38,929 nt of DNA. Source: Clostridiales bacterium. GTDB taxonomy: Bacteria; Bacillota; Clostridia; Lachnospirales; Lachnospiraceae. Made by a program: the position numbers and the translations under genes. The notes below the pieces were generated by a model. The model saw only the letters and a program-made list of their open reading frames with translations, had not been told where the DNA came from and did no database searches. Of the stretch, positions 1 to 38,929 are shown in pieces (the first letter of the stretch is position 1; each line of letters starts with the position of its first letter). Where the stretch lies: positions 1 to 38,929 of the forward strand of contig JAJBVD010000019.1 of the NCBI GenBank assembly GCA_020859985.1, read 5' to 3'.

Positions 1-494
1 CGGCCAACATTGAGGCCACCGCTGAGGTAACGGACATCACCACCGCCGTGAGCACCTTCGTGGACGAGAACGGCAATGTGCTGGACGTGGAAGCCATGAC
101 GGACGCCTGGGCGGCTGAGGCTGGCATGACGAAGCGCTACACACTGACCGACGCGGAGCGCCTGGAAGTGGCCCAGGTAATCATGGCCGAGGCTGAGGGC
201 GAGCCCTTCGCGGGCAAGGTGGCCGTGGCCCAGTGTATTCTCCAGGCGTGCGAGGACGACGACCTGCGGCCCGCTGAGGTGCTGGAGCTCTACCAGTATT
301 CAGGCAGGCGGCCGGATCCCTCAGACGAGTGCTACGCAGCCGTGCAGGCCGTTTTCGACTTCGGCTTCATGGCAACCAGCGAGCCGATCAAATACTTCTA
401 CGCGCCGGATATAACCACGAGCGAGTGGTACGAGTCCCTGGTGTATGTAATGACCATAAATAACCACCGATTTTTCAAGGAGGCAGATCAATGA
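1..494 (+). CDS. SleB-like cell-wall hydrolase, 5'-partial
   Basis: The frame is open from base 3, so the gene probably begins before the window. The GTG at 48 has no well-placed ribosome binding site and is only the first internal start candidate. The C-terminal ~120 residues resemble the Hydrolase_2 (SleB-like peptidoglycan hydrolase) family: MAEAEGEP contains the expected catalytic Glu, followed by the conserved AVAQCIL helix and a terminal NHRFF motif. The family cleaves peptidoglycan; here it could act in entry, lysis or remodelling. No signal peptide is visible, but the N-terminus is missing. It overlaps the next gene by ATGA (491-494) and so is translationally coupled to the early operon, an odd place for a lysis enzyme. 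Family assignment is fairly sure, role is not. Confidence 0.7.
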   Translation, partial: ANIEATAEVTDITTAVSTFVDENGNVLDVEAMTDAWAAEAGMTKRYTLTDAERLEVAQVIMAEAEGEPFAGKVAVAQCILQACEDDDLRPAEVLELYQYSGRRPDPSDECYAAVQAVFDFGFMATSEPIKYFYAPDITTSEWYESLVYVMTINNHRFFKEADQ

Positions 495-781
495 CAGACG
501 AAGCGAAGGAAATTATCACGGACACGATCTACGAGATCGGGAACCTCTTCGGCACCCTGATGATCAAAGCGATCGAAGCCGAGCAGGCACGGGCCGAGGC
601 CGAGAAAGACGGGAACACGTGGTACGAAAGCTGGCAGAGAAAAGACAAGGAGCTCAAACAGGCCGACGAGGAAGTGCAAAGACTGGCCGCAGAGCTGACC
701 GCCGCCAACCAGGAGATCGAGAAGCTCCGGGCGGCCACACCATCACAGGAAGGAGATCACGACAATGGGGAAAGCAATTAA
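491..781 (+). CDS. Small coiled-coil phage protein, unknown function
   Basis: A 96-residue acidic protein whose middle and C-terminal parts (about residues 30-80) are rich in Glu, Lys, Ala and Gln with heptad-like spacing, predicting a long coiled coil. I recognise no family. It starts on ATG inside the stop of the hydrolase gene (ATGA overlap, with GGAGG upstream) and its 3' end overlaps the next gene by 17 bases, so it is firmly embedded in the early operon. Its place just upstream of a Gam-like protein and a recombinase suggests, but does not show, an accessory role in DNA metabolism. Confidence 0.6.
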   Translation: MTDEAKEIITDTIYEIGNLFGTLMIKAIEAEQARAEAEKDGNTWYESWQRKDKELKQADEEVQRLAAELTAANQEIEKLRAATPSQEGDHDNGESN

Positions 782-1442
782 ACAGGCGCAGGAAATGGCC
801 GCAGAGGCGGCCCAGGAAAACACCGGGGCCCTCCCTGAAACTGAGGGCGAAGCTCTGGACGTGGAAGCAGCTCCGGCGGCCACGCTGGAGGAAATGGAGG
901 AAATGGACTGGAGCCAGTGGGAAGCGGATCCGGACGACGAGGACGCACCGAAGCCCGCCTGGAGGATCGCCGACGACAGCTGCGCGGACTGGGCCTGCCG
1001 CAAAATCGCGGAGGAACGCGCCGAGCTGAACCGGATCAAGGAGCTGGCCGACAATCAGATCGCGGCCATAGAGTCGAAGGTGGCGGCCACTGAGCGCCGC
1101 TATGAGAACGGCACCCGCTTTTTGACGGGCAAACTCGCGGAATACTTCGGCACCGTGCCGCACAAGGAAACCAAGACGCAGGAAACCTACCGGCTGCTCT
1201 CCGGCACGCTGAAATTCAAGAAGCCGAAGCAGGACATGAAACCCGACAACGACGCGCTGGTGGCCTACCTGAAAGCCTCCGGCAATGCGGACATGATCAA
1301 GACCACCGAGGCACCCAAGTGGGGCGAGTACAAGAAGCGCCTCAAATTCATGGGAAGCAATGTCGTGGACGAAACCACCGGCGAGATCGTCGAGAGCGTG
1401 AAAGTGATCGACACGCCGGGCACCTTCACGGTGGACGTATAA
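765..1442 (+). CDS. Gam-like host-nuclease inhibitor
   Basis: A 225-residue protein. The N-terminal ~65 residues are acidic and low complexity; the rest resembles phage Gam-family (Mu Gam-like) host-nuclease inhibitors, DNA-end-binding proteins. Visible signs are a Trp-Ala-Cys-Arg-Lys helix near residue 85, an ATERRYENGTRFL segment leading a long helix, the block AEYFGTVPHKETKTQETY, and a C-terminal WGEYKKRL stretch. Known Gam proteins dimerise on duplex DNA ends and shield them from RecBCD/AddAB-type exonucleases. The very next genes are an ERF annealing protein and SSB, the usual partners in a phage recombination module. A Gp157-like assignment is the main alternative. Recognition is from memory of the family pattern. 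Confidence 0.6.
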   Translation: MGKAIKQAQEMAAEAAQENTGALPETEGEALDVEAAPAATLEEMEEMDWSQWEADPDDEDAPKPAWRIADDSCADWACRKIAEERAELNRIKELADNQIAAIESKVAATERRYENGTRFLTGKLAEYFGTVPHKETKTQETYRLLSGTLKFKKPKQDMKPDNDALVAYLKASGNADMIKTTEAPKWGEYKKRLKFMGSNVVDETTGEIVESVKVIDTPGTFTVDV

Positions 1443-1452
1443 GGAGGCAGCC

Positions 1453-2307
1453 ATGGCAACAGCAACGAGCAAGGAACCTGCAGCACCAAAGGCCGCAGAA
1501 AAAGACCGGGGCACCCTCTCCCTCCAGCAGAAGTTTGTGGAGCTGAGGAAAGCGATCCCAGGGATCGTCCAGAAAAAGCACAGCGACGGCGTGAAGTACA
1601 AATTCGCGAAGATCTTCGACGTGTACGAGCTGCTCACTCCGGCCATGAATGAGTGGGGCGTCAACTTCGACATAGTGGGCGAGGAAGCCAACCACCACGA
1701 CGCCAACGGCGACGCCCTCTTCTATCACAGCTTCCAGCAGAACACCAGGAACGGGGGCCGCGTGGTGTGGGTATACGAGGCCGACCTCACGATCCGCTGG
1801 ACGAACGCCGACAACCCGGACGAGCACATGGAGGTGACGCTCCACGCGATCGGCACCAACGACGGCGGGCCGGATAAGGCCAAGGGGAGCGCCTGGACGT
1901 ACTGCCTCAAATACTACCTCTTCGAGAAATTCGGCATAGATCAGGGCGACGACGATCCGGACATGGCCGACCATGGAAGCGACGCACCGGCACAAGCCGC
2001 GCAACCGGCCCAGAATGGCCGCCAGACGGCCACAGGAGGCCAGAACGCCGCCGGGGGTAGAAATACCCAGCCACAACCGCAAAACGGCCAGAACGGGCGC
2101 TCTGGCGCGTCACGGGGCCTCTCAGACGCCCAACTCTCCCGCTTGTACCGAAAAGGCGAGGACGTGGGCTGGAGCAGGCAACAGATCGACAGCCGGATCG
2201 CCGAAAAATTCGGGCTCCAGGATCCGCACGGATTGACGCGGGCCCAGTATGACGACATATGCAACCAGTTTGACGCAGCAAAGAACGGAGGACAGAACAA
2301 TGCTTAA
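1453..2307 (+). CDS. erf: ERF-family single-strand annealing recombinase
   Basis: A 284-residue protein. Residues ~15-175 match the ERF superfamily: a helical start (LQQKFVELRKAIPGIVQK), the block KYKFAKIFDVYELLTPAMNE, then beta strands ending in KAKGSAWTYCLKYYLFEKFGI, the signature Gly-Ser-Ala-x-Thr-Tyr segment. ERF proteins form rings on single-stranded DNA and anneal complementary strands during phage recombination and replication. Residues ~180-235 are a Gln/Asn/Ala-rich disordered linker, followed by a small C-terminal domain of about 45 residues. The start has AAGGAGG in front. Its last codons overlap the ssb start, which fits a coupled recombinase/SSB pair. Confidence 0.9.
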   Translation: MATATSKEPAAPKAAEKDRGTLSLQQKFVELRKAIPGIVQKKHSDGVKYKFAKIFDVYELLTPAMNEWGVNFDIVGEEANHHDANGDALFYHSFQQNTRNGGRVVWVYEADLTIRWTNADNPDEHMEVTLHAIGTNDGGPDKAKGSAWTYCLKYYLFEKFGIDQGDDDPDMADHGSDAPAQAAQPAQNGRQTATGGQNAAGGRNTQPQPQNGQNGRSGASRGLSDAQLSRLYRKGEDVGWSRQQIDSRIAEKFGLQDPHGLTRAQYDDICNQFDAAKNGGQNNA

Positions 2308-2662
2308 CCATGTGGAGCTCCTGGGCCGACTCGCCCAGGAACCTGAGACAAGATACACCCAGACCGGCACGCCGGTGGCCAGCTTCGATCTGGCCGTGCA
2401 GGTGCCGAGCCGTGACAAGAACACCCCACCCGACTACATACCGATCGTGTGCTGGGATAAGCAGGCCGAGTTTGTGAACCAGTACCTCACCAAAGGCCGC
2501 CAGATCGTCGTGGAGGGGCGGATCACTACCCGGAAATGGCAGGGAAACGACGGGAAGAACCACAAGGCCGTCGAGGTGACGGCTTCGCGGATCTACTTCG
2601 CGGACAGCAACGGAGGCGGAGGCAATGGCAACAACTACCAGGGCAACGGCTTCATGGACTGA
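2300..2662 (+). CDS. ssb: Single-stranded DNA-binding protein
   Basis: A 120-residue SSB. The ATG at 2300, with GGAGGA just upstream, is chosen over an earlier in-frame start because it gives the canonical SSB beginning (MLNHVELLGRLAQEPETRY). The OB fold spans residues ~1-105 with the conserved FDLAVQ strand, the IPIVCWDKQAEF segment and a VEGRI strand. A short Gly/Asn-rich tail ends in GNGFMD; the usual acidic DDDIPF-like protein-interaction tip is not obvious. It coats ssDNA at forks and presents it to the ERF protein encoded immediately upstream, whose stop codon it overlaps. Confidence 0.92.
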   Translation: MLNHVELLGRLAQEPETRYTQTGTPVASFDLAVQVPSRDKNTPPDYIPIVCWDKQAEFVNQYLTKGRQIVVEGRITTRKWQGNDGKNHKAVEVTASRIYFADSNGGGGNGNNYQGNGFMD

Positions 2663-2670
2663 GAATAAAC

Positions 2671-2725
2671 CGACCGCCGGACGACCGCCGGACAAACTGC
2701 GGACGACCGGCAAACGACCGAAAAA
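2671..2725 (+). repeat. Five tandem 11-bp iteron-like units, upstream cluster
   Basis: Five consecutive 11-bp units are visible: CGACCGCCGGA twice, a degenerate CAAACTGCGGA, then CGACCGGCAAA and CGACCGAAAAA. The 11-bp period is close to one DNA helical turn, so the sites lie on one face. They lie in the gap between ssb and the replisome organizer gene and share their consensus with a second cluster inside that gene, which suggests binding sites for the initiator (origin iterons or autoregulation). Function is inferred; the periodic repeat is directly visible. Confidence 0.6.
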
Positions 2726-2749
2726 CAACCACGGAAGGAGGCACACACC

Positions 2750-3694
2750 ATGGCATGGATCCAGGTACACCAGCAACTAAAAGACCACCGGAAGCTGCTC
2801 ATGGCGGCCGACGAACTGGAAATAGATCCGCCGTACATGCTGGGCCTGCTCGTGTCCTTCTGGCTCTGGGCGCTCGATAACACGCCGAGCGGATCCCTGG
2901 ACGGCGTAAACAGCCGCACGATCGCCAGGGCCGCCCAGTGGAACGGGAACCCGGACGACTTCGTGAACGCGCTCTGTCACGCTGGCCTGATCGACGGAGA
3001 ACCCGGCGAAACCATGGCCCTGCATGACTGGTACGAGTACACCGGGAAGCTGATCGACCAACGGGAGGCGGAGAAAAACCGCTCCCGGAGGCGACGCGCC
3101 GCTGCTCAGGCTGAACCGGCGGACACTTCGCGGACGACCGACAAACGACCGCCGGACGACCGCCGGACGACCGCCGGACAGACCGAGGGCAGACCGCAAA
3201 CCGACCGGGAAACGACCGGAGGCAGACTAGACCAGACTAGACTAGAGAAGAGTAGACAAGATAAGACCAGAGAAGAAGGTGAATCTTCTACGCCTGACGG
3301 CGTACCGGCTGCGGAGCCCGTGCCCTTCGAGGAAATCGTGACACTTTACCACACGACCTGCACCAGCTACCCACGGCTGCGCAATATCAGCGACGGCCGG
3401 AAGAAAGCGATCCGCGCCAGGTGGAAGGAATACAGCCAGAACATCGACACCTTCCGGGAGCTCTTCGAGAAGGCCGAGGCTTCGGCGTTTATGAAGGGCC
3501 GCAACTCCCGCAACTGGACGGCCGACTTCAACTGGCTGATGAAGGCCGACAACATGGCGAAGGTACTCGAAGGCAAATACGACGACACCCAGGCACCCAG
3601 GACGGCACCGGCAGCCGGTGGATCCGGAAAAGTCAACACGCTGGGAGTGCTGGCCGACATTATCGCCAGGGAGGAAGGAGGCGGCCAACTATGA
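2750..3694 (+). CDS. Replisome organizer / replication initiator-like protein
   Basis: A 314-residue protein with the layout of phage replisome organizers. The N-terminal domain (~1-105, AWIQVHQQLKDHRKLLMAADEL onward) resembles the winged-helix domain of phage initiators. A charged, repetitive linker (~110-185) is encoded by 11-bp iteron-like DNA. A C-terminal helical domain (~190-285) includes RARWKEYSQNIDTFRELFEKA and the ADFNWLMKADNMAKVLEGKYDD block typical of such proteins. They bind origin repeats and recruit a helicase loader, and the next gene, overlapping by ATGA, is a loader-like protein. The start is ATG behind AAGGAGG. The family call is good; origin recognition is inference. Confidence 0.75.
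   Translation: MAWIQVHQQLKDHRKLLMAADELEIDPPYMLGLLVSFWLWALDNTPSGSLDGVNSRTIARAAQWNGNPDDFVNALCHAGLIDGEPGETMALHDWYEYTGKLIDQREAEKNRSRRRRAAAQAEPADTSRTTDKRPPDDRRTTAGQTEGRPQTDRETTGGRLDQTRLEKSRQDKTREEGESSTPDGVPAAEPVPFEEIVTLYHTTCTSYPRLRNISDGRKKAIRARWKEYSQNIDTFRELFEKAEASAFMKGRNSRNWTADFNWLMKADNMAKVLEGKYDDTQAPRTAPAAGGSGKVNTLGVLADIIAREEGGGQL
3135..3223 (+). repeat. 11-bp iteron array inside the initiator gene (candidate origin)
   Basis: Eight units follow an 11-bp period with a single extra base: CGACCGACAAA, CGACCGCCGGA three times in exact tandem, CAGACCGAGGG, CAGACCGCAAA, then after one base CGACCGGGAAA and CGACCGGAGGC. Directly downstream (3224-3275) is a purine-rich GACTAGAC/AGAAGAGTAGAC tract, which is A-rich by local standards and could be the unwinding element. 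An origin with iterons inside the initiator coding sequence is known from lambda O and several Gram-positive phages. The repeats are seen; origin function is inferred. Confidence 0.6.
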
Positions 3695-4380
3695 CAAAAG
3701 CGGACGCGGCGCGGCTCGTGGCAATCGTCACAACGGCCTACCCGAACTACGACAAATTCAAGGACAGCCAGGCGATCGAAGCTACGACAAACCTCTGGGC
3801 GACAATGTTTGAGACAGACGATGGCCGGATCGTGGCCCTGGCGCTCAATAAGCACATAGCAACCAGCAAATGGCCGCCGAGCGTGGCCGAGATCCGGGAG
3901 ATCATGCTGGAGATCCAGCACCCCGACCTCATAGCGCCGGACGAAGCCTGGGCGGCCGTGAGCGACCTGCTCTACACCGCCGGAGAATATAACCACGGCG
4001 ACCTAAGCCGCCAGCTCCCGCCACTCGTGGCCCGCGCCGTCGAGACAATCGGCTGGGGCAACCTCTGGGAAATGCACCGGAGCTACTGCGTGGGCGGCAA
4101 GCCTGGCATGGATCGCGTGGCCTTCATGCAGCAGTACACGCCCATGTATGAGCGCGAGAAGCAGCGGGCAATGACTCCGGCCGGGATCACCGCCACGATC
4201 GACAAGGCGGCTGCAGCTATCCCGGACAACGGGCGGCAGCTACTGGAGAGCCGGGAGGCGGCCAGACGGGAACGCGAGGACGACTACCGCAGGCTGACCG
4301 GGAACGACTGGCTCCGGAAGCTCAGCGCGAAGGCAGACACTCAGGCGCTGCCGGACGGGGAAACGGAGGGCAAGGCATGA
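3691..4380 (+). CDS. G39P-like helicase loader
   Basis: A 229-residue protein starting on the ATG that overlaps the initiator stop (ATGA). The first ~75 residues resemble the loader/inhibitor-of-G40P family seen in SPP1-like replication modules: a start with LVAIVTTAYPNYDKF, then ATTNLWATMFETDDGRIV and a short HIATSKWPPSVAEIRE segment. The rest is helical and charged. Known members hold the host or phage replicative helicase in an inactive complex and deliver it to the initiator-bound origin. No replicative helicase gene is visible here, so this phage may load the host DnaB/DnaC. Adjacency to the initiator supports the role. Confidence 0.65.
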   Translation: MTKADAARLVAIVTTAYPNYDKFKDSQAIEATTNLWATMFETDDGRIVALALNKHIATSKWPPSVAEIREIMLEIQHPDLIAPDEAWAAVSDLLYTAGEYNHGDLSRQLPPLVARAVETIGWGNLWEMHRSYCVGGKPGMDRVAFMQQYTPMYEREKQRAMTPAGITATIDKAAAAIPDNGRQLLESREAARREREDDYRRLTGNDWLRKLSAKADTQALPDGETEGKA

Positions 4381-4757
4381 AACTGACACCGATCACTCTC
4401 GCAGAAGCGAAGGACTTCGTGAACCTCCACCACCGGCACAATATAGCACCATGCGGGCATAAATTCAGCATAGGGCTAAAAGACGACAACGACGCACTGA
4501 TCGGTGTCTGCATAGTGGGCCGCCCGATCGCGAGAAACCTCGACGACGGAGAAACCGCTGAAATACTGCGAGTATGCGTACTGGAAGGGAACAGAAACGC
4601 CAATAGCATGTTATATGGCGCTGCCGTCCGAGCCTGCAAGGCCATGGGCTACACCAAAGTGGTTACATACACACTGCCGGAAGAAACCGGAGCAAGCCTT
4701 CGGGCTTCTGGATTCACGCAGGACGGAATGACCAAGAAACGGCCGAAAGGAAGGTAA
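4377..4757 (+). CDS. XF1762-like GNAT acetyltransferase-type protein
   Basis: A 126-residue protein that matches the small phage-encoded XF1762-like family related to GNAT acyltransferases: an N-terminal EAKDFVNLHHRHN block, a central GVCIVGRPIAR strand-loop, EILRVCVLEGNRNANSMLYGAA, which looks like the acetyl-CoA-binding helix region, then KVVTYTLPEETGASLRASGF. The substrate is unknown; phage relatives may modify a protein or a nucleotide. It begins in an ATGA overlap with the loader gene, so it is co-translated. Fold assignment is fairly good, activity unproven. Confidence 0.7.
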   Translation: MKLTPITLAEAKDFVNLHHRHNIAPCGHKFSIGLKDDNDALIGVCIVGRPIARNLDDGETAEILRVCVLEGNRNANSMLYGAAVRACKAMGYTKVVTYTLPEETGASLRASGFTQDGMTKKRPKGR

Positions 4758-4786
4758 AAGAGACGGGGATCCAGCGCGAGCGCTTC

Positions 4787-5035
4787 GTGTTTGTACACCG
4801 GGCCACCTGGGAGAAATACCACGGCCCGATCCCGGAGGGCAAAATGGTGACTTTCCTCGACGGCAACAAGGACAACTGCAACATTGACAACCTCGTGCTC
4901 GTTGACAACGCCGTCAACCTGGAAATGAACCGCCGGGGCCTACGCTTCGACGATCCGGATCTGACAGCCGCAGGCGTGAACGTCTCGAAACTGAGGGTAA
5001 AGGACAGACAAAGGCAAAAGGAGGCAACCACATGA
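4787..5035 (+). CDS. HNH endonuclease, probably N-terminally short or with an unusual start
   Basis: The 82 residues contain an HNH_3-like core: HRATWEKYHGPIPEG, then FLDGNKDNCNIDNLVLV and NLEMNRRGL, as in phage and mobile HNH nucleases. The GTG at 4787 starts right at the core and has no ribosome binding site nearby. The frame is open upstream through the end of the previous gene, and the residues read there (ETGIQRERF) look like genuine HNH sequence, so either translation begins further upstream or the gene has lost its N-terminal half. It may act in packaging, homing or nicking. Its 3' end overlaps the next gene by ATGA. Confidence 0.55.
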   Translation: MFVHRATWEKYHGPIPEGKMVTFLDGNKDNCNIDNLVLVDNAVNLEMNRRGLRFDDPDLTAAGVNVSKLRVKDRQRQKEATT

Positions 5036-5634
5036 GAAAGAAACTGGTTTATATATGCTCCCCCTGCCGGGGAGACATGGAAAAGAACATCACACGGGCC
5101 CAGGGCTACTGCCGGGAGGTGGCCGACCTCTGGCCGGACGTGATCCCGATCGCGCCGCACGTTTACTGCACGCAATTCTATGACGAGAGCATGCCGGAGG
5201 AACGGGCTGCCGGAATGGAAATCGGCCTCGCCCTGCTGAACATATGCGACGAGATCTGGGTGTATGGCATGGCAAATCCCAGCGAGGGCATGGTCCGCGA
5301 GATTGACTTCGCAAAGGAGCACGGGATCCCGATCAGGGACGCGGCCACACTCTACACCGCCAAGCAGGAGGGCGAACCGCAGACCGGAGAGCTTCATGCC
5401 AAGCTGGAACTGATCAGCACCGGCCCGGACTCGGACGAAGTACCGGAAGTCCACATGGACGCGCCATTCCTGGCCGAAGTCATCAAATACCTGCGCCGCA
5501 ATCCTGGCAGGAATTTTGTACTCACGATCGAGGAACAACCAGAGCCGGAAACGCCGGGCCCGTACACCGGAGCGCTGGAAGCTCTGGAGACGGCCAATCT
5601 CCCAGCAGGAACCGGCGACGAGGTGGATCCATGA
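5032..5634 (+). CDS. DUF4406 (nucleoside 2-deoxyribosyltransferase-like) protein
   Basis: A 200-residue protein whose first ~110 residues match DUF4406: it opens with VYICSPCRGDMEKNI (the SP-x-x-G segment), then IPIAPHVYCTQFYDE, EIGLALLNICDEIWVYG and SEGMVREIDFAKEHGIPI. This is the Rossmann-like fold of the nucleoside deoxyribosyltransferase superfamily, and such phage proteins are proposed to handle nucleotides or nucleotide sugars. The C-terminal ~80 residues are a separate, Glu/Pro-rich segment with no recognised domain. It overlaps the HNH gene by ATGA and the resolvase gene likewise. The fold is well supported, the substrate is not. Confidence 0.75.
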   Translation: MRKKLVYICSPCRGDMEKNITRAQGYCREVADLWPDVIPIAPHVYCTQFYDESMPEERAAGMEIGLALLNICDEIWVYGMANPSEGMVREIDFAKEHGIPIRDAATLYTAKQEGEPQTGELHAKLELISTGPDSDEVPEVHMDAPFLAEVIKYLRRNPGRNFVLTIEEQPEPETPGPYTGALEALETANLPAGTGDEVDP

Positions 5635-6248
5635 GCTGGGAGAACGCGCCAGGAAAGAACGCTGAGGGCTACCGGGATCCGACAGCTTCCGCAGCCCTGG
5701 CAAACGTCCAGCGCAGCCAGAGGGGGCTCCAGAGCAAACGGGCCGGGGAACAATTCGAGAACATGATCGCCGCCAGCCTGGAGTGGTACAGAGACAAGGG
5801 CTGGGCCCGCGTGGAGAAAACACCGGAGCCCATGCGGCCACTCAGACCGCCGAACCGGCAGGGACAATTCCTGGCATGTTACACAAAGGCCGGGCAACCT
5901 GACTTCAAGGGCACCCTCTCCGGTGGCCGCTCCGTCATATTCGAGGCGAAGCACACCGACAGCGACCGGATCGAGTACGGACGGCTCACACAGGAGCAGA
6001 TCGAAAGCCTGACCGAGCACCACCGCCTGGGCGCTGCTGCCTTCATCATGGTGAGCTTCGGCCTGGTGGACTTCTACCGGGTGCCCTGGGAAGTATGGCG
6101 CGACATGAAGCAGATCTACGGCCGGAAGCATATCAAACAGCCGGAGCTCGAACCGTACCGGGTGCAATATATCGCGGGAGTGATCAAGCTCCTGGAGGGC
6201 ATAGAGCTGACATACGGAGAAACGGAGGCAGACAATGAAGAAATGTGA
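5631..6248 (+). CDS. RecU-like Holliday junction resolvase
   Basis: A 205-residue protein resembling RecU-type resolvases. An N-terminal segment RGLQSKRAGEQFENMIAASL is followed by QPDFKG (Asp at ~91), GRSVIFEAKHT (Glu at ~105 and Lys at ~107) and LTQEQIESLTEHHRLGAAAF. This is the D-x(n)-E-x-K metal-dependent nuclease core followed by the helix typical of RecU. It would cut four-way junctions produced during phage recombination and trim DNA before packaging. It starts in the overlap with the DUF4406 gene and extends over the start of the next small gene. Confidence 0.82.
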   Translation: MSWENAPGKNAEGYRDPTASAALANVQRSQRGLQSKRAGEQFENMIAASLEWYRDKGWARVEKTPEPMRPLRPPNRQGQFLACYTKAGQPDFKGTLSGGRSVIFEAKHTDSDRIEYGRLTQEQIESLTEHHRLGAAAFIMVSFGLVDFYRVPWEVWRDMKQIYGRKHIKQPELEPYRVQYIAGVIKLLEGIELTYGETEADNEEM

Positions 6249-6474
6249 GCATTGCAAGGGATCGCCGCTGGCACCGAGGGCGACGTGCCAGATCATGAGC
6301 AGGATCCTGATCAATAAGACCACCGGCGAGCCGATCACGGCCCGCATGGATAAAGAAACCACCAGGAACATGTGCCGGGAAGGCGGCGAGGACTGCCCGA
6401 TCCTCGACCTCCTGGAGAACCCGGAACCCATGACAGAAAACGGCCTGCTCGTGCCTACCTTCGCGCAGGCGTGA
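6235..6474 (+). CDS. Small Cys-containing phage protein, unknown
   Basis: A 79-residue protein opening with KKCEHCKG, a Cys-x-x-Cys pair. Further cysteines lie near residues 18, 47 and 54, so a small zinc-binding fold is possible. No family is recognised. It overlaps the 3' end of the resolvase gene by 14 bases and has GGAGG-like sequence before the ATG. The reading frame is compact and its codon use is like its neighbours, supporting a real gene. Confidence 0.55.
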   Translation: MKKCEHCKGSPLAPRATCQIMSRILINKTTGEPITARMDKETTRNMCREGGEDCPILDLLENPEPMTENGLLVPTFAQA

Positions 6475-6496
6475 CGGGCCAGAAAGGAGCACACAC

Positions 6497-6976
6497 ATGA
6501 ACAAAGCACTGCTGAGCAGCCAGAACATGAACTGGTGCACACCGCTGGACTTTTTCGAGGAACTGGATCACGAGTTTCACTTCGATCTGGATCCTGCCGC
6601 AACCGAAAAGAGCGCCAAGTGTGCGAAATACTACACGCCGGAGGACGACGGCCTCAAAAAAGACTGGGGGGGGTATCGCGTATTCTGCAACCCGCCCTAC
6701 GGCCGCCAGATCCAGGACTGGGTGCAGAAGGGCTACGAGGAAAGCCAGAAACCCGGCACGCTCGTTGTTATGCTCATACCGGCCCGGACGGACACCCAAT
6801 ACTTCCACGACTACATACTCCGGGGCAAGGCCGACGAAGTACGGTTCCTGCGCGGGAGGCTCAAATTCACAGACGAGGAAGGCAACTCAAAGGACGCCGC
6901 ACCGTTTCCCTCTGCCGTTATTATATGGCGGAGCGCTGACATGAAGGAAGGAGGCACAAAATGGGCGCGAACATGA
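6497..6976 (+). CDS. Phage Dam-type N6-adenine methyltransferase
   Basis: A 159-residue protein of the phage_dam family. It begins with the usual MNWCTPLDFFEELD segment, has FDLDPAATEKSAKC (the cofactor-binding side) and the catalytic NPPY at about 65-68, followed by LVVMLIPARTDTQYFHDYI and a C-terminal RFLRGRLKF. Relatives methylate adenine in GATC. GATC appears strongly over-represented in this window, which is consistent. Methylation could protect phage DNA or mark its origin and packaging sites. An AAAGGAG precedes the ATG. The 3' end overlaps the next gene by 16 bases. Confidence 0.88.
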   Translation: MNKALLSSQNMNWCTPLDFFEELDHEFHFDLDPAATEKSAKCAKYYTPEDDGLKKDWGGYRVFCNPPYGRQIQDWVQKGYEESQKPGTLVVMLIPARTDTQYFHDYILRGKADEVRFLRGRLKFTDEEGNSKDAAPFPSAVIIWRSADMKEGGTKWART

Positions 6977-7260
6977 CAACCAAAGAAACCAGGAAAGCCA
7001 GCTACGAGGCCGTGCTGCCGAAAACAAAAGACCGCAGCCGCCTGATCCTCGAAACGCTCGGCACCCGCTCCATGACCGTGAGTGAGATCACCGACGAGCT
7101 GGTGGCGGCTGGCCGGATCCCATACTACAACCGCAACTACGTGGCACCGAGGCTCTCGGAGCTCAAAGACATGGGGATCGTGGAAACCTGCGGCCGCCGC
7201 AAGTCCACACGCTCAGACGCCACCGAGGCCGTGTGGCGCAGGAAGGAGGCCACACCATGA
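6961..7260 (+). CDS. Small winged-helix-like protein
   Basis: A 99-residue protein. After a charged start come LILETLGTRSMTVSEITDELVAA, NYVAPRLSELKDMGIVETCG and a basic tail, which reads as a winged-helix: helix, helix, recognition helix (the VAPRLSEL stretch), wing. This looks like a small DNA-binding regulator. ATG 6961 has AGGAGG six bases upstream; a second ATG at 6973 is less well placed. It is embedded between overlapping genes. The target is unknown. Confidence 0.6.
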   Translation: MGANMTTKETRKASYEAVLPKTKDRSRLILETLGTRSMTVSEITDELVAAGRIPYYNRNYVAPRLSELKDMGIVETCGRRKSTRSDATEAVWRRKEATP

Positions 7261-7526
7261 GGCAGACAATGGACGTTAAAACCTGCCGGAGCTGCGGGGC
7301 TCCGATCGTCTGGATCCGCACCAGAACCGGGCGGCCAATGCCGTGCGACGCGAAGGCCGTCAACTACCTGACAAAACCGGGAGGGCCTGACAAGATCGTG
7401 ACGCCCGCCGGGGACGTCATATCCTGCGAGATCGTTCACTCTCCGGCCGAGGCAACCGGCTGGGGCTATATTCCACACTGGAGTACCTGCAACGATCCGG
7501 ACAAATTCAGAAGGAGGAACAAATAA
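7257..7526 (+). CDS. Small zinc-ribbon-like phage protein
   Basis: An 89-residue protein. The ATG at 7257, overlapping the previous stop (ATGA) with GGAGG upstream, is preferred to an earlier in-frame start. It opens with KTCRSCGAPIVWIRT, a Cys-x-x-Cys knuckle followed by a TGRPMPCDAK block that is typical of small phage zinc-ribbon proteins; a second metal-binding half near CNDPDKFRRR is incomplete. Function is unknown. Confidence 0.6.
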   Translation: MRQTMDVKTCRSCGAPIVWIRTRTGRPMPCDAKAVNYLTKPGGPDKIVTPAGDVISCEIVHSPAEATGWGYIPHWSTCNDPDKFRRRNK

Positions 7527-7846
7527 TGGCAATTTATCTCGGAAACCTGGACGTAACACAGATAGAGAACCGGCTCGGCGTGAAGTTGAGCGAGGACGAC
7601 CGCAAAAAGCTGGAGGAGCTCCGGATCAATCACACGGACGAGATCCACAACGCCCACGGCTGGCACTGCTACGACATACCCTTCGTGATCGCATGCGGCT
7701 GCTATGAGGTGGCGCTCATGTGGCGCGACATTCTGACACCACACGCCACAGCCATGAAGGGAACCGCGCAGATCTCCGGAGACTGGGACGGAGCTCCGAA
7801 GCCCGACGAAGCATACCGCAGGAAAATGGAGGGAGCAAAAGCATGA
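7526..7846 (+). CDS. Conserved-type small phage protein, unknown
   Basis: A 106-residue protein with no recognised domain. It starts on ATG within TAATG with AAGGAGG upstream. The sequence has a helical N-terminal half (NLDVTQIENRLGVKLSEDDRKKLEEL), a His-rich stretch (NHTDEIHNAHGWHCYDIPF) and a C-terminal charged tail. The His/Cys cluster could bind metal, but that is speculation. It overlaps the next start by ATGA. Confidence 0.55.
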   Translation: MAIYLGNLDVTQIENRLGVKLSEDDRKKLEELRINHTDEIHNAHGWHCYDIPFVIACGCYEVALMWRDILTPHATAMKGTAQISGDWDGAPKPDEAYRRKMEGAKA

Positions 7847-8616
7847 CATACAGACCGAAGATTATCAAGGGCAAAGTAACCGGCACCGGCTGGCCGATCG
7901 ACGGCCACACGCTCCACTTCTCCCAGTGGGACTACGACGACCGGACGAGCTGGCACCTGCATGGCTGGGAGGACGAGGACGACGAGGCCGTCATGCAGAC
8001 CATGTTCTACAGTGAAATGGAGGCCGGGATCTGCGAGAGCGCCACCCTGGAAGAATTTACAGAGGTATGGAAGGCTCACAAGTGGGAGCCGCTCTTCTCC
8101 TTCACTCTCCATCTCTACCAGGTGGAACCCGTCGAAACCATTCAGGAAGAAAGCCGCGACGAGCACCGGGAGAAACTCAGAGAGTACGGGATTGATCTCA
8201 CGCCCAGGAAACAGACCGACAAGGGCGGGATCGTCTGCCTGCCGCTCGACGAGAACCTCAAAGGCGACACCCAGGCGAAACACCCGGACTGGGAGCCGGT
8301 GGAGTGCCCACACTGCGGCCGGAAATGCTGGAAGGCTCCGGAAGTGGATCGCCTGATCTCCAGCCAGGGAGCGCAGGCTCTCTGCACCAAGTGCGCACTG
8401 GAGTGTGGCCTCATATCGCCATACAAACAGAACAACGCGCCAAAACCCGGCGGAAACCGGGAGCAACGACGGAAGGCGAAGCGCTCTGCAGGTAACAGCA
8501 AGCCCAACAGGGCACGCCAGAAGCAGAGCCAGGCAAAAGGCCCGGCCACCGTCGATCAGATCCTGCGGCAGCAGGCAAAGCAAAGGAAGGCTCAGGGACA
8601 TGGAAAACGAGGATAG
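7843..8616 (+). CDS. Phage protein with central Cys4-type zinc finger, unknown
   Basis: A 257-residue protein whose ATG at 7843 overlaps the previous stop. The N-terminal ~100 residues are rich in aromatic and acidic residues (HFSQWDYDDRTSWHLHGWED). The middle (~150-195) has two Cys pairs, VECPHCGRKCW and LCTKCALEC, which would form a zinc ribbon. The C-terminal ~60 residues are very basic and Gln-rich, likely disordered and nucleic-acid binding. I recognise no named family. Its 3' end overlaps the next gene by 17 bases. Confidence 0.55.
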   Translation: MTYRPKIIKGKVTGTGWPIDGHTLHFSQWDYDDRTSWHLHGWEDEDDEAVMQTMFYSEMEAGICESATLEEFTEVWKAHKWEPLFSFTLHLYQVEPVETIQEESRDEHREKLREYGIDLTPRKQTDKGGIVCLPLDENLKGDTQAKHPDWEPVECPHCGRKCWKAPEVDRLISSQGAQALCTKCALECGLISPYKQNNAPKPGGNREQRRKAKRSAGNSKPNRARQKQSQAKGPATVDQILRQQAKQRKAQGHGKRG

Positions 8617-9046
8617 AAACGGACGCGGCGCGGCACTCATGCTTCTGTATTGCCTGGTGGATCTGCTGGCCTGGCTGCTCATTATCGCGGCAAAGGCCAC
8701 CGGCCACACCTCGCGGAGCTGGATCTTCTGCCTGACGTCACTTCTCTGGCTGCCGTTCGTGACAATGGCCGTGATCCTCGTGATCTGGGGCGCGTCAAGG
8801 CTCGCCAGGCACCTGATCCGGGAGCTCCGGGAGGCATACCGCCGCCGGAAGATCGCCCGGACGCTCTGGGAGGCCATGGAGGGGCTGACACTGAACTCCG
8901 TCGGCCCGATCTACGGCGTGAAGCGCCAGCCAGGGGAAAAGAACGCACCGTACAAGCGCCGGATCCTGAAAGCGGCGCAGACGGTAGACACCGTAAACAT
9001 AGGACGAGCACCGGACACTCCGGCCGGGAAGGGAGGCAAACCATGA
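8600..9046 (+). CDS. Small membrane protein with two predicted TM helices
   Basis: A 148-residue protein from the ATG at 8600. Residues ~10-32 (ALMLLYCLVDLLAWLLIIAA) and ~44-66 (FCLTSLLWLPFVTMAVILVI) are two strongly hydrophobic helices separated by a short loop. The rest is a basic cytoplasmic tail beginning SRLARHLIRELREAYRRRK. It could anchor a complex at the membrane or act in exclusion; there is no family evidence. It overlaps the methylase start by ATGA. The frame of the downstream methylase is also open upstream through this gene, but that overlap is fortuitous. Confidence 0.6.
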   Translation: MENEDRNGRGAALMLLYCLVDLLAWLLIIAAKATGHTSRSWIFCLTSLLWLPFVTMAVILVIWGASRLARHLIRELREAYRRRKIARTLWEAMEGLTLNSVGPIYGVKRQPGEKNAPYKRRILKAAQTVDTVNIGRAPDTPAGKGGKP

Positions 9047-10380
9047 GTGACTACAAGACCGAAGCAGAGCTGAAAGCGTGGGCGGGTGAAATCCCGGTAT
9101 TTTGTGCGCATGACGCGATCGTGGACGCCGCCACCCTGGTGCCGAACCCGAAGAACCCGAACACGCACCCGGACAGCCAGATCCAGCTACTCGGCCGCAT
9201 TATATGCCAGACCGGCTGGAGGCAGCCGATCACCGTCTCGAAGCGCTCCGGCTTCATAGTAAAGGGCCACGGCCGCCTCTCTGCCGCTCTCCTGGAGGGC
9301 ATGGAGCAGGTGCCGGTGGACTATCAGAACTACACCACCGAGGCCGAAGAGTACGCCGATCTGGTGGCCGACAACCGGATCGCGGAGCTGGCCGAGATCG
9401 ACAACAAAATGCTGGCCGACATTTTCGCAGACATTGACACCGGTGAGATCCCGCTGGAGCTGACCGGGTACACGGACGACGAGGTGGAAAGCCTCGTCAC
9501 CGCCCTGGCCGAAGCACTCCACAATGATCTGAACGAGCCGGACGAGATACCGGAGACACCGGAGCCAGATCAGACCGTCACCAAGAAGGGCGACCTCTGG
9601 ATCCTCGGCCACCACCGCGTCGTCTGCGGGGACGCAACCAACGAAAAGAACCGGGAGCTCCTGCTGAACGGAGAAAACCCGGAGATCCTGCTCACGGATC
9701 CGCCCTACTGCTCCGGAGGCTTCCAGGAGTCCGGAAGATCTACCGGAAACATAGGAACAAAGCGGTACGACAAAAACGGGAAAGAGATCGACGTCCAGAT
9801 CGCGAACGATACACTCAGCACACGCGGGTACCAGTCACTTATGAAGCAGATCCTCCAGAATTTTGAGGGGCGGGTGGCCTATATCTTCACCGACTGGCGC
9901 ATGTGGATTTACTTGTACGACGTCGTGGAGGGCTCCGGCCTGGGCGTCAAAAATATGATTGTCTGGAATAAGAAAACACCGGGCATGGGTATGGGCTGGA
10001 GAACCCAGCACGAGCTCGTCATGTTCGCGCACCGGACGAAGCCAAAGTGGGACAACCACAAGGGCTACGGCAACGTGCTGGAGGCTACGCGCTCCGGAAA
10101 CGAGCTGCACCCGACGCAGAAGCCGGTGGAAATACTGGAGAAGCTGCTCGACAATACAGACTGGGCCGAAGGAGTGCTCGACACCTTCGGGGGATCTGGC
10201 ACAACGCTGATCGCCGCCGAAAGTGCCGGGCAAAAGTCGTACATCATGGAAATGGAACCCGGCTTCGTGGACGTGATCGTGCGTCGGTACGTAAAAACAA
10301 CCGGAAAGACGACCGGGATCCAGCTCATACGCGGGGGCAAGGAAGTGGCCCGCGACGAATACGAGCGGCTCCTGCATTGA
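9043..10380 (+). CDS. ParB-domain / DNA methyltransferase fusion
   Basis: A 445-residue two-domain protein. Residues ~20-165 are a ParB/Srx-like domain with the VKGHGRLSAAL motif and ADNRIAELA. Residues ~180-440 are a beta-group amino-methyltransferase with DPPY at ~219-222 before DTFGGSGTT at ~381-389, the permuted order of the beta class. This fusion is common in Firmicutes phages and is thought to modify phage DNA against restriction or mark packaging regions; target specificity cannot be read from sequence. The ATG lies in an ATGA overlap with GGGAGG upstream. The gene ends just before the regulator that closes the early region. Confidence 0.9.
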   Translation: MSDYKTEAELKAWAGEIPVFCAHDAIVDAATLVPNPKNPNTHPDSQIQLLGRIICQTGWRQPITVSKRSGFIVKGHGRLSAALLEGMEQVPVDYQNYTTEAEEYADLVADNRIAELAEIDNKMLADIFADIDTGEIPLELTGYTDDEVESLVTALAEALHNDLNEPDEIPETPEPDQTVTKKGDLWILGHHRVVCGDATNEKNRELLLNGENPEILLTDPPYCSGGFQESGRSTGNIGTKRYDKNGKEIDVQIANDTLSTRGYQSLMKQILQNFEGRVAYIFTDWRMWIYLYDVVEGSGLGVKNMIVWNKKTPGMGMGWRTQHELVMFAHRTKPKWDNHKGYGNVLEATRSGNELHPTQKPVEILEKLLDNTDWAEGVLDTFGGSGTTLIAAESAGQKSYIMEMEPGFVDVIVRRYVKTTGKTTGIQLIRGGKEVARDEYERLLH

Positions 10381-10402
10381 GAGGGACAAGGAGGTGGAAA
10401 GA

Positions 10403-10900
10403 ATGGCCCCACAATCAGACGAAAAGCGCCCAAAGGAAACGGACGCAATAAAACACCGGCTCGAAAACTTCGCGAGCTACCAGCGCCGGATCGACAACCT
10501 GATCGAACGGCTGGCGCGTCTGGAGGACGCCATGAACTCCCCCTCCACCCCGAACCTAAGCGGGATGCCTGGAGGCTCAGGCGGGAGCAGCAGCAAGACC
10601 GAACGCCAGGTAGTCCGGAAAATGGAACTGGAGCGCCAGATCAGCGACATGGTGGCCGAGGAAAAGAAGGAACGCGCCGCCCTGGAACTGCTGATCTCAC
10701 TCATGGAGAAACCCGACGAGGCGACCGTCATTGAAATGCACTATTTTGACGGTGCCAAGTGGTGGCCGATCTGCGCGGCCCTATTCTCCCGCGAGCCGGA
10801 TTATGAAAAGCGGGCGGACAAATACCTGAAACGCACCTTCAAGATCCACGGCTCCGCGCTACAAAGCCTCACAAGGCTTCAAAAAGAAACGGGGGCATAA
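10403..10900 (+). CDS. DUF1492 / ArpU-like phage transcriptional regulator
   Basis: A 165-residue protein; ATG 10403 sits eight bases after GGAGG and is preferred to the GTG at 10394. The N-terminal half is a coiled coil (HRLENFASYQRRIDNLIERLARLED). The C-terminal half (~90-160) reads as a sigma-region-4-like helix-turn-helix: ALELLISLMEKPDEATVIEMHYFDGAKWWPICAALF, then YLKRTFKIHGSALQSL. DUF1492/ArpU proteins stand at the end of early operons in Gram-positive phages and activate late genes. The strong late-type promoter and repeat array lie directly downstream, which fits that role. Confidence 0.75.
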   Translation: MAPQSDEKRPKETDAIKHRLENFASYQRRIDNLIERLARLEDAMNSPSTPNLSGMPGGSGGSSSKTERQVVRKMELERQISDMVAEEKKERAALELLISLMEKPDEATVIEMHYFDGAKWWPICAALFSREPDYEKRADKYLKRTFKIHGSALQSLTRLQKETGA

Positions 10901-10922
10901 TTCCCCACCGAAACCACAAAAA

Positions 10923-10965
10923 GCCCGTTCTGCGCCATTCTAGCACGCAGGCGGGCCTATTTTTT
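10923..10965 (+). terminator. Intrinsic terminator closing the early operon
   Basis: Inverted repeat GCCCG-TT-CTGCG (10923-10934) with CGCAG-G-CGGGC (10946-10956), an 11-base loop, and a T-run at 10960-10965. It lies 22 bases after the regulator stop codon. Confidence 0.85.
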
Positions 10966-10974
10966 GAGCACAGG

Positions 10975-11024
10975 GGGATAAAAGGGGACAAAAAGGGATA
11001 AAAGGGGATAAAAAGGGATATTGA
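10975..11024 (+). repeat. Five 10-bp A-tract tandem repeats upstream of the late promoter
   Basis: Five exact-period units: GGGATAAAAG, GGGACAAAAA, GGGATAAAAG, GGGATAAAAA and GGGATATTGA. The last runs into the -35 hexamer. A-tracts phased at about one helical turn are expected to bend DNA and could act as an UP element or as an activator array for the ArpU-like protein encoded just upstream. The periodicity is seen; the role is inferred. Confidence 0.65.
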
Positions 11025-11049
11025 AAGATAATCGCGGGCGTGGTATGAT
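11021..11049 (+). promoter_or_regulatory. Sigma-70 type late promoter with extended -10
   Basis: TTGAAA (-35, 11021-11026), a 17-bp spacer, and TATGAT (-10, 11044-11049) preceded by TGG, giving an extended -10. It lies between the early-operon terminator and the packaging genes, all on the + strand, so it should drive the late transcript. The repeat array abuts the -35 element. Confidence 0.75.
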
Positions 11050-11075
11050 ACAATTCAGCGAAAGCCATATAAAAG

Positions 11076-11112
11076 ACCGTCGGGAGACAATGCGAACTCC
11101 TGGCGGTTTTTT
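11076..11112 (+). terminator. Leader terminator / attenuator in the late transcript
   Basis: A stem with outer pairs ACCG (11076-11079)/CGGT (11104-11107) and inner pairs GGAG (11083-11086)/CTCC (11097-11100) is followed by T6 (11107-11112). It falls about 20-60 bases after the predicted transcription start and before the first late gene, so it could attenuate late transcription unless antitermination occurs, or it may end a short leader RNA. Confidence 0.55.
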
Positions 11113-11175
11113 CATGCCCTCCCCTCCCAGAAAATAATTGGGGGGAGGGTAAATTTTCGAGAGGGGGTGCCGCCC

Positions 11176-11871
11176 ATGAGTAGCAGCCTATACTATACCG
11201 GCTCAGCGAAGCGCACGAGCGGCGCGTTTTCCGTCACACTAAAAGACGGGGAGGCCCTCGTGAAAAAGCTCCAGAAATTAGAGGACGGCGGCCAGAAGGC
11301 CATAAACAGCACCGTCTCCGACTTTACATCAAGGGCACCCGCCTGGGTAAAGAAGGGGATCCGGCAGCATTATGGAGTAGACACCGCCGCAATATCGGAG
11401 GCGGGCCCGAAAGTAAAACGGGGGGCCACCTCCATTAAAGTGTCGGGGGTATCCGTTGACGGGGCTTCGCTCGTTTACAGCGGCCGGACATTGACGCCGA
11501 CGCACTTCAACCAGTCGCCGAAGTCTCCACAAACAACCCGCCAGAAGAGCAAAATCAAGGTACCCGGCCAGGCACTCTCAACGAGCAGCCCGGTGGCAAT
11601 GGTAGCACCGCCCAAAAAGTACACGGTGAAAGCCACCATCATTAAGGGCAAGCGGGCCAGCATGAAGCAGGGCACGTTCATTGCTTCCGGAAACGGGGGG
11701 AGCACTCTCCCCTTCCAGCGCACAGGCGACGACCGCACACCGATCGAAGCCGTCCGCACATTAAGCGTGCCCCAGATGATAAGCGGCCGCGCAAAGGACA
11801 CGATCGAAGAGCTGATCGCTGAGAACCTGGAAAAGAGGTTTGAACACCACATCAACCAGCAAATGAAGTAA
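11176..11871 (+). CDS. Tail completion / minor tail protein Z-like
   Basis: A 231-residue protein from ATG 11176, seven bases after a GAGGGGGT ribosome binding site. It resembles the prophage minor tail protein Z (gpZ-like) family: an N-terminal helix (ALVKKLQKLEDGGQKAINSTV), a middle basic KKGIRQHYGVDTAAI segment, and a C-terminal IEAVRTLSVPQMISGRAKD followed by a long helix. In lambda, gpZ acts at the top of the tail during joining to the head. Here it unusually stands first in the late operon, before the terminase. The assignment is moderate. Confidence 0.6.
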   Translation: MSSSLYYTGSAKRTSGAFSVTLKDGEALVKKLQKLEDGGQKAINSTVSDFTSRAPAWVKKGIRQHYGVDTAAISEAGPKVKRGATSIKVSGVSVDGASLVYSGRTLTPTHFNQSPKSPQTTRQKSKIKVPGQALSTSSPVAMVAPPKKYTVKATIIKGKRASMKQGTFIASGNGGSTLPFQRTGDDRTPIEAVRTLSVPQMISGRAKDTIEELIAENLEKRFEHHINQQMK

Positions 11872-12026
11872 TGGCCAAGCCGACGAAAGAAGCCGCAAAG
11901 CCGAAAGCGAAAGCAAAGCCAACGAACAAAGCCAAAAGCGCGAACGAAATCGCGAAAGAAAACGCGAAAGAAAACGCGAAAGAAAAGCGAAAAGAAAAGC
12001 GCAAAAAAAACGCCGCGAAAAAATAA
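11871..12026 (+). CDS. 51-residue Lys/Ala-rich basic protein
   Basis: An ATG inside TAATG with the gpZ-like stop opens a 51-codon frame ending at TAA 12024-12026. About 40% of residues are Lys and the rest mostly Ala, Glu, Asn and Arg (it begins MAKPTKEAAKPKAKAK). The DNA has GCGAAAGAAAAC repeats. It resembles the lysine-rich tails of histone-H1-like proteins, so DNA binding during packaging is a reasonable guess. No ribosome binding site other than termination-reinitiation is seen, and the simple repeat means it could be noncoding. Moderate to low confidence. Confidence 0.45.
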   Translation: MAKPTKEAAKPKAKAKPTNKAKSANEIAKENAKENAKEKRKEKRKKNAAKK

Positions 12027-12116
12027 AGCGAAAAGCCGAAGCCGAGCCGCTGAAAAAAATTTCTGCGGGGAAATGCCGGAAGGTACTGTGACGAGCTCCG
12101 AAAACGCTGCGGTGCT

Positions 12117-12143
12117 CGCGAGCCCAAAACTCGCGCAGTTTTT
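12117..12143 (+). terminator. Hairpin with T-run upstream of terS
   Basis: CGCGAG (12117-12122) pairs with CTCGCG (12130-12135) across a CCCAAAA loop, followed by CAG and T5 (12139-12143). It may be a weak terminator or attenuator between the gpZ-like gene and the small terminase. A role as part of the packaging site is possible because cos/pac sites usually sit near terS. The rest of 12027-12202 shows no gene. Confidence 0.4.
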
Positions 12144-12202
12144 AAAAAAAATTTTTGAGCCGTTTCGTTTCGCTTTTATGCCAGAGAAAGGGGGTGCCGC
12201 TC

Positions 12203-12781
12203 ATGGCGGAGGGCACAAAAAAGAACCTGCAAAGCTCGGCCATAATTGCCAAGCTCTTCGGGCTGACAGATCGCCGGGTGCAACAGCTCGCCAAGGAGGG
12301 CATAATTCCCGTGGAGCAGCGCAACCCGTACAAATTCGACCTGCTGCCAACCGTGCAGACCTACATCAAATACCTGAGTGACAAAGTGAACGGCCGGGAA
12401 ACCAAGACGGCCGACACCGTAAAGGCCGAGAGCGACAAGCTCAGGGCCGAGGCCGACCTCAAACAGAGCAAGGCCAAGATCGCGGAGCTTCAGCTCAAAG
12501 AACTGGAGGGGCAAATGCACCGGAGCGAGGACGTGGAAGCCATGACGAACGACCTCGTGTACACCGTCCGCAGCATGATCATGGCGCTGCCTGGCCGCCT
12601 CGCAATGGACGTGATCCAGGCAGGAACGGCCGCCGAAGCCTCGGCAATTATCAGAACCGAGTGCAACAAGATCCTGAACGAGCTCGCGGGGTACAAATAC
12701 AACCCCGAAGCCTACCAGCGGCGGGTAAGGGATCGCGAAGGCTGGCGAGAAGTGCTCGCAGATGAAGAGGCCGACGAGTAA
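12203..12781 (+). CDS. terS: Terminase small subunit (Nu1-like)
   Basis: A 192-residue protein from ATG 12203 with AAAGGGGGT upstream. Residues ~10-50 (SAIIAKLFGLTDRRVQQLAKEGIIPVEQRNPYKFDLLP) form the winged helix-turn-helix seen in lambda Nu1-like proteins, which binds the packaging site. Residues ~60-105 are a charged coiled coil for oligomerisation. The C-terminal helices (DLVYTVRSMIMALPGRLAMDV) probably contact the large subunit. It overlaps the start of terL by 20 bases. Confidence 0.85.
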   Translation: MAEGTKKNLQSSAIIAKLFGLTDRRVQQLAKEGIIPVEQRNPYKFDLLPTVQTYIKYLSDKVNGRETKTADTVKAESDKLRAEADLKQSKAKIAELQLKELEGQMHRSEDVEAMTNDLVYTVRSMIMALPGRLAMDVIQAGTAAEASAIIRTECNKILNELAGYKYNPEAYQRRVRDREGWREVLADEEADE

Positions 12782-14696
12782 GGCAGCCACCCGGAAACTA
12801 AACGCCGCCATAAACCCGGCCGTCCGCAATTTCAAGCCACCGGAGGAACTCACCGTGGCAGAATGGGCCGACAGACACCGCCGCCTGTCGCCGGAGACTT
12901 CCGCAGAGGCAGGCCCGTGGCGAACCGCCCGGACGCCGTACCTCCGGGAGCCTATGGAGGCGTTCACGGATCCGAAGATCCACAAGATCACAATGGTGGC
13001 GGCGTCTCAGGTGGGAAAGTCGGAGCTCGAACTGAACATAATCGGGTACATAATCGACCAGGATCCCGGCTCTATTCTGTTTGTGCAGCCGACACTCGAC
13101 GACGCCCGCAAGTTTTCCAGGCTCCGGATCGCTCCAATGATCCGAGACAGCAAGGTGCTAAAGGCGAAAGTCTCGGACGTGAGGACGCGGGACTCCGGGA
13201 ACACGATCCTCCAGAAGTCCTTCCCTGGTGGAATGTTGACGATCACCGGCTCAAACAGCGCCTCCGCGCTGGCTTCGACGCCCGCCCGGTACATAATCGG
13301 CGACGAGCGCGACCGCTGGGCCGTGAGTGCAGGCACCGAGGGCGATCCCTGGGCGCTGGCTCAGGCCCGGCAGACCACATTCTACAACGCGAAGGCCGTC
13401 GAGGTATCAACTCCGACGATCAAAGGCGCGTCCAACATTGAGAGCAGCTACTACCAGGGCACGCAGGAGCGCTGGTGCCATAAATGCCCGGAGTGTGGCG
13501 AGTACGGCGAGATCATTTTCGACCGGATCCACTTCGACCACAGCGTGAAAACGATCCGGGGGAAGAAATCGTACACCATAAACGGGCCCGTGACATGGAC
13601 GTGCCCGAACTGCGGGTGCATTATCCCGGAGGAAACCATGAGACGGCAGCCCGCGAAGTGGATCGCGGAAAACCCGGACGCCTACAAAACGGGAGTCCGG
13701 AGCTTCTGGCTGAACGCCTTCTCGTCTCCCTGGGTGCCATGGGCTGACATATGCCTGGAATTTCTCCGGGCAAAGGACGATCCGCAAAAGCTGAAAGTAG
13801 TATTCAACACCAAGCTGGGCGAGCTCTGGGAGGATCGCGGCGGGATCGCCGACGAGGACACCATGCTGGCCCGCCGGGAGGACTACGGCCAGACCGCCGA
13901 CGGCCACCCGGTAGAGCTTCCGGAGGGCGTCCTGGTGCTCACATGTGGAGTAGACACCCAGGACAACCGCCTGGAGTACGAAGTCGTGGGCCACGGCCAT
14001 TATGGCGAGACGTGGGGGATCCAGAAGGGCTACATCATGGGAAAACCGAACACCGAAGAGGTGTGGGCGCGGCTCGACGACGTGATCGATCACGTCTGGT
14101 GCTTCCGCGACGGCAAGGGCCTGGTGATCTCGATCACATGCGTGGACTCAGGCGGCCACTACACGCAGGAGGTGTACGAACAATGCAGGCTCCGAAAGAA
14201 CCGGCGCGTGTTCGCGATCAAGGGCAAAGGCGGCGACGGGATCCCGTTCGTGACGCCGCCCTCCAAGGTGCCGATCAGGGATAACAAGAAGATCACCTGC
14301 TGGCTCTACACGCTCGGCGTGGACGCTGGCAAGGAGCTGATCATGTCGTCCATTCAGGTGCAGGCACCTGGCGCGAAATACTGCCACTTCCCAAAGGGCG
14401 AGGGCTACGGCTACGACACCTACTACTTCAACGGCCTGCTCTCTGAAAAGCTGGAGCTGACTCAGACGAAGCGCGGGAACCGCTGGGCCTGGGTGAAGAT
14501 CCCAGGGCACGAACGGAACGAGGCGCTCGACTGCCGAAACTACGCTCTGGCCGGGCTCCGCATTATCAATCCGGACATGGACGCCGTGGAGAGACGGCTC
14601 AAAAACCTGCCGGAAAGGGAAAAACCACAGAAGAAAGCTGCAGCTTCGCAGCCAAGACGGGCAAAACGTCCGGACGACTACTTCGACGAGTGGTAA
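12762..14696 (+). CDS. terL: Terminase large subunit (GpA family)
   Basis: A 644-residue GpA-type terminase. The Walker A-like motif is ASQVGKSE (Lys ~86), the Walker B region is YIIGDERDRW (~176-185), and a zinc ribbon follows (CHKCPECGEYG ~238 and CPNCGC ~283), a feature of the GpA family. The C-terminal RNase H-like nuclease has GVDTQDNRLE (~393) with a later acidic site in TCVDSGGHYT. It translocates DNA into the procapsid using ATP and cuts the concatemer with the small subunit encoded just upstream. Length is normal for the family. A charged Lys/Arg tail probably docks on the portal. Confidence 0.95.
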   Translation: MKRPTSKAATRKLNAAINPAVRNFKPPEELTVAEWADRHRRLSPETSAEAGPWRTARTPYLREPMEAFTDPKIHKITMVAASQVGKSELELNIIGYIIDQDPGSILFVQPTLDDARKFSRLRIAPMIRDSKVLKAKVSDVRTRDSGNTILQKSFPGGMLTITGSNSASALASTPARYIIGDERDRWAVSAGTEGDPWALAQARQTTFYNAKAVEVSTPTIKGASNIESSYYQGTQERWCHKCPECGEYGEIIFDRIHFDHSVKTIRGKKSYTINGPVTWTCPNCGCIIPEETMRRQPAKWIAENPDAYKTGVRSFWLNAFSSPWVPWADICLEFLRAKDDPQKLKVVFNTKLGELWEDRGGIADEDTMLARREDYGQTADGHPVELPEGVLVLTCGVDTQDNRLEYEVVGHGHYGETWGIQKGYIMGKPNTEEVWARLDDVIDHVWCFRDGKGLVISITCVDSGGHYTQEVYEQCRLRKNRRVFAIKGKGGDGIPFVTPPSKVPIRDNKKITCWLYTLGVDAGKELIMSSIQVQAPGAKYCHFPKGEGYGYDTYYFNGLLSEKLELTQTKRGNRWAWVKIPGHERNEALDCRNYALAGLRIINPDMDAVERRLKNLPEREKPQKKAAASQPRRAKRPDDYFDEW

Positions 14697-14708
14697 GGAG
14701 GCGAACAC

Positions 14709-14984
14709 ATGGCAACCAAGACAAGAACCGTAACAATTATCAAGGCCGAACTGGCGGCCAAAAAGGAACGCCTGGATCTTTACCTGGCACGCGAGAAGGA
14801 AATGCTCACCGGCGGCGTGCAGCTCTACACGATAGGATCCAGGAACCTGCAAAGGTACAACACCCCGCTCTCTGAAATCCGGGCCGAAATTGAGGAACTG
14901 GAGGAAGAGATCGAGGGGCTGGAGGCCGAACTGGCGGGCGCGTCGGCCCGCAGAGCCGTGGCCGTGGTGCCGCGGGACTGGTAA
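14709..14984 (+). CDS. DUF6148 / gpW-position head-tail joining protein
   Basis: A 91-residue protein with the DUF6148 pattern: LAAKKERLDLYLAREKEML, the GGVQLYTIGSRNLQRYNTPL block, then a Glu-rich helix. It stands between terminase and portal, exactly where lambda gpW is encoded, so a head-completion role is likely. The start has AAGGAGG nearby. Confidence 0.75.
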   Translation: MATKTRTVTIIKAELAAKKERLDLYLAREKEMLTGGVQLYTIGSRNLQRYNTPLSEIRAEIEELEEEIEGLEAELAGASARRAVAVVPRDW

Positions 14985-15014
14985 CGGGTAAACGCCGGGC
15001 GACCGGCTTTTACT

Positions 15015-15070
15015 ACGGCAGGCACCGGAGGGAGGTTTCGCTCCTTTACTCTCCCGGCCTGTCGTTTTTT
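15015..15070 (+). terminator. Strong terminator-like hairpin between gpW-like and portal genes
   Basis: ACGGCAGGC (15015-15023) pairs with GCCTGTCGT (15057-15065, one G-U), and CCGG/CCGG plus GGGA/TCCC extend the stem past a one-base bulge. T6 follows at 15065-15070. It lies inside the head operon, so it probably modulates the ratio of terminase to portal and capsid transcript, or it is the end of a short transcript. Confidence 0.7.
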
Positions 15071-15120
15071 ATGCACAAATTCAAAGGGCGAAGGAGGCGA
15101 TCAAGATAGAAAGCAAGGAA

Positions 15121-16821
15121 ATGAAAACAGCCGCCAGGCCACAGAACAAAGGCTACAGTGAAGCCGGGGCGAGCTGGCACAAGAAGGCCCTGAAAGGCTT
15201 CAACGCTCCGAGCGGCTCACCACATGAGGACATAGACTTCAACAACTACACCCTGCGGCAGCGTGCCCGCATGTTATACATGGTGGCACCGATCGCCACC
15301 TCGGCCATTAAGACCAACCGCACAAACGTGGTAGGCTGCGGGCTCCAGCTCCAGAGCCGGATCGACCGCAACGTGCTGGGCCTGAGTGCTGAACAGGCCG
15401 AAGTCTGGGAGAAATCCACAGAGCGGGAGTTTCGTCTCTGGGCTGAGAACAAAAAAGCCTGCGACGCCACCGGCCTGAACGACTTCTACGGGCTCCAGCA
15501 GCTCGCGTGCGTCACCTGGCTGCTCTCCGGTGATTGTATCGGAATACTGAAACAGTACAAAACGACGAGGCTCCAGCCCTACGCGCTGCACGTCCAGCTC
15601 ATTGAGGCCGACCGCGTGGCAACTCCCACCATTTACGGCGGCGGCCAGTCGATCTACTACACCACCGGCAGGAACCCGAAGAACGGGAACACCATTTTCG
15701 ACGGCGTGGAGATCGACAAAAACGGCATGACGGTGGCCTACCATATCCGGAGCACCTATCCCTTCGAGATCGGCGCACCGCAGGAGACGACCTGGAGCCG
15801 CGTCCTGGCATATCAGGAACACACCGGGCTCCCCAACGTCGTGCATGTCATGGACTCGGAGCGCTGCGAGCAATACCGTGGCGTCACATATCTGGCGCAG
15901 GTGATCGAGCCACTGCTCCAGCTCCGCCGGTACACAGACTCGGAGCTCATGGCTGCGGTGATCGAGAGCTTTTTCACGGCCTTTATTAAGACCGAGGCCA
16001 GCACGGAGGACATGCCATTCAACCAGGTGGAGCCGGATCCGCCCGGATCCCCGAACACTCCGAACGAGTACAGCATGGGACCCGGACAGATCAATATCAT
16101 GCAGCCAGGCGAGGACGTCACCTTCGCGCAGCCTACGCGACCGGCCGGAGGCTTCCAGAACTTCGTGAACGCTATCTGCCAGCAGATCGGCGCGGCACTG
16201 GAGATCCCCAGCGACCTGCTGCTGAAATCGTTCAACAGCTCGTACAGTGCGAGCCGTGCGGCGCTCCTGGAGGCGTGGAAGTCCTTCAAAATGCGCCGCG
16301 ACTGGATCACCCGCGACTTCTGCCACCCGATCTATGAGGTGTGGCTCTCCGAAGCCGTGGCCCGTGGCCGCGTCAATGCGCCCGGATTTTTCACGGATCC
16401 GGCGATCCATGCGGCATACCTCGGCAGCGAATGGCTCGGCCCGTCTCAGGGACAGCTCGATCCGGTGAAGGAAATCACGGCCGAGATCCTGGCATGTAGC
16501 GAAGGCTTCTCCACTCACGAGCAGAGCACCGTCCGCCTGAACGGCGGCCAGTGGGACTCCAACGTGGAAACCCTGCGCCGGGAGAACGAAAAGCTCGGCG
16601 GCAAGTCTCCGGATCCGCACCAGACGGAAACCGGCGGCCAGTCTGAGAGCACCGAAGGTGAGGGAGAAGGCGAAAGCCAGCAGCCGGAGGAAGGCAACGA
16701 GAACAACCCGCACAACCCGGAGACGAACGGCGCGAAAGCCGCCCAGGCGCTCCGGCAGCTCGTGATCACGGAGCAGATCCGGCAATCAATACAAGGAGGA
16801 CAAGGCAATGAAAAGACCTGA
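15121..16821 (+). CDS. Portal protein (lambda family)
   Basis: A 566-residue lambda-type portal. Visible features are DFNNYTLRQRARMLYMVAP (N-terminal), TSAIKTNRTNVVGCGLQL, the WLLSGDCIGIL strand, VVHVMDSERCEQYRGVTYL, and EIPSDLLLKSFNSSYSASRAALLEAW, the conserved clip/stem region. The last ~65 residues are a Gln/Glu/Asn-rich disordered tail. The dodecameric ring forms the DNA channel at the head vertex, docking the terminase and later the connectors. Size and position before a ClpP-like protease fit lambda gpB/gpC order. The 3' end overlaps the protease start. Confidence 0.93.
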   Translation: MKTAARPQNKGYSEAGASWHKKALKGFNAPSGSPHEDIDFNNYTLRQRARMLYMVAPIATSAIKTNRTNVVGCGLQLQSRIDRNVLGLSAEQAEVWEKSTEREFRLWAENKKACDATGLNDFYGLQQLACVTWLLSGDCIGILKQYKTTRLQPYALHVQLIEADRVATPTIYGGGQSIYYTTGRNPKNGNTIFDGVEIDKNGMTVAYHIRSTYPFEIGAPQETTWSRVLAYQEHTGLPNVVHVMDSERCEQYRGVTYLAQVIEPLLQLRRYTDSELMAAVIESFFTAFIKTEASTEDMPFNQVEPDPPGSPNTPNEYSMGPGQINIMQPGEDVTFAQPTRPAGGFQNFVNAICQQIGAALEIPSDLLLKSFNSSYSASRAALLEAWKSFKMRRDWITRDFCHPIYEVWLSEAVARGRVNAPGFFTDPAIHAAYLGSEWLGPSQGQLDPVKEITAEILACSEGFSTHEQSTVRLNGGQWDSNVETLRRENEKLGGKSPDPHQTETGGQSESTEGEGEGESQQPEEGNENNPHNPETNGAKAAQALRQLVITEQIRQSIQGGQGNEKT

Positions 16822-18049
16822 CCTGCGAATGGGGCCCGCACCGGCACCCAGCGCACCCGCAGCCACGGCGGTGAAATTCTGGAACGTGGCAGACGTCGGC
16901 GAGGACGAGGGCGAGCTCACTCTCTACGGCGACGTAATGAGCCAGCAGCCTATTGACTGGTGGACGGGAGAACCGAAGCCCGGCTTCTATATCACGCCGG
17001 AGGGCTTCATGGAAGATCTGGCGGCAATCAAAGACAAGGCCCACATAAACGTGCGCCTCAATAGCTGCGGCGGCGACCTTTACACCGGGATCGCAATCCA
17101 CAACGCCCTCAAAGCACTGAGCGGCGAGGTGAACGTGATCGTCGAAGGGATCGCGGCAAGCGCGGCGTCCGTGATCATGTGCGCAGGCGACACCGTGACC
17201 GTGTTCCCTGGCTCTCTGGTGATGATCCACGGCGTCAGTGTGCTTCTCTGGGACGCAATGAACATCCAGGACATGAAGCAGATGATCAAAAGCATGGACG
17301 CCAGCGAGCGGGCCGTGGCTGAGATCTACAACGCCAAGACCGGGATCGAAACGGACACCCTGCGAAGCATGATGGCCAAGGAAACATGGATGACCGGACG
17401 CGAGGCACTGGAGAAGGGCTTCGCCGACGAGCTCAAAGAGGACGACGAAGATCCCGACATGAGCCTGAGCGCCGACCGAAAGATCCTCTTCGTCAACGGC
17501 GTGAGCCACAACGTCGAGGGGCTCCGGAATTTACCGGGGACGATCCCCACACAACCAAGTGCTAAACCGGCCAAAAGACCGGCAGCAAATAAAAGGCCGA
17601 CCAACAAGGCGGCAAAACAGAAGGAGGTAAACCACATGACACTCGAAGAACTGAGAGCACAGGAACCTGATCTGGTAGCTCAGATCGAGCAGAACGCCCT
17701 GAACGCCGCCCAGACGCAGGCGAACACCGACGCGGTGACGGCTGAGCGCGACCGCCTGGCGGCCATTGACTCGATCGCGGCTTCTATCCCGGATCAGCAG
17801 CTCGTCCACGACGCCAAGTACGGCGACGAACCCTGCACCGCTCAGGAGCTCTGCTTCCGCGTAATGCAGCAGAGCGCAAAAGCCGGGCAGACCTTCCTCT
17901 CCAACTACGCGACAGACGGCGCGAAGTCCGGAGCGGACAAAGTGACAGCAGCTCCCAACGGCGGCCAGAGCATGAACCAGGCCGAGACGGACGCGGCAGA
18001 CATTCAGGCGGTAGTAAACGCCTACAACAAAACCAAAGGAGGTAACTAA
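16808..18049 (+). CDS. ClpP-like head maturation protease with C-terminal scaffold
   Basis: A 413-residue protein. Residues ~20-215 are a ClpP-type serine protease: RLNSCGGD near 84-90, GIAASAAS with catalytic Ser near 118, and MIHGVS with catalytic His near 141. It processes the procapsid. After a Lys/Pro-rich linker (~245-275) the C-terminal ~137 residues are helical and acidic (LEELRAQEPDLVAQIEQNAL onward), like a scaffold. A perfect ribosome binding site lies inside the gene before an in-frame ATG at 17636, so the scaffold should also be made alone. The organisation equals lambda C/Nu3. Confidence 0.9.
   Translation: MKRPDLRMGPAPAPSAPAATAVKFWNVADVGEDEGELTLYGDVMSQQPIDWWTGEPKPGFYITPEGFMEDLAAIKDKAHINVRLNSCGGDLYTGIAIHNALKALSGEVNVIVEGIAASAASVIMCAGDTVTVFPGSLVMIHGVSVLLWDAMNIQDMKQMIKSMDASERAVAEIYNAKTGIETDTLRSMMAKETWMTGREALEKGFADELKEDDEDPDMSLSADRKILFVNGVSHNVEGLRNLPGTIPTQPSAKPAKRPAANKRPTNKAAKQKEVNHMTLEELRAQEPDLVAQIEQNALNAAQTQANTDAVTAERDRLAAIDSIAASIPDQQLVHDAKYGDEPCTAQELCFRVMQQSAKAGQTFLSNYATDGAKSGADKVTAAPNGGQSMNQAETDAADIQAVVNAYNKTKGGN
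17636..18049 (+). CDS. Nested scaffold protein (internal in-frame start, Nu3-like)
   Basis: AAGGAGGT at 17621-17628 is followed seven bases later by ATG 17636, in the same frame as the protease, giving a 137-residue product identical to its C-terminus. It is helical, Gln/Asp/Ala-rich, with a TAERDRLAAIDSIAAS segment typical of scaffold regions fused to head proteases. Lambda makes its Nu3 scaffold in the same nested way. The site is better than most starts in the window, so this is probably the main scaffold product. Confidence 0.7.
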   Translation: MTLEELRAQEPDLVAQIEQNALNAAQTQANTDAVTAERDRLAAIDSIAASIPDQQLVHDAKYGDEPCTAQELCFRVMQQSAKAGQTFLSNYATDGAKSGADKVTAAPNGGQSMNQAETDAADIQAVVNAYNKTKGGN

Positions 18050-18051
18050 GA

Positions 18052-18435
18052 ATGAGCACCAGAATTGACGAAACTCTCGGCACTGTCGGCTTCGACAATC
18101 TGATCAACGGCGTGTACCCGCCCGCTGAGCCATTCAGCGTACAGCTCGCACCCAACCAGGGCGTGCTCGAACGCGGCAGCCTTCTGGCGGCCGGTGACAA
18201 CGGCATGGAGCTGATCAGTGAAACCACAACCGGCACGGCAAACGCCGTCCTCGCAAAAGAAGTAGACACCGGCAGCGACGAAACCGCCACTGACACGGTG
18301 GAGGCGGTGGCATACCGCACCGGACACTTCAACACCAACGCGCTAATCGTGGCCGACGGCTACGAAATCACGGCGGCAGACAAGGAGGCCCTGCGCTCCG
18401 CTGGGATCCTGATCTCCGACGCCGTGGAGTATTAA
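18052..18435 (+). CDS. Head decoration protein (lambda D-like)
   Basis: A 127-residue protein of the lambda gpD family. PPAEPFSVQLAPNQGVLERGSLLA is the typical N-terminal region, and AVLAKEVDTG and AYRTGHFNTNAL strands follow. Trimers of such proteins clamp the expanded capsid at threefold sites after DNA entry. The gene lies between scaffold and major capsid, as in lambda. The start has AAGGAGGTAA upstream. Confidence 0.88.
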   Translation: MSTRIDETLGTVGFDNLINGVYPPAEPFSVQLAPNQGVLERGSLLAAGDNGMELISETTTGTANAVLAKEVDTGSDETATDTVEAVAYRTGHFNTNALIVADGYEITAADKEALRSAGILISDAVEY

Positions 18436-18454
18436 AGAACAGGAGGGCAAAGAA

Positions 18455-19528
18455 ATGGCATTTAATTTTTATGATACCCACACTCTGCTCGCCTCCGTGG
18501 AGCAGCTTCCCCCGCTCCACACCTTCCTGCTGGATCGCTACTTCCCCACCAACGCGGCGAGCGACATTTTCGCCACCAACGACGTGCTGGTGGAGTACAG
18601 AAAGGGACACAAGAAGGCGGCACCCTTCGTCGCACCCCGCAAGGGCGGGATCACGATCCTGCGCGACGGCTACACCATGAAGCGCTTCACTCCGTCCTAT
18701 ATCGCACCGAAGCGCCCGCTGACCATTGACGATCTGGCGAAACGCGGCTTCGGGGAGGCGCTTTACACCAACCTGACACCGGCCCAGCGCCAGGGCGTGA
18801 TCATGCTCAGCGATCTGGACGAGCTCCGCGCCATGAACATGCGCCGCAAGGAGGCAATGGCCGCCGAGGTGATCTTCACCAACGGCTGCATTATGGACGA
18901 GTACGTGGACGACTTCAACCACTTCGAGGAAAGAGAAGTCCGCTACTACGACGAGGACGCAAACCCGGCCGTGTACACTCCGTCCGCGACCTGGGACACC
19001 ACCGAGGACTCCGGCAAGCAGATGATCGACGACATCGCCGCCATGATCTACATGCTGACCTCTCGCGGCCTGGCTGCCACTGAGGTGCTCGTCGCCCCGG
19101 ACGTGGCCGACGTGATCCTGGCGAATGAATGGATCATGAAGCTGATGGATAACCGCCGCTACGAAATGGGCGGTGTGAACCCTGAGCTCCTGCCCGCCGG
19201 TGCCTCTAAGATCTGCCGCCTGAACATCAAGGGCCGCATGATCGACTTCCTCAGCTATGAGGACACCTACACCGAAGTGGACGGCACCGTGACGCCGTTT
19301 ATCCCGGACGGCATGATCGCCGTGGGAGCTCCGAACGCTGGCCGCACCGTTTACGGCGCGATCACCCAGGTGGAGCAGGCAGACGGTGAATTTCACACCT
19401 ACACGGGCGTGGACGTGCCGAAGTATATCAGCGACGCGCTGCACAATGTCCGCGAGCTGACACTGGCCTCCGCTCCGCTCTGTATGCCGAACAACGAGAA
19501 CCCGTTTATCACAGCGACCGTGCTCTAA
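18455..19528 (+). CDS. Major capsid protein E (lambda E family)
   Basis: A 357-residue capsid protein of the phage_cap_E family. It shows FNFYDTHTLLASVEQLPPLHTFLLDRYFP at the N-terminus, then FVAPRKGGITILRDGYTMKRF, YIAPKRPLTIDDLAKRGFG, and DLDELRAMNMRRKEAMAAEV. The rest is the HK97-fold A-domain side with VAPDVADVIL. It forms the icosahedral shell. Length is close to lambda gpE (341). The start has AGGAGG. Confidence 0.95.
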   Translation: MAFNFYDTHTLLASVEQLPPLHTFLLDRYFPTNAASDIFATNDVLVEYRKGHKKAAPFVAPRKGGITILRDGYTMKRFTPSYIAPKRPLTIDDLAKRGFGEALYTNLTPAQRQGVIMLSDLDELRAMNMRRKEAMAAEVIFTNGCIMDEYVDDFNHFEEREVRYYDEDANPAVYTPSATWDTTEDSGKQMIDDIAAMIYMLTSRGLAATEVLVAPDVADVILANEWIMKLMDNRRYEMGGVNPELLPAGASKICRLNIKGRMIDFLSYEDTYTEVDGTVTPFIPDGMIAVGAPNAGRTVYGAITQVEQADGEFHTYTGVDVPKYISDALHNVRELTLASAPLCMPNNENPFITATVL

Positions 19529-19555
19529 TAAACGCGGCCAGAAAGGAGCAGACCA

Positions 19556-20002
19556 ATGGCAAAAATTAAAGTGACACGCGGATCCTGCGGGATCAGATAC
19601 ACCGACGCAAACGGACGCACCAGGAGCACGACCAAGACGGCGGCGGACGGCTTTTTCGAGTGTGACGACAAGCTGGCCGCCCGCTTCGTCGGCCTGGGCG
19701 TGGCCGTCTACGAAGCCACCAAGGAAGCTGCAGCTCCGGAGGATCCCGCCGAGGATCCGGATCAGGAAACTGAGGACGAGGCCGATCAGGGAACCGGTGA
19801 GGAAACCACCGCGCACCTGGACGCGGCCCAGCTCAGCACCATGACGATCAAGGAGCTGGCGGCCCTGGCTGCTGACATGGGCGTGGACGTCTCCGGCTGC
19901 AAAAAGAAGGACGACTACGTGGCGGCGATCGCTGCCGTGGAAGTGACTCCGGGCGACGCTGAGGACGACCTGCCGGATCTGGACGCTGCCGATCCCGTGT
20001 AA
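19556..20002 (+). CDS. Head-associated protein with SAP/HeH-like C-terminal motif (paralog 1)
   Basis: A 148-residue protein. The first ~55 residues form a small beta-rich domain (KIKVTRGSCGIRYTDANGRT, then FVGLGVAVYEA). An acidic linker leads to a SAP/HeH-like helix pair, MTIKELAALAADMGVDVSGCKKKDDYVAAI. It shares this plan with the next gene, so the two arose by duplication. The position behind the major capsid gene suggests a head or connector accessory role. Function is unproven. Confidence 0.65.
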   Translation: MAKIKVTRGSCGIRYTDANGRTRSTTKTAADGFFECDDKLAARFVGLGVAVYEATKEAAAPEDPAEDPDQETEDEADQGTGEETTAHLDAAQLSTMTIKELAALAADMGVDVSGCKKKDDYVAAIAAVEVTPGDAEDDLPDLDAADPV

Positions 20003-20016
20003 AGGAGGGCAACGAC

Positions 20017-20343
20017 ATGATCAGAATTATCAAAGGCACCTACGGCCGCGTGGTGGACGGCACCGTCGTGGCAATGAGAAAAGGCTCCGAGCCCTTCTCA
20101 CTCTCTGAGGAACGCGAAGCGCAGCTCGTGGCTGCCGGAGTGGCCGAAAAGGTGCAGGAACCTGAGAAGAAATACACCACCGACATGAAAATGGCAGAAC
20201 TTCGGGAGGCGGCCGCCGCGCTGGGCGTGGACGCGAGCAAGGCCAAGACCAAAAAAGAAGTGATCGCCATGCTGGAGGAAGCGGAGGAAAAAGCCGAGGC
20301 CGTGGCCGAGACTGAAACCGAAGCGGAAACCAGCGCCGAGTGA
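20017..20343 (+). CDS. Head-associated protein with SAP/HeH-like motif (paralog 2)
   Basis: A 108-residue relative of the preceding gene: IRIIKGTYGRVVDGT-type beta N-terminus, then MKMAELREAAAALGVDASKAKTKKEVIAML, the same helix pair, and a Glu/Ala tail. Such short proteins occur between capsid and connector genes in Clostridia phages. The start has AAAGGAGG upstream and its stop overlaps the next start (TGATG). Confidence 0.65.
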   Translation: MIRIIKGTYGRVVDGTVVAMRKGSEPFSLSEEREAQLVAAGVAEKVQEPEKKYTTDMKMAELREAAAALGVDASKAKTKKEVIAMLEEAEEKAEAVAETETEAETSAE

Positions 20344-20663
20344 TGATCGACTTCAAAGGCCAGGTAGTCTACGATCTGGGGGCCGTTTTTTTGAACCTGA
20401 ACGAGTTTGCCGAGACACACTGCGTGGAGGGGGCAGAGATCCCCGTCGTGGTGGATAAAGACCAACTGAACAAGCTCAAAAAAGGCCAGATCCTCGGACT
20501 CATTGAGGCCGACATGCTGCTCATGGGTAAGAAGGAGGACTTCCCCTCGTATCTCTCACCGGGAACGCTCATAAACGTGGACGGCCGCGAAATGATCGTG
20601 GCCAACTCCGGCGAGGACATGGGGCTCGTTGAGCTGGCACTGCGCCAGAATCGCACCGGATAA
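20343..20663 (+). CDS. Head-tail adaptor candidate
   Basis: A 106-residue protein from ATG 20343 in a TGATG overlap. The pattern is an N-terminal strand-helix (DFKGQVVYDLGAVFLNLNEFAE), VEGAEIPVVVDKDQL, then MGKKEDFPSYLSPGTLINVDGREMIV and a final LVELALRQNR. This resembles small head-tail attachment proteins (lambda gpFII-like, Phage_attach-type) in both order of elements and position after the capsid gene. The family call is tentative. Confidence 0.6.
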   Translation: MIDFKGQVVYDLGAVFLNLNEFAETHCVEGAEIPVVVDKDQLNKLKKGQILGLIEADMLLMGKKEDFPSYLSPGTLINVDGREMIVANSGEDMGLVELALRQNRTG

Positions 20664-20675
20664 GGAGGCAACCAC

Positions 20676-21305
20676 ATGACACTCGTTGAAACCATAGACA
20701 AGGTGGTGGCCTGGCTCAATACCAACGTATGCGGCCAGATCACCCTCAAACTGCCGGACGACGCGACCAACGACGCCGACTATGGCGTGAAGTACGTCAA
20801 CCCGGCAGCCTTCCCCCTCTATGTACCGGGAAAAGACCGGCTCCCGCCGTCCGCGACGGCTCCGATCCCTTCCGTGTGCGTGCAATTCATGGAAGGAAGC
20901 GACGACCTGCTGGAACACCGCCGCCAGCTCCAGATCCGGCTCTGCCTGAGCTGCTGGAACCCTGGCGAACACAGCGGCGAGATTTACAACCCACGGGAGA
21001 ACGAGGAAGCCCTGGGCGGCTACTCGTACTACCTGGACGAAGAAACGGCCCAGACCTACACCCGGAATATGGAGGGCTGGAGGGACTCGTTCAACTTCGC
21101 GGACATGGTGCTGCGCACTCTGGAAAGCACGGAATACCTCGACGGGCTGCGGCTCGTGAAGGAGGCCGGGATCAAGTACGGGCTATTCACGGAGGAAGGC
21201 AACATCTGGGACTACTACCCCTACTGGCACAACTGGATCAGCTTCACACTGGAGTCCGGAGTCGCCACGGTAAAGATCCCGGAAGCATACGAAGATTTTT
21301 TATAA
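20676..21305 (+). CDS. Tail terminator / neck protein candidate
   Basis: A 209-residue protein immediately upstream of the sheath. It starts with TLVETIDKVVAWLNTNVCGQ and has IPSVCVQFMEGSDDLLEHRRQLQIRLCLSCWNPGEH, resembling tail terminator proteins, which have a strand that reads as IRL-type and a following acidic loop. The rest, with many aromatics (NIWDYYPYWHNWISF), is less typical. It would cap the tail tube and sheath. Position is the main evidence. Confidence 0.6.
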   Translation: MTLVETIDKVVAWLNTNVCGQITLKLPDDATNDADYGVKYVNPAAFPLYVPGKDRLPPSATAPIPSVCVQFMEGSDDLLEHRRQLQIRLCLSCWNPGEHSGEIYNPRENEEALGGYSYYLDEETAQTYTRNMEGWRDSFNFADMVLRTLESTEYLDGLRLVKEAGIKYGLFTEEGNIWDYYPYWHNWISFTLESGVATVKIPEAYEDFL

Positions 21306-21327
21306 AACCATAAGGAGGTAAACAACC

Positions 21328-22803
21328 ATGGCATACAAACATGGCGCATATGGCCAGATCAACGAAAGCAAGGTAGCAGACGCTACTCAGACTGACGTCG
21401 TGGCCGCCTATATCGGCACCGCTCCGATCAACCTCGTGCGCGGATATGCTGACGCGGATCTCGTCAACATGCCGATCAAAATCACCAACATGAGCGACGC
21501 CCAGGCAAAGGCCGGATACTCCGACGACTGGGAGAGCTTCACCCTCTGCGAAGCCTTCGCGGAGCACTTCGACAACACAGTCGGAAACGTGGGCCCGATC
21601 TACATCGTCAACGTGCTGGATCCGGACACTCACAGAGCTGCGGACACCACCACCGTGTCGCTGACCTTCTCCAGCCTGCGGGCTGAGTTTGAGAGCTCCG
21701 ACATTATCCTCGACACCTTCGCGATCGCGGACATGACAGAGGACGTGGACTACTCCCTGACCTACAACTTCGCAAAGGGCACCGTCGTGGTGAAGCTGCT
21801 CGACAGCGAAAGCACCGTGACAAGTGCAACCGCGACCTACAACACCGTGGACGCTTCCCAGGTGGACTACTCCGACATTATCGGCAGCAGCACCGACGAG
21901 GGCGTTTATACTGGCCTGGCGGCCATGAGCCTGCTCTACCAGTACCAGAACGCGATCCTCAACATTCTGGCCGCACCCGGCTGGAGCCACATTCCTGCGG
22001 TATACAAGGCGCTCTGCTCCACCGTCCAGAAGCTCAACGGCCACTGGGACGGCTTCGTGAACGCCGACATTCCTCTGAAGGACGACGACGGAAACGCGAT
22101 CAACACGATCGCGAAGGCAATCGCCTGGAAGGAAGAACACGGCTACACCTCGGAATATTCCAAGGTGTACTGGCCGAAAGTCGTTGACGGCGACGGCCGC
22201 GTGTACCACCTCTCCACCGTCGGACAGGCCACCATGCTGCGCGTGGATCAGAGCCACGACGCGGTGCCGTTCGAGAGCCCGTCCAACAAGGAGATCATGG
22301 CAACGAAGCAGTACTTCGGCGCTGACTCCAAGAGCAACGGCTTCGATCAGCAGACCGGCAACGACCTGAACGAGCAGGGGATCACCACCGCCGTTTACTG
22401 GGCCGGGAACTGGGTACTCTGGGGCCCGCACACTGCGGCCTACACCTACAACGGCAGCATGGACGCCCACGCCATCTTCGACGTGAACCTGCGTATGCTG
22501 GAGTACATCACGAACAGCTTCCAGCAGGATCATGGAACCGAGATCGACAGCCCCATGACACCGCAGGACAAGGACACGATCCTGAACTACGAGAAGGAAA
22601 AGCTCGACACCCTCTGCGGTATCGGCGCGCTGATCGGCACCCCGACGGTGGAGTTTTTGGAGAGCGACAACGCCACAAGCGACATGGTGAATGGCGATTT
22701 TGTCTGGAGGATCTCCGTCACCAACACGCCGCCGTTTAAGTCCGGCACCGTGCACGTGGCATACACGGACGACGGCTTCGAGAGCTTTTTCGAGACTGAG
22801 TAA
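21328..22803 (+). CDS. Contractile tail sheath protein
   Basis: A 491-residue protein with the sheath pattern: AYIGTAPINL near the N-terminus, EAFAEHFDNTVGNVGPIYIVNVLD, a middle insertion (~90-190), LAAPGWSHIPAVYKALCS, then a C-terminal domain with YWAGNWVLWGPHTAAYT and IFDVNLRMLEYITNSFQQ, the conserved helix of contractile sheaths. The sheath contracts to drive the tube through the cell envelope. Its presence shows the virion is a myovirus despite the lambda-like head. AAGGAGGTAA precedes the ATG. Confidence 0.95.
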   Translation: MAYKHGAYGQINESKVADATQTDVVAAYIGTAPINLVRGYADADLVNMPIKITNMSDAQAKAGYSDDWESFTLCEAFAEHFDNTVGNVGPIYIVNVLDPDTHRAADTTTVSLTFSSLRAEFESSDIILDTFAIADMTEDVDYSLTYNFAKGTVVVKLLDSESTVTSATATYNTVDASQVDYSDIIGSSTDEGVYTGLAAMSLLYQYQNAILNILAAPGWSHIPAVYKALCSTVQKLNGHWDGFVNADIPLKDDDGNAINTIAKAIAWKEEHGYTSEYSKVYWPKVVDGDGRVYHLSTVGQATMLRVDQSHDAVPFESPSNKEIMATKQYFGADSKSNGFDQQTGNDLNEQGITTAVYWAGNWVLWGPHTAAYTYNGSMDAHAIFDVNLRMLEYITNSFQQDHGTEIDSPMTPQDKDTILNYEKEKLDTLCGIGALIGTPTVEFLESDNATSDMVNGDFVWRISVTNTPPFKSGTVHVAYTDDGFESFFETE

Positions 22804-22817
22804 GGAGGTACAAGAGC

Positions 22818-23327
22818 ATGGGAAAATGGCTTGATATTAAAGGCCCGGTAGTGGCCGACACTGTATACGCTGACAGCACCCTGGTGGCGAAAGACGTCAC
22901 CTTCACGCTGCCGGGCGTGGAATTTTTGACCGCCGACGTGCAGGCCATGGGTAACCTGAGCGTGCCGCTGATCGGGCTCCTGGAGAACATGGAGCTCTCG
23001 ATCACGAAGATCGGCCTGGACTCCGGCCTCAAAAGGCTGAACCGGCTCGAAAAGCAGAGCCTGGAGTTTCGCTGGGTGCAGAACGTCGTGAAATCCGACG
23101 GCAGCACCTCGCAGGAAGGCTGCAAGGCGTTTGTGCGTACCATGCCGGGATCCTTCCCGGAGCTGGGCGTCGAAGTCGGCAGCGCGACCGAAGGCGAGTG
23201 CACTTATAATGTCACCCGTATGCAGATCTACGCAAACGGGAGCGAGCTCCTGCTCGTTGACAGGCTGAGCCAGATCCTCCGCTTCAACGGCAAGGACTAC
23301 ATGACAGCGATCAACAACCTGCTTTAA
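22818..23327 (+). CDS. Major tail tube protein (P2 FII-like)
   Basis: A 169-residue protein of the phage_tube family. It contains ADSTLVAKDVTFTLPGVEFLTADVQAMG, GLLENMELSITKIGLD, and LEFRWVQNVVKSDGS, with a C-terminal VDRLSQILRFNGKDYM. Stacked hexamers make the inner tube of the contractile tail. The gene follows the sheath as in P2 (FI-FII) and is closed by a strong terminator. Confidence 0.92.
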   Translation: MGKWLDIKGPVVADTVYADSTLVAKDVTFTLPGVEFLTADVQAMGNLSVPLIGLLENMELSITKIGLDSGLKRLNRLEKQSLEFRWVQNVVKSDGSTSQEGCKAFVRTMPGSFPELGVEVGSATEGECTYNVTRMQIYANGSELLLVDRLSQILRFNGKDYMTAINNLL

Positions 23328-23339
23328 TCGAGGCATGAG

Positions 23340-23376
23340 GGGCCACCAGTCCACATTCGGCTGGCGGCCCTTTTTT
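23340..23376 (+). terminator. Intrinsic terminator after tube gene
   Basis: GGGCC-A-CCAG (23340-23349) pairs with CTGG-C-GGCCC (23361-23370); the loop is 11 bases and T6 follows (23371-23376). It is placed to keep sheath and tube transcripts more abundant than the downstream chaperone, tape measure and baseplate. Confidence 0.9.
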
Positions 23377-23413
23377 ATTCTATCAATCCAAAACGCGAAA
23401 GGAGCGCAAAACA

Positions 23414-23830
23414 ATGGCAGAAAAAAAGAACACCCTCACACTGGCAAACCCCGTCAAGATCAACGGGGAAACCGTAACCGAAATGACCTACGACATCAAC
23501 GAGATCGACGGGATCCTCTTCGCAACCGCTGAGGCCAAGAAGAAAAGCGCCCAGGGCATGAAGAACATGTCCGTGTCGGCGGCGGCTGAGTTTGACTTCG
23601 GCCTCCACCTCTATCTGGGCTATGCGGCCATTATCGCGGTGAACCCGTCCTATGACTGGGCCGACCTGGAACGCATGAAAGGGCGCGACGTGGTGGACGT
23701 CATGGGGATCGGAAGAAATTTTATGCTCAAGTCGGAGAAGGATTCAACGGAAAGCGACTCCGACGAGCCTACAGAGACTACGCCAGAGTCTACCACACAA
23801 GCACCCGCGACCTCGAAGCGAAAAGGATAA
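23414..23830 (+). CDS. Tail assembly chaperone, zero-frame product (gpE-like)
   Basis: A 138-residue product matching P2-type gpE tail chaperones: LTLANPVKINGETVTEMTYDINEIDG, then LHLYLGYAAIIAVNPSYDWADLERMKGRDVVDVMGIG. After residue ~103 the zero-frame tail is low-complexity (Glu/Ser/Thr/Pro) and does not look like a folded segment, while the -1 frame does. This short form and the frameshifted long form together guide tape measure protein during tail assembly. It stands directly between tube and tape measure, as in P2. Confidence 0.85.
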   Translation: MAEKKNTLTLANPVKINGETVTEMTYDINEIDGILFATAEAKKKSAQGMKNMSVSAAAEFDFGLHLYLGYAAIIAVNPSYDWADLERMKGRDVVDVMGIGRNFMLKSEKDSTESDSDEPTETTPESTTQAPATSKRKG

Positions 23831-23943
23831 CCGACTTCCTGATCGAGTACGCGGAAGCCGCCGAGGATCTGGCGGAAGAACAACGCCGGGCTAAGGAGAA
23901 GGCCCGCGTGCCTATGAGCCACGGGAGACACAGAAGGAGGTGA
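23414..23943 (+). CDS. Tail assembly chaperone, -1 frameshift product (gpE+E'-like)
   Basis: A canonical slippery heptamer A-AAT-TTT lies at 23716-23722 in the correct phase. After a -1 slip, translation continues to TGA at 23941-23943, giving about 176 residues. The extension (YAQVGEGF..., RAYRDYARVYHTSTRDLEAK, then a charged helix) looks like real coding sequence. A 7-bp stem, GTCGGAG (23731-23737)/CTCCGAC (23758-23764), starts eight bases after the heptamer. This matches the conserved frameshift of P2 E/E' and lambda G/GT. The annotation should join 23414-23721 with 23721-shifted sequence onward. Confidence 0.85.
23716..23764 (+). promoter_or_regulatory. Programmed -1 ribosomal frameshift signal
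   Basis: Slippery heptamer 23716-23722 (zero-frame codons AAT TTT), eight-base spacer, and a perfect 7-bp stem with a 20-base loop (23731-23764). All three standard elements are present at the right spacing. Confidence 0.85.
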
Positions 23944-23947
23944 GAAC

Positions 23948-26900
23948 ATGTCCAAGACGCTGGAAACGTCGGTTGAAATATCCGGAAGCCTGAGCTCGTC
24001 ACTACAGAACGCGATCAAAAACGCGGTGGCGAAGCTGGAGGAAATGAGCCAGGAAACCCTCGACGCCGCAAGCGCCGGGGAAAAGCTGGCCGCCGAGATC
24101 TCCACGCAGGAGTCCGTCCTGAAAAGCCTTGAAAAAGGCTACACCGACTATGTACTGGCCGGGGAGGAAGGAACCGAGCAGGCCCAGGAACTTGCCGACA
24201 ATATCCAAGATCTGAGCAGCGAACTGGACGAGAACAAGGCGTCGCTGCAAGCCGCCCAGGAGGCGGCGGCAAAGCTCGCCTCCGGCATGGACGACACCGA
24301 AAGCGAGGCGGATCAGCTCCGGAGCACGATCAGCAGCCAGGAAAGTGAGCTGCAGCAGTTAAAAGAGAAATACGTGTCCCTCCAGCTATCCGAAGAGGAC
24401 ACCACGGACGAGTCGGAACAGCTCGCGAGCCAGATCGACAAGCTGAGCTCAGAACTCCAGGAGAACAAGGGAAAGCTGGCCGACGCCGAGTCGGCGGCTG
24501 ACAAGCTCGACAACTCCCTGGAGGAAGTAGAAACGGCCGCCCAGCAGGCGGACGAGGGCTTCACGATCTTTAAGGCCACCCTCGCCAACCTGGCGGCGGA
24601 CGCGATCCGCTCGGCGATCAACGCCGTGAAGGAACTCGCCAGCGAGGTGATCGAGCTCGGCTCAGAGTTTAGCAGCACCATGTCCGAAGTGCAGGCCATA
24701 TCTGGGGCAACCGCCGACGAAATGGAGGAACTGGAAGCCTGCGCCCGTGAATACGGCAGCACGACCGTGTTCAGCGCCTCGGAGTCTGCGGAAGCGCTCA
24801 AATACATGGCACTGGCCGGGTGGGACGTGGAGCAATCCACCGACGCCCTGGGCGGAGTCCTGAACCTGGCCGCTGCGTCCGGCATGGAACTGGCCGACGC
24901 CTCCGACATGGTAACGGACTACCTGAGCGCCTTCAGCATGGAGGCCGATCAGGCGTCCTACTTCGCGGACATGCTATCGTATGCACAATCTAACAGCAAC
25001 ACCACCGCCGAGGCACTCGGCGAGGCGTACAAGAACTGCGCCGCCAACCTGAACGCAGCCGGGCAAGACGTCGAAACCGTCACCTCTCTGCTGGAAGGCA
25101 TGGCGAACCAGGGCTACAAAGGCAGCGAGGCGGGCACCGCTCTGGCTGCCATCATGCGAGACATAACAAACGCCATGGACGACGGCGCGATCACGATCGG
25201 GGACACCTCGATCGCCGTCATGGACGCCGAGGGCAACTACCGCGATCTGACCGACATTCTGGCCGACGTGGAAAGCGCCACCGACGGCATGGGCTCAGCG
25301 GAAAAGGCGGCCGCACTCTCGACCACCTTCACGTCCGACTCCACCAAGGGCCTGAACCTGCTCTTGAACGAGGGGATCGACACGATCGCCGGATATGAGG
25401 AAGAGCTGCGCGGGGCCAGCGGAACCGCCGAGGAAATGGCCAACATAATGAACGACAACCTCAGCGGCGACATGGCACAAATGAACAGCGCGTGGGAAGA
25501 ACTGGGCCTCAAAATTTACGATAAATTCGAGGAACCGCTCCGGAACGCCGTCCAGTTTGTCACGTCGTCCGTGATCCCTGCCATGGAATGGATGATCAAT
25601 CACGTGCCGGAAATCAGCATAGTGCTGGGAGCCCTCAGCGCAGTGATCGTCGCCATGAAGTGGAGCTCGATCGTCAAAAAGCTGAACATGGTAAAAGGGG
25701 CGATCCAAGGCGTGATAACCGCCTTCGGAGGTATCTCCGCGCCAGTCCTGGCCGTGATCGCGATCATAGCCGTGCTGGCCCTGGCCTTTACGAACCTATG
25801 GAAGAACAACGAAGAGTTTCGGGAAAAGATCACCGCGATCTGGGACGGCGTAAAGTCGAAATTTTCAGAGTTTGGGGACGCCATTGTGGAACGGCTCAAC
25901 GACCTGGGCTTCGACTTCGAGAACTTCTCCGAGGTGCTGAGCGCCGTCTGGGAAGGCTTCTGCAACCTGCTGGCACCGGTATTCGAGGGGGCGTTTGAAA
26001 TAATCAGCGCCGTGCTCGGCACCGTGCTGGACGTACTGCTGGGCCTGTTTGACGTGTTCTCCGGTATCTTCACCGGCGACTGGGATCTGGTATGGCAGGG
26101 CGTGCAGGAAATCTTCGGCGGAGTCTGGGACGGGATCGTGGGTATCTTCACGGCCGTGACCGGCGCGCTGGAGGGCATACTTGACGTGGTGTGCGGCTGG
26201 TTTGGCACTACCTGGGAGGAAACCTGGGGAAATATAAAGTCGTTTTTTGTGAACATCTGGGACAATATCACGACATTTTTCTCCAACGCTCTGACCGGGA
26301 TCCAGAACGTGGCCACCACAGTGTGGACGGCAATCTCCGGATTTTTCACCGGGATCTGGACGGCAATCTCGACCACCTTCACCACCGTGTGGACGGCGAT
26401 CTCTGACTTTTTCACAGGGATCTGGAACGGGATCACGTCGTTCGTGACTGAAACGCTGACCGGGATCAAAACCACATTCTCGAATATCTGGAACTCTATC
26501 ACGTCCGCGCTCTCGTCTGCATGGGAGACGATCAAGAACGTGGTGCAGGTGGGAATCATGTTTGTGCAGGAGCTGATCAGCGCCGCCTTCCAGATCCTCA
26601 CCCTCCCCTGGCGCTTTATCTGGGAGAACTTCGGCGACACCCTGACCAACGCCTGGGAAACAATAAAGAGCACCGTGTCGGGTGCACTCGACGCCGTGAA
26701 GGGCTTTATCAGCGACAAAATGCAAGCCGCCCAGGAGATCCTCTCCGGTATCTGGAGCGCGATCAGCGGCGCGGCGTCAACGGCCTGGAACGCGATCAGC
26801 GGCACGGCTTCCACCGTCTGGGGGACGATCAAGGACACGATCGGCTCCAAGATCAACGCGGCAGCCACTACGGTGAGCAATGTCACGGGCACGATCAAGA

Positions 26901-27970
26901 CGACGGCGAGCAATGCCTGGAGCGCGGTTAGCTCTACGGCCTCTTCTCTCTGGGAGAGCGCCAAGACCGCGATCACAAGCAAGCTGCAGGCGGCGGCCAC
27001 AACCGTGAGCACCGTCACCGGCACAATTAAGACCACCGCAAGCAATGCCTGGAGCGCCGTTAGCTCCACGACCTCCAGTTTGTGGGGGGCAATCAGCAGC
27101 ACGATCAGCAACAAGATAAACACGGCCAAAACGGCCGTGAGCACGGCAACGAGTGCGATCAGCAGCGTGGCGTCCTCGGCCTGGAGTACGGTTAGCTCCG
27201 CAACCTCCAGCAAGTGGGAAAGTATACGAAGCACGATCAGCACGAAGCTGAGCAGCGCGAAGTCCACCGTCTCCAGCATGATGAGCGGGATCACGTCCAG
27301 CATGAGCAGCGGCCTGGGCTCCGCGCTCAGCACCGTGACGAGTAAATTCAGCAGCATATACTCCACGATCAGCAACAAAATGACGGCCGCGAAGAACGCC
27401 GTCGGGGACGCGATCAGCGCCCTGAAATCAAAGTTTAATTTCTCGTGGAGCCTGCCAAGCCTGAAACTGCCGCATGTGAGTATCACCGGCAGCTTCTCAA
27501 TCAGTCCGCCGAGCGTGCCTCACTTCTCCGTGAGCTGGTACAAGGAGGGCGGTATTCTGACCGACGCGACGATCTTCGGGGCGTCCGGCAGCACCCTTCT
27601 GGGCGGCGGCGAAGCCGGGGCCGAGGCCGTGGTGCCTCTGGCGACATTGTGGGAGAAACTGGAGGATCTGATCCAGTCCGTTTTCAACGCTTCCACGAGC
27701 ACCGGCAGCGCGTCCGACACTTCGCTCACCAGCAAGGCCGGGGAACTCTTAACCATGGAGGACTTCTCCCTGGGAACCCTGGCGAACACCGGCGGGATCG
27801 TCGTGTACTACGACTTCTCCGGCTTCACCTGGAGCCCGACCATAGAAACGGGCGGATCCGGCAGCGACGAGGACGACGAGCTCATGGCGAAACTGAAAGC
27901 CCACGAAGCCGAGTTTTTCGACTGGCTGGAAGAATTTATTGAAATGCGGGAGGTGGCTCAGTATGCGTAG
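23948..27970 (+). CDS. Tail tape measure protein
   Basis: A 1340-residue protein. Residues 1-215 are mostly long coiled coil. About 235-440 resemble the TP901 core domain (MSEVQAISGATADEMEELE, FSASESAEALKYMALAGWD, ANQGYKGSEAGTALAAIMRD). Hydrophobic segments lie near 555-570 and 600-620. A Trp-rich repeat region (~785-850) repeats a WTAIS-FFTGIW unit, and a Ser/Thr/Ala-rich repeat region (~930-1170) follows. The C-terminus holds GGGEAGAEAVVPL. Using the usual ~0.15 nm per residue, tail length would be about 200 nm. It sets tail length and probably aids DNA entry. GGAGGTGAG precedes the ATG. It overlaps the next gene by 8 bases. Confidence 0.93.
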   Translation: MSKTLETSVEISGSLSSSLQNAIKNAVAKLEEMSQETLDAASAGEKLAAEISTQESVLKSLEKGYTDYVLAGEEGTEQAQELADNIQDLSSELDENKASLQAAQEAAAKLASGMDDTESEADQLRSTISSQESELQQLKEKYVSLQLSEEDTTDESEQLASQIDKLSSELQENKGKLADAESAADKLDNSLEEVETAAQQADEGFTIFKATLANLAADAIRSAINAVKELASEVIELGSEFSSTMSEVQAISGATADEMEELEACAREYGSTTVFSASESAEALKYMALAGWDVEQSTDALGGVLNLAAASGMELADASDMVTDYLSAFSMEADQASYFADMLSYAQSNSNTTAEALGEAYKNCAANLNAAGQDVETVTSLLEGMANQGYKGSEAGTALAAIMRDITNAMDDGAITIGDTSIAVMDAEGNYRDLTDILADVESATDGMGSAEKAAALSTTFTSDSTKGLNLLLNEGIDTIAGYEEELRGASGTAEEMANIMNDNLSGDMAQMNSAWEELGLKIYDKFEEPLRNAVQFVTSSVIPAMEWMINHVPEISIVLGALSAVIVAMKWSSIVKKLNMVKGAIQGVITAFGGISAPVLAVIAIIAVLALAFTNLWKNNEEFREKITAIWDGVKSKFSEFGDAIVERLNDLGFDFENFSEVLSAVWEGFCNLLAPVFEGAFEIISAVLGTVLDVLLGLFDVFSGIFTGDWDLVWQGVQEIFGGVWDGIVGIFTAVTGALEGILDVVCGWFGTTWEETWGNIKSFFVNIWDNITTFFSNALTGIQNVATTVWTAISGFFTGIWTAISTTFTTVWTAISDFFTGIWNGITSFVTETLTGIKTTFSNIWNSITSALSSAWETIKNVVQVGIMFVQELISAAFQILTLPWRFIWENFGDTLTNAWETIKSTVSGALDAVKGFISDKMQAAQEILSGIWSAISGAASTAWNAISGTASTVWGTIKDTIGSKINAAATTVSNVTGTIKTTASNAWSAVSSTASSLWESAKTAITSKLQAAATTVSTVTGTIKTTASNAWSAVSSTTSSLWGAISSTISNKINTAKTAVSTATSAISSVASSAWSTVSSATSSKWESIRSTISTKLSSAKSTVSSMMSGITSSMSSGLGSALSTVTSKFSSIYSTISNKMTAAKNAVGDAISALKSKFNFSWSLPSLKLPHVSITGSFSISPPSVPHFSVSWYKEGGILTDATIFGASGSTLLGGGEAGAEAVVPLATLWEKLEDLIQSVFNASTSTGSASDTSLTSKAGELLTMEDFSLGTLANTGGIVVYYDFSGFTWSPTIETGGSGSDEDDELMAKLKAHEAEFFDWLEEFIEMREVAQYA

Positions 27971-28208
27971 AGTGACTGCCTACAAGGAATACACGACACG
28001 CGAGGGGGACACCTTCGACGCGCTCGCGCTGGAAATGTACGGCGAGGAAACCCTCGCCCACTACATCATAGAATTTAACCCCGACTATGCGGACGTATTG
28101 ATCTTCGAGGCGAACGTGGCCCTCCGGCTGCCGATCGTCGAGGACGCGGAGACGCCGGAAACTCTCCCGCCGTGGCGTCGGGGCGAGGACGACGAGGACG
28201 ACTCGTGA
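27963..28208 (+). CDS. Tail protein X (LysM-like)
   Basis: An 81-residue protein of the P2 gpX family, starting at ATG 27963 (GGAGG upstream) inside the tape measure 3' end. The domain TREGDTFDALALEMYGEETLAHYIIEFNPDY and LRLPIV is the short LysM-like fold that links tube to baseplate hub. An acidic Asp/Glu tail ends the protein. The stop overlaps the next start (GTGA). Confidence 0.85.
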   Translation: MRRVTAYKEYTTREGDTFDALALEMYGEETLAHYIIEFNPDYADVLIFEANVALRLPIVEDAETPETLPPWRRGEDDEDDS

Positions 28209-29122
28209 AACTCTATTACAACGGGGTGGATATTTACGACGACGTGTCGGTGAACTACTGCGTGCACGAAATGTACGCGGAAAAGCAAGCCGACACGCTC
28301 GTGATCCGCTTCAATGACACCAAGGGTGTGTGGAGCAAGTGGGATCCGGCTCAGGGTGACGTGATCCGCTTCGTCGAAGGGGCGAGCGACACGGGCACCA
28401 TGTACCTGCACTCCATGAAACCCGAAAACGGGCTCTATACGATCCGGGCCATGTCAATGCCCGCGACCGGAGCCACAAAGAAGTCCAAAAGCTGGGAGGG
28501 CGTGCGCTTTTTGCAACTGGCGAACGAGATCGCCGGAAACCACGGGCTCACATTCCAGAACTACGGCTGCACCGATCAGGTGTACTCGTATATCTCCCAG
28601 AAGAACGAGACTGACTTCGCTTTTTTCTCCCGGCTCTGTATGCTGGAGGGCGCTCAAATGCTGATCTACAACGGCAAGCTGCTGGCGTATGACGAGGCAT
28701 ACATTGAGAGCCAGACGGTGGCGGGCAGCCTGGAGATCGGCGAAAATGGAAATTTTTTCTACAAAGACAACCGGGGCCGGAGCTACGGATCCTGCGAGGT
28801 GCTCAGCGGAAGCTACTCCGGCACCTTTACGGATCCGAACGCTACCAGCTCGACCGTGTACCGGCCGGAAGGGATCCAGGCAACCAGCAACGCCGAGGCC
28901 GCACGCTTCGCCAAGGGGCTGCTCAGGAACCAGAACAAGTACAACCACACGGGCCAGTTTTCAAAATCCCTCATGCTGGGATATGCTGCGGCCAGCCTGC
29001 TGACAATCAGCACCGAGAAGGCGAGCGCCTGGAACGGCGACGTGTTCGTGTATAAAGTCCGGCACGACTTCGTGGGAAACAAATCAACCCTATATTTCAG
29101 GGATCTGGTGGAGGGCTATTAA
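28205..29122 (+). CDS. Baseplate hub protein (late control D / gpD-like)
   Basis: A 305-residue protein of the phage_GPD family. The GTG at 28205 overlaps the gpX stop and is preferred to the earlier in-frame ATG at 28172, which lies inside gpX. Visible are YYNGVDIYDDVSVNYCVHEMY, a split barrel with GDVIRFVEGASDTGTMYLHSM, FLQLANEIAGNHGLTF, and YISQKNETDFAFFSRLCMLEGAQMLIYNGKLLAYD, the most conserved hub block. It forms the trimeric hub from which the spike (next gene) projects. Confidence 0.9.
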   Translation: MKLYYNGVDIYDDVSVNYCVHEMYAEKQADTLVIRFNDTKGVWSKWDPAQGDVIRFVEGASDTGTMYLHSMKPENGLYTIRAMSMPATGATKKSKSWEGVRFLQLANEIAGNHGLTFQNYGCTDQVYSYISQKNETDFAFFSRLCMLEGAQMLIYNGKLLAYDEAYIESQTVAGSLEIGENGNFFYKDNRGRSYGSCEVLSGSYSGTFTDPNATSSTVYRPEGIQATSNAEAARFAKGLLRNQNKYNHTGQFSKSLMLGYAAASLLTISTEKASAWNGDVFVYKVRHDFVGNKSTLYFRDLVEGY

Positions 29123-29470
29123 ATGGGAACCATAAACAAAGGCACAATCGCCGGGATCGACGGCAACACGGCCCGCGTGACGCCCTCAGACGCCGGAGGG
29201 AAACCGACTGCAAAGATCACGATCCCCTGGCACCTGCGCGGCGACACCGGCAACCTCAGCAAAGGCACCTCCGTGGTGTACGTGGAGTTTGACGACGCCA
29301 CCGGCCTGCTCCTGGGCCGTGCGGACGGGAACTGGGGCGCGTACCTGCCGACGCTATCAGCGGGCACCGTGACAGCCTCCAGCGACGTGAAGGCGGCCGG
29401 GATCAGTCTCAAAGGACACACGCATGGCGGCGTCGAGACTGGCAGCGGAAGCACCGGATCGCCACAGTAA
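29123..29470 (+). CDS. Baseplate spike protein (gpV-like) with HxH tip motif
   Basis: A 115-residue short spike. The N-terminal OB-like domain (TIAGIDGNTARVTPSDAGGK, ITIPWHLRG) is followed by a Gly-rich repetitive segment and SLKGHTHGGVETGSGST. The His-Thr-His motif is the iron-binding tip seen in P2 gpV and related contractile spikes. It punctures the outer barrier on contraction. The start directly abuts the hub stop codon. It is shorter than P2 gpV (211 residues). Confidence 0.85.
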   Translation: MGTINKGTIAGIDGNTARVTPSDAGGKPTAKITIPWHLRGDTGNLSKGTSVVYVEFDDATGLLLGRADGNWGAYLPTLSAGTVTASSDVKAAGISLKGHTHGGVETGSGSTGSPQ

Positions 29471-29485
29471 AGGAGGGACAAGCGC

Positions 29486-30175
29486 ATGGCTACAATGGCA
29501 AAATGGGGATCTAAATCGTGGGTGGTGAACTCCAAACAGGTGAAAGCCCTGCAAGACCTGGCCTTCTCTTATGAGCAGGTGGCCGACGAGAACACCTCCA
29601 CAGAGGACGAGAAAACCACCAACGAACGCGGCACCGAGCTTTTCCCCCTGACATTCTCCACGGTGCTGCACTCCGGCGCTGGCGTGGACGTGCGGGACGA
29701 GATCGAGAGCTGGGGGAAACTCGTCACAAAAGTGAATTATTTTTACCTGAACGGCAAAAAGCTGGGGCCCGGAAAGCTCCAGCTCCGGAAGGTGAGCGTG
29801 AGCAACGTCAAGCTGGACGACCTCGGCCGCATGAGGCTGGCGACCTTAAACTTCGAGTTTAAGGAGTACGATCCGGACACAACAAGCGTGGTGGTGAGTA
29901 CCTCAGCACTGAAAGTCGGGGCCAGCACCAGCTCCAAGTCGGCAGCCAAGACGACGAACACGTCCGCCTCCAAGGCCACAACAACGACAATCAAGGTGGG
30001 CGACTACGTGAAGCCCACCGGCACAAAGTACGCCACGGGCCAGACGATCCCCACATGGGTGAAGCAGCGCAGCCACAAGGTGAGCCAGATCAAGACGAGC
30101 CAGAACAAGGTGCTGCTCGGCAATCCGGACGGGATCAACTCCTGGGTGTACCTGAGCGAAGTCACGCTCGTGTAA
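29486..30175 (+). CDS. Baseplate/tail protein, gpU-like N-terminus with SH3-like C-terminus
   Basis: A 229-residue protein. Residues ~1-135 (ELFPLTFSTVLHSGAGVDVRDEI, YFYLNGKKLGPGKLQLRK, RLATLNFEFKEYD) recall P2 gpU-like tail proteins in strand order, though weakly. After a Ser/Thr/Lys linker (~140-168), residues ~169-229 (IKVGDYVKPTGTKYATGQTIP, then a WVYLSEVTLV end) look like a bacterial SH3-like domain, which usually binds peptidoglycan or other wall features. The position between spike and gp25-like genes says baseplate. The function of the fusion is inferred. Confidence 0.6.
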   Translation: MATMAKWGSKSWVVNSKQVKALQDLAFSYEQVADENTSTEDEKTTNERGTELFPLTFSTVLHSGAGVDVRDEIESWGKLVTKVNYFYLNGKKLGPGKLQLRKVSVSNVKLDDLGRMRLATLNFEFKEYDPDTTSVVVSTSALKVGASTSSKSAAKTTNTSASKATTTTIKVGDYVKPTGTKYATGQTIPTWVKQRSHKVSQIKTSQNKVLLGNPDGINSWVYLSEVTLV

Positions 30176-30188
30176 AGGAGGCGAGACT

Positions 30189-30467
30189 ATGCGAGCACAC
30201 AGAAACGGGAGGCCGGAAGTCTGCGCCTCCAACCTGCTGCGGATCATGCGCGGCGAGGTGCCCTATGAACGGGTAAAAGGCAGGGACGGAGCCCTCGTGG
30301 ATAAACCCAACGCCACCGACGACGTGATCGCGGACGCCGAGTGGCTGCTGGAGACGTTCGAGCCTCGCGTCCAGGCTGACAGCATAGAGGCCAGCCCGAC
30401 GGACGCCCTCAACGGCGACTTTATGACCGCCGCCACCATATCAAAGAAGGAGGATGAAGAGGAATAA
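30189..30467 (+). CDS. gp25/gpW-like baseplate wedge candidate
   Basis: A 92-residue protein just upstream of gpJ, the place of P2 gpW (gp25 family). It has ASNLLRIMRGEVPYERVKG near the N-terminus and ADAEWLLETFEPRVQADSI, whose Glu-Pro-Arg-Val core is the conserved signature of gp25-like proteins. It is shorter than most gp25 proteins. Its stop overlaps the gpJ start (TAATG), fitting equimolar wedge assembly. Confidence 0.7.
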   Translation: MRAHRNGRPEVCASNLLRIMRGEVPYERVKGRDGALVDKPNATDDVIADAEWLLETFEPRVQADSIEASPTDALNGDFMTAATISKKEDEEE

Positions 30468-31819
30468 TGGCAGAGCTTAATTTTATTGAAACCGACGCGG
30501 CCACCATTAAGGACGAGATCCTCGAAGATCTGGAGAACGGCGTCAACGATCCACTCTATCCCGGAGACGAGCGCCGGATCTACGGCGAGGCGCTGGCAGC
30601 CGTCATTATCTCGGTTTACAACGCCGTGAACGACGCCTGCAAGCAGAAAATGCTCCGGTATGCACGGGGCGAAGTGCTGGACGCCCTGGGCGAGAACCGC
30701 GACGTCTCCCGCCTGGATCCAACCTACGCCACCACGACGCTGCGCTTCGGCGTGGACGAGGCCGTGGCGTCAAATATCATTATACCGGCGGGCACCAGGG
30801 CGACCGGGGACTTCGTGCACTACTTCACCACCGACTCCACCGCCGTGCTATACGCCGGGAGCCTTTATGTGGATATACCGGCCACGGCTGAGGGATCCGG
30901 CGAGGACTACAACGATCTGGCGGCTGGCACGATCACGGAGATCGTGGACGTCTCAGACATACCGCTGATCGACTACGTGACGAACACCACGGACACGGAA
31001 GGAGGCGGGGACAGTGAAAGCGACGAGGCATACCGGGAACGGATCCGGGAAGCTGAGAACAAGCTCAGCACCGCAGGCCCGGCCAGCGCGTACAAATACT
31101 GGGCCCTCTCCGCGAACTCACTCGTGAGCGACGCCGTGGTGGAGTCCGAAACGGAAACAGTGACGCGCACGCTCACCGCGTACGCCGGGCACGCCTTCCA
31201 GGGCGGGGCCAACCTGCTGATCGACACCCTCGTGGTGTACCTGGCCGACGGCTCCGAAGCCGTGGAGGGCGCCGACTACGAGGCCGTGTACGACGACGAG
31301 CTGCTCACCCTGACACTCTCCGGCGACCTGGCCGACGCTGAGACGGTGAGTATCGAGATCACGCGCACCATGTACGGCCGCGTGAAGATCACCGTGATCT
31401 GCGCAGGCGGGGAGCTGCCGAGCGACGAGGTGCTGGCCGACGTACTGGAGGTGTGCTCGTCCGACGACGTGAAGCCGCTCACCGACATTGTAACGGTGGC
31501 CGCTCCGGACGTCGAATACTACGACATAGAGCTGACCTACTACACCACCAAGGCCGAAGAGTCCGAGGTGATCGAGAACGTGGAAGGCTCAGGCGGGGCC
31601 ATAGATCAGTACGTGGAGTGGCAGGACTCGTCACTGGATCAGGATATAAACCCGGACTACCTGCAAAAGCTGATCCTCTGCCCGCATGACGACGACGGCA
31701 ACGAGCTGACCGGAGCCACGCGCTGCACGATCGTGTCGCCGGTATACACTGAGCTGCCGAGCACGACCGTGGCGAAATTCTCCGGGAACCTGACCGTGAA
31801 CCACGTCGTGAAGGACTAA
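30467..31819 (+). CDS. Baseplate wedge protein J (Baseplate_J)
   Basis: A 450-residue Baseplate_J protein. N-terminal LFxxG-like lead (DPLYPGDERRIYGEALAAVI), ARGEVLDALGENRDVSRLDPTYATTTLRF, GTRATGDFVHYFTTD, and the central EGGGDSESDEAYRERIREAENKLSTAGPASAYKYWAL block are typical. An extra ~70-residue insert (~220-295, TLTAYAGHAFQGGANLL onward) looks like an inserted beta domain. It builds the wedge ring with gp25-like and I proteins encoded on either side. Confidence 0.93.
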   Translation: MAELNFIETDAATIKDEILEDLENGVNDPLYPGDERRIYGEALAAVIISVYNAVNDACKQKMLRYARGEVLDALGENRDVSRLDPTYATTTLRFGVDEAVASNIIIPAGTRATGDFVHYFTTDSTAVLYAGSLYVDIPATAEGSGEDYNDLAAGTITEIVDVSDIPLIDYVTNTTDTEGGGDSESDEAYRERIREAENKLSTAGPASAYKYWALSANSLVSDAVVESETETVTRTLTAYAGHAFQGGANLLIDTLVVYLADGSEAVEGADYEAVYDDELLTLTLSGDLADAETVSIEITRTMYGRVKITVICAGGELPSDEVLADVLEVCSSDDVKPLTDIVTVAAPDVEYYDIELTYYTTKAEESEVIENVEGSGGAIDQYVEWQDSSLDQDINPDYLQKLILCPHDDDGNELTGATRCTIVSPVYTELPSTTVAKFSGNLTVNHVVKD

Positions 31820-31835
31820 GGAAGGAGGCGAGCGC

Positions 31836-32666
31836 ATGGCAGGAATGACTTTATCAGAGCTCGACTTCATACGGCTGCTACCCGTCTTTATGAGGGACGA
31901 CGAGGCCGTGATCGCGCTCAGCAAGGCCATGAACGACCTGCTCGGCACTCCTGGCGCACGGATCAAAACGATCCGAGTGTGGGACATGATCGACGAGCTG
32001 ACCGAGGCCGAGTGCGACGAGCTGGCCTGGGAACTTGACATTGACTGGTACGACTCCACCGGCATGAGCCTGGACGAGAAACGGGAAACAATCAAGATGG
32101 CCCAGCAGATCAAGCGCAAGCGCGGCACCAAGTGGGCCGTGGAGCGGCTGATCACCGCCTACTTCGGCGAGGGCTATGTGATCGAATGGTTTGACCTCGA
32201 CACCGCGCCCTACACCTTCGCGGCCCTGACTACTAACACGGAGATCACGGCCGAGAACCTGGCAAAATTCACAGAGGCCGCCGAGGCGGCGAAGAATGAA
32301 CGCTCGCACATTGTGGGCGTTTTCTACTACTGGGAGCAGGGGCCGGGCGCTGAGGGAACCGGCGACGGTGCGATCGCCTACGCCATGGACTCAGAGCTGC
32401 ACCGGTACAACTTCCGGGACTGCGGCACCTACCCGAACGTGGCGACCATCGGCGCGGCCGTGAGCAACGCCGTGGAAACCGAGCCGGAGAACGCCTCCTA
32501 CCAGTACAGCTTCACGGCAGCAGGGACGGCAACCTGCGGCACCTATCCGAACACCGGCACGCTGGGAGCCGCGACAAGCGCTGCGGCCGTCGCCAGCGAG
32601 GAAGTGGAGGCCGCGCTCTACTCGTTCGTGGCATGTGGAACACGGTGCTGCGGCCAGACAGATTAG
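31836..32666 (+). CDS. Tail protein I (P2 gpI-like) with repeated C-terminal extension
   Basis: A 276-residue protein. Residues 1-165 are gpI-like: LDFIRLLPVFMRDDEAVIAL, LAWELDIDWYDSTGMSLDEKR, IKRKRGTKWAVERLITAYFG. The C-terminal ~95 residues hold two imperfect repeats sharing CGTYPN-x2-T-x-GAA-x-S and ending in Cys-rich CGTRCCG. gpI links wedge to tail fibre, so the extension may bind the distal fibre proteins encoded next. AAGGAGG precedes the ATG. Confidence 0.85.
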   Translation: MAGMTLSELDFIRLLPVFMRDDEAVIALSKAMNDLLGTPGARIKTIRVWDMIDELTEAECDELAWELDIDWYDSTGMSLDEKRETIKMAQQIKRKRGTKWAVERLITAYFGEGYVIEWFDLDTAPYTFAALTTNTEITAENLAKFTEAAEAAKNERSHIVGVFYYWEQGPGAEGTGDGAIAYAMDSELHRYNFRDCGTYPNVATIGAAVSNAVETEPENASYQYSFTAAGTATCGTYPNTGTLGAATSAAAVASEEVEAALYSFVACGTRCCGQTD

Positions 32667-32717
32667 TGCACAACCGGCCGCCGGGCCGGTGGCAAATACA
32701 TGAAAGGAGGCACCAGC

Positions 32718-33029
32718 ATGGGCTACTTTTACGACACCTACCTGGGCTACCGCAGGAAGCAGTGGCTCCGGAGCATTTACTCCGTGCAGGTACTCGTCGG
32801 GAGCACCTGGCACACGGGAACGATCGACTCGAAGAAAATCAGCGACGACTCCCTGATCTTTTTCGTGACCTTCCCCGACCTAAACGACACCGCCTGCACG
32901 ATCACAGCCTCGCGGCTCATTGACGTGCGGGGAGAGGTGGCAGCGTATCAGCAGCGGACGATCACGAAAGTGGCGGGCCAGGGGATGCTGATCAAGATCA
33001 CGATCCCGATCTATGAAGTCACAAGCTAA
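32718..33029 (+). CDS. Small distal tail protein, unknown
   Basis: A 103-residue protein; ATG 32718 follows AAAGGAGG by eight bases and is preferred to the ATG at 32700 that precedes the ribosome binding site. It opens with GYFYDTYLGYRRKQWLRSIYS and then alternates short strands (SLIFFVTFPDLNDTACTITA). No family is recognised. It sits between gpI and the variable tail-tip genes, so it is probably a fibre or adaptor component. Confidence 0.6.
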   Translation: MGYFYDTYLGYRRKQWLRSIYSVQVLVGSTWHTGTIDSKKISDDSLIFFVTFPDLNDTACTITASRLIDVRGEVAAYQQRTITKVAGQGMLIKITIPIYEVTS

Positions 33030-33050
33030 AGGAAAGGAGGAACCCCGAAA

Positions 33051-33476
33051 ATGTATAACGCTACAAAATGGCTCGATCAGGTGGAGGACGCCGACACCGG
33101 CGAGGTGATCCAGGAAGGCACCGACCAGAGCGCCGCACACTTCAACAACATGGAGGAAGGGATCAGCGACAGCGACCTCGCCGCCCGCCTCATGCTCCTG
33201 ACACTGAGCCGGACGATCGACGAGGTAGACACCGAAGTGCAGACGGTAACGCTCACCAACTCGCTGAGCTACCCGTTCAACAACTCGGCAACCACCGTCT
33301 CGCTGGAGACGGCCAGGAACGACACCAGCTACACCGTGGAGGCCACCGTCGGCGACCACGAGGGCTGCGTCGGGGACGTGACCGTGTACGATCAGGCCCT
33401 GAACGGCTTCAAGATAAAATTCGACGGCAGCGCCACGAGCGCCACCATCACGCTGAGAATTAAAGGAGGTTTGTAA
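33051..33476 (+). CDS. Distal tail / fibre-like protein, unknown
   Basis: A 141-residue protein. The N-terminus (MYNATKWLDQVEDADTGEVIQEGTDQSAAHFNNMEEGI) resembles the start of many Clostridia phage tail fibre proteins. The C-terminal half is beta-rich (QTVTLTNSLSYPFNNSATTV, SATSATITLRIKGGL) like a small fibre head or an adaptor. AAAGGAGG lies upstream. The adjacent genes make a tail-tip cassette with the DGR target. Confidence 0.6.
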   Translation: MYNATKWLDQVEDADTGEVIQEGTDQSAAHFNNMEEGISDSDLAARLMLLTLSRTIDEVDTEVQTVTLTNSLSYPFNNSATTVSLETARNDTSYTVEATVGDHEGCVGDVTVYDQALNGFKIKFDGSATSATITLRIKGGL

Positions 33477-33478
33477 TC

Positions 33479-33814
33479 ATGGCAAACAGCGTCAAAGTTA
33501 TTGAAAAGAACACCGGCGAGAAGATCCAGTGGGAGCAGGACGGCTACTACCTGAGCTTCGACGACGGGGCCCTGGCCATTAAGGCCACGAAATACCAGCT
33601 CGACAACGAGAACACGGTGGATATCTGCCGAAACAAGCAGGGCAACCTCGTGATCGGCGTCCCTGAGAACGGCCGCTATGTGGCCCAGGTGACGATCCCG
33701 GCCGCGACCTACACCACCGAAACCACCGGAGAAGGCGAGGACGCCACCCAGACGAGGACGAAGGACGACCTCGACATGGGCGACGTGACGCTCACCCTCT
33801 GGAGCATTGAATAA
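33479..33814 (+). CDS. Small tail-tip cassette protein, unknown
   Basis: A 111-residue protein only two bases after the previous stop, with AAAGGAGG upstream. It is beta-rich (VIEKNTGEKIQWEQDGYYLSF, LVIGVPENGRYVAQVTIP) with an acidic Thr-rich loop. No family is recognised. It directly precedes the DGR target gene and may bridge it to the fibre. Confidence 0.55.
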   Translation: MANSVKVIEKNTGEKIQWEQDGYYLSFDDGALAIKATKYQLDNENTVDICRNKQGNLVIGVPENGRYVAQVTIPAATYTTETTGEGEDATQTRTKDDLDMGDVTLTLWSIE

Positions 33815-33839
33815 ACAGCCATAGAAAGGAGACAACATC

Positions 33840-34922
33840 ATGGCAAATTTTGATCTTTCCAGTCTGGCACTGAAAGCAGTGTGCCCGAACAACTCAATTT
33901 TTACGGACGACACCGACCTGCCCTCCGTCATGGTTTACATTCCGAAGTTTAAGAACTCCGACGTGCTGACCGGCGGGGACGACAGCACCCACCCGGCCTT
34001 CATTGTGAACGGCTCGGAGATTGACGGCTTCTACTACTCCAAGTACCAGAACATGTGCTACAACAGCGTGGCCTACAGTCTGCCGGGCGAGGATCCGCAG
34101 GCTTCGATCAACTTCGAGACGGCGATCTCGCGCTGCGAAGCCAAGGGCAACGGCTGGCACCTCTCCACCAACGCAGAGTGGGCCGCGATCGCTCTCTGGT
34201 GCAAAGCGAACGGCTTCCTCCCGTATGGCAACAACAACTACGGCAAGGACACCAGGGAGAGCAATTACAAGGCGATCCCGTCTTATACGGACAGTAGCGG
34301 GAACACCTGCCGAGTGGCAACCGGCACCGGCCCGCTCACCTGGAGCCACGACGGCACACCGTCCGGGATCTGGGATCTGAACGGTAACGTCCGGGAATGG
34401 CAGGGCGGCATCCGTCTTGTATACGGCGAGCTCCAGATCCTCGAAAACAACAACGCGGCGGATCCGGACAACCCGCAGAACTCCACAAGCACATGCTGGA
34501 TGGCGATCGACGCCAGCACCGGCGAGCTGATCACTCCGGACGGCTTCGGCACGACTTCCGGCTCCGTGAAGCTGGATTATATCAGCAGCAAGTGGACGTA
34601 CTCCACCGCGATCACCGACGCGTCCGACACCTCACGCTCCTGCCTGTTTGATAACGTGACCTACGACGACACGATCGGCGACGACACCCTGGTGCTGCTG
34701 CGTGCCCTGGCTCTCCTGCCTGACTCCGACGCGGCCGCCGCTGACTACGAGGGCGACTACATGTGGTGGAATAACGCCGCAGCAGAGCGCTGCGTCTATC
34801 GCGGGGGCCACTGGGGCAACGGCCCGTACGCAGGCGTGTTCTCCCTGAGCGGCAGCAACGCCCGCTCCTTTTCCAGCACGAGCATCGGCTTCCGCTCCGC
34901 TTATATTCCGGAAATCGGGTAA
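33840..34922 (+). CDS. DGR-diversified tail-tip protein (FGE/C-type-lectin fold)
   Basis: A 360-residue receptor-binding candidate. After a ~30-residue lead, residues ~30-350 follow the formylglycine-generating-enzyme-sulfatase form of the C-type lectin fold: FYYSKYQN, ISRCEAKGNGWHLSTNAEWAAIALW, DLNGNVREWQGG and the C-terminal RCVYRGGHWGNG leading to IGFRSA. This fold is the commonest scaffold for DGR variable proteins. The last ~38 codons are the VR. Ten codons differ from the template (residues 324, 326, 329, 330, 335, 337, 339, 344, 346, 348), all on the expected ligand-binding face of the fold. It has AAAGGAG upstream and probably displays on the distal tail to bind the host surface. Confidence 0.92.
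   Translation: MANFDLSSLALKAVCPNNSIFTDDTDLPSVMVYIPKFKNSDVLTGGDDSTHPAFIVNGSEIDGFYYSKYQNMCYNSVAYSLPGEDPQASINFETAISRCEAKGNGWHLSTNAEWAAIALWCKANGFLPYGNNNYGKDTRESNYKAIPSYTDSSGNTCRVATGTGPLTWSHDGTPSGIWDLNGNVREWQGGIRLVYGELQILENNNAADPDNPQNSTSTCWMAIDASTGELITPDGFGTTSGSVKLDYISSKWTYSTAITDASDTSRSCLFDNVTYDDTIGDDTLVLLRALALLPDSDAAAADYEGDYMWWNNAAAERCVYRGGHWGNGPYAGVFSLSGSNARSFSSTSIGFRSAYIPEIG
34787..34901 (+). repeat. DGR variable repeat (VR)
   Basis: 115 bp aligning without gaps to the TR 584 bp downstream. The 5' 22 bp and the 3' 19 bp are identical between copies. The 12 mismatches lie at 34809, 34815, 34816, 34824, 34827, 34843, 34849, 34855, 34869, 34870, 34876 and 34882; every one is A in TR (changed to C three times, G six times, T three times). 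The identical 3' end is the probable initiation-of-mutagenic-homing site. Confidence 0.97.
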
Positions 34923-34944
34923 TCTGGCAATCTGAAAATCTGGC
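34921..34944 (+). repeat. Three tandem 8-bp repeats just 3' of the VR gene
   Basis: AATCTGGC, AATCTGAA, AATCTGGC in exact tandem, beginning at the stop codon of the variable gene and ending just before a 10-bp hairpin. This short spacer shows no coding sequence. Confidence 0.75.
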
Positions 34945-34946
34945 AC

Positions 34947-34972
34947 GAGGGGCGGCTCCAACGCCGTCCCTC
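34947..34972 (+). other. Hairpin/cruciform candidate downstream of VR
   Basis: GAGGGGCGGC (34947-34956) pairs with GCCGTCCCTC (34963-34972), 10 bp with one G-U/G-T, loop of six. Some DGRs need a hairpin or cruciform just 3' of VR for homing; this one is 45 bp away, further than in BPP-1. No T-run follows, so it is not an obvious terminator. Confidence 0.6.
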
Positions 34973-34993
34973 TACCATGGCAAGGAGTAGAAC

Positions 34994-35338
34994 ATGGATA
35001 ACCTACAACTGCGGCAGCGTATCACCAGGAGCATGATCCGGGTGAATGAACGCACCGCCAACATGAGAAAGCCGGAGAAATTCGAGTACCGCAGCCGCCT
35101 GACAGCAGCCTACCTGGATATGCTGGAGCTCTGCATTGAGGCCAACCGCTCACGCGGCCAACGGAGGACAACCCTCCAGAACCGCATGGACGTGAAGCTG
35201 GACGTGCTGCGGACTCTGATCGACACGGCAGTCTCTTCGGAGGATCGTCTGATCTCTCCGGGGCTCCACGAAGTATGGAGCAAAGAGCTGAACGAAATCG
35301 GGCGTATGCTCGGCGGCTGGATCAAGTCGGACGAGTAG
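34994..35338 (+). CDS. avd: Avd, DGR accessory variability determinant
   Basis: A 114-residue basic, all-helical protein resembling the Avd/23S-rRNA-IVP four-helix bundle: LRQRITRSMIRVNERTANM, then YRSRLTAAYLDMLELCIEANRS, MDVKLDVLRTLIDTAVSS and WSKELNEIGRMLGGWIKSDE as four helices. Avd forms a pentamer that binds the RT and template RNA and is needed for adenine mutagenesis. It lies between VR and TR, the classic position. AAGGAG precedes the ATG. Family identity rests on length, helix pattern, basic charge and synteny. Confidence 0.88.
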   Translation: MDNLQLRQRITRSMIRVNERTANMRKPEKFEYRSRLTAAYLDMLELCIEANRSRGQRRTTLQNRMDVKLDVLRTLIDTAVSSEDRLISPGLHEVWSKELNEIGRMLGGWIKSDE

Positions 35339-35370
35339 AAACCCGTGGGGAATATGTCGAAAAAAAGGAG

Positions 35371-35485
35371 GCGCTGCGTCTATCGCGGGGGCAACTGGAA
35401 CAACGGCACGAACGCAGGCGTGTTCTACCTGAACGGCAACAACGCCCGCTCCAATTCCAACACGAACATCGGCTTCCGCTCCGCT
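35371..35485 (+). repeat. DGR template repeat (TR)
   Basis: 115 bp, the donor of the VR. It contains 26 adenines, many at the first two positions of AAC/AAT codons in the VR reading frame (NWNNGTN, YLNGNN, SNSNTN), which permits wide amino-acid change while avoiding stops. 12 of the 26 adenines are altered in VR, and none of the 89 non-adenines. The frame through TR can be read but is interrupted downstream. Confidence 0.97.
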
Positions 35486-35580
35486 CTTGCTTTATTCGTA
35501 AATATCCTGCGGGCCAAGGCTCAGCAGGGACAACAAAGCAAAAGGGACGTATTTCCCGGCTGACAAAGTCAAAGATGAAC

Positions 35581-35622
35581 GCCCGTGCGGCTCGCTGGTG
35601 GAGGCCACCAGGAGCGGCGGGC
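35581..35622 (+). other. Stable hairpin in the TR-RT spacer
   Basis: GCCCG/CGGGC at the base, a small internal loop, GCTC/GAGC, a bulged G, then CTGGTGG/CCACCAG (35595-35601/35605-35611) capped by AGG. About 16 pairs in all, starting 96 bp after TR; a likely structural part of the template RNA. Confidence 0.65.
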
Positions 35623-35702
35623 AAACCGCGCAGGCTGGCCGTTCCCTGCATGGGTGAAGGACAACCGGCACACTGCGGAGCGGCGTCCACAGCTTCGGCC
35701 GG

Positions 35703-35737
35703 TGGCCCAAGGAGTGTCACACGCGGGCCAATTTTTT
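35703..35737 (+). terminator. Intrinsic terminator between TR and RT
   Basis: TGGCCC (35703-35708) pairs with GGGCCA (35725-35730), with an inner GTG/CAC pair in the loop, and T6 follows at 35732-35737. It would end the template RNA and lower RT expression. Confidence 0.6.
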
Positions 35738-35759
35738 GAATTTTGGAGGAAGCAAAGGC

Positions 35760-36731
35760 ATGAACGAGGAACACCAAGGCACACTCCTGGAGCGCATTTA
35801 CTCCTGGGAGAACCTGCTGGAAGCGTACCACGAGGCCGCACGCGACAAGTGGTATCGCAACGACGTGACAGCCTTCGCCGCCCGCCTGGAGGAAAACCTG
35901 ATCAGCATACAGAACGACCTCATGTGGCGCACCTACACCGTGGGACGCTATCGCCAATTCTATGTAACAGAGCCGAAGAAACGGCTCGTCATGGCGCTGG
36001 GCTTCCGGGATCGCGTCGTGCAGTGGGCCATATATCGGCAAATAAACCAGGAACTCGACAACGGCATGATCTACCACAGCTACGGCTGCCGGGTAGAGAA
36101 AGGAACCACAAGGGCGGCCGACCGGCTGCAATACTGGTGCACCCTGGTGGATCGCAAGCCTGAGCGCTGGCACTACTTAAAACTGGATATTTCAAAATAT
36201 TTTTACCGGGTAGATCACGAAGTGCTGCTCGGTATTTTACGGCGTAAATATCCGGACGAGGACGGCCTGCTCTGGCTCATGGAAACGATCATAAACTGCG
36301 ACCACACGCCCTTCGGGCTGCCGCCTGGGAAAAGCGCCGACGAGGTGCCGCCGTCTGAGCGGCTCTTCGAGGTGGGTATGCCGATCGGAAATCTCACCAG
36401 CCAACTGCTGGCGAACGTCTGCCTCAATGAGCTGGATCAGTATATAAAGCACGAGCTCAAATGCCATTTTTACGTCCGATACATGGACGACATGGTGCTG
36501 CTGGCCGAAGAGGCCGCAACGCCGAACGAGTGGCGGGTGCTGATCGAGGACTACCTGAACCGGATCCTTCACCTGGAACTAAACAGCAAGACCACGATCG
36601 GCCTCGTATGTCGTGGGATCACGTTCGTGGGCTGCCGGATCTATCCGGGCTACCGGAAACCGACACCCAACACCGTGCGCAAAATGAAGGCGCGTATGCG
36701 CTACATTGCCAAGGAATACGAGGCGGCCTGA
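35760..36731 (+). CDS. DGR reverse transcriptase (zero frame, C-terminus frameshifted)
   Basis: A 323-residue RT. ATG 35760 with GGAGGA nine bases upstream is preferred to the TTG at 35736, which lies in the terminator T-run. Motifs in order: FYVTEPKKRLVMALGFRDRVVQ (~67-88), LKLDISKYF with Asp 143, the DGR-specific MPIGNLTSQ (207-215), YVRYMDDM with catalytic Asp 243-244, and TFVGCRIYPGYRKP. IGNLTSQ in place of the usual QGxxxSP marks the DGR group. The frame ends at TGA 36729-36731, but homologous thumb sequence continues in the -1 frame. It copies TR RNA into adenine-mutagenised cDNA for replacement of VR. Confidence 0.93.
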   Translation: MNEEHQGTLLERIYSWENLLEAYHEAARDKWYRNDVTAFAARLEENLISIQNDLMWRTYTVGRYRQFYVTEPKKRLVMALGFRDRVVQWAIYRQINQELDNGMIYHSYGCRVEKGTTRAADRLQYWCTLVDRKPERWHYLKLDISKYFYRVDHEVLLGILRRKYPDEDGLLWLMETIINCDHTPFGLPPGKSADEVPPSERLFEVGMPIGNLTSQLLANVCLNELDQYIKHELKCHFYVRYMDDMVLLAEEAATPNEWRVLIEDYLNRILHLELNSKTTIGLVCRGITFVGCRIYPGYRKPTPNTVRKMKARMRYIAKEYEAA

Positions 36732-36886
36732 TCGACTTCGACGCCGTGGACGCTACCATGCAGAGCTACTTCGGTATGCTCGGCCATTGTGCGGCCTACG
36801 GGCTGAAAACGTGGATCAGCGAAAACATAATTTTTAAACGAGGGGACGGGGATCCGTCCGGGGAGGTGGAAACATGGACACAATAA
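36725..36886 (+). pseudogene. Out-of-frame C-terminal segment of the DGR RT
   Basis: In the -1 frame, directly overlapping the RT stop, the reading GLIDFDAVDATMQSYF then GMLGHCAAYGLKTWI runs to TAA 36884-36886. This pattern (SY-x-G-x2-x-HC-x2-YGL) is the thumb/C-terminal end of DGR RTs. One extra base near GCGGCC at 36724-36728 would restore a single ~375-residue protein. No canonical slippery heptamer is seen. It may be a natural mutation, a sequencing indel, recoding, or a split protein. Confidence 0.75.
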
Positions 36887-37236
36887 GCACAATTTTGATC
36901 GCCTGCGTACCGTCGGGGGTGACCGCTTTTTGCTTCTGGCTGATCGAGCAACGGATCCAGAAGCAGGGCAAGGCCAGGGAGGCCGAAGATCTCAAACGCC
37001 AGGAGGCTGAGGAAAAGCGGGAAAAGATCCGAGAGCAGCAGGAGCTTCTCCTGGTGCAAGGGGTAAACGCAGCGATCACGCTCGGCGAAGCAACCGCAAA
37101 GGCCGTCGAACGGATCCCCGACGCTCACTGCAACGGGGACATGCACGCGGCCCTGGAGTATGCCAGCAAGATCAAACACGAGCAGCGCGACTTCCTGACG
37201 CACCAGGGCGTGGAGAGTATCTACGACAACGACTGA
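36874..37236 (+). CDS. Membrane-anchored coiled-coil protein, lysis-region
   Basis: A 120-residue protein with an N-terminal hydrophobic helix (residues ~4-23, ISTILIACVPSGVTAFCFWL), a charged coiled coil (~25-60, rich in Glu, Lys, Gln, Arg) and a hydrophilic C-terminal part. GGGGAGGTGG precedes the ATG, which overlaps the RT fragment. Such proteins commonly precede holins in Gram-positive phages, but the function is unknown. It could be a holin regulator. Confidence 0.65.
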   Translation: MDTISTILIACVPSGVTAFCFWLIEQRIQKQGKAREAEDLKRQEAEEKREKIREQQELLLVQGVNAAITLGEATAKAVERIPDAHCNGDMHAALEYASKIKHEQRDFLTHQGVESIYDND

Positions 37237-37249
37237 GGGAGGCAATGAC

Positions 37250-37534
37250 ATGAAGAAAAAGCAGGAGAAAAAAATCAGCTTCATGGACACGGCGCTCGTG
37301 CTCATGGCGGTGGCTGCCGTCGTGTTCACGCTGAAAATGATCCAGCTCTATGAGCTGACCGGGGCGATCCCGGACACGCTCGTGCAGTGTGTGTTCACAG
37401 CACTGACCGGTGAAGCCGGTTTTATGGCCGTAATCATGCGGCAAAAAATCAAGGAGCGCTCCCAGAATAAGGAGCAAAACCAGAAGGAACCCGAACCGGA
37501 TCCGGAAGGAGCCGGGGACGTTTCCAACGACTAA
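37250..37534 (+). CDS. Holin-like small membrane protein
   Basis: A 94-residue protein with a basic start (KKKQEKK), a hydrophobic helix at ~12-33 (TALVLMAVAAVVFTLKMIQL), a second weaker helix at ~42-62 (TLVQCVFTALTGEAGFMAVIM), and a charged Lys/Glu/Pro tail. This is the usual layout of class II holins and it lies directly upstream of the endolysin gene. GAGGGAGG is close before the ATG. Function is inferred from topology and position. Confidence 0.7.
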   Translation: MKKKQEKKISFMDTALVLMAVAAVVFTLKMIQLYELTGAIPDTLVQCVFTALTGEAGFMAVIMRQKIKERSQNKEQNQKEPEPDPEGAGDVSND

Positions 37535-37551
37535 GACCAAGGAGGGGTAAT

Positions 37552-38929
37552 ATGGCACTCACTGGATCAAACAACGCCGAGAAAATCTGGAACTATTTAC
37601 TCGGCAAGGGCCTGACCGCCTACGGCGTGGCCGGGCTCATGGGGAACCTATACGCAGAGAGCGGGCTCGAACCCGCCAACCTGCAAAACACCTACAACAC
37701 CAAGCTCGGCATGACGGACGCCGAGTACACCGCCGCCGTGGACGCGGGAACCTACACCAACTTCGTGAAGGACTCTGCAGGCTACGGCCTGGCACAGTGG
37801 ACGTACTGGAGCCGCAAGGAGGCGCTGCTGGCTTACGTGCAGGCCGCCGGTGCTTCCGTGGGCGACCTGGAGACACAGCTCGGCTTCCTCTGGAAAGAGC
37901 TCAGCGGCTACACGGCCGTGCTCACCGTGCTGAAATCGGCCACCAGCGTGAAGGAGGCGTCCGACAGCGTGCTGACCGGCTATGAAAAACCGGCCGATCA
38001 GTCCGACACCGTAAAAACCAAGCGTGCAGGCTACGGCCAGACCTACTACGACAAGTACGCGGACACGGCCAGCTCCGGCACCACTACCCAGACAGGAGGC
38101 ACCACCATGGGAAAAACAATCACCACAGGAAACATCACCGACAAGATCAACGGGATCACCGTCAACACGTCGAAGCCGTGCAGCTCCGGGAATTATGACA
38201 ACCTGAGCAGCCGCGAGGTGGCCTACATCGTCATGCACTACACTGGAAACAGCAAGGACACGGCGAAGGCCAACGCGAACTACTTCCAGACCTCCGGCCG
38301 CAACGCGTCGGCCCACCTCTTCGTGGACGACTCGGAGATCTACCAGAGCGTGGAGCTCAGGGACAAAGCCTGGCACTGCGGCACGTCCGGCACCTACTAC
38401 CACGACTCCTGCCGCAATGCGAACTCGATCGGGGTCGAAATGTGCTGCACGGCCGGAAACTACAAGATCAGCGACACGACCAAGGAGAACGCGGCGTATG
38501 TCTGCGCATACCTCTGCAACCTCCTGGGGATCACGGCCGCGAAGGTTGACACCTACGTGCTGCGCCATTATGACGTGACACACAAGAACTGCCCGGCACA
38601 AATGGCCGGATCCAGTAACTCGGAGTGGACGGCCTTCAAGGAAATGGTGAAGAACATCATAAACACCGGCAACGCTTCCGGGACAAGCTCCAGCAGCTCC
38701 AGCTCCGGCAGCACGTCCGGATCCACGACCTACTATGTGCAGACCGGGGCCTTCTCCAAAGTGGCAAACGCCCAGGCGCTCGTGACGAAGCTCAAAGCGG
38801 CGGGCTTCGACGCAATCGTGAAACAGTCCGGCAGCCTCTACAAAGTGCAGGCGGGGGCCTACTCCAGCAAGAGCAACGCCCAGGCGCTCGTGACGAAGCT
38901 CAAAGCGGCGGGCTTCGACGCAATCATAA
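37552..38929 (+). CDS. Modular endolysin: tail-lysozyme, amidase, SPOR (3'-partial)
   Basis: The 459 residues visible run off the window; the last base belongs to an incomplete codon. Domain 1 (~5-160) is a Phage_lysozyme2-type muramidase: NAEKIWNYLLGKGLTAYGVAGLMGNLYAESGL (Glu ~36 catalytic), then GYGLAQWTYWSRKEALLAY. Domain 2 (~215-365) is an Amidase_2: VMHYTGN, NASAHLFVDD, and RHYDVTHKNCPAQM with His/His/Cys zinc ligands. A Ser-rich linker leads to a SPOR domain with two near-identical halves (TYYVQTGAFS and LYKVQAGAYS). ATG 37552 follows AAGGAGGGG. An internal in-frame ATG at 38107 with its own AGGAGG may make a shorter amidase. SPOR binds denuded peptidoglycan. Confidence 0.93.
   Translation, partial: MALTGSNNAEKIWNYLLGKGLTAYGVAGLMGNLYAESGLEPANLQNTYNTKLGMTDAEYTAAVDAGTYTNFVKDSAGYGLAQWTYWSRKEALLAYVQAAGASVGDLETQLGFLWKELSGYTAVLTVLKSATSVKEASDSVLTGYEKPADQSDTVKTKRAGYGQTYYDKYADTASSGTTTQTGGTTMGKTITTGNITDKINGITVNTSKPCSSGNYDNLSSREVAYIVMHYTGNSKDTAKANANYFQTSGRNASAHLFVDDSEIYQSVELRDKAWHCGTSGTYYHDSCRNANSIGVEMCCTAGNYKISDTTKENAAYVCAYLCNLLGITAAKVDTYVLRHYDVTHKNCPAQMAGSSNSEWTAFKEMVKNIINTGNASGTSSSSSSSGSTSGSTTYYVQTGAFSKVANAQALVTKLKAAGFDAIVKQSGSLYKVQAGAYSSKSNAQALVTKLKAAGFDAII
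38107..38929 (+). CDS. Possible internal-start amidase-SPOR product of the endolysin
   Basis: Within the endolysin linker, AGGAGG (38094-38099) precedes an in-frame ATG at 38107 by seven bases. The product begins MGKTITTGN and covers the amidase and SPOR domains only. Internal starts that make truncated lysins acting as cell-wall-binding subunits are known in Clostridium phages. A Gly-Gly codon pair could make the ribosome-site sequence by chance, so this is a candidate only. Confidence 0.45.
   Translation, partial: MGKTITTGNITDKINGITVNTSKPCSSGNYDNLSSREVAYIVMHYTGNSKDTAKANANYFQTSGRNASAHLFVDDSEIYQSVELRDKAWHCGTSGTYYHDSCRNANSIGVEMCCTAGNYKISDTTKENAAYVCAYLCNLLGITAAKVDTYVLRHYDVTHKNCPAQMAGSSNSEWTAFKEMVKNIINTGNASGTSSSSSSSGSTSGSTTYYVQTGAFSKVANAQALVTKLKAAGFDAIVKQSGSLYKVQAGAYSSKSNAQALVTKLKAAGFDAII
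38767..38925 (+). repeat. 51-bp perfect direct repeats in the SPOR coding region
   Basis: 38767-38817 and 38875-38925 are identical over 51 bp, spaced 108 bp (36 codons). They encode the repeated NAQALVTKLKAAGFDAI half of the SPOR domain. The second copy runs to within four bases of the window end. Confidence 0.9.

What the first reader, a model, noticed from the sequence alone, without database searches (positions are those of the whole stretch)
34787..36731. Complete phage diversity-generating retroelement targeting a tail-tip C-type-lectin-like protein
Seen directly: a 115-bp VR at the 3' end of a tail gene and a 115-bp noncoding TR 584 bp downstream differ at 12 positions, and every difference is an adenine in TR (26 adenines, 89 other bases). 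If mutations fell at random, all 12 hitting adenines has a simple probability of (26/115)^12, about 2 in 10^8. Gene order is VR gene, avd, TR, RT. The RT has the DGR-specific IGNLTSQ motif and YMDD. Ten codons have been altered, mostly AAC/AAT codons. This combines a myovirus, a lambda-type head and a hypervariable FGE-fold tip protein; it probably changes host range.
Basis: partly seen in the sequence, partly recalled or inferred. Interest (0 to 1): 0.95.

Follow-up and report, generated by a model that had tools for sequence, protein, structure and literature searches.

The report
Phage mutation cassette with broken enzyme
This is a gut-phage cassette that rewrites the end of a phage surface protein through adenine-targeted copying, a kind already described in a close relative; here the copying enzyme's reading frame is broken near its end, and the rewritten site is followed by a short repeated DNA motif that may help mark it.

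Summary
In detail: VR 34787-34901 and TR 35371-35485 differ at 12 of 115 positions, all at TR adenines (hypergeometric 1.6e-9); order target, avd, TR, RT; target like the solved DGR protein TaqVP. It is a new member of a known kind: FP_Lagaffe has the same cassette (77.8% DNA identity), already in print (PMC5883640, PMC11792537). 'Complete' is wrong for this assembly: the RT frame closes at 36731 and its C-terminal segment lies in another frame; 50 of 54 relatives keep it in frame. The segment still looks constrained, so the break is recent or an assembly error. Relatives change: one pair differs at 16 of 3060 bases, all in VR at TR adenines. Less expected: between VR and hairpin lies a direct repeat (34921-34943), three RATCTG units in 24 of 26 close loci. 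Pooled 7-8-nt periodicity there is strong over 66-68 RT clusters but weak at stricter clustering, and BPP-1's own clade fails the per-locus test. A TCTG array follows Lagaffe's second target within coding DNA. I propose that it marks the recipient site.

The parts
33840..34922 (+). DGR target gene (360 aa), C-type-lectin/FGE-type variable protein with VR at its 3' end
   Evidence: PF03781 E 5.2e-7, over its cut-off; TaqVP 5vf4 E 1.7e-44 by sequence, Foldseek E 1.9e-22, TM 0.77 on a modest model
34787..34901 (+). variable repeat (VR)
34921..34943 (+). direct repeat AATCTGGC-AATCTGAA-AATCTGG (8-nt period), proposed VR-side recognition array
   Evidence: three RATCTG units at 8/8 spacing in 24 of 26 close loci (window included, near-copies not removed)
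34947..34972 (+). inverted repeat / potential DNA hairpin (10-bp stem with one G-T, 6-nt loop), 45 bp after VR
   Evidence: z -4.1 for the 33-nt stretch chosen around it, z -2.0 (9 of 200 shuffles as good) for the 92-nt intergenic stretch; position kept in most close relatives
34994..35338 (+). avd, accessory variability determinant (114 aa)
   Evidence: PF22296 E 3.5e-16; phrog_3206 'Avd protein of DGR'
35371..35485 (+). template repeat (TR)
35486..35759 (+). TR-RT spacer, structured RNA (counterpart of the BPP-1 spacer RNA)
   Evidence: 61-pair consensus in 13 sequences, 25 pairs with changes on both sides, 0 of 500 shuffles as high
35760..36731 (+). DGR reverse transcriptase ORF as it stands (323 aa), C-terminally truncated
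   Evidence: PF00078, phrog_1423, solved RT 8ub7 E 1.8e-39 (that 8ub7 is the BPP-1 enzyme is recalled); truncation
36725..36886 (+). displaced C-terminal RT segment, in another reading frame than 35760-36731

Best explanation
A diversity-generating retroelement of a Lagaffe-like phage. TR RNA with its folded 3' spacer (fold supported by covariation) would be bound by Avd and the RT, copied into cDNA with random bases opposite TR adenines, and the cDNA would replace VR in the 3' end of the lectin-fold target (adenine pattern shown; steps inferred from BPP-1). The recipient site is set apart from TR by what follows it: a 3-unit, 8-nt direct repeat and then a hairpin (both shown in sequence; role inferred). 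In this assembly the RT frame is broken near its C-terminus, so this copy is either recently inactivated or mis-assembled; the 89 non-adenine TR positions are all unchanged in VR, which points to homing in the recent past.
For: 12 of 12 differences at TR adenines. With equal penalty for all mismatches, 45 loci (window included; L166 duplicates L086) of 60 with RT identity >=40% gave a pair: 631 of 657 differences at an adenine of the downstream copy, 3 at an adenine of the upstream copy. L021 vs L088: 16 differences in 3060 bp, all in VR and at TR adenines, TR identical; L008 vs L010: 17 in 3060, 16 in VR, 13 of those at TR adenines. Spacer RNA covariation. Target TaqVP-like. RT like 8ub7. Lagaffe virion reads vary at VR (PMC5883640, passage).
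Against: RT frame break. No reads available, so activity of this copy is untested. 3 of 16 VR differences between L008 and L010 are not at TR adenines; L023 and L024 differ at 63 positions but at none in VR. PMC11792537 saw no activity signal in limited Lagaffe_CP reads (passage). The hairpin has a 6-nt loop 45 bp from VR, outside the 4-nt GRNA loop and 4-34 bp of Guo et al. 2011 (PMC3240598, passage).
Confidence: 0.95

Rival explanations
1. The frame break is real and the DGR of this copy is dead: the phage is fixed at its last VR until it recombines with an intact relative.
For: 50 of 54 relatives keep the C-terminal segment in frame, the window does not; L020 and L025 are broken too, near residues 291 and 279, so losses occur.
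Against: The displaced segment has no stop in its first 40 codons and near-normal constraint (syn:nonsyn 168:130 in 15 comparisons, against 1008:677 in 105 intact pairs); VR has no change at 89 non-adenine sites.
Confidence: 0.4
2. The frame break is a sequencing or assembly error and the RT is intact.
For: Same constraint data; draft assembly in 89 contigs; Lagaffe and Lagaffe_CP are said to differ by a single-nucleotide insertion (PMC11792537, passage).
Against: No reads to check.
Confidence: 0.5
3. The RT is made through ribosomal frameshifting, or works as two polypeptides.
For: The displaced segment is open and constrained.
Against: The 50 in-frame relatives need nothing of the kind.
Confidence: 0.05
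4. The post-VR direct repeat has nothing to do with homing: it is a signal for translation or transcription between target and avd, a leftover, or shared descent of one flank.
For: At 45% RT clustering 17 clusters remain, z is 2.6 (lags 3-4 score 2.5 there) and VR against TR is not significant (p 0.45); at 38%, 5 clusters give z 0.2; TR flanks reach z 2.7 at 60%. 69 of 99 rows, among them BPP-1 and its whole 10-row clade, do not pass z>2.
Against: A TCTG array follows the second target inside coding DNA, in three reading frames in Lagaffe and L221 and two in the other six, beyond synonymous-codon shuffles (8 of 8 loci, fractions 0 to 0.0055, at most five independent flanks). BPP-1's VR tail has a TGA chain at 8/7 spacing and its TR tail none.
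Confidence: 0.4

Closest known systems
DGR of Faecalibacterium phage FP_Lagaffe (MG711461/NC_047911; PMC5883640, PMC11792537)
   Same: Target-avd-TR-RT order, 115-bp repeats, FGE/lectin target, 77.8% DNA identity over 98% of 33800-36900, same direct repeat and hairpin position
   Different: Lagaffe RT is longer and in frame and there is a second target, gp40, with its own VR; no gp40 homologue was found in this assembly with the first target as query
Bordetella phage BPP-1 DGR (Mtd/Avd/Brt)
   Same: RT (32.7% identity), small avd-place gene, spacer RNA that recruits RT-Avd (PMC12875486, passage), hairpin after VR
   Different: BPP-1 hairpin is 4 bp after VR with a GAAA loop (passages); here 45 bp, 6-nt loop, with a long repeat between
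TaqVP, Thermus aquaticus DGR variable protein (5vf4; PMC6328139, search listing only)
   Same: Sequence and predicted fold of the target, VR at the same end of the alignment
   Different: About 30% identity; a Thermus protein

Membership tests
Diversity-generating retroelement | TR/VR pair differing at TR adenines | tested here: met
   family
Diversity-generating retroelement | DGR-type reverse transcriptase | tested here: met
   IGNLTSQ and YMDD (meaning of the motifs recalled)
Diversity-generating retroelement | RT intact over its full length | tested here: not met
   C-terminal segment out of frame in this assembly; bears on present function, not on descent
Diversity-generating retroelement | Avd or other accessory protein | tested here: met
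   PF22296, phrog_3206
Diversity-generating retroelement | Target with C-type lectin fold, VR at 3' end | tested here: met
   (model pLDDT 64, most of the VR part under 50)
Diversity-generating retroelement | Hairpin/cruciform after VR (GC-rich 7-10 bp stem, 4-nt GRNA loop, 4-34 bp away) | tested here: inconclusive
   10-bp stem with one mismatch present; loop of 6 nt and distance of 45 bp fall outside
Diversity-generating retroelement | Active mutagenic homing | not testable with these tools
   no reads; signs only in relatives (PMC5883640 passage)
Lagaffe-like phage group | Shared gene order and sequence with FP_Lagaffe | tested here: inconclusive
   DGR region 77.8%, similar gene order; genome-wide identity not computed

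The most novel reading that the evidence does not exclude
The DNA between VR and the hairpin carries a direct-repeat array of 3-5 short units with a 7-8-nt period and a lineage-specific core (ATCTG here; CTG, TTG, CTTT elsewhere, read by eye; TGA in BPP-1's VR tail). It marks VR as the recipient and is absent after TR, so that it, more than the hairpin, is the general form of the IMH/IMH* distinction; a repeating protein such as Avd (a pentamer, recalled) or an Avd-RT-RNA complex could read it.
Probability: 0.35. Interest if true: 0.75.

Novelty: new member of a known kind. Interest (0 to 1): 0.46.

Why it matters
How a DGR tells recipient from donor is still incompletely understood (PMC12875486, passage). 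A short periodic array beside VR, shared by two different target contexts of one phage and seen in several RT lineages, would give a directly testable recipient mark and a handle for finding remote targets. The broken RT is a caution against calling a DGR complete from TR and VR alone.

Tried and rejected
Considered and rejected: chance repeat; other VR copies in the assembly (none found); terminator as the reading of the hairpin (no T run after it, by eye; not assayed); the repeat as a set of stop codons in three frames (L107 and L135 show only one stop triplet, by eye); pairing of the repeat core with the avd-TR-RT stretch (no CAGAT in 34901-36900). Rfam found nothing in the window at gathering scores.

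Results against the array reading. The lag-7/8 score after the second target is not significant in 8 of 8 gp40-type loci (z 0.3-1.1; the distant L228 2.4), because spacing there is 7-9; only the TCTG count is. Lagaffe's second VR differs from TR at 6 of 90 non-adenine positions, so it is a less perfect adenine-only match. The replication set (98 loci, 82 with RT, 63 with TR/VR) gave just 2 new clusters at 60% RT identity; at 80% it gave 34 with lag 7 z 7.4 but lag 8 only 0.8, and a hairpin of 7 bp or more after VR in 11 against 8 after TR. These are mostly BPP-1-like, and singly BPP-1 and its 10-row clade do not pass z>2. Presence is scattered on the RT tree: 21 changes, at least 18 forced, 7 of 500 shuffles as low; bootstrap not settled. 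Of 22 viral stretches with the exact AATCTG motif, 8 (L204, L210, L212, L213, L214, L218, L219, L220) do not sit after a VR gene. The BPP-1 tail was chosen after seeing the pattern. In one search only 19 of 32 family loci have a perfect stem of 7 or more; the window's own stem has a G-T, and in some loci the VR call ended early.

Rows left out. One search listed 30 pairs; in 9 (L017-L018, L018-L095, L014-L015, L015-L092 and five with L089) the anchor slipped and VR and TR both show 58-69 differences, so I do not use them. One search used 13 of the 16 loci listed (L011, L096, L023 left out). The structure counted was derived from the same alignment, which favours it over slid versions. The target model is modest (pLDDT 64), so I did not place the ten variable residues on it.
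Full report
Observation. The pair is the longest repeat family of 33000-38929, and an 80-nt part of the A-wild-carded TR has no other match in the assembly. The window is bases 1-38929 of a 42,578-bp contig in a 3.8-Mb, 89-contig genome.

Identity. The upstream gene scores to FGE-sulfatase PF03781 (E 5.2e-7, over its cut-off), the small gene to bAvd PF22296, the last to RVT_1; PHROGs name Avd and reverse transcriptase. The target matches TaqVP 5vf4 from residue 28 to 356 (E 1.7e-44), and a predicted model matches the same entry (TM 0.77), although the model is weak in the VR part. The RT matches the solved RT 8ub7 (E 1.8e-39; BPP-1 by recall).

Relatives. FP_Lagaffe has the same cassette (77.8% over 98% of the query; annotation). 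Of 60 loci with RT identity of 40% or more, 45 (window included; L166 is a copy of L086) gave a TR/VR pair; 15 did not, 13 of them with too little sequence before the RT and two (L091, L169) without a visible pair. With equal penalty for every mismatch, 631 of 657 differences lie at an adenine of the downstream copy. Near-identical pairs show ongoing change: L021 against L088 differ at 16 of 3060 bases, all 16 in VR at TR adenines, with no TR change; L008 against L010 differ at 17, of which 16 are in VR and 13 of those at TR adenines. L023 and L024 are a counter-example: 63 differences in the region and none in VR. Nine of the 30 pairs are set aside because the anchor slipped.

Broken RT. The window RT ends at 36731. 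Among 54 relatives with identity of 45% or more (one cut locus, L054, set aside; duplicates not removed), 50 have the C-terminal SYxG segment in frame; L020 and L025 are broken, L169 has a variant motif in frame, L174 is unclear. The window's own segment lies in another frame at 36725-36886. Its first 40 codons have no stop, and over 39 codons synonymous to non-synonymous differences are 168:130 against 15 relatives, compared with 1008:677 in 105 intact pairs; the segment is less conserved than the RT core. So the break is recent or an artefact.

Donor RNA. The TR-RT spacer folds into a consensus of 61 pairs in 13 sequences; 25 pairs show changes on both sides, 0 of 500 shuffles reach that, and slid controls fall to 4-9 (the structure comes from the same alignment). 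The PLoS Genetics 2026 paper (PMC12875486, passages) says the BPP-1 spacer recruits the RT-Avd complex.

Recipient side. After the VR gene's end come three AATCTGNN units at 8-nt spacing and then a hairpin. Of 26 loci with RT identity of about 77% or more, 24 have three RATCTG units at 8/8 spacing; L096 has four at 7/8/8, and L020 is disrupted. Where a perfect stem of 7 bp or more is found (19 of 32 family loci), loops are 4-9 nt and the stem mostly starts 44-54 bp after VR, 28 bp in L026, L028 and L030, unlike the 4-nt GRNA loop at 4-34 bp in Guo et al. 2011 (passages). L008, L010 and L013 keep the repeat but have only a 5-bp stem, and their VRs still differ from one another at 11-22 positions with TR unchanged. 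This natural case suggests that the long hairpin may not be needed here. In BPP-1, by contrast, loss of the hairpin cut activity severely though not wholly (passages).

Wider. From 197 RT loci, 141 gave TR/VR pairs, in 68 clusters at 60% RT identity. Chains of three or more CTG at 7/8 spacing follow VR in 12 of 68 and TR in 0 of 68; shuffles give 0.03. Without any assumed core, autocorrelation of the VR-to-hairpin stretch peaks at lags 7, 8 and 15 (z 5.5, 6.4, 6.4), while TR flanks give 0.7, 2.0, 0.7 and a stretch 120 nt on gives 0.5, 0.5, 1.9; without the CTG group (n=56) it is 3.6, 4.7, 3.0. A hairpin with 7 bp or more follows VR in 25 of 68 and TR in 5. With dinucleotide shuffles, a fixed 45 nt and all loci pooled, 66 clusters give z 8.2 after VR and 2.7 after TR; VR exceeds TR in 40, is lower in 23, ties in 3 (p 0.006). 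At 45% clustering, 17 clusters give 2.6 and p 0.45; at 38%, 5 clusters give nothing. On the tree 30 of 99 rows pass z>2, including 10 of the 14 rows of the window's clade but none of the 10 in BPP-1's.

Two further lines. Lagaffe's second target, gp40, known from PMC11792537 (passages), has VR2 inside the gene, with 6 of 90 non-adenine differences from TR. Right after VR2, TCTG occurs 3-5 times in 52 nt in 8 of 8 loci (at most five independent flanks), in two or three reading frames, more than synonymous-codon shuffles give (fractions 0 to 0.0055). In BPP-1 the VR tail has TGA three times at 8/7 spacing and the TR tail has no such chain; shuffles reach this in 0.5%. That stretch overlaps the end of the annotated VR, where the IMH lies (passage). 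It was looked at after the pattern was known.

Print. Searches for a repeat of this kind beside VR listed no paper describing it, as far as titles and abstract starts show, and passages of PMC3240598, PMC10743442, PMC4372165, PMC5006420, PMC12875486 and PMC8144416 speak of hairpins, IMH or cis-acting elements, not of such a repeat. Subscription papers are not held and no paper was read whole, so I cannot say it is unpublished.

Verdict. The cassette is a well-supported DGR of a known phage group with a broken or mis-assembled RT. The repeat array is the part worth following.

Noticed in passing
L083:31141-31255 (FP_Lagaffe gp40) and L221-L227: Second DGR target with its VR inside the gene, followed by a TCTG array in coding DNA; no homologue was found in this assembly with the first target as query.
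   Followed up: yes
L008, L010, L013: Relatives with a shortened hairpin but continuing VR change.
   Followed up: partly
L020, L025: Two further relatives whose RT frame is broken; in L020 the end of the target gene looks disrupted as well.
   Followed up: no
L198:3480-4526 (contig C4 beyond the window): Transposase/integrase-like ORF with HTH_38 and an rve match below cut-off, in the place of Lagaffe's IS30-family gp37.
   Followed up: no
38730-38817 and 38838-38925: Two repeats 86% identical within the SPOR part of the endolysin gene.
   Followed up: no
L002 (G000:C6:40449-40883): A second, weak RT match (35%) elsewhere in the assembly.
   Followed up: no
L091: RT 82% identical but no TR/VR pair seen within the searched region.
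   Followed up: no
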